Part shown: piece after piece, positions 1-64,000 of the stretch
Position numbering within the stretch: position 1 is the first letter of the stretch
How the letters are laid out: each line of letters begins with the position of its first letter
Origin: Isotricha intestinalis
Taxonomy: Eukaryota; Ciliophora; Litostomatea; Vestibuliferida; Isotrichidae
Length of the DNA: 64,000 nt
NCBI GenBank assembly: GCA_023807065.1
Contig: JAJJLU010000345.1
Location: 1 to 64,000 of the forward strand
Direction of reading: 5' to 3'
Notes under the pieces: generated by a model
Databases searched by the model: none
What the model was told of the DNA's origin: nothing
What the model saw: only the letters and a program-made list of their open reading frames with translations
Program-made: the position numbers and the translations under genes

Positions 1-28
1 AATCCCCAATCCCCAATCCCCAATCCCC
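1..28. repeat. Telomeric repeat, (CCCCAAT)n C-strand
   Basis: The first 28 bases are four perfect copies of AATCCCC, followed by AT and then unrelated AT-rich sequence. A C-rich strand at the 5' end of the plus strand is the orientation expected for a left telomere; the G-strand would be ATTGGGG. The unit is one T longer than the Tetrahymena CCCCAA repeat. No other copy of the tandem array was seen in the window, so this is an end rather than an interstitial array. From memory, CCCCAAT is the repeat reported for rumen ciliates; that attribution is recollection. Confidence 0.9.
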
Positions 29-30
29 AT

Positions 31-377
31 AAAAAAATTAATAAAAAGAAAAAGATAAATTAATTAAAAATTTTAAATAATTATAAATTTAAAACAAAAA
101 TAAAATAAATAAATAAATAAAAAAAAATCGTAAATAATAGTATTTATATAAAACCGGAAAGCTTAAAATTTTGTTGTGAAATATATTGGAGTGGCTGGGG
201 GGTACCCCCACCCCCTCATCCACATCGAACAAAAATAATTCTTTCAATAAATGAAATGAAAAAATATCTTTTTTATTAAAATTTTTAATATACCAAAATC
301 CTTGTGGAAATTTTTAAATATGATATTGATTTTTTTTAATTTACATATATTATATTATTATATATATAATATTTTTT
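31..377. other. Subtelomeric non-coding spacer with a GC-rich palindrome
   Basis: No gene is visible in these 347 bases between the telomere and the alpha-SNAP stop codon. Most is A/T runs, but 188-230 is strikingly GC-rich for this chromosome. It contains the perfect 12-base palindrome GGGGGTACCCCC at 198-209, followed by a second C-run. It does not resemble a tRNA or 5S gene that I can recognise. It could be a subtelomeric element or the terminator or 3' region of the SNAP gene, which is transcribed toward the telomere. Confidence 0.6.
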
Positions 378-1319
378 TTATTTAAAATCTTCTTCTTCCG
401 CAAAATTTGGTTTTTCTTTTCTGATTTTTTCTAATTTTTTTCTTAATTTTTCTATCATTTCTTCCATCCAAAAATCATATAATTTTTTATTTTTATTATT
501 AACACTAAAATTGAATAAAGCAATATCAAAAGTTAAATTATCATTAATAATATTATTTTCTTCATTTTCAAAAATAGTAATTAAATCATTGATTAATTTC
601 CCAATTTCAGAATTTTCAAAATAAGAATCATTTTCACAATATTTATGAAAATAAGCTTTTGAACTTAAAGCATCATCAAAATATAAATAAGAAATAATAT
701 TTTTAGTATAAAATTCATAAGATAAAATTTTACTTTTTTCTTTTTTTTCATTCCCTATTTCATCATAAATATTATGTGCTTCATATAAATTTTCTTTTAT
801 TTCATTTAAACAAATTAAATCTGCTTTTGCAATTTTTACTTCTGATATTTCGATTTTACTTGAATCTTTATCCATATTATAATAATCTAGTGCTTTTTCA
901 TATGATTCTAAAGTTTCTTTTATTTTATTTTTATCTTTTGATAAATTTTTCCCTTTTTCAAATTCATATTTTGCAGCTGATGAAAATTCTCCTTTTTTTA
1001 AATAATTATTTATCAATTCATTTAATATTTTATTATAATTATAATTGTCATTTAATTTTTTATAACAATTTAATGTTTCTTTATATTCTTCTTCTGGGTT
1101 TTCATTTATATTTATTTTTAATTGTGCTGATTCCAAAAAATATTTTGCTGATTTTTTATAATTTTTTTCTATATTATATATTTGAGCTGCTGCATTATAT
1201 AACTCTATTGCTTCTTCAATTCTATCTTCTGTTCTTGAAAATATTGATTTTAATAATCCTGGTTTTAATAATTTTTCTGCTTTTTTTATTAATTTTTGGG
1301 GATCTTCTTTATTTTCCAT
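378..1319 (-). CDS. Alpha-SNAP (soluble NSF attachment protein, Sec17)
   Basis: 313 aa, close to the usual ~295. Alpha-SNAP binds assembled SNARE bundles and recruits the NSF ATPase to take them apart, on all endomembranes of the secretory and endocytic routes. The N-terminus has the family signature KLLKPGLLKSIFSR followed by EEAIELYNAAAQIYN, and helical TPR-like hairpins run through the whole length (for example KNYKKSAKYFLESAQLK and GEFSSAAKYEFEKGKN). The C-terminal helix is lysine-rich and ends in acidic residues, where the family contacts NSF. The start is an ATG at 1319, just 69 bp from the divergent granulin gene, so the two must share a very short promoter region. It is the most telomere-proximal gene and is transcribed toward the telomere. 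Confidence 0.92.
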   Translation of the reverse strand: MENKEDPQKLIKKAEKLLKPGLLKSIFSRTEDRIEEAIELYNAAAQIYNIEKNYKKSAKYFLESAQLKININENPEEEYKETLNCYKKLNDNYNYNKILNELINNYLKKGEFSSAAKYEFEKGKNLSKDKNKIKETLESYEKALDYYNMDKDSSKIEISEVKIAKADLICLNEIKENLYEAHNIYDEIGNEKKEKSKILSYEFYTKNIISYLYFDDALSSKAYFHKYCENDSYFENSEIGKLINDLITIFENEENNIINDNLTFDIALFNFSVNNKNKKLYDFWMEEMIEKLRKKLEKIRKEKPNFAEEEDFK

Positions 1320-1388
1320 TTTTTTTTAAATAAAAAAAATTAAGAATTAAAAACTATAATTAAAAATTAATATATAAATATATAAAAA

Positions 1389-1835
1389 ATGAAAAATTTA
1401 TTAAAAGAAATAATAATATCTTCCCTTATAGTAATATGTATATCTAGAGAATGTTCAGATGGAAGTGAATGTCCAGGAAATAAAACATGTTGTGCTTTTG
1501 AATTTGGAACTGGATGTTGTCCTTATGAAAATGGAATTTGTTGTTCTGATTTAAAACATTGTTGTCCTAATAATATGACTTGTAGTGATAATGGAAGTTG
1601 TATTCCTTCTTCTTATTCTTTTTTTAATGATAATTTTAAAGATAATTTAAATGATTTTATTTTTAATTTTCAATGGGAAAATATTAAAAATTGCTTAAGT
1701 AATATTAATGATGAAAGTATTTATATTAGAAATATTATTGATTTAATTATTAAAAAAGAATATTATAAATCTTTGAAATTTATTTATGATGGTATTAAAA
1801 AAGGAAAGGAAGAAATAATAAAGTGTTTTAAATAG
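1389..1835 (+). CDS. Secreted granulin-domain protein with a helical tail
   Basis: 148 aa. Residues 1-19 form a signal peptide (charged start, then IIISSLIVICIS). Residues about 22-71 are one granulin/epithelin module with its paired cysteines (ECPGNKTCC, GTGCCPYENGICCSD, KHCCPNNMTC, GSCIP). The remaining ~75 residues contain few cysteines and look helical and charged; they match nothing I recognise. In protists granulin modules occur on secreted proteins and at the C-terminus of lysosomal papain-type proteases, but no protease domain is present here. The product is therefore probably a small lysosomal or secreted protein. The ATG at 1389 gives the signal peptide directly. The two-pore channel gene starts 48 bp downstream. 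Confidence 0.85.
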   Translation: MKNLLKEIIISSLIVICISRECSDGSECPGNKTCCAFEFGTGCCPYENGICCSDLKHCCPNNMTCSDNGSCIPSSYSFFNDNFKDNLNDFIFNFQWENIKNCLSNINDESIYIRNIIDLIIKKEYYKSLKFIYDGIKKGKEEIIKCFK

Positions 1836-1883
1836 AATATATTGAAATAATATTTAAATAATATTTTATTTAATTTTTTTTTA

Positions 1884-3904
1884 ATGGAAGAAACAAATTT
1901 AAGTTTATCTTTTAATTATGATGATTCTTTCACTGAAAATAAGACTTCTTCTATAACTGATTCAAAAGAAGACAAGTTAATGAAATTAAATGAACAATAT
2001 AAAATTATAGAAAAAAAATTAACTACAAATATCCGAACACAATTAGCTTTATTTCAAATAAATTCTTATTTAAATCGTAAATTATTTTTAATATTATAGA
2101 ATTTATAGCATTATATAATATAAAAGTAGATCTACATTTATATAAATATCTTAAAAGAATTAAATCAATTTTAATATTTATATATTGTTTCTTATTATTT
2201 TTTGAAAAACCTTTTTATTGCTTTAAAAAGTTAACAATTCCTATATTTAAAACTATTGAATGTACAGATAATATTGTTTATGCAAATTTACCTGTTCTTA
2301 ATAATTTCTTATATAGAATAATTGAAATTATATTATTAAATTGTTTTGTTTTAATTCAATTATTTTTAATTAAAGAAAGAAAAGACTTATCGAAATTAGG
2401 AGAATCATATATTAAAATACAAAAAATACTTTTTATATTAATTATTATTTCTTTAATTGATAATATTTATAGTTTAATTGATTCTTCTTTTCCTATATTA
2501 AATTTTATATTTAGAAATTTTATTATTATTTGCTTAATAAGAAATTTAAGATTAGGTTGGTATAATATTTTTCAAATTTTATGGAAAACAAAAACTATTT
2601 TTTTTCTTTTATTTTTAAATATTTTTTTCTTTGGAATAATTGGTTATCTTCTTTTTCATAATTCAACAGAATCAGATTTTAAAAATATTTATGAATCAAT
2701 GTATCAATTATATATTTTACTTTCTACTTGTAATTTTCCAGATATTATGTTAGGTACTTTTTCAGTAACAAAATGGGGAATTTTTTATTTTGTAATTTAT
2801 ATTACTTTTAATTTTTTTATTATTTTATCTCTTTTAAAAACACTTTATTATTCTAAATATTTTGATATATATAAAAAAAATTGTGAAATTATTATTGGAA
2901 ATATAAGGGCAAATGATTCTTATAAATCTATTTTTGAACAAAAAGAATTTGCTAAATTTTTAGTTACTTTAAAAGAAAGGTATTCTCTTGATGAAAGTCA
3001 ATATTCAATGATTATATTTTATTTAGGAATTAAAGAAAAAGCTGTATTACATCAAGAAATTAAACATAAATATTCTATTAAGAATCATATGAAAAAAGAT
3101 TCTATTTTTAAATTTTATTTTGATTATAAAATTGAATTATTAATTAATATTATCAATACTATATTTATTTTTTTTGAATTCACTCATTTAAAATATAAAA
3201 CTATATTAATTATCATTCAAATTTTATGGTCAATTTTTTTATTGATTGAAGCAGTATTTTTTCTTCATAATTTAGGATTAAAAAAATTAATTCAAGGTAG
3301 TATTGTAAGATTAATTTTTCACTTTTTTAATTTTTTAAGTTTAGTCAGTTTATTATCAATTTTATATTATAAAATTACTGAAAAAATTGAAGAATATTTT
3401 ATTTCCTTTGAATATTCAACTGTTTTTATTTGTTTTAGAACAATTAGAATTTTAGTTTTTTTAAATACTTTTAAAGAATATAAAATAATATTTAAAACTT
3501 TACATAATATGAGAACATTGTTTAAAAGAAATGTTTTAAATTTATTTTCTTTATTTTTAATTTTTTCTTCTTTATCAATGATAATAACAGGAGGAAATAT
3601 AAAAAAAAATTGTTTTGATAATGATGATACAATACCAAATAATTATTATCATATAAATTTTAATGATTTTGGTTCTTCTTTTTTAGCTTGTTTGGCTTTA
3701 ATGATGATAAATAATTTAAATATTATAGCAAAATCACTTTCTTTTCCAGGACAAAATAGAAGAACTTTAAATATATATTTTTCTACTTTTTATTTTTTAA
3801 GTACTTTAATTATTTTAAATATTGTTCAAACTCTTTTATTAGAAATGTATTTGTCAATGGATATAAAAAAAAAAAAAAAAAAAATGAAAATACTAAATAA
3901 GTAA
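1884..3904 (+). CDS. Two-pore cation channel (TPC family), one 23-nt intron
   Basis: Joining 1884-2076 to 2100-3904 gives one uninterrupted 665-aa frame. Without splicing, the frame stops at 2099. The product has two six-TM ion-transport repeats. The first pore loop reads YILLSTCNFPDIMLGTF, matching the TPC pattern of a filter followed by N-PD-M. The second reads ACLALMMINNLNIIAKSL, like the TPC NNW region. Family members carry Na+ or Ca2+ out of acidic endolysosomes. The N-terminus (~50 aa) is acidic and soluble, and no EF-hand lies between the repeats, unlike plant TPC1. The C-terminus is encoded by a run of 20 A (3865-3884) read as lysines, so the last residues depend on the exact run length. 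Voltage-sensing arginines in repeat two are sparse. Confidence 0.85.
2077..2099 (+). other. Spliceosomal intron, 23 nt
   Basis: GTAAAT at the 5' end and ATTATAG at the 3' end. Removing it (phase 1, C|AA) restores a frame that stays open for another 1.8 kb and brings the first channel repeat into register. The size is in the tiny-intron range known in ciliates (15-25 nt in Stentor and Paramecium). Confidence 0.85.
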
Positions 3905-3958
3905 TAATTAAGTTTATTAATAGATTTTTAATTTAAACTTAAAATATATAAATTATTT

Positions 3959-5479
3959 ATGTTAACTGCACAAAAAAATGCAATAAATGAATATTCTAAA
4001 TTTGTTCATTCATCACGCCATATAGAAATAAAACCAATATTTGATACTTATGTTCCTTTTGAATTCTTTAAAGAAGTTTTAGAAAAAAAAGAAAATGAAA
4101 AAAGAAGAAAATTAGAAGAAGAAAGGAAAAAAAAAGAAGAAGAAAAAGCTAAGAATTCTGAACAAAAATTAACTGATTCTCATTTAAGAAAAAAGAGTGA
4201 AAAATCAAAAAAAGAAGAAATTATTGAAGAAGATAAAAAAAAAGAAGAATTTATAAAAAGAGAAAATGAAAAAATATTTAATATTAATTTAATTACAGAT
4301 GAAGAAAAGGAAATATTTAAAAATGGAAGAGACTTTGAAAAAATAAAGGAAAATATATTAAATATTATTCAAAAAGGATATCAAGGAGATGAGCCAAAGA
4401 AAAATTTACAAGAGCAATTTAATTATAATTTATGTTGTTTTTCTTTTAAAAATATTAGTAAAATAAAATGTCCAAAAATAAAATTTGAAGAAAATAAAAT
4501 TTTATTTGATTTATCACAAGAAAATATAAGTGATGATGATGATAATGAAATAAATACAAATAAAAAAAGTTATGATAATATGGATTTATTAGATGAAATT
4601 AATTCTTATGAAGATGAATCTCAAAAAATTAATATTATTAATGATAATAAATTGAGATTTAAATTTAAAACAAGAAATGGAAAAAAGAAAAAATTTTTAT
4701 CATATAATCCAGAATTTATAAAAAATGAAAAAGAGAAAAATCCAAATTTAAATTTAGTAATAAAATGTTTAAATAAATATAGTTTAGATAATAAAATAAA
4801 ACCTTTTTCAAATAAAATTATAATTCCAAGTGAGAATGAAAAACAAGAATTATTTATATTTGATCCAATATTTTGTGATTTAAAAAGTGGAAATTTAGAA
4901 AGTATAATTTTTGAAGAACAATTAAGAAAAAGAGCTAAATTTATATATCCTATGAGACAAGAATTTTTAAAAAGTGTTTTTGAAAAAATCATTCAATTCT
5001 TATTTATTATTAAATATAAAATTGAAGAAAGAAAGAAAAAAAAATTAACTAATCAAAATTTTTTAGAAAATATAAAACATGGAAAAACTAAATTAAAAGA
5101 AATTGAAGGAACTAATATTATTACTTTTAGTAATGTTTCTTCTTTTATGAAAAGTCAATTTGGAAATTATAATATAAAAAAGTTTCTAAATAAATTTAAC
5201 GAAAATAAAAAGAAAAATGAAGAAAAGAAGAAAATTAAAAGATTAGAAGATTTAAAAAAGAAAATGAAAGAAACTTTAAATCAAAGAGAAGAAAAAGAAT
5301 TTGAAAGTGACGAAGATAATATTGATAAAAAACAAATTTCAAGAAGAAAAGATATAATTCCAAATGAAATGATAATGGAAACTAAAATATTACAAGGTTC
5401 AAATTATAAACCAAAGAAAAAAATGAATTATTTAAATGGATTAAAAATGTTAATTCAAGAATCATCAAAAAAAAAATAA
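3959..5479 (+). CDS. Charged coiled-coil protein of unknown function
   Basis: 506 aa; I do not recognise a family. A short ordered N-terminus (residues 1-40, including PIFDTYVPFEFFKEVL) leads into a lysine/glutamate-rich helix at about 41-110. A mixed central region of 120-390 holds hydrophobic segments such as LFIFDPIFCDL and FLKSVFEKIIQFLFIIKYK that suggest a folded core. A final lysine-rich part (390-506) includes EGTNIITFSNVSSFMKSQFG. There is no signal peptide or membrane span. It lies 54 bp downstream of the two-pore channel on the same strand and ends 91 bp from a convergent Rab gene. The helix-plus-core build is common among ciliary and cortical proteins of ciliates, but that is only a guess. 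Confidence 0.7.
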   Translation: MLTAQKNAINEYSKFVHSSRHIEIKPIFDTYVPFEFFKEVLEKKENEKRRKLEEERKKKEEEKAKNSEQKLTDSHLRKKSEKSKKEEIIEEDKKKEEFIKRENEKIFNINLITDEEKEIFKNGRDFEKIKENILNIIQKGYQGDEPKKNLQEQFNYNLCCFSFKNISKIKCPKIKFEENKILFDLSQENISDDDDNEINTNKKSYDNMDLLDEINSYEDESQKINIINDNKLRFKFKTRNGKKKKFLSYNPEFIKNEKEKNPNLNLVIKCLNKYSLDNKIKPFSNKIIIPSENEKQELFIFDPIFCDLKSGNLESIIFEEQLRKRAKFIYPMRQEFLKSVFEKIIQFLFIIKYKIEERKKKKLTNQNFLENIKHGKTKLKEIEGTNIITFSNVSSFMKSQFGNYNIKKFLNKFNENKKKNEEKKKIKRLEDLKKKMKETLNQREEKEFESDEDNIDKKQISRRKDIIPNEMIMETKILQGSNYKPKKKMNYLNGLKMLIQESSKKK

Positions 5480-5570
5480 AAATTTTTATATATAAAATAT
5501 TTATATCATTTTAATATTTTATAATTTTTGAAATTTATTTTATATATATTTAAATATTTATAATATAAAA

Positions 5571-6227
5571 TTAACAATATTGACAATATGATTGATTTTC
5601 ATTTTTATTATTATTATCATTTTCTTCTATTTGAACTTTTTTCATTTCTCTAGCATAAGAAGAAACAACTGAATTCGAATCAATAATTCCATTTTGAATT
5701 TTATTTAATATATCTTCAGAAATATTATAAAATATTTGTCCAATATTATTTCCAGTATTTGCAGAACTTTCAATATATAATAAATTATTTTCTTCAGAAA
5801 ATTTTTGTCCTTCAGAATATTTAACTTGTCTTAAATTATCTAAATCAGTTTTATTTCCAACAATTATAACAGAACATTCACTTCTAGTATAATTTTTAGC
5901 ATCATTTAACCATGTATTAATATGATTAAAAGTTTCTAATTTTGTTATATCATATACTAAAATAATTCCTATAGCTCCTCTGTAATAATTTCTTGCTATT
6001 GCTCTAAATTTTTCTTGTCCAGCAGTGTCCCATATTTGTAGTTTAATATTTTGTTCTTTTATTTTTATTGTTTTTGCAGTAAAGTCTACTCCTATTGTTT
6101 GAGTTTTGTTTTTTTCAAATTTATTATATATAAAATGATGCATTATACATGATTTTCCTACTCCAGAATCTCCTAATATTATTAATTTAAATTCTAAATC
6201 TTCAAAAATTTTTTGTGACTCAGACAT
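5571..6227 (-). CDS. Rab GTPase, Rab4/Rab14-like
   Basis: 218 aa small GTPase with every G motif: P-loop GDSGVGKS (19-26), switch I TIGVDF, switch II WDTAGQEKFRAIARNYYRGA, NKTD, and ESSAN in place of the usual SAK. The C-terminus CQYC is a CXC-type double-geranylgeranylation site. The run KLQIWDTAGQEKFRAIARNYYRG and the INTWLNDAKNYT region are closest to the Rab2/Rab4/Rab14 branch, which acts on early and recycling endosomes and the Golgi. The loss of the lysine in the G5 motif is a mild departure, and nucleotide binding should persist. It points away from the tubulin-tail ORF across a 608-bp spacer. Confidence 0.93.
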   Translation of the reverse strand: MSESQKIFEDLEFKLIILGDSGVGKSCIMHHFIYNKFEKNKTQTIGVDFTAKTIKIKEQNIKLQIWDTAGQEKFRAIARNYYRGAIGIILVYDITKLETFNHINTWLNDAKNYTRSECSVIIVGNKTDLDNLRQVKYSEGQKFSEENNLLYIESSANTGNNIGQIFYNISEDILNKIQNGIIDSNSVVSSYAREMKKVQIEENDNNNKNENQSYCQYC

Positions 6228-6835
6228 ATTATATTTTTAAATATTAATTATTTTTATTTAGAAAAAAATGGAAATAAAGAAAAATAATGATTTTGAAAAA
6301 AAACAATGAGAGAAAAGAATAATAAATTAAATTTATGAATTAAGTTTCCTAAAATTAAATTATAGAAGATAAATAAAGTTGAAAAAAAATATTATAATGT
6401 GGAAGGGGTGGGAAGAGATGTAAAGAATCGGTTGGGAATTGAGATTTGGGATAATTTATTTTAATTAAAATTATTTTCTTTTTTTTCTCCTTTTTTTTAT
6501 ATTTTGTAATTCTTGTTTTATTTTAGTTTTTTAATATTTAATGTATACTTCAATTTATTTCTTTTTTTAAAATTAATGTCTTCTTATGTAGCCTCATTAT
6601 ATATATCTCATTATTATTCATTTAACTGTATTTCAAATATATTATTTGTACTAAATGTACCGAAAAAATGTATAAATAAAGGAATTATATAATGAATTAA
6701 CACAAATAATTTATATACAAGTATATTTAAAATAACAATAAAAATCCTCATTAAACTAACTCCCAATCACTCTCCAACCGCTCCTCTATGATTATATTCT
6801 TTTATTCTTTTATTAATATTTTATAAATTTTATAA
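6228..6835. other. Long divergent intergenic region with two GC-enriched patches
   Basis: These 608 bases separate the Rab gene (minus) from the tubulin-tail ORF (plus) and contain no ORF of note. Two patches stand out from the A/T background: G-rich 6400-6450 (including GGAAGGGGTGGGAAG and CGGTTGGGAATTGAG) and C-rich 6755-6787 (CTCCCAATCACTCTCCAACC). They are partly complementary (GGTTGG with CCAACC, TTGGG with CCCAA), so they could pair at about 300 bases apart. I see no tRNA or snRNA signature. I also see no upstream tubulin exon. Confidence 0.5.
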
Positions 6836-7069
6836 ATGTCTAACACTTATACTAAAACTAAAATTTCTACAGGGATTGCTGATAAAGCTTCTAAAATGTT
6901 TTCTAAAAGAGGTTTTGTTCATCATTATATTGGAGAAGGTCAAGAAGAATTTGAATTTGTTTCTGCATTAGAAGATGTTAATTCTTTAGTAAACGAATAT
7001 AAATCTTTAGAAAATGATTATAATAATGAAGGTGAAGAAGAAGAAAAAGAAGAAGAATCCAATAAATAA
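6836..7069 (+). CDS. Free-standing alpha-tubulin C-terminal fragment (helices H11-H12 plus acidic tail)
   Basis: 77 aa from an ATG at 6836 to a TAA. Residues 2-59 align without gaps to the last part of alpha-tubulin: SNT at the start matches the SNTT of strand S10/helix H11, then SKRGFVHHYIGEGQEEFEF matches the family's AKRAFVHWYVGEGMEEGEF, then a second helix (SALEDVNSLVNEYKSLE) and an acidic tail (about 62-77, EGEEEEKEEE). The GTPase and intermediate domains are entirely absent. No tubulin-like sequence lies in the 600 bp upstream. The frame is intact, the invariant GEG is kept, and the tail is a plausible polyglutamylation target. It may be a truncated duplicate that is still translated, or a true small protein that mimics the outer, motor-binding face of the microtubule. 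It lacks the C-terminal tyrosine. Confidence 0.75.
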   Translation: MSNTYTKTKISTGIADKASKMFSKRGFVHHYIGEGQEEFEFVSALEDVNSLVNEYKSLENDYNNEGEEEEKEEESNK

Positions 7070-7209
7070 TATAAATTTAAGATTAAATTTAAATATTAGG
7101 AATTTTAAATAAATATAAAAAATGAATAAAAAATGTTTTATTATTTATTTATTTAATTATATGTTTAAATTGAAAAGAAAATTATTATAAAACATATTTT
7201 ACAAAATAA

Positions 7210-8118
7210 TTAATTTTTTAAATGAAAATATTTATCAAAAATATTATTGATTTTTTTAATTAAATCAAAGGAAATAGAAAAATTAACTCCATCATTAATT
7301 CTATAAGTTTTTTTCTTTAAAAAATTATCATTTTTTCTGCTTTTTAACTTATATCCTATTCTGTTATGAAAAAAATATTTTCTAATTTGAATAATATAAT
7401 CATTAACATCTTTTCTATTATTTAAACTATATGATTTTATCATACCTTGTTTTTCTAAAAATAAAATTTTATCAATTAAATCATTAGGATTTGAATTATT
7501 AAATTTAGAAGAAGCAAAACAAATAGCTTTACATAACATATCGATTTTATCTTTTTTAGATTTTAATTTAATGATATAACCTAATAACTTTGGACAAGAA
7601 TATTTAGAATATTGTTTTTTAAGTAGAAAACAATGTTGTTGAATTGAAGGATAAAAATTATTGCAAAAGGGACAAATTTTTTCTCCTCCTATTTTTTCTT
7701 CCCTTTTTTTATGAATAAAATTTAATAATAATTCTTTTTCAGATTGAGAATATTCTTTTAAATTAATATTTTCTATTTCATTTTCTTGCATTGTAGAATG
7801 TAATATTTTCACCTCAGTGAATAATCTTCTTTTATATTTTTCTAAAATTTCATCTTGGAAATAAAAATTGAATTTTTTTATATTATTTGAAAAATTTATA
7901 TAATCTTTTTTCAATTCATATTTTAAACAATCTATTATAAAATATTTATTTTTTATTTCATTCTCATATGCAAACTTTACAATGCTTTTCATTTCTGTTA
8001 ATCCACATTGATATTTTTGAGTATCATGTGTTTTTTTTAAGTGGAAATCTAATAAATATGGATTGAATCTTTTATTACAAATAGAACATATTTTTATTAT
8101 TCTTCTTTTTCTTTCCAT
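7210..8118 (-). CDS. Zinc-finger-like protein with two Cys/His clusters
   Basis: 302 aa from the ATG at 8118; an in-frame TTG lies 21 bases further upstream, just after a stop. The N-terminus carries a C2H2-type finger, CSICNKRFNPYLLDFHLKKTH (Cys-X2-Cys, then two His). A second cluster at about residues 148-170 reads ICPFCNNFYPSIQQHC and may bind zinc as CCHC. Between and after them the protein is helical and very lysine-rich. I do not recognise a named family. Nucleic-acid binding or a scaffold role are both possible. It converges on the tubulin-tail ORF (140 bp between stops). Confidence 0.7.
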   Translation of the reverse strand: MERKRRIIKICSICNKRFNPYLLDFHLKKTHDTQKYQCGLTEMKSIVKFAYENEIKNKYFIIDCLKYELKKDYINFSNNIKKFNFYFQDEILEKYKRRLFTEVKILHSTMQENEIENINLKEYSQSEKELLLNFIHKKREEKIGGEKICPFCNNFYPSIQQHCFLLKKQYSKYSCPKLLGYIIKLKSKKDKIDMLCKAICFASSKFNNSNPNDLIDKILFLEKQGMIKSYSLNNRKDVNDYIIQIRKYFFHNRIGYKLKSRKNDNFLKKKTYRINDGVNFSISFDLIKKINNIFDKYFHLKN

Positions 8119-8313
8119 TTTTTTAACTTTTTTCAACAATTTTTAATAATAATCTTTTTTTCACATTAAATTTTTTAATTTTTATATTTAAATAAGTAAT
8201 ATTATAAGATTTTTTTGTAATAATAAATTATAAATTAATAAATTAATAATTTATATTTTAAAAATTAAAAAAATAAAAATTTAAAAATAAATAAAAAATT
8301 ATTTTCTAACAAA

Positions 8314-11300
8314 ATGATAGAAAATCAAATAATAGAAAAAGCAGAGTTAATAGAAAATTTTCCTTTAATAGATATTTTTTCAAGTAAAAAAATAAATAAG
8401 ATTTACAAATTTTTTTATATTATTTTAAGACATAAAACTCATAATCCACTATTACTTTTATTTATAAGAATTTTATTTTTTATTCAATTAATGCAACATT
8501 CAATGATAGGTGCTCCAAGAGAAAAAATAAAAGCAGATTTTTTAATGAATATAATATATTCATTTAGATATTTTGTTTTTCCTCATTTATTAATTAATTC
8601 AGATAAAAAATTTATCTTTTTCTTATCTTGTTCTTTTTTTTATTCTTTTCTGTTAATCATTTTATTGTTATATTTAACATTTAACTATAAAAAAAATTTT
8701 AATATTTATTTAATTAGATTTTTAGGTCTTTTAAATTGTATTCATGTAAATTATATGATATGTCCATTAATTAATATTTATGGATTGATATTGAAATGTG
8801 AAAATGGAAATCATATTTATTTAAAAGTAAAATGTTATTCAAATCAAATTCATATATTTCTTTTAGTGGTGTCTTTAATTAATTTAATATTCCTATTTTT
8901 TTACTCTATAATTGTAACTATTCATTTTAATGAAATTGGAGAAATAAAAATTTCAGGAACTTTAAAAAGAACAAATACTTATTTTGAACTTAATTGTTAT
9001 TGTTTTTCTTTTATAATTTATATTATTGGATTTATTCATAAAAATTTTTTTGAAAAAAATACTTTTTTAAGAATATATACTAAATTATTTTATGTTATTT
9101 ATGGTTTTATTTTATTTTTTTATTTAAATTTTTATGTTTATTTCTATAAATTTTATATTAATTATTTTATGTTAACTGGATTTTGCTCTTTTACTTGGTA
9201 TACCCTTATTTTATTAATAACTTTTATATTTAAAATTAATACAGTTGTTTTATTAATTTCAATTGGTTGGTTTTTTATTTTTATTTTAATTTATTTTTTA
9301 CTAATTTTTAAAAATGATTATTACTTATTTCAATCAAATATTTTTGAAAATGAAAATTTAGAAAAAATTGAAATTTTCATAAATAATTTTAGTTCTTTAG
9401 CACAAAAAAATGATAATTCAACAAAAATTTATATTCATGGTATAATAAATACTTTTGAAGAATATATAATGAATTATCAAGAAGAAGAAGAATTATATCA
9501 ATCATTAATTAATAATAATCACATGAAAAAAACTTTTGGGAATAATAATATTTTATTAAAAATGAATTCTATCATTTATTGTATTTATCATTATTTTATG
9601 GAAAAATCAGTATATTTAAAAGATGATATGCTTTTATTATTTTGTTATTTTTTAGTAAATAATTTAAAAAATTCAACATACACGATTTACCTTTGTTCAA
9701 GAAAAAAAATCACAGGTTATAAAAATAACTTTTTAAAATTTACTTTAATGGAAGATATAAAAGAATATATGACAGAAAGATTATTACAAAATAATATTAA
9801 AAATAAAGACTCAATTAAACATATTGAAATAACAAAAGTGATTTTATATAATAAATATTCTGAAAAATTAAGATTAAAAATTTTTGAAGCCACTCAACTT
9901 CAAGCTGATTATTTTAATTTTTTAAAATCTTCTTCAGATAATTCAACAGAAAATTTTTTATCTTTAGGAAATAAAATAATAGATTTAAGAAAGCAAATAT
10001 TAAATTTATGGAATGAAATAATTAATTTAAATCCTTTTTGTGATGAAATAGAATTAGATTTGATAATGTATTTAGATAATATAATACAAGATGATGATTT
10101 ATTAATTAGATTAAATAAAAATTTTTATAATATAAAAGAAAGAAAAATACTTGAAAAAAATAATAAATATCACAAATTATTTAATTTTGAAAATTCAAGT
10201 ATTTTATTATTTGATGGATTTAATGATAAAGGAAAATTATTATATTACACAATAAATTTTCCAAAAATATATAAAGTAAATAATGAAAAAGAATTATTAA
10301 ATTTATATCTAGAAGATTTAGTTCCAAAATGCATTTCTAATTTTCATAATAAATTAATAGAAGATGCCTTAGAATATTCAAATTTAAAAAATGTTTTTGG
10401 AGAAGAAAAAAATCTTCCTCTTCAATTAAAAGATACTTTATTTAATGTAAATGGATTTGTGAAATCACTTCCTTCTTTTTCAAATGGATTAATTTTTATA
10501 GTTTCTCTTCAAAAGCAAAATTCAAATCAATTTTTGATTTTTTTGAGTGACGGACTTCAAATAGATTCAATGACAAATATTTCTTCAATTTCAGAAAATG
10601 AAATTGATTTTTTTTATCAAAAAAATTATTGGATTTATCCATATAATTTAAAGCCTTCTATTTTTGGAAATCATATTGCAACTTTAATTCCAGAAATATT
10701 GCTGTTGATTGAATATAAAAATGATAAATTTTTTATTCAAAGTAATGTAACTGAATATAAAGGAAATATCTTTAGTAATGTGATTAATAGTGTAAGCATT
10801 AGAAATAAATTAGATAAAATATATCAACAAATTAAATTAAATGGAAAATTAAATTTTTTTTCTCATAATAAGAATAATCAGGTTAATTCAAATAAAAATG
10901 AAACTTTTATTAAAAATTCTTCTACTTTTAAATTTTTAGAAAATAATAATTATGATTTAAAATTATATAATGATTTTTTAAATGAAGTAAAAAATTCTTG
11001 TACTGAAAAAAATAATAGTATATTTTTTAGGATATTTCATAATTCATATTTCAATGATCAATTTTCTTTTTATAAAATATTTATTCAAAAAGATATTTCA
11101 GTTGATATTAAGATTAATGATTTAAATTATCAAAAAAAAAAAAAAGTATCAGAAACTCAATTTACCCAAAAATTTCAAAAAATAAACAAAAAAAAATTTC
11201 AAAAACAAATAACAATATTTGGAACAAAAATGAATTTAGAAAGTTCAAAAAAAAAAAAAAAGGGATAAAATAAAAAAATATTTTAGTAATTTTTCATATG

Positions 11301-13312
11301 ATAGTTCAAATTTATTTCAAAATCAAATTATTTTTAATATACTTAAACAAAATGTAATAAATAAAAAAACACCTCAAAATGTAATTTATTTAAGAATTTC
11401 AGCTTTTATTTTTTCAATTTTATCCTTAATTATAATAATTTATAACACAAATGTTTTAAGAAATAATTTTATAAATATGGAAAATTTTTTAATACAAAAT
11501 TATTTCTTTAATCATACTAAACAATATACTTCCTTTCTTTATATTTCCTTTAATAATTTTCAATTAGTTAAAAAAGAATTTATTCAATATGAAATATTTG
11601 GAAAACAATATTTTGATGAAATGTTAATAATATTAAAATCAGTTATTAATGATTTAATTTTTGAAATTGAAAGTATTTATTTTATTAAAGAAGAATATAA
11701 AAATATAATTTTTGATTTAAAATTAATTCAATTTTACGTTGATAATTCTAAAAATAAATTTTCTTATAACATTGATTTAATTAATATTTTATATTTACTT
11801 ATTACAAATTCTTTATATTTTATTAATAATTCAAATATTTATTTTAATGAAACAAATGAAAATTTAGATTTTGTTTTAGAAAATATAATTGATTCTTCTT
11901 TTGATTATTCTTTTTCTCAAGTTTATGGTTTGAATTATGAAAAAAGAAAAAAAATAATTTATTCAGAAAAATCATATTCAATTAATTTTATATATATTAT
12001 TATTCATTTAGTTTTATTTCTGATTTTTTTCTTTTTTTTCATTTGTATTGTTTTAAAAAGATTTAAATCGAAAAAGAGATTAATTGAAAAAATGTTAAAT
12101 TTTCAATCAAAAGAATTTGATGATTATATTAAATATTTAGAAGAAATTAGAAAAAAATTAAATAATGAAAATGAAGAAGAAATAGATTCTGAAAATAATA
12201 ATAATGAAGGATTATATATAGAAGAAAAAAATATATTAAAAAATTTCAATTATACTATTAATGATATGAAAATGAAAAAAGAAAAAAAAGAACATGAAAA
12301 AGAAAAAAGAAAAAAATATCATTTACAACAATTACAAAAAAAAGAAAAAAAACAAATAATGATTCATTTTTATATTTTATTAGAATTTTTTTCTTCACTA
12401 AAATATTGTGTTATATTAATTTTATTTATGTCATTTTATATAATAATATATCCAATTTATATAACAAAAAGAAATAATTATTTATCATATGATAACATAA
12501 CTTCTCAAATAGAAAATATATCAATTGAAACAATTTTGAATTATATTAAAATGAAAAAAAACATAATAAATTATATAAATTTTGTAAAAGATAAAGAAAA
12601 TTGTAATAATAAATTAATTTCAGGAGAAAAACAATGTATTATTAATAATATAAGTTTAACTTTATCAAATATATCAAAACATAAATTTAATTTTTCAATT
12701 TTTAATGAAAATATTCCGGTTGAAGATAATATAAAATTTTTAAAATTTATTAAAAATATGGATTCAGAAGATTCGCAAAATCCAGAAGGAGAATTAAGTA
12801 TTCTTTATTATGGAAATATGTGTAAAATATTAATAAAAAAAAATGATAATATTAATTTAAATCAATGTACTTTTTTTTGGAATTCTATTTTAATTCAAGG
12901 TTTACAACAAAGTATTGTTTATTATAATAATTTAATTAAGATTATTTTGAATCAATTTATTAGAACTCAATTTGATTCTAATTTAAATCTTTTTAATTCT
13001 GTTACATTAAATTTAATTGAAATTGAAGAATATTTATTAAAATACTTTTATTTAACTAAAAGCTATTCTAATTCTTTATTTTTAAAAATTAAAAAACACA
13101 AAAGTAAAAAGATAATAAATGATTTAAGTATAATTTTATTATGTTTTATTGTTATTTATATTCTTCTTTATTTATTCATTGTTTTATTTATAGAACAAAC
13201 TAAAAAAAATTTCTGCTCTTTTGCTAATTTTCTTGTTATTTTCCCTCATAAATATATTATTAAAGATGATGAATTCTATACTGCTCTTTTAGGAATGAAA
13301 GACTTTTATTGA
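8314..13312 (+). CDS. Giant TmcB-like multi-pass membrane protein, broken by a one-base shift in an A15 run
   Basis: The first frame (8314-11268, 984 aa) has about ten membrane spans at residues 45-345. A soluble sensor-like region follows, including DLVPKCISNFHNKLIEDALEY, which resembles the PAS-containing part of TmcB/TmcC-like proteins abundant in ciliates. It ends at TAA 11266 just after fifteen A (11247-11261). Reading one base fewer in that run continues the frame without any stop through RDKIKKYFSNFSYDSS into the 11477-13312 frame. That second part adds a membrane span (RISAFIFSILSLIIIIY) and at least three more. The joined protein would be 1,665 aa. No intron fits the phases, so I read this as one gene with a homopolymer miscount or a frameshift. 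TmcB-like proteins are poorly characterised; a sensory or mechanotransduction role is suggested only by domain build. Confidence 0.7.
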
Positions 13313-13509
13313 ATTAAAATATAAATAATTTATATTTTATTGTATTTAATAATTAAATAAAATATTATTTGAACAATACAAAAATAAATAATTACTATAT
13401 ATATTTCTTTATTATAATAAAATTAATAACAATAAATTAAATAAATAAAATCAAATAAATGAATAAATAAATAAATCAAAAATTCTTAATCAAAAAAATT
13501 TCTAAAAAA

Positions 13510-14667
13510 ATGGGTAGTTTTTTTCCATGTTACTTCGAATCAATTCCCAAAGAAGATGAAATAAAATATAGTAAAATAGATCAAATTAATGAAGAAAATA
13601 TTAATCGTAGTGATCTTTTAAAGAAATCAAAAATTAATGATGTTAATGATAGTGATTTGAAAAATACACAAAATGATGAGTCAAAAAATGAGAAACCCGA
13701 AGGAAGAGAAATTTCTTTCGAAAACTTTAAAAAGATAATCCCAAAAGAATATTTAGAAGATTTACAAAAGAATCCATATGAAGAAAGAGAAGAAAATAAA
13801 AATTATAAAACATTTCCACCAATAGAAATAACAGAAGATAAAATTTATCATGGAGAATGGAATAATAATTTAAAAATGTCAGGACAAGGAGAATTATTTT
13901 TTCCAAAAGAAAATGTTTTTGTAAAAGGAAATTGGAAAGATGGAATTTTTTATAAAGGAAGAATTTATGGAAAAGATATGATTTATGAAGGAGAAATAAA
14001 AGATAATCGATATAATGGAAAAGGTAAATTAATTGATACAAAAAAAAATGAAATTTATGAAGGAAATTTTAAAAATAATCAAAAACATGGAGAAGGAGTT
14101 TTAACTTTCAGTGATAAAAGTAAATATATTGGAAATTTTGAAAATGATGAATTTTCAGAAGGAGAATTAAAATGGATTAATGGAGATAATTATAAAGGAA
14201 ATTTTAAAGATGGAATTTTTAATGGATATGGAAATATAAAAATAAATAATGGAAGTGAATATGAAGGAAATTTTTTGAATGGATTATATAATGGAAAAGG
14301 AGTTTTTAAATGGAAAAATGGAGATAGTTATGATGGAGATTATTCATATGGAATAAAAGAAGGAAAAGGAAAATATACTTTTAATAATAAAAATTCTTAT
14401 GATGGACAATGGTATTCTAATAAACCACATGGAGAAGGAACTTTAACAATTAACAATCATAGTTATCAGATTAATTTTAGAAATGGAAATCTTGTGCCTA
14501 TTGAAGAAGATTTTAATTTTGATAAAGATCTTAAATGGAAAGTTGAAGATATTGATTTTTTCAAATTAAAATTTATAAATGTTTCTCTTATACAAAAAAG
14601 TATTTTTAGTAAAAATAAAGAGTTAAAATCAATGGAAGAATTTGTTGAACCTATTTATCAAGTATGA
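13510..14667 (+). CDS. MORN-repeat protein with an N-terminal acylation signal
   Basis: 385 aa. Residues about 115-315 hold nine MORN units of the YxGxFxNGxxxGxG type, such as YEGNFKNNQKHGEGVL, YKGNFKDGIFNGYGNI and YDGQWYSNKPHGEGTL. MORN arrays form elongated beta scaffolds that bind membranes or partner proteins at the cortex, basal bodies and axonemes. The protein begins MGSFFPCYF: Gly2 is a candidate myristoylation site and Cys7 a nearby palmitoylation site, so the array is probably held on a membrane. Residues 15-110 are a charged linker, and the last 50 residues leave the repeat pattern. The ATG at 13510 is the one that exposes Gly2. Confidence 0.88.
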   Translation: MGSFFPCYFESIPKEDEIKYSKIDQINEENINRSDLLKKSKINDVNDSDLKNTQNDESKNEKPEGREISFENFKKIIPKEYLEDLQKNPYEEREENKNYKTFPPIEITEDKIYHGEWNNNLKMSGQGELFFPKENVFVKGNWKDGIFYKGRIYGKDMIYEGEIKDNRYNGKGKLIDTKKNEIYEGNFKNNQKHGEGVLTFSDKSKYIGNFENDEFSEGELKWINGDNYKGNFKDGIFNGYGNIKINNGSEYEGNFLNGLYNGKGVFKWKNGDSYDGDYSYGIKEGKGKYTFNNKNSYDGQWYSNKPHGEGTLTINNHSYQINFRNGNLVPIEEDFNFDKDLKWKVEDIDFFKLKFINVSLIQKSIFSKNKELKSMEEFVEPIYQV

Positions 14668-14743
14668 ATTAGAGCAAATATTTTGTTTAATCCTTTTTTT
14701 GAAAAATTATTATTTGATTTATATATTTTATTATTTTTTTTAT

Positions 14744-15869
14744 TTATATATTTTTATTTATTGTGTTTATTTTTGTTATTATTTTAGAAAAAAAATCTAT
14801 ATCTTGAGAATATTTTATTAAAATATCATTTTTTTTGTTTTTTAATTCTTCTAATTGGTTTTTTAATTTTTGATTGTCTTCATATAATTGCTTATTTTTT
14901 CCTATTATAGTTTGAGAGTTTATTTCTTTTGAAGTTTCACTTAGTGATGATATTGATTTATTTTCTATTAATTTTTCACTTTTTAATTCGTTTTCTAATT
15001 GATTTTTTTCGTTTAATTTTTGAAAATAATAACTTAATATTTTTTTAATATTAATCTTTTTTAATTTTTCAATTTCAGAATTATAAAATTTTTCATTTAA
15101 ATCATCTGTTTTTTTATTATTATTTATATTTAATTTTAAATTATTTTTATTCAAATTTTCAATCAATTTTTCTTTACTATAATTCTTATTTAAATTATTA
15201 TTATTTAAATCATTGTTATTATTTGAAAAAGGTATTTTTAAGTTAAAATGAATATTTTCTAATTCATTATTTTTTTCAAAATTCTTTTCACTATCATTGT
15301 TATTTAAATTAATATTTAATTTTAAACTTTCTTTTGATAATCCTTTCATTAATCTTTTACTTTCTAAAGAATTACTTGAATTTTCTTTATTAGAATTACT
15401 TAAATTATTTCTTTGAGAAAAAGAAGTAAAATTATAAATTATATTATTTAATTCATTTATTTTATTTTTATTTGATTTTTCTTTATTTTCTTCATTTAAA
15501 TTTTTGTTAATAAAATTTTCTAAATTTAAAATTGGGTTTTTGAATTTTTCTTTAGAATCTATTTTTACATTTATTTCTTCGTTAATATTATTTAAAGCTT
15601 GAAATAATTTTTGTTTAATATTTAAATTTTTACTTTTATTTTCATCATATGATATTATAAAAGGATATTTTCTTTGATCTGAAGAAATATTTCTTCTCTT
15701 ATTTTTCTTTGGAGAATTTTCTTCATAATTTTTTTTCAATGATAATTTATTATTCCTTTTTGATTCTGATTCATTTCTTTTATTAGAAGGAGATTTATTT
15801 CTATAAACTTTTAATAATAAAATAATTTAAAACTATACTTTCTTTTATACAATAACTATTAACTTTCAT
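14744..15869 (-). CDS. Asparagine/lysine-rich coiled-coil protein; first exon inferred
   Basis: The long frame runs from about 15828 to the stop at 14744 but has no ATG until a methionine about 130 residues in. A TTG near 15739 is the only start-like codon in the usual place. On the minus strand an ATG at 15869 opens a 31-nt exon. A 31-nt GT...AG intron (15838-15808, GTATAG to TTAAAAG) joins it in the correct phase, giving 364 aa. The 3' splice site is weak, so this start is inference. The product is low-complexity: serine/asparagine-rich for 220 residues, then a coiled coil (about 230-360) ending in a KLKNQLEELKNKK-type helix. It is probably structural; I assign no family. Confidence 0.55.
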
Positions 15870-16009
15870 ATCAATTACTATATTTAAATTTTAAATAAAA
15901 TATTAACACAGCAAAAAAATATAATATAAAAAATAAAACAATTACTTTTAAAAAAACATAAATTAAAAAACGATTTAAAAAAACCGATTTTCAAAAATTA
16001 AATAATAAA

Positions 16010-16993
16010 ATGTTAGAATCAGAAAATTTACCATCATTTCTTATAAAACCAAAAGAAGAAGAAAAAGAAGAAATATCTCATATAAACATTTCTCTTGAAA
16101 AAGGATTAGTAGCTCATAAACAAATAATAATAAATTATTTAACTAAATTTCCATCAGGGAATTTTATCACAGGAGCAAAAGATACATGTTTAAAAATATG
16201 GAATTTTGAATATAAATTAATACAAGAAATTCAAATAGCTCATGACTCTTTTATTAATTATATTAATGTTAAAGATGAAAATACTTTTGCATCATGTTCG
16301 AATGATAGACATATTAAAATTTGGAAAAAACAATTTAATTTTTACATTAATATTATTAAATTAACAAATGCTCATGAAGATGGAATAACTAAAGTTTTAT
16401 TTTATAAAAAGAATAAATTAATTTCAGCGTCTTTAGATGGAAAAATTAAAATATGGGAATTTTTAAATAATAATAGTAATAATTCTTATATTAATAACAT
16501 TCAATATCAATGTATTTCAGTTTTATCTTTTTCAAATTCAATTAAATCAATATTATTATTAGAAGAAAAAGATATAGGAATTTCAATAGGAAATTGTGCA
16601 AAAATATTTTCATTAAAAACTTATGAATATCTCTTTTCAATAGAAGAAATAGAAATATATGGAAAAAATGCAGTTTGTAAATTAGATGAAGATAAAATAA
16701 TAGTAGGAGGATATTTTTATAATATGAAAATTTTTTCTTTAAATAAAAAAAAAATAATAAAAGAAATTGATAATGGATTTCGCTGTTTATGTATTTGTGC
16801 TTTAAATGATAAAGGAGTTTTTTTAACAGGAGGTTTAATTCCTAATGTTAAAATTTACCGAATTTCTGATTTTAAGTGTATTCAAATTTTGAAAGGAGCT
16901 CATAATCATTCTATTCAAGGTTTTCAAATTTTTTCAAATGATATTTTAGCCTCTTATTCTTATGATGGAATTGTTAAGTTTTGGAAATATTAA
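16010..16993 (+). CDS. WD40-repeat protein (single seven-bladed propeller)
   Basis: 327 aa, almost all propeller. Recognisable blades include ITGAKDTCLKIWNFE, FASCSNDRHIKIWKK, LISASLDGKIKIWEF, VGGYFYNMKIFSL, LTGGLIPNVKIYRI and LASYSYDGIVKFWKY, with histidines at the usual upstream positions (AHDSFINYI, AHEDGITKV). That makes six or seven blades, enough for one closed propeller and nothing else. Such small WD40 proteins serve as scaffolds in many complexes; the sequence does not say which. It is followed 90 bp downstream on the same strand by a coiled-coil gene. Confidence 0.87.
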   Translation: MLESENLPSFLIKPKEEEKEEISHINISLEKGLVAHKQIIINYLTKFPSGNFITGAKDTCLKIWNFEYKLIQEIQIAHDSFINYINVKDENTFASCSNDRHIKIWKKQFNFYINIIKLTNAHEDGITKVLFYKKNKLISASLDGKIKIWEFLNNNSNNSYINNIQYQCISVLSFSNSIKSILLLEEKDIGISIGNCAKIFSLKTYEYLFSIEEIEIYGKNAVCKLDEDKIIVGGYFYNMKIFSLNKKKIIKEIDNGFRCLCICALNDKGVFLTGGLIPNVKIYRISDFKCIQILKGAHNHSIQGFQIFSNDILASYSYDGIVKFWKY

Positions 16994-17083
16994 TTTATAT
17001 TTTTTAAGGAAGGAAATTTCTTTTTTTTTGGGATTTTTTTAAAAAATAATTATAAAAAATTAATTTTAAAATAAATTAAAAAA

Positions 17084-18793
17084 ATGTTAACAAAGCAAAG
17101 ATCAGCAATATTATTTAAAAAAACAGAAAAATTCAATAATTTAAAACCTTTATTTGATAATAAGAAATTATTAATAGAAAACAAAATAGATAATGAGAAC
17201 GCAATCAATTTATTTCAGAAAAAATTAAAGAAAATGGCATCAATAAGAAATACAACATCAAAAAATTCAAATTTAGAAACAAATGAAACAGAACAAATAA
17301 ATGTAATATCAAGACCTCAAATTACTTTTATTGGATTATTAGATGAATTGAATAAAATAGAAGCAGCGAAAAGAAAAAAAGAAAAATTAAAACTTTTAAA
17401 AAATTCAAAATCAGTTGGTTCAATGGTTAAAGAACCAATAATAAAATTTAATTTAACAACAAATTATAATGAAAAAAAAGAACATAAAAAATTTATTAAA
17501 AGAAATAATTTTTCTCATAACTTAGAATCAAAATTAAGAATGAAAAATTTTATTAATCATGAATCTGTAAGTGAATTTATTATAAAAACTAATAATATTG
17601 CAAAAGAAAAATATGAAATTGAATTAAAAAAAGAAAGATTAGCTAATTTAATTGATATTAAAGAAAATAATTTAAATGCTGTTAAAACAAGAATTAAATC
17701 TATTAAAGAAACAAAAGAATTATTTGAAAATAAATTTTTAGATAATTTTAATGATTATATAAAACATTTGAATAATTTAATTAAAAATGAACAAAAAGAA
17801 TTAATGGAAATTGAAGAAAGAAAAAAAAATGTTAAAAATGATTTATACTTCTTAGAAAATAAAATTTATGAAAAACAAAGAGAATTAACTCATTTACATA
17901 ATTGGTTTTTATTTTTTATTGAAGTTAAAGAAAAAAAAAGAAATACAAATTTTACTATTGATTATATGGAAAGAATAAAAAAAAAACCAATTTTTAATAC
18001 TCCTGAAGATTTTATAGAAAGTATTAATTTTTTAAGTAAAAATAATTTAAGATTATTACACTCATATAATAATAATAGAGATAAAATTTATAAATTAGAA
18101 TTATATCGTGATTCTTGGTATAAAGATAATTTAAAATTAAATGAATTTATGATAAAAGAATTTGCAAATAAAGAAAAACTATATAGAGAATTAGAAAAAA
18201 ATAATATTTTATTAAATAATGAAAAAACTTATTATCAATCTTTAATGAATAAAAGTAGAAAAAATTGGTTAGTAAATTTAAATTGTAAAATATCTCAGAA
18301 AATAATGTTTTTGCATCAAAACACAATTGAACAAAATAAAAAATTACATTATATAAATATATTAAATGAAGAAAAAAAATTAAGTAATATTGAAATGTTA
18401 TATAATATTGAAAAATTTGTTGATGAAATTTTAAGTAGAATCAATAAATTAAATAATGGAAAAAATGGAGAATTAGTTAAAAATGCTCTTATTAAATTAA
18501 GAATAAATAAAGCTCATAACGAAAAAATTGAATTAGAAAGAAAAAGAATTGAAGAAATAAATAGAAGAAATATAGAAAAAGCAAATAAAGTTTTTTTTAT
18601 TCCACACAGAAAAATAGATAAATATTATTATCATAATGTAAAAAATAGATTATCGAGAAATAAAAGTAAAGAAAATATAAAGAATAAATCTTCTCTTAAA
18701 ATAAATAGCATATCAAAAACTTTCAAAACAAGTAAATCATTATATGAAATAAGAAATTTTGAACAAAAAATAATAAATGAAATATTATATTAA
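17084..18793 (+). CDS. Coiled-coil protein, possibly CFAP100-like (axonemal)
   Basis: 569 aa. Residues about 175-300 form a long coiled coil. They lead into NWFLFFIEVKEKKRNTNF and then FNTPEDFIESINFLSKNNLRLLHSYNNNRDKI. This order (helix, a phenylalanine-rich turn, then a segment where a specified start F-x-(S/T)P-E leads to a helix ending LxxNLxLIxxxxxxxD) resembles DUF4200 proteins such as CFAP100 (MIA1), which sits at the base of inner dynein arms. The match is to general pattern, not to diagnostic residues. The flanking parts are basic and low-complexity, with several NxxS/T runs at the C-terminus. A generic coiled-coil cytoskeletal protein is the alternative. Confidence 0.6.
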   Translation: MLTKQRSAILFKKTEKFNNLKPLFDNKKLLIENKIDNENAINLFQKKLKKMASIRNTTSKNSNLETNETEQINVISRPQITFIGLLDELNKIEAAKRKKEKLKLLKNSKSVGSMVKEPIIKFNLTTNYNEKKEHKKFIKRNNFSHNLESKLRMKNFINHESVSEFIIKTNNIAKEKYEIELKKERLANLIDIKENNLNAVKTRIKSIKETKELFENKFLDNFNDYIKHLNNLIKNEQKELMEIEERKKNVKNDLYFLENKIYEKQRELTHLHNWFLFFIEVKEKKRNTNFTIDYMERIKKKPIFNTPEDFIESINFLSKNNLRLLHSYNNNRDKIYKLELYRDSWYKDNLKLNEFMIKEFANKEKLYRELEKNNILLNNEKTYYQSLMNKSRKNWLVNLNCKISQKIMFLHQNTIEQNKKLHYINILNEEKKLSNIEMLYNIEKFVDEILSRINKLNNGKNGELVKNALIKLRINKAHNEKIELERKRIEEINRRNIEKANKVFFIPHRKIDKYYYHNVKNRLSRNKSKENIKNKSSLKINSISKTFKTSKSLYEIRNFEQKIINEILY

Positions 18794-18806
18794 ATATATA
18801 ATAAAA

Positions 18807-21293
18807 TTAATTAGAAACACATTTTTTAGCAAAATCATTACAAAATTGAAAAGCAACATGTTTATACATTTGTAACCATCTTTTATTATCTTCAATAAAA
18901 TTTTTAGTTTTTTTACTATCTAAAACAATATTTTCAATTAATTCTATTTCATCATTTCCAATTTTATACATTTCTTTTGTTTTTTTAAAAACTAATAATT
19001 TATATAAATATCTTTCTTTAAAAAATTCTTCATATCTTGGAACATTGTCTTCCATAGATGTTTTTAATATATAATGTAAAATATTAATAATAAAACAAAA
19101 ATTATGTGTAATTATAGCTTTTATTTTTTTTCTCTCTAAATCAAAACCATCTTTTCCTTCTTCTTCTTCTCTTAATTTTTTTACTCTTAATCTTGATTTT
19201 TCTATTTCTCTTTTTTCAAGTAAATTTCTTTCTTTTTTCCCTTTGGGATAATTAGAATCATCATCATCTAAATTTTCTCCATAAAAATTATCTTCTTGTT
19301 CTAAATCATAATTATTCTTTTTTTTCAATTTAAATCTTGGATCTGTATTCATTTCATGTAATTCATCATATGTATAAGGATAATCATTTTCTTTTGAATT
19401 TATTTCTGTTAACTCATCTATATCATCATCATAATTATTTGAATATCTATTTTTCCTATATGATAATTTGTTATTATCATCATACATATTATCATAATTA
19501 TCGTCATAATTATCGTTATAATAATTGTCATAATTATCATCATAGTTATTATCATAATTATCATCATAATTATCATCATAATTATCATCATAATTATTAT
19601 TATTATAATCATCTGATTCTTCTGAATATTTTTTTTTGTTTTTTTTAGATTTTTTCCCATTTTTAAATGAAGAATAATCATCATCATCTTCATCATTGTA
19701 ATTGTTATCTTTATTTTTTTTTTTACTTTTACTTTTACTTTTTTTTTTCTTAGTTTTTTTTGGAGAGTCTTCATCATAGTTTTTACTTTTCTTTTTCCCT
19801 TTTTTATTTTTATTAATATTAGTATATTCACTTTCATCTTCATAATAATAATCATCATCATCATTTTCTTTCTTTTTATTTTTCTTTTTCTTCTTATTTG
19901 TTTTTCCATAATAATCATCATCATCATTATCATCATCATCATTATCATCATCATCATTATTTTCATTTCCATAAATTTCATTAACATTAGTATTTGTTTG
20001 TATATTGATATTATTTAATCTTTCAGTTTGAATGACTGAAGTTGATAAATTTTTTGTTTTTGTTTTCCTTGGAGATAAAGAATTTAAATTTTTCTTTGGT
20101 GGATTAGAAGGTGGAATTTCTGATTTTTTTAAAATAATAGCTTTTGGATTATTTCTTATTCTAATATCATTCCTTATTCCTCTTCTTAAAATATCCATTT
20201 TTTTCTTTTCTAAATAATTTTCTTTTTCTATTTTTAATTGTTTTCTTTTCATATTTTCAATAATTAAATTTAAAGTGGGAAAATAATTATAATGTCTTCT
20301 AAAAATATCTAAAATTAAAATTCTATAAAATATAATAAAGCAAACTAACATTGCTCTTCTTTCATTATTCATATGTGATAAAGTGGTATTAGTATTAAAT
20401 TCAAGTCTATTAAATTCAAAAGAAGTTAAATAACCAAAAGGAATTTGAAAACCATCAGAAACAAAATTTTTTATTATTTTTTTTAAATTTCCTGGTATAT
20501 CATTTTTATAGGTAAAAGCTGCTGATAAATCACTAAATAATTGTTGAATAAAAGATCTTACAACAAATACACAATGTTTTTTTTTTTGTTCATTATTAGT
20601 ATTATATACTAACAATTTATCAAATAATTCTCCTGCAAATTTTTTCACGTTTTTTAATGATGGAATGATTATTTGTCTTAACTCCATTAAATTTGCTTTT
20701 ATTGCTTGAATATTTACAAATTGATTTTCTTTTAAATTCAAAGAACTTTTAGTAAGTTTTCTCAAAGAATAAAATAATCTCATCATAATAACTAAATATC
20801 TTAATAATTTCCATCTAGGTCTATTTTCAAATCTAATAGTTCTTATATCTTTTTTTTTCTTTTGTTTAAATAATTCTTGAATAGAAGAAAACTTACTTAA
20901 AGGAATATAACTTTCATCAGGAAAATTAACAATTTCTCCTTCTCTAATATCTATACTTCTTCCTTTTAAATGATTTATTCCAGGAAGAGAATAAGAAGTT
21001 GCAGTTTGAACATTATCATTAATTCTATTATAAACTGTTTGTTCTCTTTCAAGTAAATTTTTAAAAGGTTTTGGATCTAAATCCATTTGATGAGGAGCAT
21101 GATAAGGATGATATGGAATTATATTTGCGTTTGGATTTGGATTTGTTTTTATATATAACGGATTTAAATCTCCATTTTTCATTTGGTCTTTCGCATATTT
21201 AAAATAATTATATGATTCACTTAATTTCGGAGTAGGATTTCTATTTATTTTAGGTAATCGAATATTAGAATTTTCACTTGTATTTCTACTCAT
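18807..21293 (-). CDS. Large ciliate-type protein with an acidic DDNY-repeat insert
   Basis: 828 aa, no family recognised. Residues 1-140 are proline/asparagine-rich. Residues 150-350 are a helical, well-structured domain (RPRWKLLRYLVIMMRLFYSLRKL to YRILILDIFRRHYNYFP). Residues 370-690 are an extreme low-complexity insert alternating lysine blocks with aspartate/asparagine/tyrosine repeats. Residues 720-828 are again helical and hydrophobic (AIITHNFCFIINILHYIL). The two helical parts may fold together around the insert. The stop lies only 14 bp from the stop of the convergent coiled-coil gene, so their 3' untranslated regions must overlap or be almost absent. Confidence 0.7.
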   Translation of the reverse strand: MSRNTSENSNIRLPKINRNPTPKLSESYNYFKYAKDQMKNGDLNPLYIKTNPNPNANIIPYHPYHAPHQMDLDPKPFKNLLEREQTVYNRINDNVQTATSYSLPGINHLKGRSIDIREGEIVNFPDESYIPLSKFSSIQELFKQKKKKDIRTIRFENRPRWKLLRYLVIMMRLFYSLRKLTKSSLNLKENQFVNIQAIKANLMELRQIIIPSLKNVKKFAGELFDKLLVYNTNNEQKKKHCVFVVRSFIQQLFSDLSAAFTYKNDIPGNLKKIIKNFVSDGFQIPFGYLTSFEFNRLEFNTNTTLSHMNNERRAMLVCFIIFYRILILDIFRRHYNYFPTLNLIIENMKRKQLKIEKENYLEKKKMDILRRGIRNDIRIRNNPKAIILKKSEIPPSNPPKKNLNSLSPRKTKTKNLSTSVIQTERLNNINIQTNTNVNEIYGNENNDDDDNDDDDNDDDDYYGKTNKKKKKNKKKENDDDDYYYEDESEYTNINKNKKGKKKSKNYDEDSPKKTKKKKSKSKSKKKNKDNNYNDEDDDDYSSFKNGKKSKKNKKKYSEESDDYNNNNYDDNYDDNYDDNYDNNYDDNYDNYYNDNYDDNYDNMYDDNNKLSYRKNRYSNNYDDDIDELTEINSKENDYPYTYDELHEMNTDPRFKLKKKNNYDLEQEDNFYGENLDDDDSNYPKGKKERNLLEKREIEKSRLRVKKLREEEEGKDGFDLERKKIKAIITHNFCFIINILHYILKTSMEDNVPRYEEFFKERYLYKLLVFKKTKEMYKIGNDEIELIENIVLDSKKTKNFIEDNKRWLQMYKHVAFQFCNDFAKKCVSN
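19480..19611 (-). repeat. Short tandem repeat coding DDNY units
   Basis: On the plus strand, degenerate 12-15 base units of the form ATCATCATAATT repeat here about nine times. On the coding (minus) strand they translate as DDNY/DNNY units inside the 828-aa protein. The unit varies at third positions, so the array is not freshly expanded. Confidence 0.8.
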
Positions 21294-21375
21294 TAAATAA
21301 ATTATTAATTTTCTATATTAGGTGTTAAAAAAAAATAAAAAAATAAAAATATAACTTTCAAAAAAAAAAGAAAAA

Positions 21376-22152
21376 ATGGATGCAAAAACAGCATTATCAA
21401 AGAGAGAAAACTACCAAGAGTTATTAGATACAGTAAAGGAGAATTTCATAGATATGCGTCGTCGAATAAAAGACAAGACATTTGATTTAGATAACCAAGA
21501 TGACAATGGGAAGACAGTATTAATAAATGTGATAGAGATGCGTAACTTTACAGAACAAATGTGGGTTCTATTAGAATATAACGCAGATCCCAATTTAGGA
21601 GACAATGAAGGAAAAACACCTTTACATTATGCATGTTCAGTAGAAAGAAAAGATATGATAATTTGTTTATTATTATTCGGAGCTGATCCTGAAATTGGTG
21701 ATAATGAAGGGAAAAAACCTTTTGAAGATTTCAGAGATGATATGACTTTGACAATGGAGAGAATTGAAGGAATCAAAAGAGAATTTATTTCTTTAACAAG
21801 GAAAAGAAGAAAATTTCTAAAATATATTTTTGATTATATTGATGAATTAGGAAGTAAACTTTTAAATATTGAAGGTCTTGCTGGTTATTATCAAAAAATT
21901 AATAAGGAAAGTATGGAAGATAGTAGAAAAGATGCTACTATTTTTATTCAAGAAGCTAAAATGATTAAAAATCAATATGAAGATGTTCCTACTATCACTT
22001 ATGAAGAATTTGTTGTTGCTTTCTGTTATATTGTTAAATATCATGGAATGAAAATCGTTGATGATTTCATTGAGAGATTTAAAAAAATTAGACCTAAGGT
22101 ATCTAATAAAGGTGAAGAAGAAGGAGGAGATGAAAAAAAAGAAGAAAGTTAA
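21376..22152 (+). CDS. Ankyrin-repeat protein with a C-terminal helical domain
   Basis: 258 aa. Two to three ankyrin repeats occupy residues about 35-120, including DDNGKTVLINVIEMRN, LLEYNADPNLGDNEGKTPLHYAC and LLLFGADPEIGDNEGKKPF. The rest is helical, with a segment (IFDYIDELGSKLLNIEGLAGYYQK, then TYEEFVVAFCYIVKYHGMKIVDDF) resembling a single degenerate EF-hand-like helix pair, and an acidic tail. It is likely a soluble adaptor. G/C use in its first 250 bases is visibly richer than in its neighbours (CGTCGTCGAATAAAAGACAAG), which often marks highly expressed genes in AT-rich genomes. Confidence 0.82.
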   Translation: MDAKTALSKRENYQELLDTVKENFIDMRRRIKDKTFDLDNQDDNGKTVLINVIEMRNFTEQMWVLLEYNADPNLGDNEGKTPLHYACSVERKDMIICLLLFGADPEIGDNEGKKPFEDFRDDMTLTMERIEGIKREFISLTRKRRKFLKYIFDYIDELGSKLLNIEGLAGYYQKINKESMEDSRKDATIFIQEAKMIKNQYEDVPTITYEEFVVAFCYIVKYHGMKIVDDFIERFKKIRPKVSNKGEEEGGDEKKEES

Positions 22153-22343
22153 AATTTTTCAATTTTTTTTAATATTTCAAATTATTTGGTTTTTTATATT
22201 TTTTTTTTAACTTTTTTTTTTTTAAATTAATAAATAAATAAATAAAATTTTTCAATTTCTTAATCTAAATTTTTTTACATTGTTATTGATATAATTGAAA
22301 AATAAATATTTACATTATACTTATATTAAAATATATAAAAAAA

Positions 22344-24083
22344 TTATTTGATGGTTAAATTTTTTCTTTTCTTTTTAATACTTTTATTATTATTTTTAAA
22401 CTTATTTTCTTTTTCAAAAAGAAAATTATTTTTCAAAGTAAAATTATTTAAATGACCTTTATTATTATTTTTTTCCCCATGAAAAATTTTAGTACGTTTA
22501 TTAAGAGAATGATTATCATAAACATTTGAAATAGAAGAATGAAATGAAGTCTTTATAATTTTAGAAGAGGAAGAAAAAGAATAATTATTAGTTCTAAATA
22601 AATCATTTAATATATTATAATTATTATTCATGATTGTCCTATAAGTTGTTTTATAATATTCATTTTCTATTTTTATTATTCTTTTTATTTTATTTCTTGA
22701 ACGTTTTATTTGATTAAAATTATATTTTTCTAAATTATTTTTTATTTGATTAATTGATTTTTCTCTTTTTGAACTATTATCTTTTGAAATACTTAATTTA
22801 ATTTTAAAATTTTTATTCTTTATTTTTTTATTTTGATTTAAATTTAATTTCATAAAATCGGATAATTTAATTATTTTTTTTGTTTTATTTTTATTTGAAC
22901 AACTATTTTTTTCAGCATTAAATCCTTTACTTGTATTTAAACATTGAGTATCAGTTTTTAAAATTCTTGAAGTTAAAGATTCAGAATCTAAATTTAAAAA
23001 AGGTTTTACTCTTAAATTTCTTGTTTTATTTTTATATATTTTTTCTTTTGAATTTGATTTCCCTTTATTTACTTTTGAAATTTGAGATTCACTAAAACTA
23101 TTTTTTTGTAAATATTGTAAACTTTTTAATTTCATTTGTGATAAAATATATGGTGAAACGGTATTTACTCCAAATATTGGATTGAAATTTATAAATTTTT
23201 TTTGAAAGTTTTTATTATTTAAATTGATATAATTTATATCTGTATTGATTTTCTTTTTTTTGTTTACTTTATTTTTTAAATCTTTTTTTTTAGTTGAACT
23301 TTTTATTCTATTCTTTTCATTTTGCTTTTTAATATTTTCTATTTTAAATATATTTAAAATTGATTTTATTGAAGTTTCATGAGATTCTTTATAAGTGTTA
23401 AAAGAAGTGTTTTCTGGAATTGTTTTACTTTCTTCATTTAGATTATTAAATGAATTTAAAAAAACAATAGAACTTGTTTCTTCTATATTTTCTTTAACTG
23501 TTTTATCGAATATTAATTTTAAACTACTTTCAGCTTTTTTTATATTACTTTTTTCATTTTTTTGTTTAATTTTTTCTGCTTTTTTTTTCTTTTGTATACT
23601 ATAATATATTCTTGCTTGTTTTTCATAAAAATCATGAATTAACTTATTCAGAGAAAATTGAACAAAATTTGATTTGCAAAAAAATTTTAAATAATTTCTA
23701 TAATATTTTGAAAATTTAGGAATTCTTAGTTTTGATTCTTTTATTTTATAAAATCTTTTTAAAAATTCTCCTTTATATTCAAATATAACTTTATCCCTAA
23801 AACTTGCAAAAATATGATTTTTTGAAGAAGCTATTAAATTATTTATTATTATTTTCTCATATCTCTTATTTGATGTTTTATATTTTAATAAATGTCTTTG
23901 AATTAGTTTAAAATTTTGATTCACATATTTATTCTTTATAGATGTTTTTTTAGGGATATTTTTTGGCATAATTTTATTCTTAATACTTTTTTTAAATAAA
24001 GTATAAGTTTGAGATATTTTTGGAAAAGAATCAATTTTTAAATTTCTTGATTTTTTTAAAGGAGTATTATTATCATTAATCAT
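22344..24083 (-). CDS. Basic low-complexity protein with a ciliate-conserved N-terminal domain
   Basis: 579 aa. Residues about 70-170 form the only ordered part: LIASSKNHIFASFRDKVIF, EFLKRFYK, LRIPKFSKYYRNYLKFFCKS and then NKLIHDFYEKQARIYY. I recall this layout (HIFA-FRDKLI, EFLKR-Y, P-L--YY-NYL-FFC-P) from many Tetrahymena and Paramecium proteins of unknown function. Everything after residue 180 is lysine/asparagine/serine-rich and probably disordered. There is no signal peptide or membrane span. The gene is head-to-tail with the SHIPPO gene upstream on the minus strand (107 bp apart). Confidence 0.65.
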   Translation of the reverse strand: MINDNNTPLKKSRNLKIDSFPKISQTYTLFKKSIKNKIMPKNIPKKTSIKNKYVNQNFKLIQRHLLKYKTSNKRYEKIIINNLIASSKNHIFASFRDKVIFEYKGEFLKRFYKIKESKLRIPKFSKYYRNYLKFFCKSNFVQFSLNKLIHDFYEKQARIYYSIQKKKKAEKIKQKNEKSNIKKAESSLKLIFDKTVKENIEETSSIVFLNSFNNLNEESKTIPENTSFNTYKESHETSIKSILNIFKIENIKKQNEKNRIKSSTKKKDLKNKVNKKKKINTDINYINLNNKNFQKKFINFNPIFGVNTVSPYILSQMKLKSLQYLQKNSFSESQISKVNKGKSNSKEKIYKNKTRNLRVKPFLNLDSESLTSRILKTDTQCLNTSKGFNAEKNSCSNKNKTKKIIKLSDFMKLNLNQNKKIKNKNFKIKLSISKDNSSKREKSINQIKNNLEKYNFNQIKRSRNKIKRIIKIENEYYKTTYRTIMNNNYNILNDLFRTNNYSFSSSSKIIKTSFHSSISNVYDNHSLNKRTKIFHGEKNNNKGHLNNFTLKNNFLFEKENKFKNNNKSIKKKRKNLTIK

Positions 24084-24190
24084 TTATTGATTAAAATTTC
24101 AAAAAATTTAAAAAAAATAATAAATATATATAAAAAAGTAATTTGAAATAAATTTTGATAAAACAAAAATTAATAAAAAAAATAACTTTT

Positions 24191-25095
24191 CTAAAACTTA
24201 GGCATTGCAATTCTAATTTGTTGAGGTTGTCTTTCCATCATAGATTTAAAAATTCCTCTTCCTAATCTTCCATCTCTGGTTTCTTTTCCAATACTTTGAA
24301 TAGGTTCAGTGTTTTTTTGTGTCATAATTTGATGTCCAATAGAGCTATATAAATAATAGCTTTCATTTTTAGTAAAAATCTTATTACTTAAATCATGTCT
24401 TTTCCCTTTATTAAAAGAATACCCTGGGACTTTAACATGTTGACTAAGAGCATTTAAATTATCTTGATTATAAGAAGAAGGACCAACATTCCTTCCAGAA
24501 CCAGTAGGAATAATAATACTATTATTACTAGTCCTAATCCCTAATTTATATGTTGGCATTCTTAAACTTTGACTTCTTCTCTCCCAATCAGGATCATATC
24601 TTCCAGGACCAGGAACTTTCTCATTAAAATCATATCTTACTCTTGGTTCTAAATCTATTGCTCCTCCTTTTATATGATTCCATTTTTTTGGTATTTTTGA
24701 TAAATCTGATGATTCATCATATTTATGTTTATACATTTCATATATTTCACCATTATATAATGGAGGCCTTAATGAATCTCCTATTTTCCATTCTGGAGGT
24801 CTATCATATTTTAAATTTGAATATTTATTCTGAGAATATATTGGTCCTGGAGTATTTGTAAATGTATATAATGGAATTCTTTTCGCTTTTCCAATTGAAT
24901 ATTTTGGAGCTGTTGGCTTTTCTGCTAATATCATCTTACCAAATCCTGTGTGTGCTTGGTGTTGAAGGAATTCTTGCTCTTTTACATCTAATTTTTTTAA
25001 TTATTTATTTATTGGGTCTTACAATATTTTGCCGCTTCACGAGCACGCTCCTCGTCACGGCGTTTTTGCTCTTCTAATTTTTCTTGTGCGTCCAT
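24191..25095 (-). CDS. SHIPPO/STPGR-repeat (ODF3-like) axonemal protein, one 35-nt intron
   Basis: Exons 25095-25023 and 24987-24191 (minus) join to 289 aa. Exon 1 supplies the ATG and MDAQEKLEEQKRRDEERAR. Exon 2 opens with YVKEQEFLQHQAHTGFGKM, a typical start for ciliate members of this family. Proline-glycine motifs follow: TNTPGPIYSQ, VPGPGRYDPDWE, VGPSSYNQ and KVPGYSFNKGKR. STPGR proteins lie in the lumen or on the wall of doublet microtubules and in outer dense fibres. The first methionine of exon 2 would give a shorter protein, but the spliced start is much better supported. The gene is divergent from radial-spoke gene RSP4/6, with 267 bp between the two ATGs. Confidence 0.85.
24988..25022 (-). 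other. Spliceosomal intron, 35 nt
   Basis: On the minus strand it begins GTAAGACCCAA and ends AAAAATTAG. Removal joins TAT-T to AT-GTA in phase 1 and turns two open frames into one protein whose junction sequence matches the family. The exon on its 5' side is unusually GC-rich (CGCCGTGACGAGGAGCGTGC), which makes the boundary obvious. Confidence 0.88.
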
Positions 25096-25362
25096 TTTGT
25101 AACTCTTTTATTTATTTTATTTTATTTTAATTTTTAATTTCGTTTTTTATTTTGTTTTTATTTCTCAAATTTTTATTGGGTTTTCTTTTTGGTTTTTCTA
25201 AATAGAATCATTTAAAAAGAGATAATTCTTTAATGATCAAGAATAATATATTAGATTTTGGAAAAATATATGATTATATTTTTAAATGAACCAATTATTA
25301 AAATAAAATTACATTCAATTCTTTAATAAATATAATTAAAAATATTAATATAATTAAATAAA

Positions 25363-26922
25363 ATGGAAACTGAAGTTCCAGTCCCAAATTTAACAACAGA
25401 CGTAGTTGAATTACTAAAATCAATAACACCAAATCCAAATTATAAACCATTAAAACCTAAATCATTAAATACAAATTTATATGAACACATAAAGAAAATG
25501 TATTTGACTCAATTAACCTTAAATGATGATTGTAAATATGATGATTTATTTGAAGATATATCAATAAGAATAAAAAAAGATGGAACATATTTCCCAAATA
25601 ATGATATAACAGATGAGCAAATTGAAAAAATATTAAAAGACCCAAAATTAATAGAAAATTTATTAAATTCATTTGAAAAAGAAAAAGAATTATTAAAACC
25701 TCCTTCAAAAGCAGAAGAAGGAGGAGAAGTACAACCAATAACTCAAATAAATTTTATTCCAGATTATTATGAACTTTTCCAAAAATTTTCAATGGTAGGA
25801 ATATCAATGTCTAAAAAGGAATTAATATTATTGAATAATTCTTTAACAAAATTAGCTACAATATATACAAATGGAAATATATCATTCTTTGGAAAGTTTT
25901 TTGGTACTGAAAAAGATTATTACGTGGTTGAAGCAACTGAAATAGATCCTCCTGAGAATTTTAATTATGATAATGATATGGAAAAGAGAAAAGAAGATGG
26001 AGTAAATAAAAATGTATATTTAGTAACAAATAATTTATGCGATAAATGGGTTGAATTACCAGATATTAAACCATCACAATTAAATGAAAGTAGAAAAATA
26101 AAATATTTTCTTACTGGAAATTTAGATAATAAAATATATTCAAATCCAACATTCAATGGAACTGAAAAAATTTATTTAAGATGTATGATTGCTAGAATAT
26201 ATCATGGAACTAAATTAGTTCCTTCAATTAATCATTATACTGTTGAAGAAGGAGATCAATTTAAACCTTTAGTTCCAGCTGAAAAACCAAAACCATTTAC
26301 TTATGAAGATATATTAAATTTAAAATATTGGATTCATTATCCTCCAATTATATTAAAAAAAGGAAGAGTTTCACATCAAGATCTTCCTGAAGGAGAAGGT
26401 GAAGAAGGAGGAGAAAATTTAAGAAAAAAAATATTAGAAAATGATCCTTATGGAAAAAGAATTAAAAGTATTATTGAAGATGATAAAATATATATTAATC
26501 CAAATAAAAGTATTATTCCTTGGAAAATTGAAAAAGGTTATGATGATAATATTTATATTAATCCTTATATAACAGTTAAAAGTGAAAAAGATCCTGATTA
26601 TGATCCTAATGAAGTAAAAGATAATAAAGCTAATTATTTAGTTACTTGTGTTAGAAGTTTAAGATGGCCTGGAGCAGTTAATTTTTATAATAATAAAGAA
26701 TGTTATTTCTTTTATTTTGGGAATGGACATAAATATAAAGAAATTGAAGAAGATAACTATGTATTTAGAGATTTCCCTATTATTCCTAATGATATTCCTG
26801 ATAAAGTAGATCAACCTGAACCAAAAGAAATTAAAGAAGATGTTGTTGAAGAAAAGAAAGAAGAAGAAAAAAAAGAAGAAGAGAAAAAAGATGAAGAAAA
26901 TAAAGAAGAGGAAGAAGGATAA
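25363..26922 (+). CDS. Radial spoke head protein, RSP4/RSP6 (RSPH4A/6A) family
   Basis: 519 aa, the usual length for the family. RSP4/6 form the head of the axonemal radial spokes that signal between the central pair and the dynein arms. Family landmarks seen: LFQKFSMVGISMSKKELILLNNSL, ISFFGKFFGTEKDYYVVEA, VYLVTNNLCDKWVELPDIKP, RKIKYFLTGNLDNKIYSNP, then the late conserved part SLRWPGAVNFYNNKECYFFYFGNG. The C-terminus is a glutamate/lysine tail, also typical. It shares a short divergent promoter region with a SHIPPO gene, consistent with co-expression during ciliogenesis. Confidence 0.95.
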   Translation: METEVPVPNLTTDVVELLKSITPNPNYKPLKPKSLNTNLYEHIKKMYLTQLTLNDDCKYDDLFEDISIRIKKDGTYFPNNDITDEQIEKILKDPKLIENLLNSFEKEKELLKPPSKAEEGGEVQPITQINFIPDYYELFQKFSMVGISMSKKELILLNNSLTKLATIYTNGNISFFGKFFGTEKDYYVVEATEIDPPENFNYDNDMEKRKEDGVNKNVYLVTNNLCDKWVELPDIKPSQLNESRKIKYFLTGNLDNKIYSNPTFNGTEKIYLRCMIARIYHGTKLVPSINHYTVEEGDQFKPLVPAEKPKPFTYEDILNLKYWIHYPPIILKKGRVSHQDLPEGEGEEGGENLRKKILENDPYGKRIKSIIEDDKIYINPNKSIIPWKIEKGYDDNIYINPYITVKSEKDPDYDPNEVKDNKANYLVTCVRSLRWPGAVNFYNNKECYFFYFGNGHKYKEIEEDNYVFRDFPIIPNDIPDKVDQPEPKEIKEDVVEEKKEEEKKEEEKKDEENKEEEEG

Positions 26923-27141
26923 AAATATATTTTTTTATGAATGTTAAAATAACTTAATTTTAATTTTTTATATGTTTTTTTTATATCTAATTTAATAATA
27001 ATAGGTTTTTTGTATTTTAATAATAAATACAAGATTCTATTAAACAAAGAATAATAAAAATAATTGTACAAATAAAATACCTTTTGACAAATAATTAAAT
27101 TAATTTCTCATTTCACATTTATATATATAATAAACACCTAT

Positions 27142-29511
27142 TTAAACTTCTTTATAAGAAGTAAAAAAGAAATGATCTCCATTAATACCAGCACTTTTAG
27201 ATTTATTACTGACTTTATTTTGAAAATATTTTTTCATCCAAGGATGTTCAAAAAGAACATCCATATTCATTCTATCATTAGGGTCTTTTTGTAATAATTT
27301 ATCAACAAAATCAATAGCTTCTTTAGAAACATCATTCCATAAAGAAGGATAAAAAGGGGTTTTTTCATAAACAGTCTTCCTTGCAATTTCTTTATTATTA
27401 TTTTCATCATCAAAAGGAAGAACACCACTTAATAATAAATAAGAAACAACTCCAATAGACCAAAGATCAGTTCTTTGGTCATAAGGAATATCTTGTAAAA
27501 CTTCAGGAGAAACATAAGATAAAGTTCCATAAGGTTCTGTACATTTTTCTCCTTGACTTATTATTTTACTTAAACCAAAATCTAATAGTCTAATATCAGC
27601 TTGATCAGTATTATCAGTCATTAAAATATTTTCTGGTTTAATATCTCTATGAATAATACCAAATGAATGAAGATAATAAACTGCTGATGATAATTTTCTT
27701 ATTATTTCTGCAGCATGTTTTTCTGGTAATTTAAAATTTCTTTCTTCTATATATGCAAACAAATCTGAACCAGAACAATATTCCATTATTATATATATTT
27801 TTTCCTCATTTTCTATTACATCATATAATGTGATTATATTTGGATGTTGACCTATTTTTAATATTTCTATTTCTGTTTTTGTTAATTGCATTTCTTGTTC
27901 TGTAATTCCATTTTTATTTATTATTTTTATTGCTACTTTTCTGCCTGTTAATTTATGTATTCCTAATTTTACTAAACCAAATTTTCCTTTTCCTAATGTA
28001 CCTTTAACATCAAAAAATTCAGATAATACTGATAAATTTATTGCTTTTTTTAAATGATTTACCCAAGCATTTAATCTTTTCTTTTTTTTTAATAAATAAT
28101 TTCTTGTTATATTCGGATATATTAAAGAAAAAGAATAATATTGTTTATCCTCAAATTTCACTGGAGGATTTATTCTAACAAATGAATCTGATAAATGATG
28201 AAATCCAATAAACATTTTTGCATATTTATCTTTATAAAAGAATAAATCACGAAAAACTAATTTAAAATATAATTTTTTTTTTTTATTTGATTTAGTAATT
28301 TTATAAATGTATCCTTCATAATTAATAATTTTAATATCATCACAATCAGCAGCACTATTATCATCAAAAGATTTATCTTCAATAGGTTCTTTATTATGTC
28401 CAATCAATGATTCATTTATATTTTTAGGATCATCAAAAAATTGACCAATTTTTCTTCTTGGAATTATTGTTGAATTTAAGTCACTATCTGAAGTAACTAA
28501 TGCTAAAATTTTTGGTAATTTTTGTTTCGATTGTTCAAGAATTTCACTTTTTTCATTCTTTTTTATATTATTTTTCTCATTATTTTCTTGTTCATTATTT
28601 TTATTATTATTTTCTTTATTTATTGATATTTTAGAATCTTCTTTATTCTCTTTGTTTTTTTCTTCTTCATAGTTTTTATTTATATTTTTTACTTTTTCTT
28701 CATCACCATCCTCTTTTTCTTCAGGAATGAAAGATTTAGATCTTTTATTCATTTTTCTTTTTATATCTGGAGATAATATCCTTGATCTTAATGTTGGTAA
28801 AGCAACGAAATGAAAAGTTTGTCCATATTGTTCACTTGCTGATCTATGAAAAGAATTATTTAATGAATTATATACTTCTATTGTTGAAAGAGTATCATTA
28901 TTAAATGGTCTTTTTTCAAAAATAAATAAGAGTAAAAATAAAAATATATCACTATTTCTTTCTTTAATTACTTTTTTAAAACTTTTTAATTCTAAAAATT
29001 CTTTTTCTCCAAAAGCATTAGTTAATATTGTTGATAATTCATTTTGAACTTGAATTCTATCTAAAAATTCAGCTTTTTCATATTTTAATAACTGATTTTT
29101 TTTTGGTCGATTAGTTCTTATTGGAACATAATCTAATATTAATTTAACATCATTTACTTTTATTTTACCATCTTTATCACAATCATAAATATTAAATATA
29201 AATTTTAATAATTGATCATAATAACCTGAAAATAAAGTAGTCATTCCAGAAACAAATTCTTTAACATCTAAATAATTATCTCCATTTGAATCAAATATAG
29301 AAAATAATCTATCACTAATTATTCCATTTAATTCATAATATTTTGTAAATGTTAATCTTGAAATTCCTTTTCCTTCTTCTTTTGTTCTTTGAGATAAATC
29401 TCTCCAAATTTCTACTAAGTATTCAACAAATATATATAAATTTGTAACTTTATATAATGATAAAATGTCTGTTATATTAAATCTCTCTTGGTATATTCCT
29501 GAATAATTCAT
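27142..29511 (-). CDS. CDPK7-like kinase: N-terminal EF-hands, PH domain, C-terminal kinase
   Basis: 789 aa. Two canonical EF-hands lie near the N-terminus (DSNGDNYLDVKE at about 74-85, DCDKDGKIKVND at about 110-121). A disordered acidic linker follows at 240-385, then a PH domain (about 395-495: YEGYIYKITKSNKKKKLYFKLVF to LNAWVNHLKKAI). The Ser/Thr kinase at about 505-765 has GKGKFG, VAIKIINK, HRDIKPEN, DFGLSK and a YGTLSYVSPEV activation segment, so it is complete. This domain order matches apicomplexan CDPK7, not the plant-type CDPK with C-terminal EF-hands. In apicomplexans that kinase links Ca2+ and phosphoinositides to membrane traffic. Here a Ca2+- and lipid-regulated kinase is the inference. 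Confidence 0.9.
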   Translation of the reverse strand: MNYSGIYQERFNITDILSLYKVTNLYIFVEYLVEIWRDLSQRTKEEGKGISRLTFTKYYELNGIISDRLFSIFDSNGDNYLDVKEFVSGMTTLFSGYYDQLLKFIFNIYDCDKDGKIKVNDVKLILDYVPIRTNRPKKNQLLKYEKAEFLDRIQVQNELSTILTNAFGEKEFLELKSFKKVIKERNSDIFLFLLLFIFEKRPFNNDTLSTIEVYNSLNNSFHRSASEQYGQTFHFVALPTLRSRILSPDIKRKMNKRSKSFIPEEKEDGDEEKVKNINKNYEEEKNKENKEDSKISINKENNNKNNEQENNEKNNIKKNEKSEILEQSKQKLPKILALVTSDSDLNSTIIPRRKIGQFFDDPKNINESLIGHNKEPIEDKSFDDNSAADCDDIKIINYEGYIYKITKSNKKKKLYFKLVFRDLFFYKDKYAKMFIGFHHLSDSFVRINPPVKFEDKQYYSFSLIYPNITRNYLLKKKKRLNAWVNHLKKAINLSVLSEFFDVKGTLGKGKFGLVKLGIHKLTGRKVAIKIINKNGITEQEMQLTKTEIEILKIGQHPNIITLYDVIENEEKIYIIMEYCSGSDLFAYIEERNFKLPEKHAAEIIRKLSSAVYYLHSFGIIHRDIKPENILMTDNTDQADIRLLDFGLSKIISQGEKCTEPYGTLSYVSPEVLQDIPYDQRTDLWSIGVVSYLLLSGVLPFDDENNNKEIARKTVYEKTPFYPSLWNDVSKEAIDFVDKLLQKDPNDRMNMDVLFEHPWMKKYFQNKVSNKSKSAGINGDHFFFTSYKEV

Positions 29512-29708
29512 TTTATTTAATTTTTTAGTTTTTAATTTTTTTATTATTTATAAAAATTTGTTGTTAAAAATAATAATCATTTTAAAACAAAAAATATTTA
29601 AAAATTAATTAATTAAAAGTAATTGTAATATCAGAATTTATTGTCTCTCTAAATTTTAACTTATGTATTTCTTTTTTTTATAACCAATAAGTGAAATTTA
29701 AATTTAGA

Positions 29709-29942
29709 ATGCAAATTTTTGTTAAAACTCTTACTGGAAAAACTATTACTTTAGATGTTGATACTTCTGATACTGTTGAAAATATCAAAACTAAAATTCA
29801 AGATAAAGAAGGTATTCCTCCAGATCAACAAAGATTAATATTTGCTGGTAAACAATTAGAAGATAATAAAACTCTTGCTGATTATAATATCCAAAAAGAA
29901 TCTACTCTTCATTTAGTTTTAAGACTTAGAGGAGGAAATTAA
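29709..29942 (+). CDS. Ubiquitin, single unit with a one-residue (Asn) tail
   Basis: The ATG at 29709 starts [15 protein letters not shown] and the frame ends LVLRLRGGN then TAA: 76 residues of ubiquitin plus one asparagine. All key features are kept: Lys48 (FAGKQL), Lys63 (NIQKES), the Ile44 patch and the diglycine. Changes from the animal sequence ([22 protein letters not shown]) are conservative. The extra residue must be clipped by a deubiquitinase. It is not a polyubiquitin chain and no ribosomal protein follows; no splice donor is seen before the stop. A GTG 18 bases upstream is in frame but is not a believable start. Confidence 0.95.
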
Positions 29943-30165
29943 ATGAAAAAATTATTTTTACTTCATTTTAATTAATTATAATTTTATTATTTTTTATTTT
30001 TTTATTCTTTTGAAATTGTTTATTGAAAATCTTTTTCTTTTAATTTTTAATTATCTTTAATATAAATTCAAAGACATAAATTTAAAATTTTTAAATTATT
30101 TAAATTTGACTTCCTAATATATATAACATTCTGAAAAATTATTTAAACTTCAATATATTAATCTT

Positions 30166-32060
30166 TTATTTATCATCTTTATTTCCAATTTCAACAATTT
30201 CATTAAAATCAAGCAAATATCTTTTATTCATTTCATTTTGAATTTTTGGTAAATAACCCTAACACTTTAGTTTGATGTTTAATTAAATTAATTAATTCTT
30301 CTTTTAAACAATTTAACTCATCAGCATTTTCATTTCCTTCAAAATCTTTAATTTTTAAACCATTTTTAGGTTGCAAGCCAAAATTATCAGGATTATTTTC
30401 TTATATAATAACTTTTTTTAAATCTCTTCCTAATTTACTTAAATCTTTAATATTAACATATCCTACTTTAATAGTATAATTTCTATATAATCTATAATAA
30501 TTTTTTAATTAGGACCTACTTCATCAATTGCTAAATAAGCATAATTTAGAAGAATAGAGTGAAAATAATTAATTCATAATTATTTGATAAATCTTAAATA
30601 AATCTTGAGTACCAGGTATTATTTGAATATATGCAGTATCATCATCTTCTAAATAATGAACTAATATTTCATCTAAATCTAAAAATAAAGTATATTCTTA
30701 TTTTGGATTTTTAGGTTTTAAATAAGGAGAAACTGGCTTTTCTATATTTTCTTCTTCTTCTTCATTAAATGTACTATAATTATTATTTGATGATGATATA
30801 TTTAATGTTTTTACAAGTAAGATTTTTATACTTTCTATTTCTTTTATTTCATTTATTGAATCTTCAATTTTAGATTTTTTTAAATTTTTTGAATATGATT
30901 TATAATATTTAAGGATGAATCATTAAAGCGAAATTTATTATTTTGGTGGTTAGTTTCAAAATATAATTTTATCGAATATATTAAATTCTTTAATATTTGT
31001 TTTGATTTTTTGTTATTAATATTTAGACATTGTTATAATTAGATTTATTAAATCATGTTAAATTTTCTACTAATATTTATTACATTTAATATAGTTTGGG
31101 TTTATTTTTAGTACTTTTTAAATTCTAATTTATTTATAATAATAAAAAGAAAAACAATAAAATTTTGATTATAATAAAAAGTTAATTCCTGATAAATATT
31201 TTTCTTATTTAACGAAACTTATCATTAAAAAGATATATAAAATTATTAATTGTTGTAAAATAAATTCTTTTCCATAAAGTATTATTAATATCAGAATAAT
31301 TTTGAAAAATTTTAAATAAAATAATATTATTTTGATGATAATATTTTTCATTTATTATAGATAATTTATTTTTAAAAAATTCATTTGATTTATTTCTAAA
31401 TCTTTCCTAAGTTCTTGATATAAATTGCAAAACTAAATTTTCAAAATTAATTAAACTTGAAGAAAGAAATATTAATATCATATTTTTCATTTTTATTTTT
31501 ATTTGAACTTTCAGAGTAAAAGATTATACTAATAGATTCATTAAAAATTCCTTTAATTTCAGAAGTTTCAATAAATCATTTTTTAATTCGCATATTTTTC
31601 ATTCGTTTCTTCTTCGGTTTCACTTAGACTATCAAATTTTTTTGGGAGGTATTATAATAATATTTTTTCTTTGAACGAGGTTCTGCATATTTAATTAAAT
31701 TTTTATCTAAAAGAATACTTGATTTTTTCTTCATTTTATTTAATTTTGAATAAGATGATGTAGAATTTATAATTCTATTGAATTTTAATTATATTTTTTA
31801 TTATTTACCATATTTTTAGGGTCATAATTTTATAAAGCTAATTTAATTGTTTCATCATTGGTATTTAAAAAATAATTTTTCTTTTTTAATATTATTTAAA
31901 CTTGTTTCATTAGGTTTTTGAGTTATCATTATATTTTATTCTTGAATTATTTTCTTAATATATATCCCACTATTATGAATTGAAGGAGTGTAGTATTCAG
32001 TATAACTCAATCATTTTCAATTATACTTTCATCATCCTCTATTATGTTTATTCATCAGGA
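30166..32060 (-). pseudogene. Decayed NLI/FCP1-type (CTD-like) phosphatase gene
   Basis: No ORF over 60 codons exists here, yet the minus strand is full of broken protein. Around the internal stop at 30698-30700 it reads NPK, stop, EYTLFLDLDEILVHY, the catalytic motif of HAD-type NLI/Dullard phosphatases (usually DLDETL). Downstream, in shifting frames, come YELIIFT, NYAYLAIDEVGPN, NYYRLYRNYTIKVGYVN, IKDLSKLGRDLKKVII and NPDNFGLQPKNG, all in the family order. The last piece ends at 30166. Upstream pieces to about 32060 are Asn/Lys-rich, like a typical N-terminal extension. I count at least ten stops or shifts. The stops include positions where the family has residues other than Gln, so a recoded TAA does not rescue it. 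The upstream limit is approximate. Confidence 0.82.
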
Positions 32061-32207
32061 ATTTGAAAAATAAAATTGAAAAATTAAAAGGTAATTAAAT
32101 AATTATTTTTTCTTTAATAAATATATAATCAAAAGATATAAATATTTTTTTCAATAAAATTACATATTAAAAATATTAAGATATATAGAAAAAAAATTTA
32201 TTTTTTT

Positions 32208-33512
32208 TTAAAAAATTTGTGCAACTTCTGAAAACCTTTCTTCTCCTAATTCTTGATATTCACTTTTTTTAATGAACAATTTATCAAAAGCACTCATACT
32301 AGCAATCATACTCATTCCAATCCATTTACTAATATATCTATTATTATCAGCAACGATAATAGGTTTAAATTCTAAACTCCATTCATTTTCATCTTTATAT
32401 CCACTTAATTCTTTTCTAATTCTTTCAGAAAATCCATGAATCATAGTAGTTCCTCCAGATAATATAATATTATTAACTAATGTTTCTTTTAGATTATCAT
32501 TAACAATTTCACTTTTTCTTACTGAATGAACAATTAAATCTCTTAAACCAAGATCTTCTCTATCAACAACTTTAGGATTAAATAACATTTCACTTGCAAG
32601 TAATCTACATCTCCTAGGAATGTCAATTATTGTATCATCAGGTAATTTATATAATCTAATTTCTTCTAAAATAATATCTTGGAAATTTTCATCAAGATAA
32701 TAATCACAAGGATAAATAAAAGGAACAGAAGAAGTTCTTTCTTTAATATTTCTCAAAGTATGAATATCTTCTTCTCTTACATTTAAATTAGCTTCTAAAA
32801 TACCTTTTCTATAAATATCAGTAAGGTCTTTTCCTCCTAATTTATTTTTACTTAAAGCATGATAAAGAGGAAATCCTTCAAAAATAGGAACAGTATAAGT
32901 TCTCATTTCTCCACATTGGACTACTAGACCAGAAGTTCTTCCAGTAGAATATAAAGAAAGAGAAGATGAATTAACCATTGCTAAAGCACGAAAACCAAGT
33001 TCTTCAATAAATAATCTACCATATATTCTTATATTTTCCTCATTTTTAATTGGTGAAATATTTACTATTACATCATAATCTGGAGGTGAAATACCCATTT
33101 TATTTTCTAAAGCATCTCTTAAAAATTCTAAAAATTCTTTTGAAGTTTTTTCCTTATGATCTCCAGGAGTTAAATTTAAAATATTATAATCATTTTGATA
33201 TTGTGATTCTGTGGCTTCATAACCGAAAACATCCATTTTTTGATCATAAGATGATATTTCATTTTTTTTATCTGTATCATATAATTTACTCCTTGCATAT
33301 ATTGAAGGTATTGTTAATGTTGGTTGATCTTCCCCTGAATATCCTATTTTTGTATATGCATTTCCTAAATCTATTACTATGTGGTCTGATATATCAAATT
33401 CGGTTTCCATTTCTTTCATTTTGTTTGTTAACATTAAACGCATTCGAGCATCTTCACTCAATTTTACTGATTTTTCCTTTTTTTGACCTGCTTTATTTTT
33501 TGAATCTGACAT
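32208..33512 (-). CDS. Divergent actin-related protein
   Basis: 434 aa with an extra ~40-residue basic N-terminus ahead of the actin fold (HIVIDLGNAYTKIGYSGE). Recognisable actin elements include SLYSTGRTSGLVV, TVPIFEGFPLYHA, NNIILSGGTTMIHGFSERI, WIGMSMIAS and KSEYQELGEE. Hydrolysis residues are altered: the second phosphate-loop LDSGDG is VQCGEM (so Asp154 becomes Gln), and the position of catalytic Gln137 looks like Ser. The protein probably binds nucleotide poorly or not at all and would act as a structural ARP in cytoplasm or nucleus. It does not match Arp2, Arp3 or centractin closely enough to name. It lies just downstream of the pseudogene's upstream edge, on the same strand. Confidence 0.82.
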   Translation of the reverse strand: MSDSKNKAGQKKEKSVKLSEDARMRLMLTNKMKEMETEFDISDHIVIDLGNAYTKIGYSGEDQPTLTIPSIYARSKLYDTDKKNEISSYDQKMDVFGYEATESQYQNDYNILNLTPGDHKEKTSKEFLEFLRDALENKMGISPPDYDVIVNISPIKNEENIRIYGRLFIEELGFRALAMVNSSSLSLYSTGRTSGLVVQCGEMRTYTVPIFEGFPLYHALSKNKLGGKDLTDIYRKGILEANLNVREEDIHTLRNIKERTSSVPFIYPCDYYLDENFQDIILEEIRLYKLPDDTIIDIPRRCRLLASEMLFNPKVVDREDLGLRDLIVHSVRKSEIVNDNLKETLVNNIILSGGTTMIHGFSERIRKELSGYKDENEWSLEFKPIIVADNNRYISKWIGMSMIASMSAFDKLFIKKSEYQELGEERFSEVAQIF

Positions 33513-33717
33513 TTTTAAGTTATGATTTTAATTAATTAATTGAAATAATTCAAGGGTTTTATTAATATTTGTTTATTCTTTTTTTATTGATATTTAAAAA
33601 AGGAAACAAAAATTAAGTTTATGTGATTTTTAGATTTGTGACAGACTATTAAATATATAAAGAATATGTTTTTGAATGATTATTTATATTTTCAATAAAT
33701 GTGAAATACCAATTAAA

Positions 33718-34920
33718 TTATTGAAGAAATTCGAATATTTTTGGATACAAATCAACAACTGCATCTTCAGCCCATAAATAATCTAAATGATTATAATTTT
33801 CCATATTTAAAACTTTTACAATATCTTTATTTTCAATTCTATTTACAAATTCTAAAGTATCTTTAGGATTACAGAATGGATCAGCATTACTAATAGTAAC
33901 CATTGATTTAATATTCCATTTTTTAACAGCAGATATTTCATACTCTGGTGGCTCTACACTTCCATAACGCTTTAAATTTTCTTCTTTACCATAATCGTAT
34001 CTTCTAAGTTTTTTATTTTTGAAAATTTGTATCCAATGTCTCATATTTTTAATTGAAGTTCCACCTGGTTCATAAAGGAATAAATCTTTAGCAATTTTAT
34101 CGAATTTCATTCTCTTTGTAGAAATATCATTTTCAACTATTTTACTTACAATAAATCCACAAATATCAGGAACTTTATCGCAAATTTCAGAAAATAAGAC
34201 TCCTAAAGTAGTTCCTATTCTCATGAAATTACCTAAAGGATAATAATTTAATATAGCATCATTATTAGCAACCCAATTAGTAATATAGCTTTCAGCATTA
34301 TTAACATTTGGAACAGTACCAACACCAATAAATTTATTAATAGAATTTTCCATAAAAGTAGGATTAATCATATATTGAAGGAAGAATATAAGAGTTCCTT
34401 GTGAATGACCAATATAATCTAATTTATCAACTTTTGAGTTTAATTTAGCAAAATTAATAACTGCAGGTAAATCATATCTTGCAAAATCATCGAATGAAAA
34501 ATCCCAATATGAAGAAAAAGGATTTAAATAATTTTTTGTTATTGAATCTACATGTCCTGTACCAAATAAAGTTCCTCTACAATGTGATACCCAAACATCA
34601 TATCCTTTATCAGCTAATTTATATGCAAGTGAATTTTCTTGAAGAGCAAACCAGGTCCAACCATTGTCTAAAAGACCATGTTGAAGTATTATTGCTTTAT
34701 TTGATGAAAGAAATTGTTTAGATTTTTTTTTTGAAGTTATTTTCCATAAATTATTTATGTATTTATCTTCTGTTCTAACTTGAAATTCTTCAAATTTGTA
34801 ACCATAAGATTCTATTATTGATTTGTAGTCTCTTGTAGCTTTTAAATGTAATGATGTTTCCTCTTTTGATTTTATAATTAGGATTAATGATAATAGAAGG
34901 ATTAATTTATTGATTGACAT
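33718..34920 (-). CDS. Secreted or lysosomal acid lipase (AB-hydrolase, LIPA/gastric lipase family)
   Basis: 400 aa, the family's normal length. Signal peptide at residues 1-18 (INKLILLLSLILII). The oxyanion strand LQHGLLDNGWTW, the cap-side VSHCRGTLFG, the nucleophile elbow GHSQGT (Ser173), an acid in ISNADPFCNPKD and the histidine in NYNHLDYLW together make a complete catalytic set. The family cleaves triglycerides and cholesteryl esters in lysosomes or outside the cell; lipolysis of food would fit a phagotrophic ciliate. There is no retention signal. The ATG at 34920 gives the signal peptide. Confidence 0.93.
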   Translation of the reverse strand: MSINKLILLLSLILIIKSKEETSLHLKATRDYKSIIESYGYKFEEFQVRTEDKYINNLWKITSKKKSKQFLSSNKAIILQHGLLDNGWTWFALQENSLAYKLADKGYDVWVSHCRGTLFGTGHVDSITKNYLNPFSSYWDFSFDDFARYDLPAVINFAKLNSKVDKLDYIGHSQGTLIFFLQYMINPTFMENSINKFIGVGTVPNVNNAESYITNWVANNDAILNYYPLGNFMRIGTTLGVLFSEICDKVPDICGFIVSKIVENDISTKRMKFDKIAKDLFLYEPGGTSIKNMRHWIQIFKNKKLRRYDYGKEENLKRYGSVEPPEYEISAVKKWNIKSMVTISNADPFCNPKDTLEFVNRIENKDIVKVLNMENYNHLDYLWAEDAVVDLYPKIFEFLQ

Positions 34921-35104
34921 GATTTTTATAAATATAATTTAAGGATAAATGCGTATATAGTGGGATTACGTAAGGAGATTTTTTTGAAATTTTAAAAATT
35001 AATAATTATTTTTAATTTTGGAGTTAAAAAATAATTTGATTTAATTAAAATTAAGGAAATTTAATAATAATAAATTTTCTAATAAAACTATATATTTTAT
35101 AAAT

Positions 35105-36022
35105 TTAGTTACAAGTAAAAAAATATTTCGCAATATCCTCATATTTTTCTTTAAAAATTCTTTTATACAAATCTGTTTTTTCAAATGAATAATTTAACTT
35201 TTTTAATTTTTCTAAATATTTAGCCAAATCCTTTTCGAAATATTTTTTGAATCTTTCACTATTAAAAAATTCTTCACAATATTCATATACATAAGTTTTA
35301 TATAATAAATTATAAATTTTTTTAATTTCATCATTATTACAAATAAAATAAATTTCTTCTATTTTTTTCGAAACATTCAAATTATGAATATTTAAGCTCC
35401 TTCCTGCAATTTGTAAATCTTCGCAAATATATTTAGAAATTGTAATGCATTTTATTTTTTTGAAAGTATCATTTTTAACATCTTCTCTGAATGATTTACT
35501 ATTAGAAAATAAAAATGGAATTTTAAAATCTTTATTTTTCATATTAAATTTTGAAATATAATTATTAATTGTGTTTCTAATATCATTTTGTAATTTTGTA
35601 TTTATTTTTCTTTTTAAATGATAAATAGAATGTATTTTCTTTAAATTTGGATCAGTATTAAATTTAGTTATTTCATTATTTGAAATTGAAATATTATCAA
35701 ATGTATTTTCTAAAGTAGAATCACTTATATCATGATTTGAGACAAGAAATAAATTTTTATTTTTATGAATTTCTTCTTTTTCATCATTTTCATTATTTAC
35801 AATTGTAATTTTAACAGTTTTAGGTTGAAAAAAAGTTAGAATTCGATTTGTTAAAAATGAATTTTGAAATCGATTATTTTGAAAAAATAAATTATCAATT
35901 TGAAGACTTCTTTCTGCATTACAATTCTTATTTTTGTCATTTTTTATTTTTTCAGGTATGCAGAAAGGAGCAAAGAAATAATTCAGGTCTGGATAAACTT
36001 TATTTGGGGATGAATATAACAT
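35105..36022 (-). CDS. Protein of unknown function, ciliate-type
   Basis: 305 aa; no family recognised. The N-terminal half is Asn-rich and irregular (MLYSSPNKVYPDLNYFFAPF). From about residue 170 the sequence becomes helical and better ordered (FKKIKCITISKYICEDLQIAG, then repeated aromatic/lysine helices KIYNLLYKTYVYEYCEEFF and KYFEKDLAKYLEKLKKL) to the end. There is no signal peptide or membrane span. It may be a lineage-specific gene. Confidence 0.65.
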   Translation of the reverse strand: MLYSSPNKVYPDLNYFFAPFCIPEKIKNDKNKNCNAERSLQIDNLFFQNNRFQNSFLTNRILTFFQPKTVKITIVNNENDEKEEIHKNKNLFLVSNHDISDSTLENTFDNISISNNEITKFNTDPNLKKIHSIYHLKRKINTKLQNDIRNTINNYISKFNMKNKDFKIPFLFSNSKSFREDVKNDTFKKIKCITISKYICEDLQIAGRSLNIHNLNVSKKIEEIYFICNNDEIKKIYNLLYKTYVYEYCEEFFNSERFKKYFEKDLAKYLEKLKKLNYSFEKTDLYKRIFKEKYEDIAKYFFTCN

Positions 36023-36273
36023 TTTATTTTATTTAATTAATCACTCTTTAATAATTAAAAATTAATATTGTATGAAGAATTATAATATATTTTAATATAT
36101 TATATAATTAAGATTATTCTTTTTTCATCAATTATAATTAAAAAAAAGATAAAAAAGGTAAAACTCAAAAAATTGAATATTGAATATTTTTTCACTTAAA
36201 ACAATATAATAATTAATTTAAAAAAACGCTATTCTTAATTAAATAATAATTAAATAAAAAAAATAATTAAACA

Positions 36274-38832
36274 ATGAATACAAATAAACTTCTTTTTTTG
36301 CATATTTTAATATCATTAATATCACAAAATATATCATGGGATTATGTAAAAGGAGGATTAGATTGGCCTGAATCATGTCAATCAAATATAAATTATGATC
36401 AAGGACCATTAGATATTTCACCCCCATTTATTTCTTTAAAAAAAACTATGCATCCTTTTTTTAAAAATATAACGTATTCATTTCATTATTCAAAATTAAA
36501 TACAGATTATTTATATTATAATGATGGAAATAATTTAATTACTGAAGGTGATTTTGGTTATATCACATTTAATAATGAAAATTATTTCTCTAATCAATTA
36601 CATATTTATTCTCCTTCTATTCATACTATTGGTAATCATCGTTATCCAATTGAAATTCAAATTATTAATGAAAATAATAATGGAGAAATCATTATTATAT
36701 GTTTTTTCATGAAGGAAAGTTCAACAAGTTTTAATTTATTATTATCTAAATTAGGTTTTGATAATCCTAATAATAAAAATTTACAACCATTTGTTTATAA
36801 TAAAATAAAAGAACAAATTAATTTAATGAATTATGTTAGTGATTCTAATGAATTTTTTATATATGAATCTAGATCACTAGTTCCTGATTGTGATAAAAAA
36901 GGATTAATTATGATTGCTTCAAATATTCTTGAAGCCAATAAAATTCAAATTGAAAATTTCCCAGTTATAATTAAAAATAATAATAGAATTTTACAATATA
37001 AAAATGGAAGGCAAATTTATCTTACTTTCGATTATGACGATCAAGCTTTATTAAATAAAAAAATTGAAGATAATGAAAAGATAGTTAAAGAAAATGAAGA
37101 TAGAGAAAAAATGGAAAGTAAATTTGAAGGGAAAGTTACTCTTAAAAGTGAAAATAATAATAAATTAGATAGTAGTAAAATTATAAATAAAATTCCTTTT
37201 GAAATTGTAGAAGCAAAAGCTTTAAATAAAGATAAATTAAATAAAAAAATTGAACCTAAATTTATTGGAAAAGATGAATTTGATATTAATGAAAAAGTAA
37301 AAAATATAATAATAATAGATAAAGAAATGCCAACTACCATTTTATATGATTTATATCAAAAATATCTTGATTCTATTACAAAAAGAAAAATTAAATTTAT
37401 TAATAATCAAACTTCATTAATTGAATTAAGTAAAGTTGAAAATGAATTTAATAACATATTTAAAGTTTTAGATACATTAAATTATACTAAATCATCAGAT
37501 AAATCAGATTTACAAGAATATAATATAACAGAAGATAAATTTAAATCAAAAGAAATAAAAGATTATGTAAATAAAATTGAAGATATAATAAATCAATTTG
37601 AATTAAATCAAAAAGATATAAAAGAAGAAATAGAAAATAGATCACTTGAAAATATATTTTCAATAGTTGATAATTTATTTAATCAATTATATGAAAATAA
37701 TAAAGAAATAACAAAAATATCAACATACACTTTTGTTTCTTTAATGCAATTTATTATTGATTTAAATGATATTCCACAATTAACAGATGATGAAAAATAT
37801 ACAATGTTATATAATTTTTCAAATTACTTATTAAATAAACAAAATGGGTATTATAGATACAATCAAATAACTAAATTGGATATATATAACAAAATAAATA
37901 AAGAAATAATAAAACCTTTAGCTGAGTCCACAAGTGAAAGAATAATAGGTTTAAATTCTACAAATTTAATTCCTTTATATTTAAATATATTTGTAATATG
38001 TAAAGTTAAATTAATAAAAAAATCAAGTGAAGGATTTACAGATGATAAAAATAAAGAAAAAAAAGATGAAATAGATATAGATTATGATGCCTATCAATAT
38101 TCAAGAATAAGAAAAGAAAAAAAATCAGTTAAACAAGATTTAATAAATGAACAAGATGAAACATCCTTTGATATATGTAGTAACAATACAAATGAATTTC
38201 AAAGTCCAATAAATATAAATTCCCCTTTTATTCAAGAATTATATCAATTAAATGTAGATTTAAATTTTGCAATGTCAAATATTACAATGAAAAATGATGG
38301 TTGGAAAATATATGCAAATGGTGATTTTGGTTATTTAAATTATAAAAATAAATCTTATTTAATTTCTCAAATTGATTTTCATACAAAAAGTGAACATGTT
38401 TTTAATAATATTCATTCAGCAATGGAAATTCAATTAATTTCATATGATGGTGCTGCGATTGGAATTTTTTTTGATTATAATAATATTAATAAAGAACATC
38501 CTCTTTTAAATGCCTTTGGATTTGATTCAAATAATAGAAATTTTGCTTCTACTTTAAGAAATAAGAATAATTTATTTATTGATGATTCGATTAGAATTAA
38601 TATTATTTTATATCAATTAAATAGAATTTTAAATAAAAAAAATTTATTGTTTGTTTCTTATGAAGGAAGTTTAACTAGTGGAAATTGCCAAAATGGAATT
38701 AAATGGTTTATTCTTTCTAATAAAGAAGTTACTAGTAGAATTCAAGTTGAATATTTTAAAGTTTTATTAGGAAAAGATTCAAACTTTAGGAAAACACAAA
38801 AAATTAATGGAAGAGTTGTTTCTGCAATGTAG
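36274..38832 (+). CDS. Secreted tandem carbonic-anhydrase-like protein, both domains lacking zinc ligands
   Basis: 852 aa. A signal peptide (1-18) precedes the first alpha-carbonic-anhydrase-like domain (about 20-235: WDYVKGGLDWPESCQ, GPLDISPPF, GDFGYITFNN). A 350-residue charged helical linker follows, then a second such domain (about 625-850: FQSPININSPF, GDFGYLNYKNKSY, HSAMEIQLISYDG, NCQNGIKWFILS). In the alpha family zinc is held by His94, His96 and His119. Domain 1 has QLHIY at 92-96 (His94 kept, Tyr at 96) and IEIQII (Gln at 119). Domain 2 has QIDFH (Asp at 94) and MEIQLIS (Gln at 119). Both should be catalytically dead, like animal carbonic-anhydrase-related proteins, and may serve as binding modules outside the cell or in the phagosome. 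Confidence 0.88.
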   Translation: MNTNKLLFLHILISLISQNISWDYVKGGLDWPESCQSNINYDQGPLDISPPFISLKKTMHPFFKNITYSFHYSKLNTDYLYYNDGNNLITEGDFGYITFNNENYFSNQLHIYSPSIHTIGNHRYPIEIQIINENNNGEIIIICFFMKESSTSFNLLLSKLGFDNPNNKNLQPFVYNKIKEQINLMNYVSDSNEFFIYESRSLVPDCDKKGLIMIASNILEANKIQIENFPVIIKNNNRILQYKNGRQIYLTFDYDDQALLNKKIEDNEKIVKENEDREKMESKFEGKVTLKSENNNKLDSSKIINKIPFEIVEAKALNKDKLNKKIEPKFIGKDEFDINEKVKNIIIIDKEMPTTILYDLYQKYLDSITKRKIKFINNQTSLIELSKVENEFNNIFKVLDTLNYTKSSDKSDLQEYNITEDKFKSKEIKDYVNKIEDIINQFELNQKDIKEEIENRSLENIFSIVDNLFNQLYENNKEITKISTYTFVSLMQFIIDLNDIPQLTDDEKYTMLYNFSNYLLNKQNGYYRYNQITKLDIYNKINKEIIKPLAESTSERIIGLNSTNLIPLYLNIFVICKVKLIKKSSEGFTDDKNKEKKDEIDIDYDAYQYSRIRKEKKSVKQDLINEQDETSFDICSNNTNEFQSPININSPFIQELYQLNVDLNFAMSNITMKNDGWKIYANGDFGYLNYKNKSYLISQIDFHTKSEHVFNNIHSAMEIQLISYDGAAIGIFFDYNNINKEHPLLNAFGFDSNNRNFASTLRNKNNLFIDDSIRINIILYQLNRILNKKNLLFVSYEGSLTSGNCQNGIKWFILSNKEVTSRIQVEYFKVLLGKDSNFRKTQKINGRVVSAM

Positions 38833-38967
38833 AATTAAATAAAATATAAAATTTTTAATTTTCATTTTTAAAATATATATTAATTAAAATAAACACATTT
38901 TAATATATAATATTTATTTCACTTAATTAAAAAAGCAAAATCAAAAAAGAAAAAAATAAAACAATAT

Positions 38968-39534
38968 TTAAAAAACCAAAATTCCAAAAAGGAGAAAAAA
39001 TATGAAAAAATTGAAATTTTTTAAAAATCTCGAAGAACAAATAATTTCATAATTCCCATCAAAATCTCCATACCTGGCTCTAATAATACTTAAAGTTTTT
39101 CCATAAATTTTATTAGAAAGGACATTAAGAGGGAAGCAAAAGCTTCTTTGTGCATTTCCAATATAGCAGCAGCTATAAGGTTGTTCAGTGGGAATAGAAT
39201 AGCAATAGGAATAATCTTTATAAGGAACATCTTCAATAGCTAAACACTTTTCAACTCCTGTAAAACAAGATAAACCTAAAGCTCTCCATTTAAATATATC
39301 TGGCTCCTCTGAGTACTCACATTTTCCATATCCTTGTGTTTCATTTGCTGTATGCCAACAACATTTTCCTGCAAATATTGGTTTTCTATATACTAAACTA
39401 TCATCTATATTATTTCCGTTATTACGCCTTTTACATCCATGCATATATGCTGCATCAAAATTAAAACAATAACTTGAAGTTCTTGAATATATTCTTGTTA
39501 TTAAAAGGAGAATTATTATTTTTGAAACTTTCAT
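38968..39534 (-). CDS. Cysteine-rich secreted or GPI-anchored surface protein candidate
   Basis: 188 aa. Signal peptide 1-18 (KVSKIIILLLITRIYS). The mature part carries about fourteen cysteines in pairs and singles (FAGKCCWHTANETQGYGKCEY, SCFTGVEKCLAIED, YSYCYS, PYSCCYIGNAQRSFC, EIICSS). It ends in a hydrophobic stretch (FNFFIFFLLFGILVF) running to the last residue, which is the layout of a GPI-anchor signal. No known domain is recognised. I infer a surface-exposed, disulfide-bonded protein. It is convergent with the carbonic-anhydrase-like gene (135 bp apart). Confidence 0.72.
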   Translation of the reverse strand: MKVSKIIILLLITRIYSRTSSYCFNFDAAYMHGCKRRNNGNNIDDSLVYRKPIFAGKCCWHTANETQGYGKCEYSEEPDIFKWRALGLSCFTGVEKCLAIEDVPYKDYSYCYSIPTEQPYSCCYIGNAQRSFCFPLNVLSNKIYGKTLSIIRARYGDFDGNYEIICSSRFLKNFNFFIFFLLFGILVF

Positions 39535-39646
39535 TTTTTTTATTTGAAATTTAATTACTTTTGATAATTTTTATATTTTCTTTAAAAAAAATAAAATATT
39601 ATTTATTTAATTGACGTACAATTAATTCTATTAAAAAGCTTCAAAA

Positions 39647-40312
39647 ATGGAAGGTGAATAGTAAGAATACAAATTAAAAAAAATATATAAACTGATATAA
39701 AAAATAAATAGTGAATTTCTTTTTAAAATTCTTCTGTTAGGAGATAGTGGAGTAGGAAAATCGAGTATAATTCTTCGTTACATCGAGAATAATTTTTCTC
39801 AGAATTTAATGAATTCAATAGGAGTAGATTTCAAATTAAAGAACATAGAAGTGAAAGGTAAAAAAGTGAAGCTCCAAGTATGGGACACAGCAGGAGAAGA
39901 GCGTTTTAGAACAATAACAACATCTTATTATAAAGGAGCTCAAGCAATAATAGTAGTATTTGATATTACTGATAGAGACTCATTTGAACATGTTAAAAAT
40001 TGGATGGCTGATGTTGATAAATTTGCTAAAGAAGGTGTTTTAAGAATTTTATGTGGAAATAAATGTGATTTAGAACATCAAAGAAAAATATCTAAAGAAG
40101 AAGGAAAAGAATTAGCTTCCAAATATGGGATTCAATATATTGAAACTAGTGCTAAGGATACTACTAATATTGAAGAATTATTCTTTAATACTACTGAAAC
40201 TTTTTTAAATAAACAATTCTCTGGAGGAAAAAAAATGGTTAATAATCCCAATGTTATTGATATAAATAATGAAGATCATAATTCAGAAAAAAAAAATAAA
40301 GGATGTTGTTAA
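39647..40312 (+). CDS. Rab GTPase, Rab1/Rab8-like, one 51-nt intron
   Basis: Exons 39647-39660 and 39712-40312 join to 204 aa beginning MEGEYEFLFKILLLGDSGVGKSS. The unspliced frame would start far inside at an ATG (39809) and lose the P-loop, so the intron is required. All motifs are intact: GDSGVGKS (15-22), SIGVDFK, WDTAGEERFRTITTSYYKGA, GNKCDL, ETSAK, and C-terminal KGCC for double prenylation. Switch II and ITTSYYKGA place it in the Rab1/8/10/35 group that works in ER-Golgi and Golgi-to-surface traffic. The first exon is only 14 nt. Confidence 0.92.
39661..39711 (+). other. Spliceosomal intron, 51 nt
   Basis: GTAAGAATAC at the 5' end and AATAAATAG at the 3' end. Splicing (TA|T) restores the P-loop-containing N-terminus of a complete Rab. 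It is the longest of the introns I can place here. Confidence 0.9.
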
Positions 40313-40420
40313 ATTTATGTTAATTAGATTTTTATATTATTATTATTTTATTAAATTTATCATTATTTGACGTATATTACATTTAAAAAAATAATGTTTA
40401 TTCAAAAAACAATAATTTAA

Positions 40421-42049
40421 TTAAACTAACTTATTTTGGCTTGTTAGTTCTTTATATAAAAGGATTAGTATATATGCATCTAATACACCATACATGATTT
40501 GATTTCTGTTTAAAGGTCTTTTTTTCCAATTTGATAATTGGTCAATTTTATTTAAACTTTTATTAAATATAATTTTACATAATGTATTTAAATCTGGAGA
40601 TTTTTTATTTGTTTTTTCTAAATATATATCTTTTAAATCTTTTAATTTTTGATTATTTTGGAAAAAATTTTTAAAAAAAATATTCATTTCTTTTATATCA
40701 CCTTGAAAATAGAATCCAATAAAGACTTTATCATTAAAAACTTCAATAAATTTATCTTTTAATTTTTGTTCATTTTTAAAACTAAAAGAATCTAAAATAA
40801 CAGCATAATCTTCACAAGCAATTTGAATTATATCACTTTCTCTTTCTTTATTAAAATCTTCAAAAATTGATATTTTTGGTTTCCATTCTGTATCAATTCC
40901 AATTATTTCATATTTTTTAAAATTATCTAAAAATATTAATCCTTCTTCTAAATTATTTGAAGAGATAAATTTAGTATTATCTAATATATTCTTTGGTAAT
41001 TTTATATAATCATCTTCATTATATAATTCTAATTCCATATCTAATTCTTCTGTATATTGTTTATTTAATATTAAATCACTTTGTTTTAATTTGTTTTTTG
41101 CTTTTAAAATTTCAGATAATTTTTCCAGAAAAATTGTTTTGTCATTAAATAAATCATAAAAGTTTATTAATCTTATTGATTTATTTTCATAAGAATGGAG
41201 ATAAAAATAAAAAGTAGAAATTTCATTTTCATATTTTAATCTTTCTAAAGTTTCTTTTGATAAATATTCCTGGAAATTTTCTTTAAGAATTATTCTAGTA
41301 ATTTGTTTTATTTCTCTTTTTTCAATTAAATATTTTGTAAATTGTTCAATATAAGAAGGATAATATTTCAATAATTCTATCATTGGATATATATTATTAA
41401 TTAAAAAATTTTCTCCTTTAAAATTATTAAACATTTTATCAATAAATATTCCATGCAACAATTCTTCTTTTTTGATGTCATTTTTTTTTTCGTCGATTTT
41501 TTTCATTAATAAAATAATATACTTCTTAATTACATTTGTTTTAACTGATTTTTCTATTAAATCATTAATTTTATTAATAATTATATCAATAGAATCAATA
41601 ATAATTTCACTATAGTCAAATAAATTAAGAATATCATTTAAATAATTTTTTGGTATTGTAAAAAGTATATTTATACATTCTTCAGTTGAAAAATTTACTA
41701 AATTTAAATCCATTTCAACTAAACACTCATTTTTAAGTCCATTAAAAGAATCAATTAAATCTTTTATTTGTTTATTTGATTGTATATTATAATTTGATAA
41801 AGCAGAAAAAATTGAAAGAATAAAACTTGAAATATTTCTTTTAAAATCTAACATATTTTGAAATTGATAAAGTTTTCCAAAAATATTATCTTTATCTATA
41901 TTTTTCATATTTTTATCATTATAATTATTTTTTTCTGCCTTTTTAATTATTTCCTTAAATTTTTCATCAATCATTGAAACAGTAATTTTATGATTTATAA
42001 TTAAATCTATTAATTCTTCATAAGAATTTGGCCATATATTTTCTTCCAT
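40421..42049 (-). CDS. 3'-5' exonuclease domain protein, Mut-7/EXD3-like
   Basis: 542 aa. The C-terminal ~180 residues are a DEDDy (RNase D-type) exonuclease. Motif I is GIDTEWKP (Asp and Glu), motif II FYFQGDIKEM (Asp), motif III YGVLDAYI (Tyr and Asp), so all four metal ligands plus tyrosine are present. DLNTLCKIIFNKSLNKIDQLSNWKKRPL between II and III is the usual WxxRPL-like stretch. The 350-residue N-terminal part is helical, as in Mut-7 proteins, which trim small-RNA precursors or Argonaute-bound RNAs. It lacks the C-terminal Mut7-C zinc domain. In a ciliate a role in small-RNA processing is attractive but is inference. Its ATG is only 67 bp from the divergent myosin-like gene. Confidence 0.85.
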   Translation of the reverse strand: MEENIWPNSYEELIDLIINHKITVSMIDEKFKEIIKKAEKNNYNDKNMKNIDKDNIFGKLYQFQNMLDFKRNISSFILSIFSALSNYNIQSNKQIKDLIDSFNGLKNECLVEMDLNLVNFSTEECINILFTIPKNYLNDILNLFDYSEIIIDSIDIIINKINDLIEKSVKTNVIKKYIILLMKKIDEKKNDIKKEELLHGIFIDKMFNNFKGENFLINNIYPMIELLKYYPSYIEQFTKYLIEKREIKQITRIILKENFQEYLSKETLERLKYENEISTFYFYLHSYENKSIRLINFYDLFNDKTIFLEKLSEILKAKNKLKQSDLILNKQYTEELDMELELYNEDDYIKLPKNILDNTKFISSNNLEEGLIFLDNFKKYEIIGIDTEWKPKISIFEDFNKERESDIIQIACEDYAVILDSFSFKNEQKLKDKFIEVFNDKVFIGFYFQGDIKEMNIFFKNFFQNNQKLKDLKDIYLEKTNKKSPDLNTLCKIIFNKSLNKIDQLSNWKKRPLNRNQIMYGVLDAYILILLYKELTSQNKLV

Positions 42050-42116
42050 TTTTTTGTAATATTTTATTATTATTTATATTAATTTTTTAATTTTCTCTGT
42101 TTAAATAATTTAAAGT

Positions 42117-45100
42117 ATGAAAGATAATACAGATTTGTTAAATCAAATAATTTGGTTTAATAATGATGAAATGTTATATGAAGAAGAAAATGAAAAAAAT
42201 AATATTTGTTTAGTTGGTAAAGTTAGTGAATATGATAATATTTCTAATTTATATTCTATTGATATAATTTATCCAAAAAATACAGAAAATAAAATGTTAA
42301 CTAAGGTTCAATTACCAAAAAATTTATTGAGTATAAATTTCTTTAATATTGAAGAAATTAATAAAAAAATTGAAATAGATTATTTAGAAAATATTGAAGA
42401 TAATTTTTTCAATGAAAAATTAACATATTATATTTTGGAAAGATTTAAAAAAGAAAAGTATTTTTCAAAAGTAAATAATAATATTATTTTATCATATTTA
42501 AATAAAAAAATTTTTAATTTTGATTGTAAAATTTTTAATGATTTTTATCAAGAATTTTTGAAGAATACAAATAAAAATTTAATATTTTTTGGAGATCAAT
42601 TAAGTGGAAAAACGAGTTTTTATAAAACAATTTTAAAAAATTTTATTTCTAAATTCCCTGATTCTGAACAAAAATTAATAAATGCTTTTGAAAAAGGATA
42701 TGAATTATATAAATTATTTACTGAAACTTTTGATGGTCATTCAAGATGTAATTTATTAATTCAATTTATCATCAAAAAAGATAAAATTATTTCGATTAAA
42801 TTTATTCCTAATTCATTAATGCCAGTAACTTATAATAATTTCTATAAAATTTTTCATATATTTTCAAATTCTCTTAAAAAAGAAAATAATTTAAATGATA
42901 AAATTTCTAAAATTTTAAAAAATGAAAATTTGCCTTCAATTGAAGATTTAAATTCTTATTTTTCATTATTAAACATTCCAAATAATGAAATTAAACTTTT
43001 TATAAATTCTTTACTTGCTTTAATATATTTAATGAATGAAGATTATAAAAATTTCTTTACTTTTTTATCAATTAAAGATTATGACAACAATATTAAAAGT
43101 TATAAAGACATTTTAATAAGGTTCTTATATTTTAAGTTATTTGAATGGTTAATTAAAAAAATAAATTCTTTTTTAGGAAATAATACATTACAAAAAAATG
43201 TGAATGAAGAAAATAAAATTTTTACATTTTATGATTCAATGAGTTTCAGTAAAAACATGTGTTGTGATTTATATGATATGATTCAAAATTTTTCTTATGA
43301 AAAAATAATATCTTTATACAATAAATATGCAATTAATAATATATTAGAAGAATATAAAAGAGAAAATCTAAATATTCAATATTCTTTTAATGATAATAAA
43401 GAAGTTATTGATTTATTTGAACATAAAGGAATTTTTGATATAATAAATTCAAAAGAAAAATCTAAAACTGATAAATCAATTTATTTAAATATATATGAAA
43501 CTTTATCAAATAATATTTCTTTAGGAAACAAAGAAGATAATTTTATTTCAATTAATCATTCATTTGGTGATATATATTATAAATATGATGGAATATTAAA
43601 AGATAATATTTTTATTACAAAAGAAATTAGTATTTTATTAAGTAAAAGTACAAATACAATAATAAATAAATTAGAAAAAAACAATAATAATGAAGAAACA
43701 ATTATAAATTATTATTTAAAGCAAATAAAAGATTTTTATTCATATCTTTTTTATGGTAATTGCTATTTTATTCAAAATATATATTTTTCAGAAAATAATC
43801 TCGAATTAAAACTTTATAACCAAATATATTCATATTCTTTGGCAGAAATTATAAATTTCAATCAAGAAAAATTTTATATAAAATTAACAAACAAAGAATT
43901 CATTTCTATTGTGAAATATTTTTCAAGCAATATAAAGGATCTTATTGATTCAAAAAAAGAAGAAATAAATTCAAATAACATAAAAAAAATTAAAAATTTA
44001 TTGATTGAAATTTTTACAACATATCTTGTTGAAAATATGGAATTAAATAAATTATTAAATGACGATGAAATTCAAATTGGTTTATCTTCAATTTATTTTA
44101 GAAAAAAAGGATATGAATGGATGATAAAATATTTAATGTATACAAAAAAAATTAAAATGATTCAAAGAAATTATAGAAATTATATAAATAATAAAAAAGA
44201 TAAAATCGAAGAAAATAAAAAATATGAAAGGAAAATTTCTGAAGAAAAATTTTTTTCAGTAAATTCTTTTGAAGAAGATAAACCAAAATTAAATTTAGAA
44301 AAACAGAATAATAATAATAATGAAAAATTAGAATCAAATAAAAAACCAAAAAAAAAATCAGTTTTAGATATTTTAACACAATCATCAAATGATTCTAAAA
44401 AAGAAGAAAAAGAAAATTCCAAAATTAAAAACCTTAAAGATGAAATAAAGAATTTAAAAAACCTTCAAGAATTAAATATTAAACTTCAAAAAGAAAATGA
44501 ACAATTAAAACAAAGAATTAAGGATTTAAGTAATCAAGTTATTAAAGAAGAAAAAGAAGAAGAAGAAATTGATTATAAAAATATTATTGAAGAATTAAAG
44601 AAAAAAATAACTTTATTAAATAATGAAATAGAAGAGCATAAAAAAACAATTGATACTCAAAAAAAAGAAATTGAAAAATTATCAGAAGAAAATTTAAATA
44701 TGAATATTGCAAATGAAAAATTAAAAAATGAATTAATTCATTGGAAAAATAAATATTCATCTTTAGAAAATAATAATAAAGAAAATAGAATATCTCAAGA
44801 AGATCTATTAGCAAATAAACAAATAAATCAATTAAAATCAGAATTAAGCAGACAAAAAAATATTAATATAAAATTAACAAGTAATTTTAATGAAGAACAT
44901 GAAAAATATATTAAAATAAAAGAAGAATTAGATAAAAAAAATAATTTATTAAAAGATTTAGAAAACCAATTATCTGAGGAAATGGGAAATAATAATTTAT
45001 TGAATAAAAATAATTTATTAAATAGAAATAGATTAATCCAAAATAAAAGAGAAAATAAAAATCATGAAAAAAAAATTTCAAATTTAGAAGATGATATTTA

Positions 45101-45491
45101 TAATATTACTGGAAATATTGGATTATTTAAAAAAGCTTTAATAAAAAAAAATAATATTATTAAAAATAAAAATAAAATTATTGAACTTCTTTATTATATT
45201 ATCAAAAATAAAAATTTAGAAGTCCAATGTTATAAAATGTTTAAATTTGTTAAAGATGAGAATGTTAAAAATTTAAAACAAAAAATAATAAAAATTCAAG
45301 AGAAAGAAAAAAAGATTAATTGTGATATTAATGATTTAAATAAAGAAGAAAATAATAATGGGGATGATGATGTAATTGATTATTATGAAAAAAAAAGTGA
45401 TAATTCAATTGAAGATACAATAAATATAGGTGACTATGACAAAAACAATACTTTAATAGGAGAAGAAGAATTTGTTTTTGATAATGATTAA
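42117..45491 (+). CDS. Degenerate myosin heavy chain with IQ motif and coiled coil
   Basis: 1,124 aa. Residues about 90-680 follow the myosin motor outline. The P-loop is FFGDQLSGKTS (159-167, equivalent to GESGAGKT). A weakened switch I (FDGHSRCNLLIQF) keeps only Ser-Arg. Switch II is replaced by FYDSMSFSKN (no DIxGFE). After it come recognisable relay and converter-side elements: YNKYAINNILEEYKRENLN, VIDLFEHKGIFDIIN and INHSFGDIYYKYDGILKDN. One IQ motif (KMIQRNYRNYINNKK) leads into about 350 residues of coiled coil. Loss of switch I and II makes ATP hydrolysis unlikely; the protein may be an actin-binding or purely structural dimer. Confidence 0.82.
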   Translation: MKDNTDLLNQIIWFNNDEMLYEEENEKNNICLVGKVSEYDNISNLYSIDIIYPKNTENKMLTKVQLPKNLLSINFFNIEEINKKIEIDYLENIEDNFFNEKLTYYILERFKKEKYFSKVNNNIILSYLNKKIFNFDCKIFNDFYQEFLKNTNKNLIFFGDQLSGKTSFYKTILKNFISKFPDSEQKLINAFEKGYELYKLFTETFDGHSRCNLLIQFIIKKDKIISIKFIPNSLMPVTYNNFYKIFHIFSNSLKKENNLNDKISKILKNENLPSIEDLNSYFSLLNIPNNEIKLFINSLLALIYLMNEDYKNFFTFLSIKDYDNNIKSYKDILIRFLYFKLFEWLIKKINSFLGNNTLQKNVNEENKIFTFYDSMSFSKNMCCDLYDMIQNFSYEKIISLYNKYAINNILEEYKRENLNIQYSFNDNKEVIDLFEHKGIFDIINSKEKSKTDKSIYLNIYETLSNNISLGNKEDNFISINHSFGDIYYKYDGILKDNIFITKEISILLSKSTNTIINKLEKNNNNEETIINYYLKQIKDFYSYLFYGNCYFIQNIYFSENNLELKLYNQIYSYSLAEIINFNQEKFYIKLTNKEFISIVKYFSSNIKDLIDSKKEEINSNNIKKIKNLLIEIFTTYLVENMELNKLLNDDEIQIGLSSIYFRKKGYEWMIKYLMYTKKIKMIQRNYRNYINNKKDKIEENKKYERKISEEKFFSVNSFEEDKPKLNLEKQNNNNNEKLESNKKPKKKSVLDILTQSSNDSKKEEKENSKIKNLKDEIKNLKNLQELNIKLQKENEQLKQRIKDLSNQVIKEEKEEEEIDYKNIIEELKKKITLLNNEIEEHKKTIDTQKKEIEKLSEENLNMNIANEKLKNELIHWKNKYSSLENNNKENRISQEDLLANKQINQLKSELSRQKNINIKLTSNFNEEHEKYIKIKEELDKKNNLLKDLENQLSEEMGNNNLLNKNNLLNRNRLIQNKRENKNHEKKISNLEDDIYNITGNIGLFKKALIKKNNIIKNKNKIIELLYYIIKNKNLEVQCYKMFKFVKDENVKNLKQKIIKIQEKEKKINCDINDLNKEENNNGDDDVIDYYEKKSDNSIEDTINIGDYDKNNTLIGEEEFVFDND

Positions 45492-46499
45492 ATATAAATA
45501 AAAAAATAATTAAAAAAAAAATCCAATTATAATATGTTATTATAAAAGCTTAAAAAACAAAAATTAATAATTACACAATAATAATTTCATAAATATAGTA
45601 AAATTATATATAAGAAAAATAAGATAAGAAAATAAAAAAAATTCAATGAATAAAATTTATCAATTTCCTCTTAAATTTTTTCTTTTATTCACAATAATTT
45701 TTCCTCTAATATAACTATCTTTATTATCATTTTCTATTATCTTGTATTTTTCCATAATTATTCCCAAGAATAAAATTACTACTATCATTATTATTATAAT
45801 AATTATTATACAATTCTAAAAATTAACTTATTTTTTTAATGTATTTCATTCCTGAATATGAAAAAGAATTTCCATCAATTAAAATAATCATTTTTGAGAA
45901 GGTTTATCTAAAATTTATATAAACTGCTCTAAAGGAATTAATTAAATAACAACTCTTAATAAAAAAAATTGCATTGATAAAGCTTATATAACAAACAACA
46001 ATGACATCACTTCTAGTTTCTTCTACAAAATTAACCAGTTTATAAAAGAGGAGAAGGACTTTTTTATTTTTATTTTTCTTCAAAATCAATTTCTTTATTT
46101 AGACTTTATTAATGCTCTTTTCATTCATTTTAATTCGATTATCTTTATCTAATAATATTTTTTTAATTTTATTTTTAATTAAGGTTTAATAGTTTATTTA
46201 ATTTCATTTATTAAATTATTTGATTTATATTATTATTTTTATCATTGAATTTTTATATTTTATTGATTAGTATATTTATATTTGAAAGAATAATTTTATT
46301 GTTAAAATCATCTTTAAATTTTTATTCATTAATTATTTTATTCCTTAAATAAATATAGTTTTATTTAAAACAAATAAATAGAATGAAATTCCCTTTAAAA
46401 TCAACATCAGTTATAAATAAAATGAGAAAAAAGCTTTAAAAAAAAAAATTTAAAATTTAAATATAAATCCAAAAAAAAAAAAAATAAAAAAACAAAAAA
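45492..46499. other. 1-kb intergenic region with traces of a decayed gene
   Basis: No intact ORF. On the plus strand short coding-like runs appear in changing frames. From the ATG at 45645 a hydrophobic stretch is cut by TAA. Near 45840 MYFIPEYEKEFPSIKIIIFE follows, then near 45975-46150 an unusually protein-like run (NKKNCIDKAYITNNND, FFYKINQFIKEEKDFF, FINALFIHFNS) before paired stops. I cannot assign a family. From 46150 to 46499 the sequence is plain A/T-rich and holds the upstream region of the ArfGAP gene. A remnant of a membrane-anchored protein is the likeliest reading; chance in such a biased genome is the alternative. Confidence 0.4.
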
Positions 46500-48095
46500 A
46501 TGACGTCCTCTCAAGATTTATCAAAGCGTTTAGAAGAAATAAAAAAGAGAACACCAAATAAAACATGTTTTGACTGTGGAGAGAAAGGAACAACATATGC
46601 AGCAATGGACTTTGGAACATTTGTATGTTCACGATGTGCAGGTCTTCTGCGAGAAATAAATTTTAAAGTTAAAGGAACAGGAGTAAGTATTTTTAAAGAA
46701 AAAGAAATTGATTTGTTAGATAAAATGGGAAATGAAAACGCAAAAAAAATTTGGATGGGAAAATTCAAAGAAAATTCTGATAAAAAACCTGATCCAAAAG
46801 ATGCTGAAGAATTAAAAAGATTTTTAATCACTAAATATAAAGATAAAAGATTCTATAAGAAACCCAAAAAAAATAAAAGTGATGATGATGATGATGAAGA
46901 AGATAAAAATAAAAAAAATAAAGGGAAGAAAAAAAAAAAAGATGAAAGTGATAGTGATAGTGAAAGTGATGAAAGTAGTGAAGATAAAAATAAAAAAATT
47001 AAAGGGAAGAAAAAAAAAAAAGAAGAAAGTTCTTCTTCTTCTTCTGAAAGTGAAAGTGATAGTGAAGAAGAAGAAGAAGAAGAAGAAGAAAATAAAAATA
47101 AAAAAAAAGATAAAAAAAAGAAAGAAGAAGAATTAAAGGAAAACGAAAAGAAGAAAATATCTAAAATTTCTATTAAAAAACCTACTGATAGTAAGAAAGT
47201 AGAAAAAAAGGAAAAAGAAAAAGAAAAAGATAAAAAAGATAAAGAGAAAAAAGAAAAAAAAAAGAAAAAAAAGAAATCAAGCGATAAAAAAGATAATATT
47301 GATGATTTTGAATTTAATGAATCAAATGATAATAATAATAATAGTAATATAAATCAAAATCAAAACGTTAATACAGGATGGGAGAATATATGGTCAAATA
47401 CTTCAAATACTTCAAATACACCAAATATAAATAATAATAGTGTAAATCAAAATAATAATAATCCATTTAATTTTGATTTTACAGTAACAACTCCTTCAAA
47501 TAATCAAAATACAAATATTAATGTTAATAATAATAATAATAATATCCCTGGAATGGTAAATTTAATGCAACAACCTCAAAACCAAATTCCACAACAAGAA
47601 CAGAAAATTAACCAATTAGAAAATGCTTTAAATTCATTGAATTTATCACAAAATCAAAATAATCAATTTCAAAATAATAATAATATGATGGGAATGATGA
47701 ATATGGGAAATATGTATCCTAATATGGGAATAAATAATATGAATCCTCAACAACAAATGATGATGATGATGATGATGCAAAAAATGATGCAACAAAGTGG
47801 AATGAATAATATGAATATGATGAATAATCAAATGAATATGATGAATAATAATAATATGATGAATAATAATATGATGAATAATAATATGATGAATAATAAT
47901 GGTATGATGAATAATAATAATGGTATGATGAATAATAATACTATGATGAATAATAATAATAATATTATGAACAATCAAATGAATATGCAACAACAGACAC
48001 AAAAAGTTGATCCTTTTGCTGGTTTAACTTTAAATAATATGAATAAAAAAACTGATAATAATAATTCAAATAATAACCCTTTTAATTTTATTTAA
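46500..48095 (+). CDS. ArfGAP with a charged linker and Asn/Met-rich NPF tail (AGFG/SMAP-like)
   Basis: 531 aa. Residues 10-125 are an ArfGAP domain: the zinc finger CFDC-X16-CSRC (Cys23, 26, 43, 46) and the arginine finger Arg51 (GLLREINFKVK) are all present, so it should stimulate GTP hydrolysis on Arf-type GTPases. Residues 125-265 are alternating lysine and serine/glutamate blocks. Residues 275-531 are an Asn/Gln/Met-rich, prion-like region containing NNPFNFD and NNPFNFI. NPF motifs bind EH-domain endocytic proteins, and this is the layout of AGFG/Hrb and related coat-associated ArfGAPs. The Met/Asn block is encoded by a tandem repeat. Confidence 0.88.
   Translation: MTSSQDLSKRLEEIKKRTPNKTCFDCGEKGTTYAAMDFGTFVCSRCAGLLREINFKVKGTGVSIFKEKEIDLLDKMGNENAKKIWMGKFKENSDKKPDPKDAEELKRFLITKYKDKRFYKKPKKNKSDDDDDEEDKNKKNKGKKKKKDESDSDSESDESSEDKNKKIKGKKKKKEESSSSSSESESDSEEEEEEEEENKNKKKDKKKKEEELKENEKKKISKISIKKPTDSKKVEKKEKEKEKDKKDKEKKEKKKKKKKSSDKKDNIDDFEFNESNDNNNNSNINQNQNVNTGWENIWSNTSNTSNTPNINNNSVNQNNNNPFNFDFTVTTPSNNQNTNINVNNNNNNIPGMVNLMQQPQNQIPQQEQKINQLENALNSLNLSQNQNNQFQNNNNMMGMMNMGNMYPNMGINNMNPQQQMMMMMMMQKMMQQSGMNNMNMMNNQMNMMNNNNMMNNNMMNNNMMNNNGMMNNNNGMMNNNTMMNNNNNIMNNQMNMQQQTQKVDPFAGLTLNNMNKKTDNNNSNNNPFNFI
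47680..47970 (+). repeat. ATGATGAATAATAAT-type tandem repeat (Met/Asn-rich coding)
   Basis: Degenerate repeats of ATGATGAAT plus varying numbers of AAT, in frame within the ArfGAP C-terminus and translating to MMNN(N) units. Copy-to-copy length differences are multiples of three, consistent with selection to keep the frame. Confidence 0.8.
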
Positions 48096-48349
48096 GTAAT
48101 TCATTGTTAAATATAAAATCATAAATTAGTTATTAATTACATTAATAAATAATAAATTCATTCAAGAAATAAAATTTATTTTAATATATTGGATAAAAAT
48201 AAATAATTAAAAAACATTGTAAAAAAGAAAAAAATCTATTCATTGGAAAAATTAGTATAAAATATCAAAAAAAAAGAAAAAAGTAAAAAAAATAAAAGAA
48301 AAAATAATTATAAAAAACAAAATAAAAAATCCAAATAAATAAAAAAATA

Positions 48350-49864
48350 ATGGGTAATTGTTGTGCTAGACAAGAAGTAGTAGAATTAGAAAGTGCAAGA
48401 AGTACTTCAGGAAGTAGTCATAGAAATTCATCAATATTATTTGAAAAATTTTCAAAGCAAACAGATTACAAAAAAAAATATGAATATATTCAAATGTTAG
48501 GATGCGGAGCATTTGGAAAAGTTAGATTATATGTAGATAGACAATGTAAAAGTTTCCGTTATGCAATAAAAACATTAAAAAAAGATTATTTCAATAAACA
48601 TATATTAGATAGTATTGAAAGAGAAGTAGATATTTTAAGAAGCTTAGATCATCCAAATATAGTAAAATACTTTGAAACATATGAAGATGATCATTTTATT
48701 CATATTGTTATGGAATATATTCCAGGAGACAATTTATTTAAATTAATAACAAATAAAAAATATTTTAAATTCACAGAAAAAGAAATATGTCAATTAATAA
48801 CATGTTTATTAAAAGCAGTATTATTCCTCCATCACAATAATATAGTTCATAGAGATATTAAACCAGAAAATATATTATTTTCAGTTCCAGGAGATTTTAA
48901 TGCTTTAAAATTAATAGATTTTGGTTTATCAATTCAAAAAAATGCAAAAAATGAAAATAGAAGAGTTGGAACACCATATTATATGAGTCCTGAAATGATT
49001 CATGGTAATTTTGTTTATGAAAGTGATATGTGGAGTATTGGAGTCATATTATTTATTATGGTTACTGGAAAACAACCTTTTAGAGCTCATGATAAAGAAG
49101 GAGTCTTTGAAAAAATTTTAAATGGAAAATATGATAAAAAATCACTTGATAAAAGCAAATGTTCTATCGAATTAAAAGATTTAATTAAAAAAACTTTAGT
49201 GAAAGATTATAAAAAAAGAATTTCAGTTGAAAGTGCTTTACAACATAAATGGTTTTCTCTATTTGAAGATAATAAAAATAATTTCCAAGTCATCGATCAA
49301 GATATTCTTGATTCATTGCAAAATTTCCAATATACAAATATATTACAAAAAGAAACATTTTATTATTTGGCAAAATTATCAAATGATAAAGAAATATTAA
49401 AATTAAAAAAAGCTTTTGAAATAATAGATAAAGATAATTCAGGTGAAATTGAATACGAAGAAATTCCAAAAATTTTTGAAGATTTAGGTATTCAAGCTTC
49501 AGAACAAGAATTAAAAAATATTTTCAATAGTTTAGATTTTCATTGTGATGGAAAAGTAAACTATTCTGAATTTTTAGCTGGAACAATATCTTCTTTAAAA
49601 ATTTATAAAGATGATAAATTATTTTCAGCTTTCAAATATTTTGATGTTAATGATGAAGGATATATTACTTCTGAATCTATTCTTTCTGCATTAAAAGCTA
49701 GTAATGTTGCTGTTGACGAAATCAGCTTAATTGATTATTTTAATAAGAGAAAATTAAAAAAAATTAATTTTGAACAATTTAAAACTCTTGTTCTTGCTAA
49801 AAATTTTGAAGAAGAAAGTATAAAAAGATTTAAATCTAAATCTATTTCTATTGAAGAATATTAA
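48350..49864 (+). CDS. Calcium-dependent protein kinase (CDPK), N-myristoylated type
   Basis: 504 aa. MGNCCARQ at the start is a strong myristoylation (Gly2) and palmitoylation (Cys4, Cys5) signal. The kinase spans about 44-302 with GCGAFG, YAIKTLKK, HRDIKPEN, DFGLS and GTPYYMSPEM, so it is active in outline. An autoinhibitory junction follows, then four EF-hand positions: DKDNSGEIEYEE (good), DFHCDGKVNYSE (good), DVNDEGYITSES (acceptable) and a last one with no loop (KRKLKKINFE). Membrane-anchored CDPKs transduce Ca2+ pulses in ciliary, secretory and cortical events of alveolates. It differs from the PH-domain kinase at 27 kb, which has its EF-hands on the other side. Confidence 0.95.
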   Translation: MGNCCARQEVVELESARSTSGSSHRNSSILFEKFSKQTDYKKKYEYIQMLGCGAFGKVRLYVDRQCKSFRYAIKTLKKDYFNKHILDSIEREVDILRSLDHPNIVKYFETYEDDHFIHIVMEYIPGDNLFKLITNKKYFKFTEKEICQLITCLLKAVLFLHHNNIVHRDIKPENILFSVPGDFNALKLIDFGLSIQKNAKNENRRVGTPYYMSPEMIHGNFVYESDMWSIGVILFIMVTGKQPFRAHDKEGVFEKILNGKYDKKSLDKSKCSIELKDLIKKTLVKDYKKRISVESALQHKWFSLFEDNKNNFQVIDQDILDSLQNFQYTNILQKETFYYLAKLSNDKEILKLKKAFEIIDKDNSGEIEYEEIPKIFEDLGIQASEQELKNIFNSLDFHCDGKVNYSEFLAGTISSLKIYKDDKLFSAFKYFDVNDEGYITSESILSALKASNVAVDEISLIDYFNKRKLKKINFEQFKTLVLAKNFEEESIKRFKSKSISIEEY

Positions 49865-50110
49865 TTTTTTGCCATTTATAAGAAATAATATAGATCTCAT
49901 GTTTATTGTTTGTATATAGAATTCAAATTATTGAGTATAATATTATTTTAGTATGGTAACTAAAAATGATTCTTTTACATAATATATATTAGCATTGTTA
50001 GGATATAAAAAATAAATTTAACCTCTAATTAAACAAAAAATTTCAAAAACTCTTAAAAAAAAATATAAACTCCATTTTCATAATTAAGATAATTAAATGA
50101 AACAAAAAAT

Positions 50111-50779
50111 CTAAATTATTCCATATTTAACAAGTAAAATTTCCAAAGCAAACAAAAGGAAAATAATACCTCCAATCAGATTCATTTGTTTTTCAGAGAT
50201 ATAATGGGAAAGAACATTTCCTAAAAAAGTAGCAATAATAATAGTACAGAAATAAGCAATCATAGTTCCACATAAAACACCATAAAAATTATAAAGAGCA
50301 GCTATAGCAATAGTAGTAATTTGACTTTTATCTCCTAATTCACTAAGACATAAAAACCAAAATAATTCTAAACAAGTAGAAAAAGTTCCTTTATTTTCAT
50401 CATTTGAATTATTATTTTCATTATCAGATAACATTTTATAGCTTTTTTCATCTTCTTCTTTTTGTTTAATCATTTCATCATGAACACTTGTAGATTCCAT
50501 ATTAATACTTTCATTAATTGAGAAAATTCCATAAAGTAAAAAACAAAAAAATCCAATCCAATCAACTACTCCTTTTACTATTAATAACGGAACTAAGTAT
50601 CCTACTGTAATTGCTAAAATATTCATTAATCCCATTGAAAGAAGACCTGTTAATAATAATGGCATCCATGATAATTTTGATGCATATATTAATACTAATA
50701 TAAATGTTCTATCTGCTAACTCACTTAGAAATATTATTGTGAAACTTTGACCTAGGGAACCTAGGAATGATACTGCCAT
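50111..50779 (-). CDS. GDT1/TMEM165 (UPF0016) cation transporter
   Basis: 222 aa with six predicted membrane spans in two homologous halves. Each half carries the family's E-x-G-D-K/R-S/T motif on its first helix: ELADRT (20-25) and ELGDKSQ (about 146-152). The first copy has Ala for Gly and Arg for Lys, a mild change; the acidic pair is kept. Family members exchange Mn2+ or Ca2+ for protons at the Golgi and contractile-vacuole membranes and support glycosylation. The loop between the halves is acidic and Asn-rich. The ATG at 50779 begins directly with the first helix, without a signal peptide. Confidence 0.92.
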   Translation of the reverse strand: MAVSFLGSLGQSFTIIFLSELADRTFILVLIYASKLSWMPLLLTGLLSMGLMNILAITVGYLVPLLIVKGVVDWIGFFCFLLYGIFSINESINMESTSVHDEMIKQKEEDEKSYKMLSDNENNNSNDENKGTFSTCLELFWFLCLSELGDKSQITTIAIAALYNFYGVLCGTMIAYFCTIIIATFLGNVLSHYISEKQMNLIGGIIFLLFALEILLVKYGII

Positions 50780-51153
50780 TTTTTTTATTTATTTTTTTTA
50801 TTTTTTTATTAATATTTTATTTTTATTTTTATTTTAATTTTTTCTTTTTATTTGAAATATAAAACTAATTATAATTTTGTTATTTGGATTTTCTATTTAA
50901 AAATTATGAAAATATTGAAATATTTTGCATTTATTATAGTAAGTAATCATAATTATTCATATTCATTTTATATTTTTATCATAATAATTAACTGACACAT
51001 TTAAAACCGGAAAAAATAAAAATTTATTATTTTCAAAAAAAACGAAAATATTTTTAGACCAAAAAGTAACAAATAAATATCTAAAATCAAAAAAAAAAAT
51101 TAAAAAATAATTTTTAAAACAAGTCTTATGTCATAATTCATTTTAAAAATTAT
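50780..51153. other. Divergent intergenic region, no gene seen
   Basis: 374 bases between the divergent GDT1 and ORP genes. It is A/T homopolymer-rich, with one CCGG (in AAAACCGGAAA at 51003-51013). The same 11 bases occur in the subtelomeric spacer at 151-161. No ORF, RNA gene or repeat is evident. Confidence 0.5.
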
Positions 51154-52422
51154 ATGTCAGAAGCAGAAGTAGAATCCCCAATTCCAGAATCTCGTGAAAT
51201 AAAAGAGCAAAATGAGTTATTTTCAAATTTCAACGAAATAAAAGGTGAATTGGAAAATTTGATGGGATACGTAATATCATTTTGCCCGATAGAAATAATA
51301 GATGCAAATAAAGAGAAATTATCATTGAAACACAATGAAAAAGAAATGTATAACAATTTCTATGAAAAATATATAAAAAATTTTAAAATTCCAAATGATT
51401 TAACAGATACATTTAGACCACCATTTGCGAACAATTATTATGGTGGAGTAGATTTTCCGAATGCAGAAACAACATCATTATTAAGAGGAATGGGATGGGA
51501 TTTAGTAAAACAAATAGGAAGAAAAATATTAAATGGAGATTTTAATTTCACAACAGTTTCAATACCAATAAAAGTTATGGTACCAATAAGTATATTACAA
51601 CATATTTGCAATGGTCATTTTAATTATCCATTATATATGAATTTAGCATATGAAAGTAATGATCCTCTCCAACAAATGAAATATACTATTGTTGCTTGTA
51701 TTTCTTCATGGTATAAAAGTAACGTCTTTTTAAAACCTTTAAATCCTATTTTAGGAGAAACTTATGAAATGCTTTGGGAAGATGGAAGTCATGAATATGT
51801 AGAACAAACTTGTCATCATCCTCCAAGAAGTCATTTTCTCATTATTGGAAATAATAATAAATGGACTTATTCTGGTTATTATGATTATATTAGTAATGGC
51901 TGGTTTAATTCATTTAAATTAACTAATTCAGGTTCTCGTATTGCAGAATTTAAAAATACTGGTTCTAAAATACAATTTAATTATCCTGTTGATAATTTTG
52001 GAAATACATTTTGGGGAACAATGAGACAAGAAAGTATTGGTGAAATTACTTTTAAAGATTTAGTTAATGATTATAAAGCAGTTATAAAAATGGGTCCTGA
52101 TAGAAAATTAAGTGATTATTTCGAAGGTACTATTGAAAAAGATGGTAATGTCTTATCTAATATTAAAGGAAGTTATTTAGAATTTATTGAAATTGACGGT
52201 GAAAGATATTGGGATATTAGAAGAAATATTAATATTCAAGGTTATCCTATTTATCCTCAAATTAAAAGTAGCTCTATTTATAGACCTGATTCTTTGAAAT
52301 TATTAGAAAAAGATGTTGAAGGAGCACAGGAAAAAAAAGATGAACAAGAAAATATTCAAAGAAGAGATAGGAAGTTAAGGAAAGAATGGCAAGAAAAAAA
52401 TAAAAATGAACATAGTGATTAA
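51154..52422 (+). CDS. Oxysterol-binding-protein-related protein (ORP), lipid-binding domain only
   Basis: 422 aa. ORPs swap sterols and phosphoinositides between membranes at contact sites. The signature EQVSHHPP appears as EQTCHHPPRSHF; PLNPILGETYEM, SNDPLQQMKYTIVAC and WGTMRQESIGEITFKDL are further family landmarks. There is no PH domain or ankyrin region, so this is a short ORP like the yeast Osh4 class, and a clear FFAT motif is not seen. The C-terminal 40 residues are a charged helix. The two histidines that bind the phosphoinositide headgroup are kept. Confidence 0.94.
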   Translation: MSEAEVESPIPESREIKEQNELFSNFNEIKGELENLMGYVISFCPIEIIDANKEKLSLKHNEKEMYNNFYEKYIKNFKIPNDLTDTFRPPFANNYYGGVDFPNAETTSLLRGMGWDLVKQIGRKILNGDFNFTTVSIPIKVMVPISILQHICNGHFNYPLYMNLAYESNDPLQQMKYTIVACISSWYKSNVFLKPLNPILGETYEMLWEDGSHEYVEQTCHHPPRSHFLIIGNNNKWTYSGYYDYISNGWFNSFKLTNSGSRIAEFKNTGSKIQFNYPVDNFGNTFWGTMRQESIGEITFKDLVNDYKAVIKMGPDRKLSDYFEGTIEKDGNVLSNIKGSYLEFIEIDGERYWDIRRNINIQGYPIYPQIKSSSIYRPDSLKLLEKDVEGAQEKKDEQENIQRRDRKLRKEWQEKNKNEHSD

Positions 52423-53162
52423 TTGTTTAAAAATAGAATTATATAAGATTATTTTTAAATTTATATACTTTTTTATTTATAAAAACTCAACATAAAAAAT
52501 TATAAAAAAAATTGATAGGTCAAAACTGAAAAAAAATGGAACAAGACACAAATGAAGAAAAAGAATCATACTCATCAAGAAAAATTCAATAAAAAAGAAT
52601 TACCAGAATCAAATAATTTATCAATAAGGTTGTTCAAGCAAAACTAATAAAAAATAAAGATAGAATTATATTTTTATTTATAGTTCATGATTCTTATCCA
52701 TTTTAATCCAATTAAATTTTTATGATCAAAATTATGTTCTACTATGAACTTTTGTCTGATTGTTTTATCTTTTTAATCATCCTCTTAATCATCATGCTAT
52801 CAATATTATGAGAGATAATTTAGATATTTTAACACAAAATATTCAAAGAACTTTAAAGGGAGGTTATTGTTTTGAGTAAAAATTTCCGTATTTTAATAAG
52901 AAATACTTTTTTTTAAATTTTTAAAAAATATTCATTATTAATTCAATTAAATTTTTTTTTTTTTCATTAGTTTCAGAGAGAATATATTATAGTAAATATT
53001 GTTTAATGAAATTGAGTGAAATTTTAAATGATAGTTTTTCTAAAGTACAATAGTATTTTTATTTAATAAATTTAATAAATGATATAAAGGCTTATTGAAT
53101 TTAAATTTTTATTTTTTTTAATCAATAACTATTCAATAAAAATCAAATAATTATTCATATAA
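52423..53162. other. 740-bp intergenic region with traces of a decayed gene
   Basis: No ORF over 60 codons. The plus strand again shows coding-like fragments in different frames: MEQDTNEEKESYSSRKIQ from an ATG at 52537 before a TAA, then KNKDRIIFLFIVHDSYPF before TAA, then from about 52785 HPLNHHAINIMRDNLDIL, TQNIQRTLKGGYCFE, a TAA, and near 52970 SERIYYSKYCLMKLSEILND. The segments are ordered and not repetitive, unlike random A/T sequence. I cannot name the parent gene. The last ~100 bases are the leader of the ULK4-like gene. Confidence 0.4.
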
Positions 53163-56100
53163 ATGAGTCATTATCGTCCTTTGAATTTCCGTTTAAAAGA
53201 AAGAATATATGAAAATAATGATAAATCAATTGTAATATTTAAAACAAGAAAGAGACAAACAATTACATATATAGCTGTTAAAGCATATGTAAAAAAATAT
53301 AATCAAGATAATTATAATAGAGAATATGAAATTTTAAAAGATATAAGTCATCCATCAATAATAAAAGTTTTAGGATATGCAGAAGATAAATATAATTTTT
53401 ATATGGAAATGGAATTGTGTGCAAGTGGAAATTTATCAACTTTAATACGAAAAAATAAATCTTATTTATATTTAGAAAAAGTAATAAAAATGGTAAGTAC
53501 ACAATTATTACTTGGATTAAAAAAATTACATGAAAATGGGATAATTCATTGTAATTTAAAGCCAAGTAATATATTATTAGATGAATTTGGAAATGTGAAA
53601 ATATGTGATTTTAAAAAGACTTTAAAAGTAAAAGAAATGACAATAGATGAAATAAAAAAAACTAAATTATCTATGACTCCAAGTTACACTGCACCTGAAA
53701 TATTCACCGAAAATGGAATATATTCTTTTAAAAGTGATTTATGGGCTTTAGGTTGTATTATGTATGAAATGGCTGTTGGTCAAGTTCCTTTTATTGATGA
53801 ATCTGTTAATAAATTAGTTTATAAAATTGTTAATGATGAAGTTGATTTTACTAGAAAACAATTACAAAATTATTCAGAAGAATTTATTGAAGTCATCAAA
53901 CAATTATTAGAAAAAAATCCTGATAATAGAATTTCATGGGGAAAAATTGAAAAATATCCTTTTTGGGATATTGATCAATCAAATAACAACAATACTAGTT
54001 TAAATTCTTCTCTAAATGATACAAAAGAATATTCATTAATAACTTCTTTAAATTCTGCAATAGAAAAAACAACAAATATCAATAAAATAAATATAACAGC
54101 AAAAGAAGATGAAGATTACAGTTCAAATAAAAATATTAATACAGATGCAGACAATACAGATCAAGAATATAATTTCGAAAAAAAAACATCAGTTTTAAAT
54201 CAAATAAAAGAAGATGAAGGTACTAATTATTCAATTAAATTTAATAATATAAATACAAATCCATTAAGTGGAATGTCAATGATAGTAAGTAAAGTAATTG
54301 ATAGAAGAGATAAAAGAGCGACAATTGATCTTGTTCAAGATATTGCTCAATCAATGGCAAAAAATAATGATTTACCTCCTATTCAAGATATTATGTTTCA
54401 TAATAGTGATAGATCGGTTAAACAAATTATTGGAAATGATATTATTGAACCAGTTGTTAAAGCTTCTTTTGATAGTGAAAAATTAGAATTTTCACCTGTT
54501 TTTAAAATTGATAAAATAAAAACTTTGTTATTAAAAGATAAAATTAATGAATATCAAACTTATCTTTCTAATATTTATCAATTATTAGATAATTATAATT
54601 TAAATAATCAACAAGATGAGTTATTAAATTTGTTAAATTATTTTCAAACAATAATACTAAATAAGCATATTGCAAATAGTATAATAGAATCTCCATTCAT
54701 ACAATTATTAATAAACTTTTTAGATATTAATAATGATAATATAAGAATTAGAGTATGTAATATTATTGGTTATTTAATTCGTTATGCAACTAATATAGAA
54801 ATTCCATTAGACAAATATAATTTAACTGAAAAATTAATATCCTTTATTTCAAATGATTATAATATAAATTTGAAGAGAAAAGCAATATCATGTTTAGGAG
54901 AATATTTATTTTTTGTTGCTATTCAAATAGAAGTAGAAGAAAATCAAAGTGAATGGAATATTTCTAAAGAAGCTCTTTCTATTCTTTTATTTTCTTTAAA
55001 TCATTCAGATGAAAAAGTTAAATTTTATGCTTTAAAAACTATAGAAAATATAAGTTGTAAAACTAAAGTTTCAAAAACTTTTTTTGCATCAAATGATGAT
55101 TATATTAATAAAATTATTGATATTTATAATGAAAATTGTGAAAATCCTGAAATTCATACAAGTGCTTTAAGTGCTTGTTCTCATTTAATTAGACATCAAA
55201 ATTCTTTATTAAAAAATTTTGTGGATAAAATTGATTCTCTTAATATTATTTTAGAAAAAGAAACTCAAAAAAATCAACAATTTATTATTAATTGTTTATT
55301 ATTTGGAATTGTTTATAATAAAAAAAATGTTGAATTTTTAAAATTTGATGACTTTATTCCTGAATGTATTAATTTATTAGAAAGTGCAAATAGTATTATT
55401 AAATCTAAAATTATATTATTATTTGCTCTTATTTTTAATGATAATGAAGTAATTGTTAAATATGGAGAAAAAGTTTTTGAATTAATGCTAAAATTAAGAA
55501 AAGAAAAACAGCAATTTTATTATTATGTAAAAATATTTGAATATTATTTAATAAATTATTGTAATAATATTACAAAGTACTTTGAATCAATAAGTGATGA
55601 TAAAAAAAATTCAAAAGAAGTTATTTCTTTATTAGATGCTTTTAATATAATTGCCCCTTATCAGAAAGTCTCTTATGCTTTATTTAAAACAGATTTTTTA
55701 AATTCCTTAATAAATATTATTAATAATAATATATCTAATCCAGATGATGATTTAATAACAAAAACTTTTGATTTAATAAAAGCCTTTAGTGAAAATCCAT
55801 TTAGTGTAGAAAAAAATTCTAATTTTATAATAAAGAATATATTTGTAAGAATATTAGGGTTAACATTAAAATTAAATGACAATTATAAAAGATTTCCATT
55901 AAATATATGTGCAAACATTTTAACAGTAATATTAGATGATGATAAATTATATTCATCAACAATAATAGATGAAGGAAAAACAAATCAAATAAATAATTTA
56001 ATCATAAATATATTGCCTACAATTTATGATTTATTAAAAAATTCAGATACAGTTCAAGATTCTCTTTCTTTTCTTTCTTTAATTATTGAAAGAAATTCTG

Positions 56101-56822
56101 CTTTTATACCATATTATCGTTCAACTGGAATTATAGACTATATTTTTTCATTAATGAAGGAAGAAAATTTTTATTCAAATTTAAATTTAATAAAAATATT
56201 AATTAAATTAATAGAATCAAATAACACTAATTTTGATGATATAATTCAATTAGAATTAATTGATAAAGTAAATTATATGATATCAAAAGATCCAATGGAA
56301 GATATAACAATATATACAGAATTTGTAATAGAAATGTTTTTCGATTTATTATTTAAAATAAATGAAGAAAAAAAAAAGAAAGCACAAGACAGAGAAGATT
56401 ATATAAAAAATTTTGCACCCAAAATTGGAGCAGTTGCTTTAAATTTTAAATTATGTATTAAATTATTAGGTTGTTTTAATACAAATATACAAGAAAAAGT
56501 GTGTATATGTATAATATTTCTTTTACAATTTTTCCCTACAGGAATTGCTGAAAGTGTAAAAGTTAATGTTGCTTTTGATGCAGAAGATATACCCAATTTA
56601 CTTAAAGGATTAGATATGAATTGTAAAAAAATTCATAAGAAAATGATTAATATTTTCAAATGGATTATTGAATATCAAAGTAATTTTAAAGATATTTTAA
56701 TTAATTATGTTAGTTTCCTTCAAAGTTATATTGAAGTAATTAGAGATTCTTCTGATAATAAAGAAGTTATTGAAATTGCTTCAAAATTTTTAGATACAGA
56801 ATTAATAAAAATAAAGGGTTAA
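53163..56822 (+). CDS. ULK4-like pseudokinase with ARM/HEAT repeats
   Basis: 1,219 aa. Residues 1-270 are kinase-shaped (YIAVKAYVKKY with the ATP lysine, SDLWALGCIMYEMAVGQVPF, ISWGKIEKYPFWD), but the catalytic loop is HCNLKPSN instead of HRDxKxxN and the metal motif is DFKKT instead of DFG. Catalysis is therefore unlikely. After a disordered acidic linker (275-440), residues 450-1,219 are alpha-helical repeats of ARM/HEAT type. Kinase plus repeats with a lost HRD aspartate is the build of ULK4 and its plant relative RUNKEL. ULK4 in animals supports ciliogenesis and microtubule organisation with STK36. The ATG is the first codon of the kinase N-lobe, as in the family. Confidence 0.82.
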   Translation: MSHYRPLNFRLKERIYENNDKSIVIFKTRKRQTITYIAVKAYVKKYNQDNYNREYEILKDISHPSIIKVLGYAEDKYNFYMEMELCASGNLSTLIRKNKSYLYLEKVIKMVSTQLLLGLKKLHENGIIHCNLKPSNILLDEFGNVKICDFKKTLKVKEMTIDEIKKTKLSMTPSYTAPEIFTENGIYSFKSDLWALGCIMYEMAVGQVPFIDESVNKLVYKIVNDEVDFTRKQLQNYSEEFIEVIKQLLEKNPDNRISWGKIEKYPFWDIDQSNNNNTSLNSSLNDTKEYSLITSLNSAIEKTTNINKINITAKEDEDYSSNKNINTDADNTDQEYNFEKKTSVLNQIKEDEGTNYSIKFNNINTNPLSGMSMIVSKVIDRRDKRATIDLVQDIAQSMAKNNDLPPIQDIMFHNSDRSVKQIIGNDIIEPVVKASFDSEKLEFSPVFKIDKIKTLLLKDKINEYQTYLSNIYQLLDNYNLNNQQDELLNLLNYFQTIILNKHIANSIIESPFIQLLINFLDINNDNIRIRVCNIIGYLIRYATNIEIPLDKYNLTEKLISFISNDYNINLKRKAISCLGEYLFFVAIQIEVEENQSEWNISKEALSILLFSLNHSDEKVKFYALKTIENISCKTKVSKTFFASNDDYINKIIDIYNENCENPEIHTSALSACSHLIRHQNSLLKNFVDKIDSLNIILEKETQKNQQFIINCLLFGIVYNKKNVEFLKFDDFIPECINLLESANSIIKSKIILLFALIFNDNEVIVKYGEKVFELMLKLRKEKQQFYYYVKIFEYYLINYCNNITKYFESISDDKKNSKEVISLLDAFNIIAPYQKVSYALFKTDFLNSLINIINNNISNPDDDLITKTFDLIKAFSENPFSVEKNSNFIIKNIFVRILGLTLKLNDNYKRFPLNICANILTVILDDDKLYSSTIIDEGKTNQINNLIINILPTIYDLLKNSDTVQDSLSFLSLIIERNSAFIPYYRSTGIIDYIFSLMKEENFYSNLNLIKILIKLIESNNTNFDDIIQLELIDKVNYMISKDPMEDITIYTEFVIEMFFDLLFKINEEKKKKAQDREDYIKNFAPKIGAVALNFKLCIKLLGCFNTNIQEKVCICIIFLLQFFPTGIAESVKVNVAFDAEDIPNLLKGLDMNCKKIHKKMINIFKWIIEYQSNFKDILINYVSFLQSYIEVIRDSSDNKEVIEIASKFLDTELIKIKG

Positions 56823-56943
56823 TATTATATATAAATAAAATATTTAAAAATTTTTTTAAATTTATAATTTAAATTCAATATCAAAATCACACAAAATAAA
56901 TATATTTTCATAAGTATAAAACAAGAAAAAATAAAAAATAAAA

Positions 56944-59172
56944 ATGTCAAATCAGATAAAACAATATATAAATAATTTTAGTATAAGAACAAAAAGCAGT
57001 GAAAGAGTAAGAAATCCAAAATCAAATTCTCCAAATTCAAGACCATTATCAAAGCAAATTCAAAAAAATCAACAACAACATCAAAATTTAATTTATAATC
57101 AAAATTTTTTAGTTCATCAACCAAATCATCAAAAAGGTCAAATTCAAATAGAAGGAGAGTTAAATTTTTATAATAAAAATTCAAAACAAAATGCACAAAA
57201 ACAAGGAAAAAATGTTGGTCATAATGCATTTGAATTAATGTCAAATGGAACTTCAAATTTTAAAATAACTAGAACAGGAAATTTTCATCCTCAAAAAAAA
57301 AAACCTTTAAATAATAGAGTTCCAAGAAAATCTCCTATTCCAGTCCCTAAAAATTATAAACCTAATTTATTTAATTTTCAAAGGTTTAGATATATAAATG
57401 GAAAATATAATAATCAAAATAATTCTGGTCATAATCATGCAAAAAGTGTTAATGTTAATAATGCTAATAAATTATTTTCGAGTAATAATAATTTAATGAA
57501 TAAAACTTATAATTCTTTTAGGCAAAAAAATATTAATAATAATAGAAGTTTAAGTCCTATTACAAGAACAAAAGATAATACTCCCAAATTAACTCCTAAT
57601 TTTCTTAAACCTAAATTTATTAGTAAAAGTCCTAATCCAGCAGGAAATGTTTTTAATAAATTTAAAAATTTCCATTTAGGAAATTCATCAAGTGGAAATT
57701 CAATAATAAATAAAAAAATAATATCAAATAATATTAATAATAATTTAATAAAGAAAACAATTCATAATAATAATATTAAAAGAGTAAATAATGTTAATAT
57801 TCATCCAAATAAACAAATGATAATTTCAGGAGATTTATCTCAAGATTCAACAAACAATAGTAAAATTAATATTTCAAAAAGCGGAAATATAAGTTTAAAC
57901 AATAATAACAAAAATATTAAACCAAAGCAAAATAAAACTTCAAATAAACATAATGAAAATCCAAATAATAGTAATTCAAATATAAATAATTCAAATAATA
58001 ATAATGTAATATCAAATAATACAATAAATAATAATAATACAATAGGTCAAAGTGAGAAAGAGTCATTAACAATCAGTCAACAACTTCAAAAATCAGCAAA
58101 AGAAGTAATAACAGATAGAAGTTCAGAAAATATAATAAATAAACAAGAAAAAGAAAAAAAAGATTCAAAGCATCCTCAAAGAAGTAATTCTCAACCTCAA
58201 ACAGAGATATTAAAACAGTCATCAATAATATCAAATGAAATATATGAAAAAGAGAAAAATCAAAAAATAGAAAAAACAAAAAAAATAATAAAAAAGATAA
58301 AAAATATTTATACATTCACTCACGTTGGTTTCGATGGTGAACAAGATAAAGAAAACAACCAAGACTCTTATTTTGTATATCCAAATTTCACAGGAAACAA
58401 AGATTATTATTTTTTATCAGTGTGTGATGGTCATGGAGTAGAAGGACATTATGTATCAGGATTTATAAAAGAGATTCTCCCAGTGAATTTAAATCAGAAT
58501 CTTCATAAGAAAAACATATTAACAGACACAGAAATAATTCATGAAATAATAACAGAAACATTCCTCTTAGCAAATGATCAATTAGTTGAAAATGAAAACA
58601 TAAACTCAACATTTTCAGGATCAACATGTGTATCAGTAATATATACTCCAGAGAGATTAATATGTCCTAACATAGGAGATTCTCGAGCAGTATTAGGAAG
58701 ATATGATAAAGAAAAGAAAAAATACAAAGCAATAGAATTAACACGTGATCATAAACCAACTGAAGAAGATGAAGCAAAGAGAATAATAGAAAATGATGGA
58801 AGAATTCAACCTTTCATTGATGAAGGAGAATTTATTGGTCCACAAAGAGTTTGGGTTAAAGAAGATGATGTACCTGGTTTAGCTATGACGAGAAGCTTTG
58901 GTGATCGTGTCGCTGCTACTGTGGGAGTCATTAGTGAACCTGAGATTAAGGAGTATGATTTTCAGGATGGAGATAAATTCATGCTTGTTGCTAGTGATGG
59001 AGTTTGGGAATTCATTTCTAGTGAAGAATGTATGGGAATTGTTGGAGAGTTCTATGAAAGAGATGATATGAAAGGATGCTGTGAATTCTTGTATGAAGAA
59101 AGTAAGAAAAGATGGCTTGTTGAAGAAGAAGTTATTGATGATATTACTATGATTTTAGTCTTTTTTGAATAA
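56944..59172 (+). CDS. PP2C-type protein phosphatase with a long Asn-rich N-terminus
   Basis: 742 aa. Residues about 465-742 are a complete PPM/PP2C domain: GFDGEQDKENNQDSYF, VCDGHGVEGH (metal Asp), STFSGSTCVSVIY, PNIGDSRAVLGRY, LTRDHKPTEEDE, GLAMTRSFGDRVAA, LVASDGVWEF and VIDDITMILV (a DN-to-DD change at the last motif that still offers a ligand). Residues 1-450 are Asn/Ser/Lys-rich with no domain. Third-codon positions in the catalytic half contain noticeably more G and C than the N-terminal half, suggesting selection for expression on the folded part. A Mg2+/Mn2+-dependent Ser/Thr phosphatase is well supported; the substrate is unknown. Confidence 0.94.
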   Translation: MSNQIKQYINNFSIRTKSSERVRNPKSNSPNSRPLSKQIQKNQQQHQNLIYNQNFLVHQPNHQKGQIQIEGELNFYNKNSKQNAQKQGKNVGHNAFELMSNGTSNFKITRTGNFHPQKKKPLNNRVPRKSPIPVPKNYKPNLFNFQRFRYINGKYNNQNNSGHNHAKSVNVNNANKLFSSNNNLMNKTYNSFRQKNINNNRSLSPITRTKDNTPKLTPNFLKPKFISKSPNPAGNVFNKFKNFHLGNSSSGNSIINKKIISNNINNNLIKKTIHNNNIKRVNNVNIHPNKQMIISGDLSQDSTNNSKINISKSGNISLNNNNKNIKPKQNKTSNKHNENPNNSNSNINNSNNNNVISNNTINNNNTIGQSEKESLTISQQLQKSAKEVITDRSSENIINKQEKEKKDSKHPQRSNSQPQTEILKQSSIISNEIYEKEKNQKIEKTKKIIKKIKNIYTFTHVGFDGEQDKENNQDSYFVYPNFTGNKDYYFLSVCDGHGVEGHYVSGFIKEILPVNLNQNLHKKNILTDTEIIHEIITETFLLANDQLVENENINSTFSGSTCVSVIYTPERLICPNIGDSRAVLGRYDKEKKKYKAIELTRDHKPTEEDEAKRIIENDGRIQPFIDEGEFIGPQRVWVKEDDVPGLAMTRSFGDRVAATVGVISEPEIKEYDFQDGDKFMLVASDGVWEFISSEECMGIVGEFYERDDMKGCCEFLYEESKKRWLVEEEVIDDITMILVFFE

Positions 59173-59411
59173 TAATATTTTTAACATGATTTTTTTGGGG
59201 ATTTTTTTTTGCGTTTTTTTTCTATCTCTAGGAATTTTTTGGTTTTTTAGAAATTAGGGGAATTTTTTAATTTTTCAGGATAATGTGGAATTAAAAATTA
59301 AAGTTTTTTTTTTAATTTAATATAACCTGTACTTTTCTTTTATATTTGTAAGATATAATAAGGTTTAAAAAATTAAATCAAATTTGATCATAAAAAAGAT
59401 TAAAAATAAAA

Positions 59412-61031
59412 ATGGAAACTGATAACAGTGATATGATAGAAAATGCTGAAAATAGAGAATCCCCAGATAAAGATATTGTGGAAAACAAAGGAAAATCAGA
59501 AAAAGTGGAAAATATAGAAGAAGAAGAAAAAGTGGAAAATATAGAAGAAGAAGAAAAAGAAGTAAATATAGAAGAAAAAGAAAAAGAATATATTTCTCAA
59601 ATTGAAGAATTACGGAGTCAATTAAAAATAGAAAAAGAAACAAACGAAAAAATAAGAAGAAAACCAGAAGAAGAAGATGAAATATATAAATTACAAAAAA
59701 CTTTAAAAGAAAAGAAATTAAAATATAATAAATTAAAAAAAACAAATGAAAAACAAAAAGAAGCAATAGAACAATTAACAAGAGAATTAGAAAAATCTTT
59801 TAAAAAAGAAACAAAAAAAAATTCAGATTCATCAAATGATAAAGAAAAGCCTAAAGATATTATTTTAGAAATAAAAGACAAAGATATAGATAAAGCAATG
59901 GAAGAATTAAATATATTAAAAAAAGAAAATCAAGCAATGAAAGAAGATTTAGAAAAAAGTGGTGATTATAACCAAAAAATTGAATTAGAAGATAATTCAA
60001 AAGAAAAAAAAGAAACAATAAAAAAATTAAATATTGAACTTAAATTATTGGATGAAAATTTAAAAGATCATAAAATTTGTGAAAAAGAAAAAGAAGATTT
60101 TAAAACAGCAAAAAATCAATTAAAAGATGATATTAAAAATGCAAAAGATAAAAATAAAGAATTAAATGAAATATTAAAAAAAAATGAAAAAAAATTACAA
60201 ATTTTAATGTTTGGAGAAAAGAATAAGAATGAAGATAATGATAAAAATAATAATGTATCTGAGGAAAAAAAAGAAGAATTAAATGAAGAATATAAAGAAG
60301 AAGAAGAAAAAGAAGTAGATATTATAAAAAAAAAAAATATAAAAGTAAAAAAGAAAAAGAAAAAAAATAATCAAAATTCTTTAGAAGATAATAATGAATT
60401 AAAAAAAGAAAAAAAAAAAGTTAGAGAAAAATATATTCCTTTAAAAACATCAATAAACAATTCAATTATTACAAAAGAGTTTAAAAAAAAATTAGAAGAA
60501 TTAATGTATTCAAAAGAGAGTGCAGATGAATTAATAGAAAAAATAAAAAAATTAGAATTAGAAAGAATAGAATTAGAAAAAAATAATAGTAAAGAAATTC
60601 AAAATTTAAATAACCAAATAGATGATTTAGAAAATAAATGTAATTCAATAAAAACAGAGAAAAAGAAATTGGAAACAGAAAATAAAATATTATATTATAA
60701 TATAAAAGAATTAAAAAATAAGCAAAAAAAATATCAAAAGAAAATAAATGATCATCAAAATCAATTAGATTTCTTAGAAAATAAATCAAAAGAAAAACAA
60801 CAAGAAATTCAAATTTTAACGGAACAAAGAAATGAATTAAAAAAAATAAATGAAATGGGAATTGATGAAAATGATGATTCAGAAATAAAAAAACTTATTG
60901 AAAAAATTATTGCAGAAAAAGAAAAATATAAAAATAAAAAACAAAATTCAAACGATAATGAAAATTCCAAAGAAAATAATCAAAAATGTGTAACACAAAA
61001 AGAAAGTGAAATAGTTAATCAAAAGGAATAA
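59412..61031 (+). CDS. Long coiled-coil protein
   Basis: 539 aa, nearly all charged coiled coil, broken by acidic patches (about 285-310) and a lysine cluster (about 310-345). The N-terminus contains a nearly exact internal repeat (VENIEEEEK twice, then VNIEEKEKE). There is no motor, kinase or membrane segment. The segment IPLKTSINNSIITKEFKKKLEEL is the only non-coil part that looks ordered. It is likely structural or cytoskeletal. No family is assigned; coiled coils of this composition match many unrelated proteins. Confidence 0.7.
   Translation: METDNSDMIENAENRESPDKDIVENKGKSEKVENIEEEEKVENIEEEEKEVNIEEKEKEYISQIEELRSQLKIEKETNEKIRRKPEEEDEIYKLQKTLKEKKLKYNKLKKTNEKQKEAIEQLTRELEKSFKKETKKNSDSSNDKEKPKDIILEIKDKDIDKAMEELNILKKENQAMKEDLEKSGDYNQKIELEDNSKEKKETIKKLNIELKLLDENLKDHKICEKEKEDFKTAKNQLKDDIKNAKDKNKELNEILKKNEKKLQILMFGEKNKNEDNDKNNNVSEEKKEELNEEYKEEEEKEVDIIKKKNIKVKKKKKKNNQNSLEDNNELKKEKKKVREKYIPLKTSINNSIITKEFKKKLEELMYSKESADELIEKIKKLELERIELEKNNSKEIQNLNNQIDDLENKCNSIKTEKKKLETENKILYYNIKELKNKQKKYQKKINDHQNQLDFLENKSKEKQQEIQILTEQRNELKKINEMGIDENDDSEIKKLIEKIIAEKEKYKNKKQNSNDNENSKENNQKCVTQKESEIVNQKE
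59502..59555 (+). repeat. 27-bp direct tandem repeat, two copies
   Basis: The units start at 59502 and 59529 (AAAGTGGAAAATATAGAAG...), identical over 27 bases, coding KVENIEEEE twice. A third, diverged copy follows. Identity at silent sites suggests a recent duplication. Confidence 0.8.
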
Positions 61032-61295
61032 GAATAGAATTAATGAAAATATTGACGATGAAAAAATCTAGAAAAAATTTTTTATTTATAAATTACATTC
61101 AATTTAAAGTAAAAATTGTATAAGTTTTTTATTATATTAATTACTAATTAATATTTCATTATTTTTTCTTCTTTTTATTTATCCTTTTTTCTTAATTTTT
61201 TATTTATTTTTTCTTTTTAAATCAAAAAACATATTTTTTTATAAACAAATTAAAAATTATATATAATTAAAAAATTTTCATATATTATTAATTAT

Positions 61296-61757
61296 TTAAT
61301 CATCATCACTTAAATCATCATCTTTTTGTTTGAATTCTTTTGGAAATTTAAATTTTAAAAGAGGAAAAATCTCATTAAAAATATCTGGTTCAATAAAATG
61401 TAATTCACTTACATTTTCGATATTTTGAACAAATAATTTTTTAACATTTATTAATTCTTCTTTATTCAAAACATTCTCTTTATTAAATTTCTCAATTTGA
61501 CTTTGAATATATTGAACTGCAATTTTTCTTTCTATTTTATTAAAAATATTTCCAGGAATTAATATATTTAATTCATTGTCTTTAAAATCAGTATGTTCCA
61601 TTAAATACTGAACTAATTTTTTATTATTTTCTACTTTTTCATTATTCTCTTTTATCTTATTTAATAAATTATTGATTTTAAGTGAATTTTCTTCAATCAT
61701 TGAAATACTCTTCATAATTTTATCAGTATCTATATTATCATATTCTTCATTGCTCAT
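61296..61757 (-). CDS. Small acidic helical protein, unknown
   Basis: 153 aa. The N-terminal ~50 residues form a coiled coil (DTDKIMKSISMIEENSLKINNLLNKIKEN); the middle holds VQYLMEHTDFKDNELNILIPGN and the end is acidic (KQKDDDLSDDD). There is no signal peptide or membrane span. I do not recognise the family; a subunit of a larger complex would fit the size and build. It lies 99 bp downstream of RanBP1 on the same strand. Confidence 0.6.
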   Translation of the reverse strand: MSNEEYDNIDTDKIMKSISMIEENSLKINNLLNKIKENNEKVENNKKLVQYLMEHTDFKDNELNILIPGNIFNKIERKIAVQYIQSQIEKFNKENVLNKEELINVKKLFVQNIENVSELHFIEPDIFNEIFPLLKFKFPKEFKQKDDDLSDDD

Positions 61758-61856
61758 AATAAATAAATTTTAAGTAAAAAAATTTAAAAAAAAATAAAAA
61801 ACAAATTTTTAAAATTTAGAAAATACATATAATAAAATAAATAACTAAAAAAAAGT

Positions 61857-62414
61857 TTATTTCTTTTCTTCATTTTTTTCATTTTCCTTGTCATCATCCT
61901 TAACTACAGGAGCATAAACTAATTCACTATCTTTTCCCTCTTTGACTAATTTATTAAACAATTTAGCAGCATCCCAATTTTCTTTAAAAATTTTAGCTTT
62001 TTCAGCATTTCCAATTTTAACAACGAATTTTTCCATTAATGGTTCATCTTCACTACAATCATAAGCAATGAAATTAAACATTTTATCACTTCCTTGATGA
62101 TTTTTAAGAACACATAAAGGATCATTAGCTATCATAAAGTTTGCAACAGTTTTTAAAGTTTTATCTTGTCTTAAAACGAATCTTATTTTTTTTTGGGTTT
62201 TATGTCTTAAAAATTTCAAGTCTCCTGTTCCTCTTTCTTTCCATTCTCCATCTCTCCATCTAAATAATCTTATTCTTCCCTTATATATACATTCTTCATC
62301 TTCTTCTCCTGATGATACTTTCTCCTTTGGTAATGTACATTCTACTTCTGATGTTATTTTCACCTCCTCTTCTGGGTTAAAGTAATCTTCATTTGCTCCT
62401 TCTTTATCTGACAT
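61857..62414 (-). CDS. Ran-binding protein 1 (RanBP1)
   Basis: 185 aa. The Ran-binding domain (about 25-160) shows the family hallmarks: CIYKGRIRLFRWRDGEWKERG, TGDLKFLRHK, RFVLRQDKTLKTVANFMI and KFVVKIGNAEKAKIFKENW. RanBP1 binds Ran-GTP released from nuclear export complexes and, with RanGAP, promotes GTP hydrolysis at the cytoplasmic face of nuclear pores. The tail is acidic/lysine-rich. Silent-site G/C content is higher than in the flanking genes, which suggests good expression. The ATG at 62414 is unambiguous. Confidence 0.95.
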   Translation of the reverse strand: MSDKEGANEDYFNPEEEVKITSEVECTLPKEKVSSGEEDEECIYKGRIRLFRWRDGEWKERGTGDLKFLRHKTQKKIRFVLRQDKTLKTVANFMIANDPLCVLKNHQGSDKMFNFIAYDCSEDEPLMEKFVVKIGNAEKAKIFKENWDAAKLFNKLVKEGKDSELVYAPVVKDDDKENEKNEEKK

Positions 62415-62621
62415 AATTTTTATTTATTTTGATTTTTTTTTTTTTAAATTTTTGCAGATTTATATAGAAAGATAATTAATTATTTTTTTTTAATTTTTTA
62501 ATTTTTTGTTATGCTTTCTTTTTAAATTATATTTTTTTTTGGAAGAATTATGTTATTTTTTATTTTTTAAGTTAATTGATTTTTGGGAAAATGATAATAG
62601 AATTATATAATATTGAAATAA
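62415..62621. other. Intergenic, nothing seen
   Basis: T-rich leader of RanBP1 followed by plain A/T sequence; no ORF or repeat. The putative small gene described next starts at its right edge. Confidence 0.5.
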
Positions 62622-63118
62622 TTAAAAAATCATAACTTATTTTATAATTCTAAATATTCAAAAAATAAAAATGTCTTAAAATATAAAGATGTAAATATTT
62701 CATCAAATATAAAAGTGAGAACTCCTAATTTTTCAAATAAAATATTTAATAAAAAATCTTTTATAAGAGACAAAAGAGATTTTTGTAGAGTCAAATCAAA
62801 ATTTTTTGAAAGAATTTGTAGTTATAAACATAATGATGATATTTATTGTAATTTGAAACCTAATGATAGTTTGGAATTATAATAATGAAAAAAAAGAATT
62901 TGAAAATATTTATTGGATCTCCAATTAGATATCATAGTAGATTTATTTGTTATAAAGATGAAAACAATTTTGTTTATTGTGTTAGTGATGCTATTGTTTA
63001 TTATTTTGAAAAAGCTTATTGTTTAATGAAAATAATAATATTATTAATATTATTGGGATTGACAATTATTTTTTCAAATAATTTTGTTATTTTTTTAAAC
63101 GTTTTTCACAATCAATGA
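62622..63118 (+). CDS. Putative small single-pass membrane protein in two abutting frames
   Basis: An 86-codon open stretch without ATG (62622-62882) contains FSNKIFNKKSFIRDKRDFC, then RVKSKFFERICSYKHNDD, and ends NLKPNDSLEL. Three bases after its stop, in another frame, an ATG ORF (62885-63118, 77 aa) continues with similar texture: KIFIGSPIRYHSRFICYKD, YCVSDAIVYYFEKAYC, then a membrane span IIILLILLGLTIIFS. The second frame is open from 62870, so a single-base shift would fuse the two into about 160 aa. I read it as one small membrane-protein gene carrying a shift or an unseen intron, or a decaying gene. Only 62885-63118 is an intact ATG frame. Confidence 0.4.
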
Positions 63119-63204
63119 TATTTAAAATGGATAAAGAAAAATAAAATTAAATATTTAATTTATATATATTTCAAATTAAAAATATATATTTTTTTTAAAA
63201 TAAA

Positions 63205-64000
63205 TTATTTAAAATCAAGTTCCACATCATTAGGTTCAATTTGTTTATTTTTTTCTTCTTTAATGTTTTTGAATAATTGAGTGATTTTTTTATTCATAGA
63301 AACAGGATAAATATAATTAACTTCAACCATTGAATCTTTAAATAATTTTTCATCAATATTATCAATACTTCTTTTTAATTTTCCAATACATTTCAAATCA
63401 TCATTTTGCTCACAAATATCAAATAAATTTTTAAAGTTAATATTATCATCTTCTAAAATAAAAATTCCTAATTTAAATATATTTAATTTAGATATTTCAT
63501 TTTTATTTTCAGAATCTTCTTCTTTAATTAATTCAATCATTTTATCAATGACTTTTTTACATTCATTTAATTCATCATTATAAATTAATATATCTAAATA
63601 TTGTCTAATTCCATCATAAAGAAATTCAATATATTCCTCATTTTTTTTTAAGCAAATAACATGATAATATTTATTTAAATTCTCAAAAGCAATTTTAGAA
63701 CATTTTTCAGCATAAATATATTCTCCTCTTTGCATAAAATCTTTACTAAAATTAAATAAACTTTTAAATCCATAATTATATTCTTTTTGAGTACAAAAAC
63801 AATGAAAAGAATTATTAATATCAATAAAAGCATCATCAGTAACATTTAATTGATTAATTCTTATTTTTGCAATTTTTTCATATTCACATCCTTCTTCATA
63901 ATAAGATTTAGTTTGTTTAAAACAATTTGCTAATTTCATTCTACATATTATTTCTTCTCTCCATTTTTTATTTCCATGATATAATTCTGAAGCTTCTTTA
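63205..64000 (-). CDS. Helical-repeat protein, possibly SNAP-like (5' end outside window)
   Basis: The frame ends at 63205 and runs off the right edge; the visible 264 residues begin KEASELYHGNKKWREEIICRM. Pairs of helices with small residues at TPR-like positions continue throughout (ANCFKQTKSYYEEGCEYEK, FMQRGEYIYAEKCSKIAFENL). It ends in a charged C-terminal helix and acidic tail. The layout is like SNAP-family or other helical-solenoid proteins, but I see no diagnostic motif, and TPR proteins of other kinds are equally possible. It is not a close copy of the alpha-SNAP at the telomere end. The methionine at 63939 is internal, not a start. Confidence 0.5.
   Translation of the reverse strand, partial: KEASELYHGNKKWREEIICRMKLANCFKQTKSYYEEGCEYEKIAKIRINQLNVTDDAFIDINNSFHCFCTQKEYNYGFKSLFNFSKDFMQRGEYIYAEKCSKIAFENLNKYYHVICLKKNEEYIEFLYDGIRQYLDILIYNDELNECKKVIDKMIELIKEEDSENKNEISKLNIFKLGIFILEDDNINFKNLFDICEQNDDLKCIGKLKRSIDNIDEKLFKDSMVEVNYIYPVSMNKKITQLFKNIKEEKNKQIEPNDVELDFK

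Follow-up and report, generated by a model that had tools for sequence, protein, structure and literature searches.

A small conserved ciliate gene encoding little more than a tubulin C-terminal hairpin

MicroProteins are small single-domain derivatives of larger proteins, with which they interfere, and we know of no microProtein derived from tubulin. The gene described here resembles them in that it is small and stand-alone (77-89 aa across seven distinct members) and stems from a single interaction surface within a large family of proteins; interference would be its putative action. Literature searches on truncated tubulin genes, on tubulin mimics and tubulin-peptide decoys, on microproteins from tubulin, and on short or divergent tubulins of ciliates returned none of such form, as judged by title and the start of the abstract among the matches listed, mostly from open literature, in agreement with the original prediction that no gene of this form had been described. 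The tubulin C-terminal hairpin is normally studied only within the whole protein. According to published reports, R402 and E415 of alpha-tubulin are key for dynein and the acidic cluster 414-417 is the kinesin/dynein site (PMC9975266, PMC9638805, PMC4230729), and E414 and E420 are contacted by the kinesin-4 KLP-12 (PMC9451533). The dynein study places V409 at the centre of the TOG1/2 interface, reports that V409I lowers TOG1 binding, predicts that R402-E415 stabilises the hairpin, and describes that after mutation of both R402 and E415 to Ala dynein still binds microtubules and only movement is lost (PMC9975266). The small gene analysed here is, as far as our searches reach, undescribed, and its sequence indicates that it is genuine and conserved.

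The window, which is the whole stretch of DNA analysed, comprises bases 1-64,000 of contig C145 (85,737 bases) in an assembly of 57.3 Mb and 2,153 contigs. The far end of C145 terminates in GGGGATTGG, little more than one telomere repeat, and because telomere repeat is found at both ends, C145 is probably a complete chromosome. Genome-wide, three-repeat (CCCCAAT)n matches numbered 840 in forward and 746 in reverse orientation against 0 for the reversed control, and the listed ones lay at contig ends. The stop codons of 35 window genes were TAA in 30 cases, TAG in three and TGA in two. CCCCAAT telomeres and a standard code with TAA favoured are litostome-type traits shared with the trichostome ciliate Muniziella cunhai, as reported for that species (PMC11316547). 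The window also encodes a radial-spoke-head protein and, near the telomeric start, a granulin-domain frame (1389-1835; PF00396, E 1.7e-9). [FeFe]-hydrogenase genes occur in the genome, where an [FeFe]-hydrogenase-like stretch at C933:59034-59813 carries seven stops and two stop-free matches lie elsewhere. We regard the source as an anaerobic ciliate of litostome type. The features at and around the gene, in window coordinates, are as follows.

1-30, no strand: telomere repeat (CCCCAAT)n, so that the window starts at a chromosome end
6228-6835, no strand: intergenic stretch shared with a divergent Rab-type GTPase gene (5571-6227, minus strand)
6833-6835, plus strand: in-frame TAA immediately 5' of the ATG
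6836-7069, plus strand: stand-alone tubulin C-terminal hairpin gene, 77 aa, single exon (from the frame, codon score and stand-alone relatives)
6836-6880, plus strand: N-terminal segment MSNTYTKTKISTGIA, residues 1-15, not recognisably tubulin, with M1, S2 and K7 in all seven members
6871-6872, plus strand: acceptor-like AG (TTTCTACAG/GG) within the frame, rejected as a splice site
6881-7021, plus strand: tubulin-like hairpin, residues 16-62, comprising the end of H11, the H11' loop KRGFVHHYIGEG and H12 (from the profile, the position comparison and a low-confidence model)
7022-7066, plus strand: acidic tail, residues 63-77, with no invariant column among seven family members

The frame is intact, as had been predicted, running from the ATG at 6836 to the TAA at 7067-7069 (77 codons, standard code) with coding-like codon usage. 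Its codon score, trained on the 35 window genes, was 0.58 bits per codon, a value reached by none of 290 intergenic 77-codon pieces, while 201 gene pieces averaged 0.33. None of 15 upstream open stretches of at least 15 codons scored as high, the best being one of 15 codons at 0.40 bits per codon. The MSN start is ordinary in the window, where two of 35 genes begin with MSN and nine with MS. Between the Rab gene and the hairpin gene, GC-rich patches with GGTTGG lie on opposite strands of an AT-rich stretch (6400-6450 and 6757-6790). The GC-rich motifs near 6430 and 6772 were rejected as a promoter element, CTCCAACC being present at one place in the window and GGTTGG at six, and no GC-rich 7-mer was common to more than two of 36 upstream stretches.

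The predicted match to the tubulin C-terminus was borne out by phmmer against the PDB (best alpha chain E 1.2e-9, best beta chain E 2.6e-9) and by the family profile (alpha-tubulin E 1.6e-13, beta 1.1e-12), so that by sequence the protein belongs to the H11'-H12 C-terminal hairpin. The profile alignment ran from about residue 15 of the protein onto alpha 392-451, residues ~15-62 matching the tubulin C-terminus, and identity to the genome's own full-length alpha-tubulin was 37% across query residues 3-73. In contrast, hmmscan against Pfam found no GTPase or tubulin C-terminal domain, its only match being a sub-threshold one to an unrelated DUF; by Pfam domains the protein is not a whole tubulin, and the GTPase and assembly parts are indeed absent. 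Other parts of the original description had to be narrowed. A gap-free alignment back to SNT holds for the window copy, but P0004 has one extra residue and P0009, P0013, P0014 and P0015 have longer linkers. The family profile finds no recognisable tubulin in the first ~15 residues, which removes S10/H11 as the tubulin-derived start and leaves the end of H11, H11' and H12 as the conserved unit. Descent from alpha-tubulin was suggested by the H11' half only (83 identities of 140 to alpha vs 72 to beta), whereas H12 leans to beta (44 vs 35 of 154); because H12 thus appears beta-like at least as much as alpha-like, the parent may be either subunit.

Three protein searches listed 20 proteins, 11 of which form a stand-alone family (P0002-P0009, P0013-P0015); seven of the other nine are alpha-tubulin C-terminal pieces with tubulin upstream (P0010, P0016-P0021), and P0011 and P0022 are unclassified. 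The search for other stand-alone tails that had been proposed with the original prediction thereby yielded six more distinct relatives (78-89 aa, 44-75% identity), and the seven distinct members, window copy included, are 77-89 aa long and start with MS[NS]. P0002 is omitted from the seven-member counts as near-identical to P0001, and the alignment omits four irregular or shortened proteins, namely P0005 (different start, altered GEG), P0006 (seven residues missing in H12), and P0007 and P0008 (starting at an internal Met). The relatives have in common a block near MFKKRxF(V/I)HHYIGEGxEExEFVNAL. Residues 21-46 contain 11 invariant columns of 26, compared with five of 51 elsewhere (Fisher p 0.002). 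The acidic tail (EEEEKEEE) fared differently: the window copy is acidic and shares a Glu run with P0003 and P0004, but P0009, P0013, P0014 and P0015 lack the run, the tail of P0014 is of mixed charge, and none of 15 tail columns is invariant. The best genome match of P0003, and likewise of P0014, was the window gene, and family-member queries against the genome each found one stand-alone copy among the best candidates scored. Two scans of genome contigs for DNA of relatives found none. Of two scans of viral contigs, the first gave two matches, both to the same 20 residues, and the second none; one of the two lies inside a 716-aa SbcC-like coiled-coil frame and is thus a chance match.

Divergent alpha-tubulins with KRAFVHHY(I/V)GEG (P0010, P0016, P0017 and the beetle record P0018) share W407 to His with the family and give the top tubulin scores to its profile (63-67 bits, vs 50 for the genome's own alpha). 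They differ in that tubulin continues upstream of the hairpin (PGGDLA... to the S10 strand), and these pieces are therefore parts of ordinary tubulins.

That the gene might instead be the 3'-terminal exon of a split tubulin gene is hardly conceivable, in spite of the acceptor-like TTTCTACAG/GG at 6872 inside the frame. In a tblastn search with the genome's alpha-tubulin over the entire 85,737-base contig, the hairpin gene was found at E 3.7e-11 and the sole other match (E 0.35, 25% identity) was a chance one inside frame 48350-49864, a putative kinase by sequence; the intergenic stretch at 6228-6835 held no tubulin-like stretch. Because the contig carries telomere repeat at each end and no further tubulin match of significance, the gene is very unlikely to be spliced to a tubulin body, and the predicted absence of an upstream tubulin exon is upheld. 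This absence of a tubulin body applies to the window's contig; the longest contigs of the relatives measure 567 (P0013), 537 (P0015), 763 (P0014), 2,597 (P0009), 27,293 (P0003) and 15,523 bases (P0004). Moreover, an in-frame TAA precedes the ATG; M1, S2 and K7, which lie N-terminal to the 6872 site, are invariant in all seven members; and the genome's intact alpha and two fully covered beta genes matched end to end without a stop. The acceptor at 6871-6872 was rejected on the lack of a tubulin body, the in-frame TAA and the conservation of the residues before it. A dead tubulin fragment left open by chance, the outcome that the original prediction had kept in view, is likewise extremely improbable for the window gene. 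Broken tubulin copies do occur in the genome, as do irregular relatives such as P0005 and P0006. However, the broken copies served as controls of what decay looks like here: the alpha-tubulin copy at C2063:8893-10074 is 58% identical in its longest piece and has 11 stops in one match, and that at C1843:11093-12439 is 92% identical in two long pieces in different frames. The stand-alone relatives, by contrast, keep a common start even where identity falls to 44%, all seven distinct members are open, and the codon score is gene-like. In neutral simulations from the window gene (intergenic base composition, 2,000 runs each, indels ignored), the frame was still open in 22.3% of runs at 84% amino acid identity, 8.75% at 75%, 5.25% at 70%, 2.8% at 60% and 0.6% at 48%. 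Based on the stand-alone relatives, invariant columns, codon score, simulation, decayed-copy control and best-match searches, the hairpin gene is conserved and very probably coding, and this sequence evidence makes it almost certain that the gene is real and under constraint. The C2063 copy happens to lack residues 400-420, the block that the stand-alone gene conserves, which is probably a coincidence.

Like the hairpin of alpha- and beta-tubulin, onto which residues ~15-62 align from alpha 392, the family keeps the buried stripe of H12, the GEG loop and the glutamates at 411, 414, 415 and 417. Residues M398, F404, H406, G410, E411, E414, E415, E417, A421, L428 and Y432 are present in all seven members and equal to those of the genome's alpha, and at position 402 five members have Arg and two have Lys; the motor-contact positions among these are 402, 411, 414, 415 and 417. 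The H12 hydrophobic stripe 41-44-48-51-55-58 is kept in all seven, and position 62 is hydrophobic in six. The gene product differs from alpha- and beta-tubulin in lacking a GTPase or intermediate domain, in having no recognisable H11 and an N-terminal segment of its own, and in its unconserved tail. In addition, W407 is changed to His and V409 to Ile in all seven, and the outer face of H12 is altered, E420 being replaced by Ser, Asn or Asp, 419 by Val or Phe, and 422 by Leu or Ile in every member; at 419 and 422 (residues 42 and 45 of the protein) the alpha- and beta-tubulins of the genome are polar. A low-confidence AlphaFold model from an eight-row alignment contained helices at 12-32 and 38-64 (mean pLDDT 60.4, pTM 0.28), and a Foldseek search returned two matches, neither of them significant (E 0.46 and 1.2) and both to microtubule entries. 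The hairpin may fold only when bound.

On these grounds we tentatively advance, at somewhat less than an even chance, that the gene encodes a hairpin microprotein acting through a motor that reads the hairpin. A functional single-exon gene of litostome-type ciliates would give rise to a free tubulin C-terminal hairpin (end of H11, H11' and H12), that is, a tubulin-derived microprotein retained by purifying selection. The helical hairpin would form, perhaps only upon binding, and would fill the binding site of a partner that recognises the hairpin in microtubules, the likeliest such partner being a dynein or kinesin microtubule-binding domain. It could compete in soluble form, or serve as an adaptor, with its conserved N-terminal segment (MSNTxTKTK) recruiting something else. 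More specifically, the protein might be a dedicated, diffusible mimic of the motor-docking hairpin by which dynein or kinesin is gated, for example through a motor domain being switched or blocked while off the microtubule; this we consider rather unlikely. The retained motor contacts and the lost TOG-contact residue fit the motor-docking end of the hairpin rather than the TOG contact, and a motor is favoured over a TOG domain as the putative partner because V409 is Ile in all seven members, a change reported to weaken TOG binding. Against motor mimicry count the loss in all seven members of E420, a KLP-12 contact, and the reported binding of dynein after R402 and E415 are both changed to Ala. 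Moreover, since R402-E415 is predicted in the dynein study to stabilise the hairpin, the conservation of motor contacts may serve folding alone. The weakness of the structural model, the want of a significant Foldseek match and the four irregular family members also weigh against the proposed explanation. The soluble mimic of the microtubule's outer face that had originally been proposed is possible as far as the start of H12 goes, where the motor contacts are kept, but not for the part of the face where E420 is lost and 419 and 422 are hydrophobic.

The new hydrophobic residues at 419 and 422 point to a different or extra partner surface, and together with the H12 stripe (seven of seven) and position 62 (six of seven) they would suit a neofunctional small structural protein, in which the scaffold was kept and the surface rebuilt, with H12 self-associating as a coiled coil or binding a dedicated partner, for instance one of the cortex or cilium, and with no microtubule mimicry. 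This is possible but doubtful, as it leaves the invariance of E411, E414, E415 and E417 unexplained unless they are needed for folding. It is improbable that the protein acts in tubulin assembly or folding by taking over the contacts of the genuine C-terminus with a subunit of tubulin, a TOG domain or a folding cofactor: the conserved H11' loop is kept, and V409 is reported as a TOG-contact residue in tubulin (PMC9975266), but this residue is Ile in all seven members, reported there to lower TOG1 binding, and W407 is His in all seven. A decoy for tail-modifying enzymes such as glutamylases or tyrosine ligase is less probable still, although a Glu run is present in the tails of three members (window copy, P0003, P0004). 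No tail column is invariant, the tail of P0014 is of mixed charge, and the last residue of the genome's alpha-tubulin, present in three identical copies, is Gln rather than Tyr; the titration of glutamylation or tyrosination enzymes suggested in the original prediction is therefore unlikely. The alpha-tubulin at C1974:8117-9493 ends in ...GGEEGQ, without the usual C-terminal Tyr. Alpha- and beta-tubulin genes lie head to head about 120 bases apart at three places (C1974:6653-9493, C1640:637-3477 and C1462:17409-20182), and the three alpha-tubulin proteins encoded there are identical. A divergent full-length alpha-like tubulin at C1331:5326-6663, 41% identical to the main alpha, has a changed hairpin, SKRAYIFHFIGEGLPEGQF.

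A conserved gene for little more than the tubulin C-terminal hairpin would show that this surface is detachable and re-usable, and cautions against treating every short tubulin-like frame in a ciliate genome as debris. If the gating mimic were real, little more than the motor-docking hairpin would be a natural gene product. The gene would in any case provide a natural probe for asking if motors can recognise the hairpin in the absence of the lattice, which has otherwise been addressed through mutations in whole tubulins.
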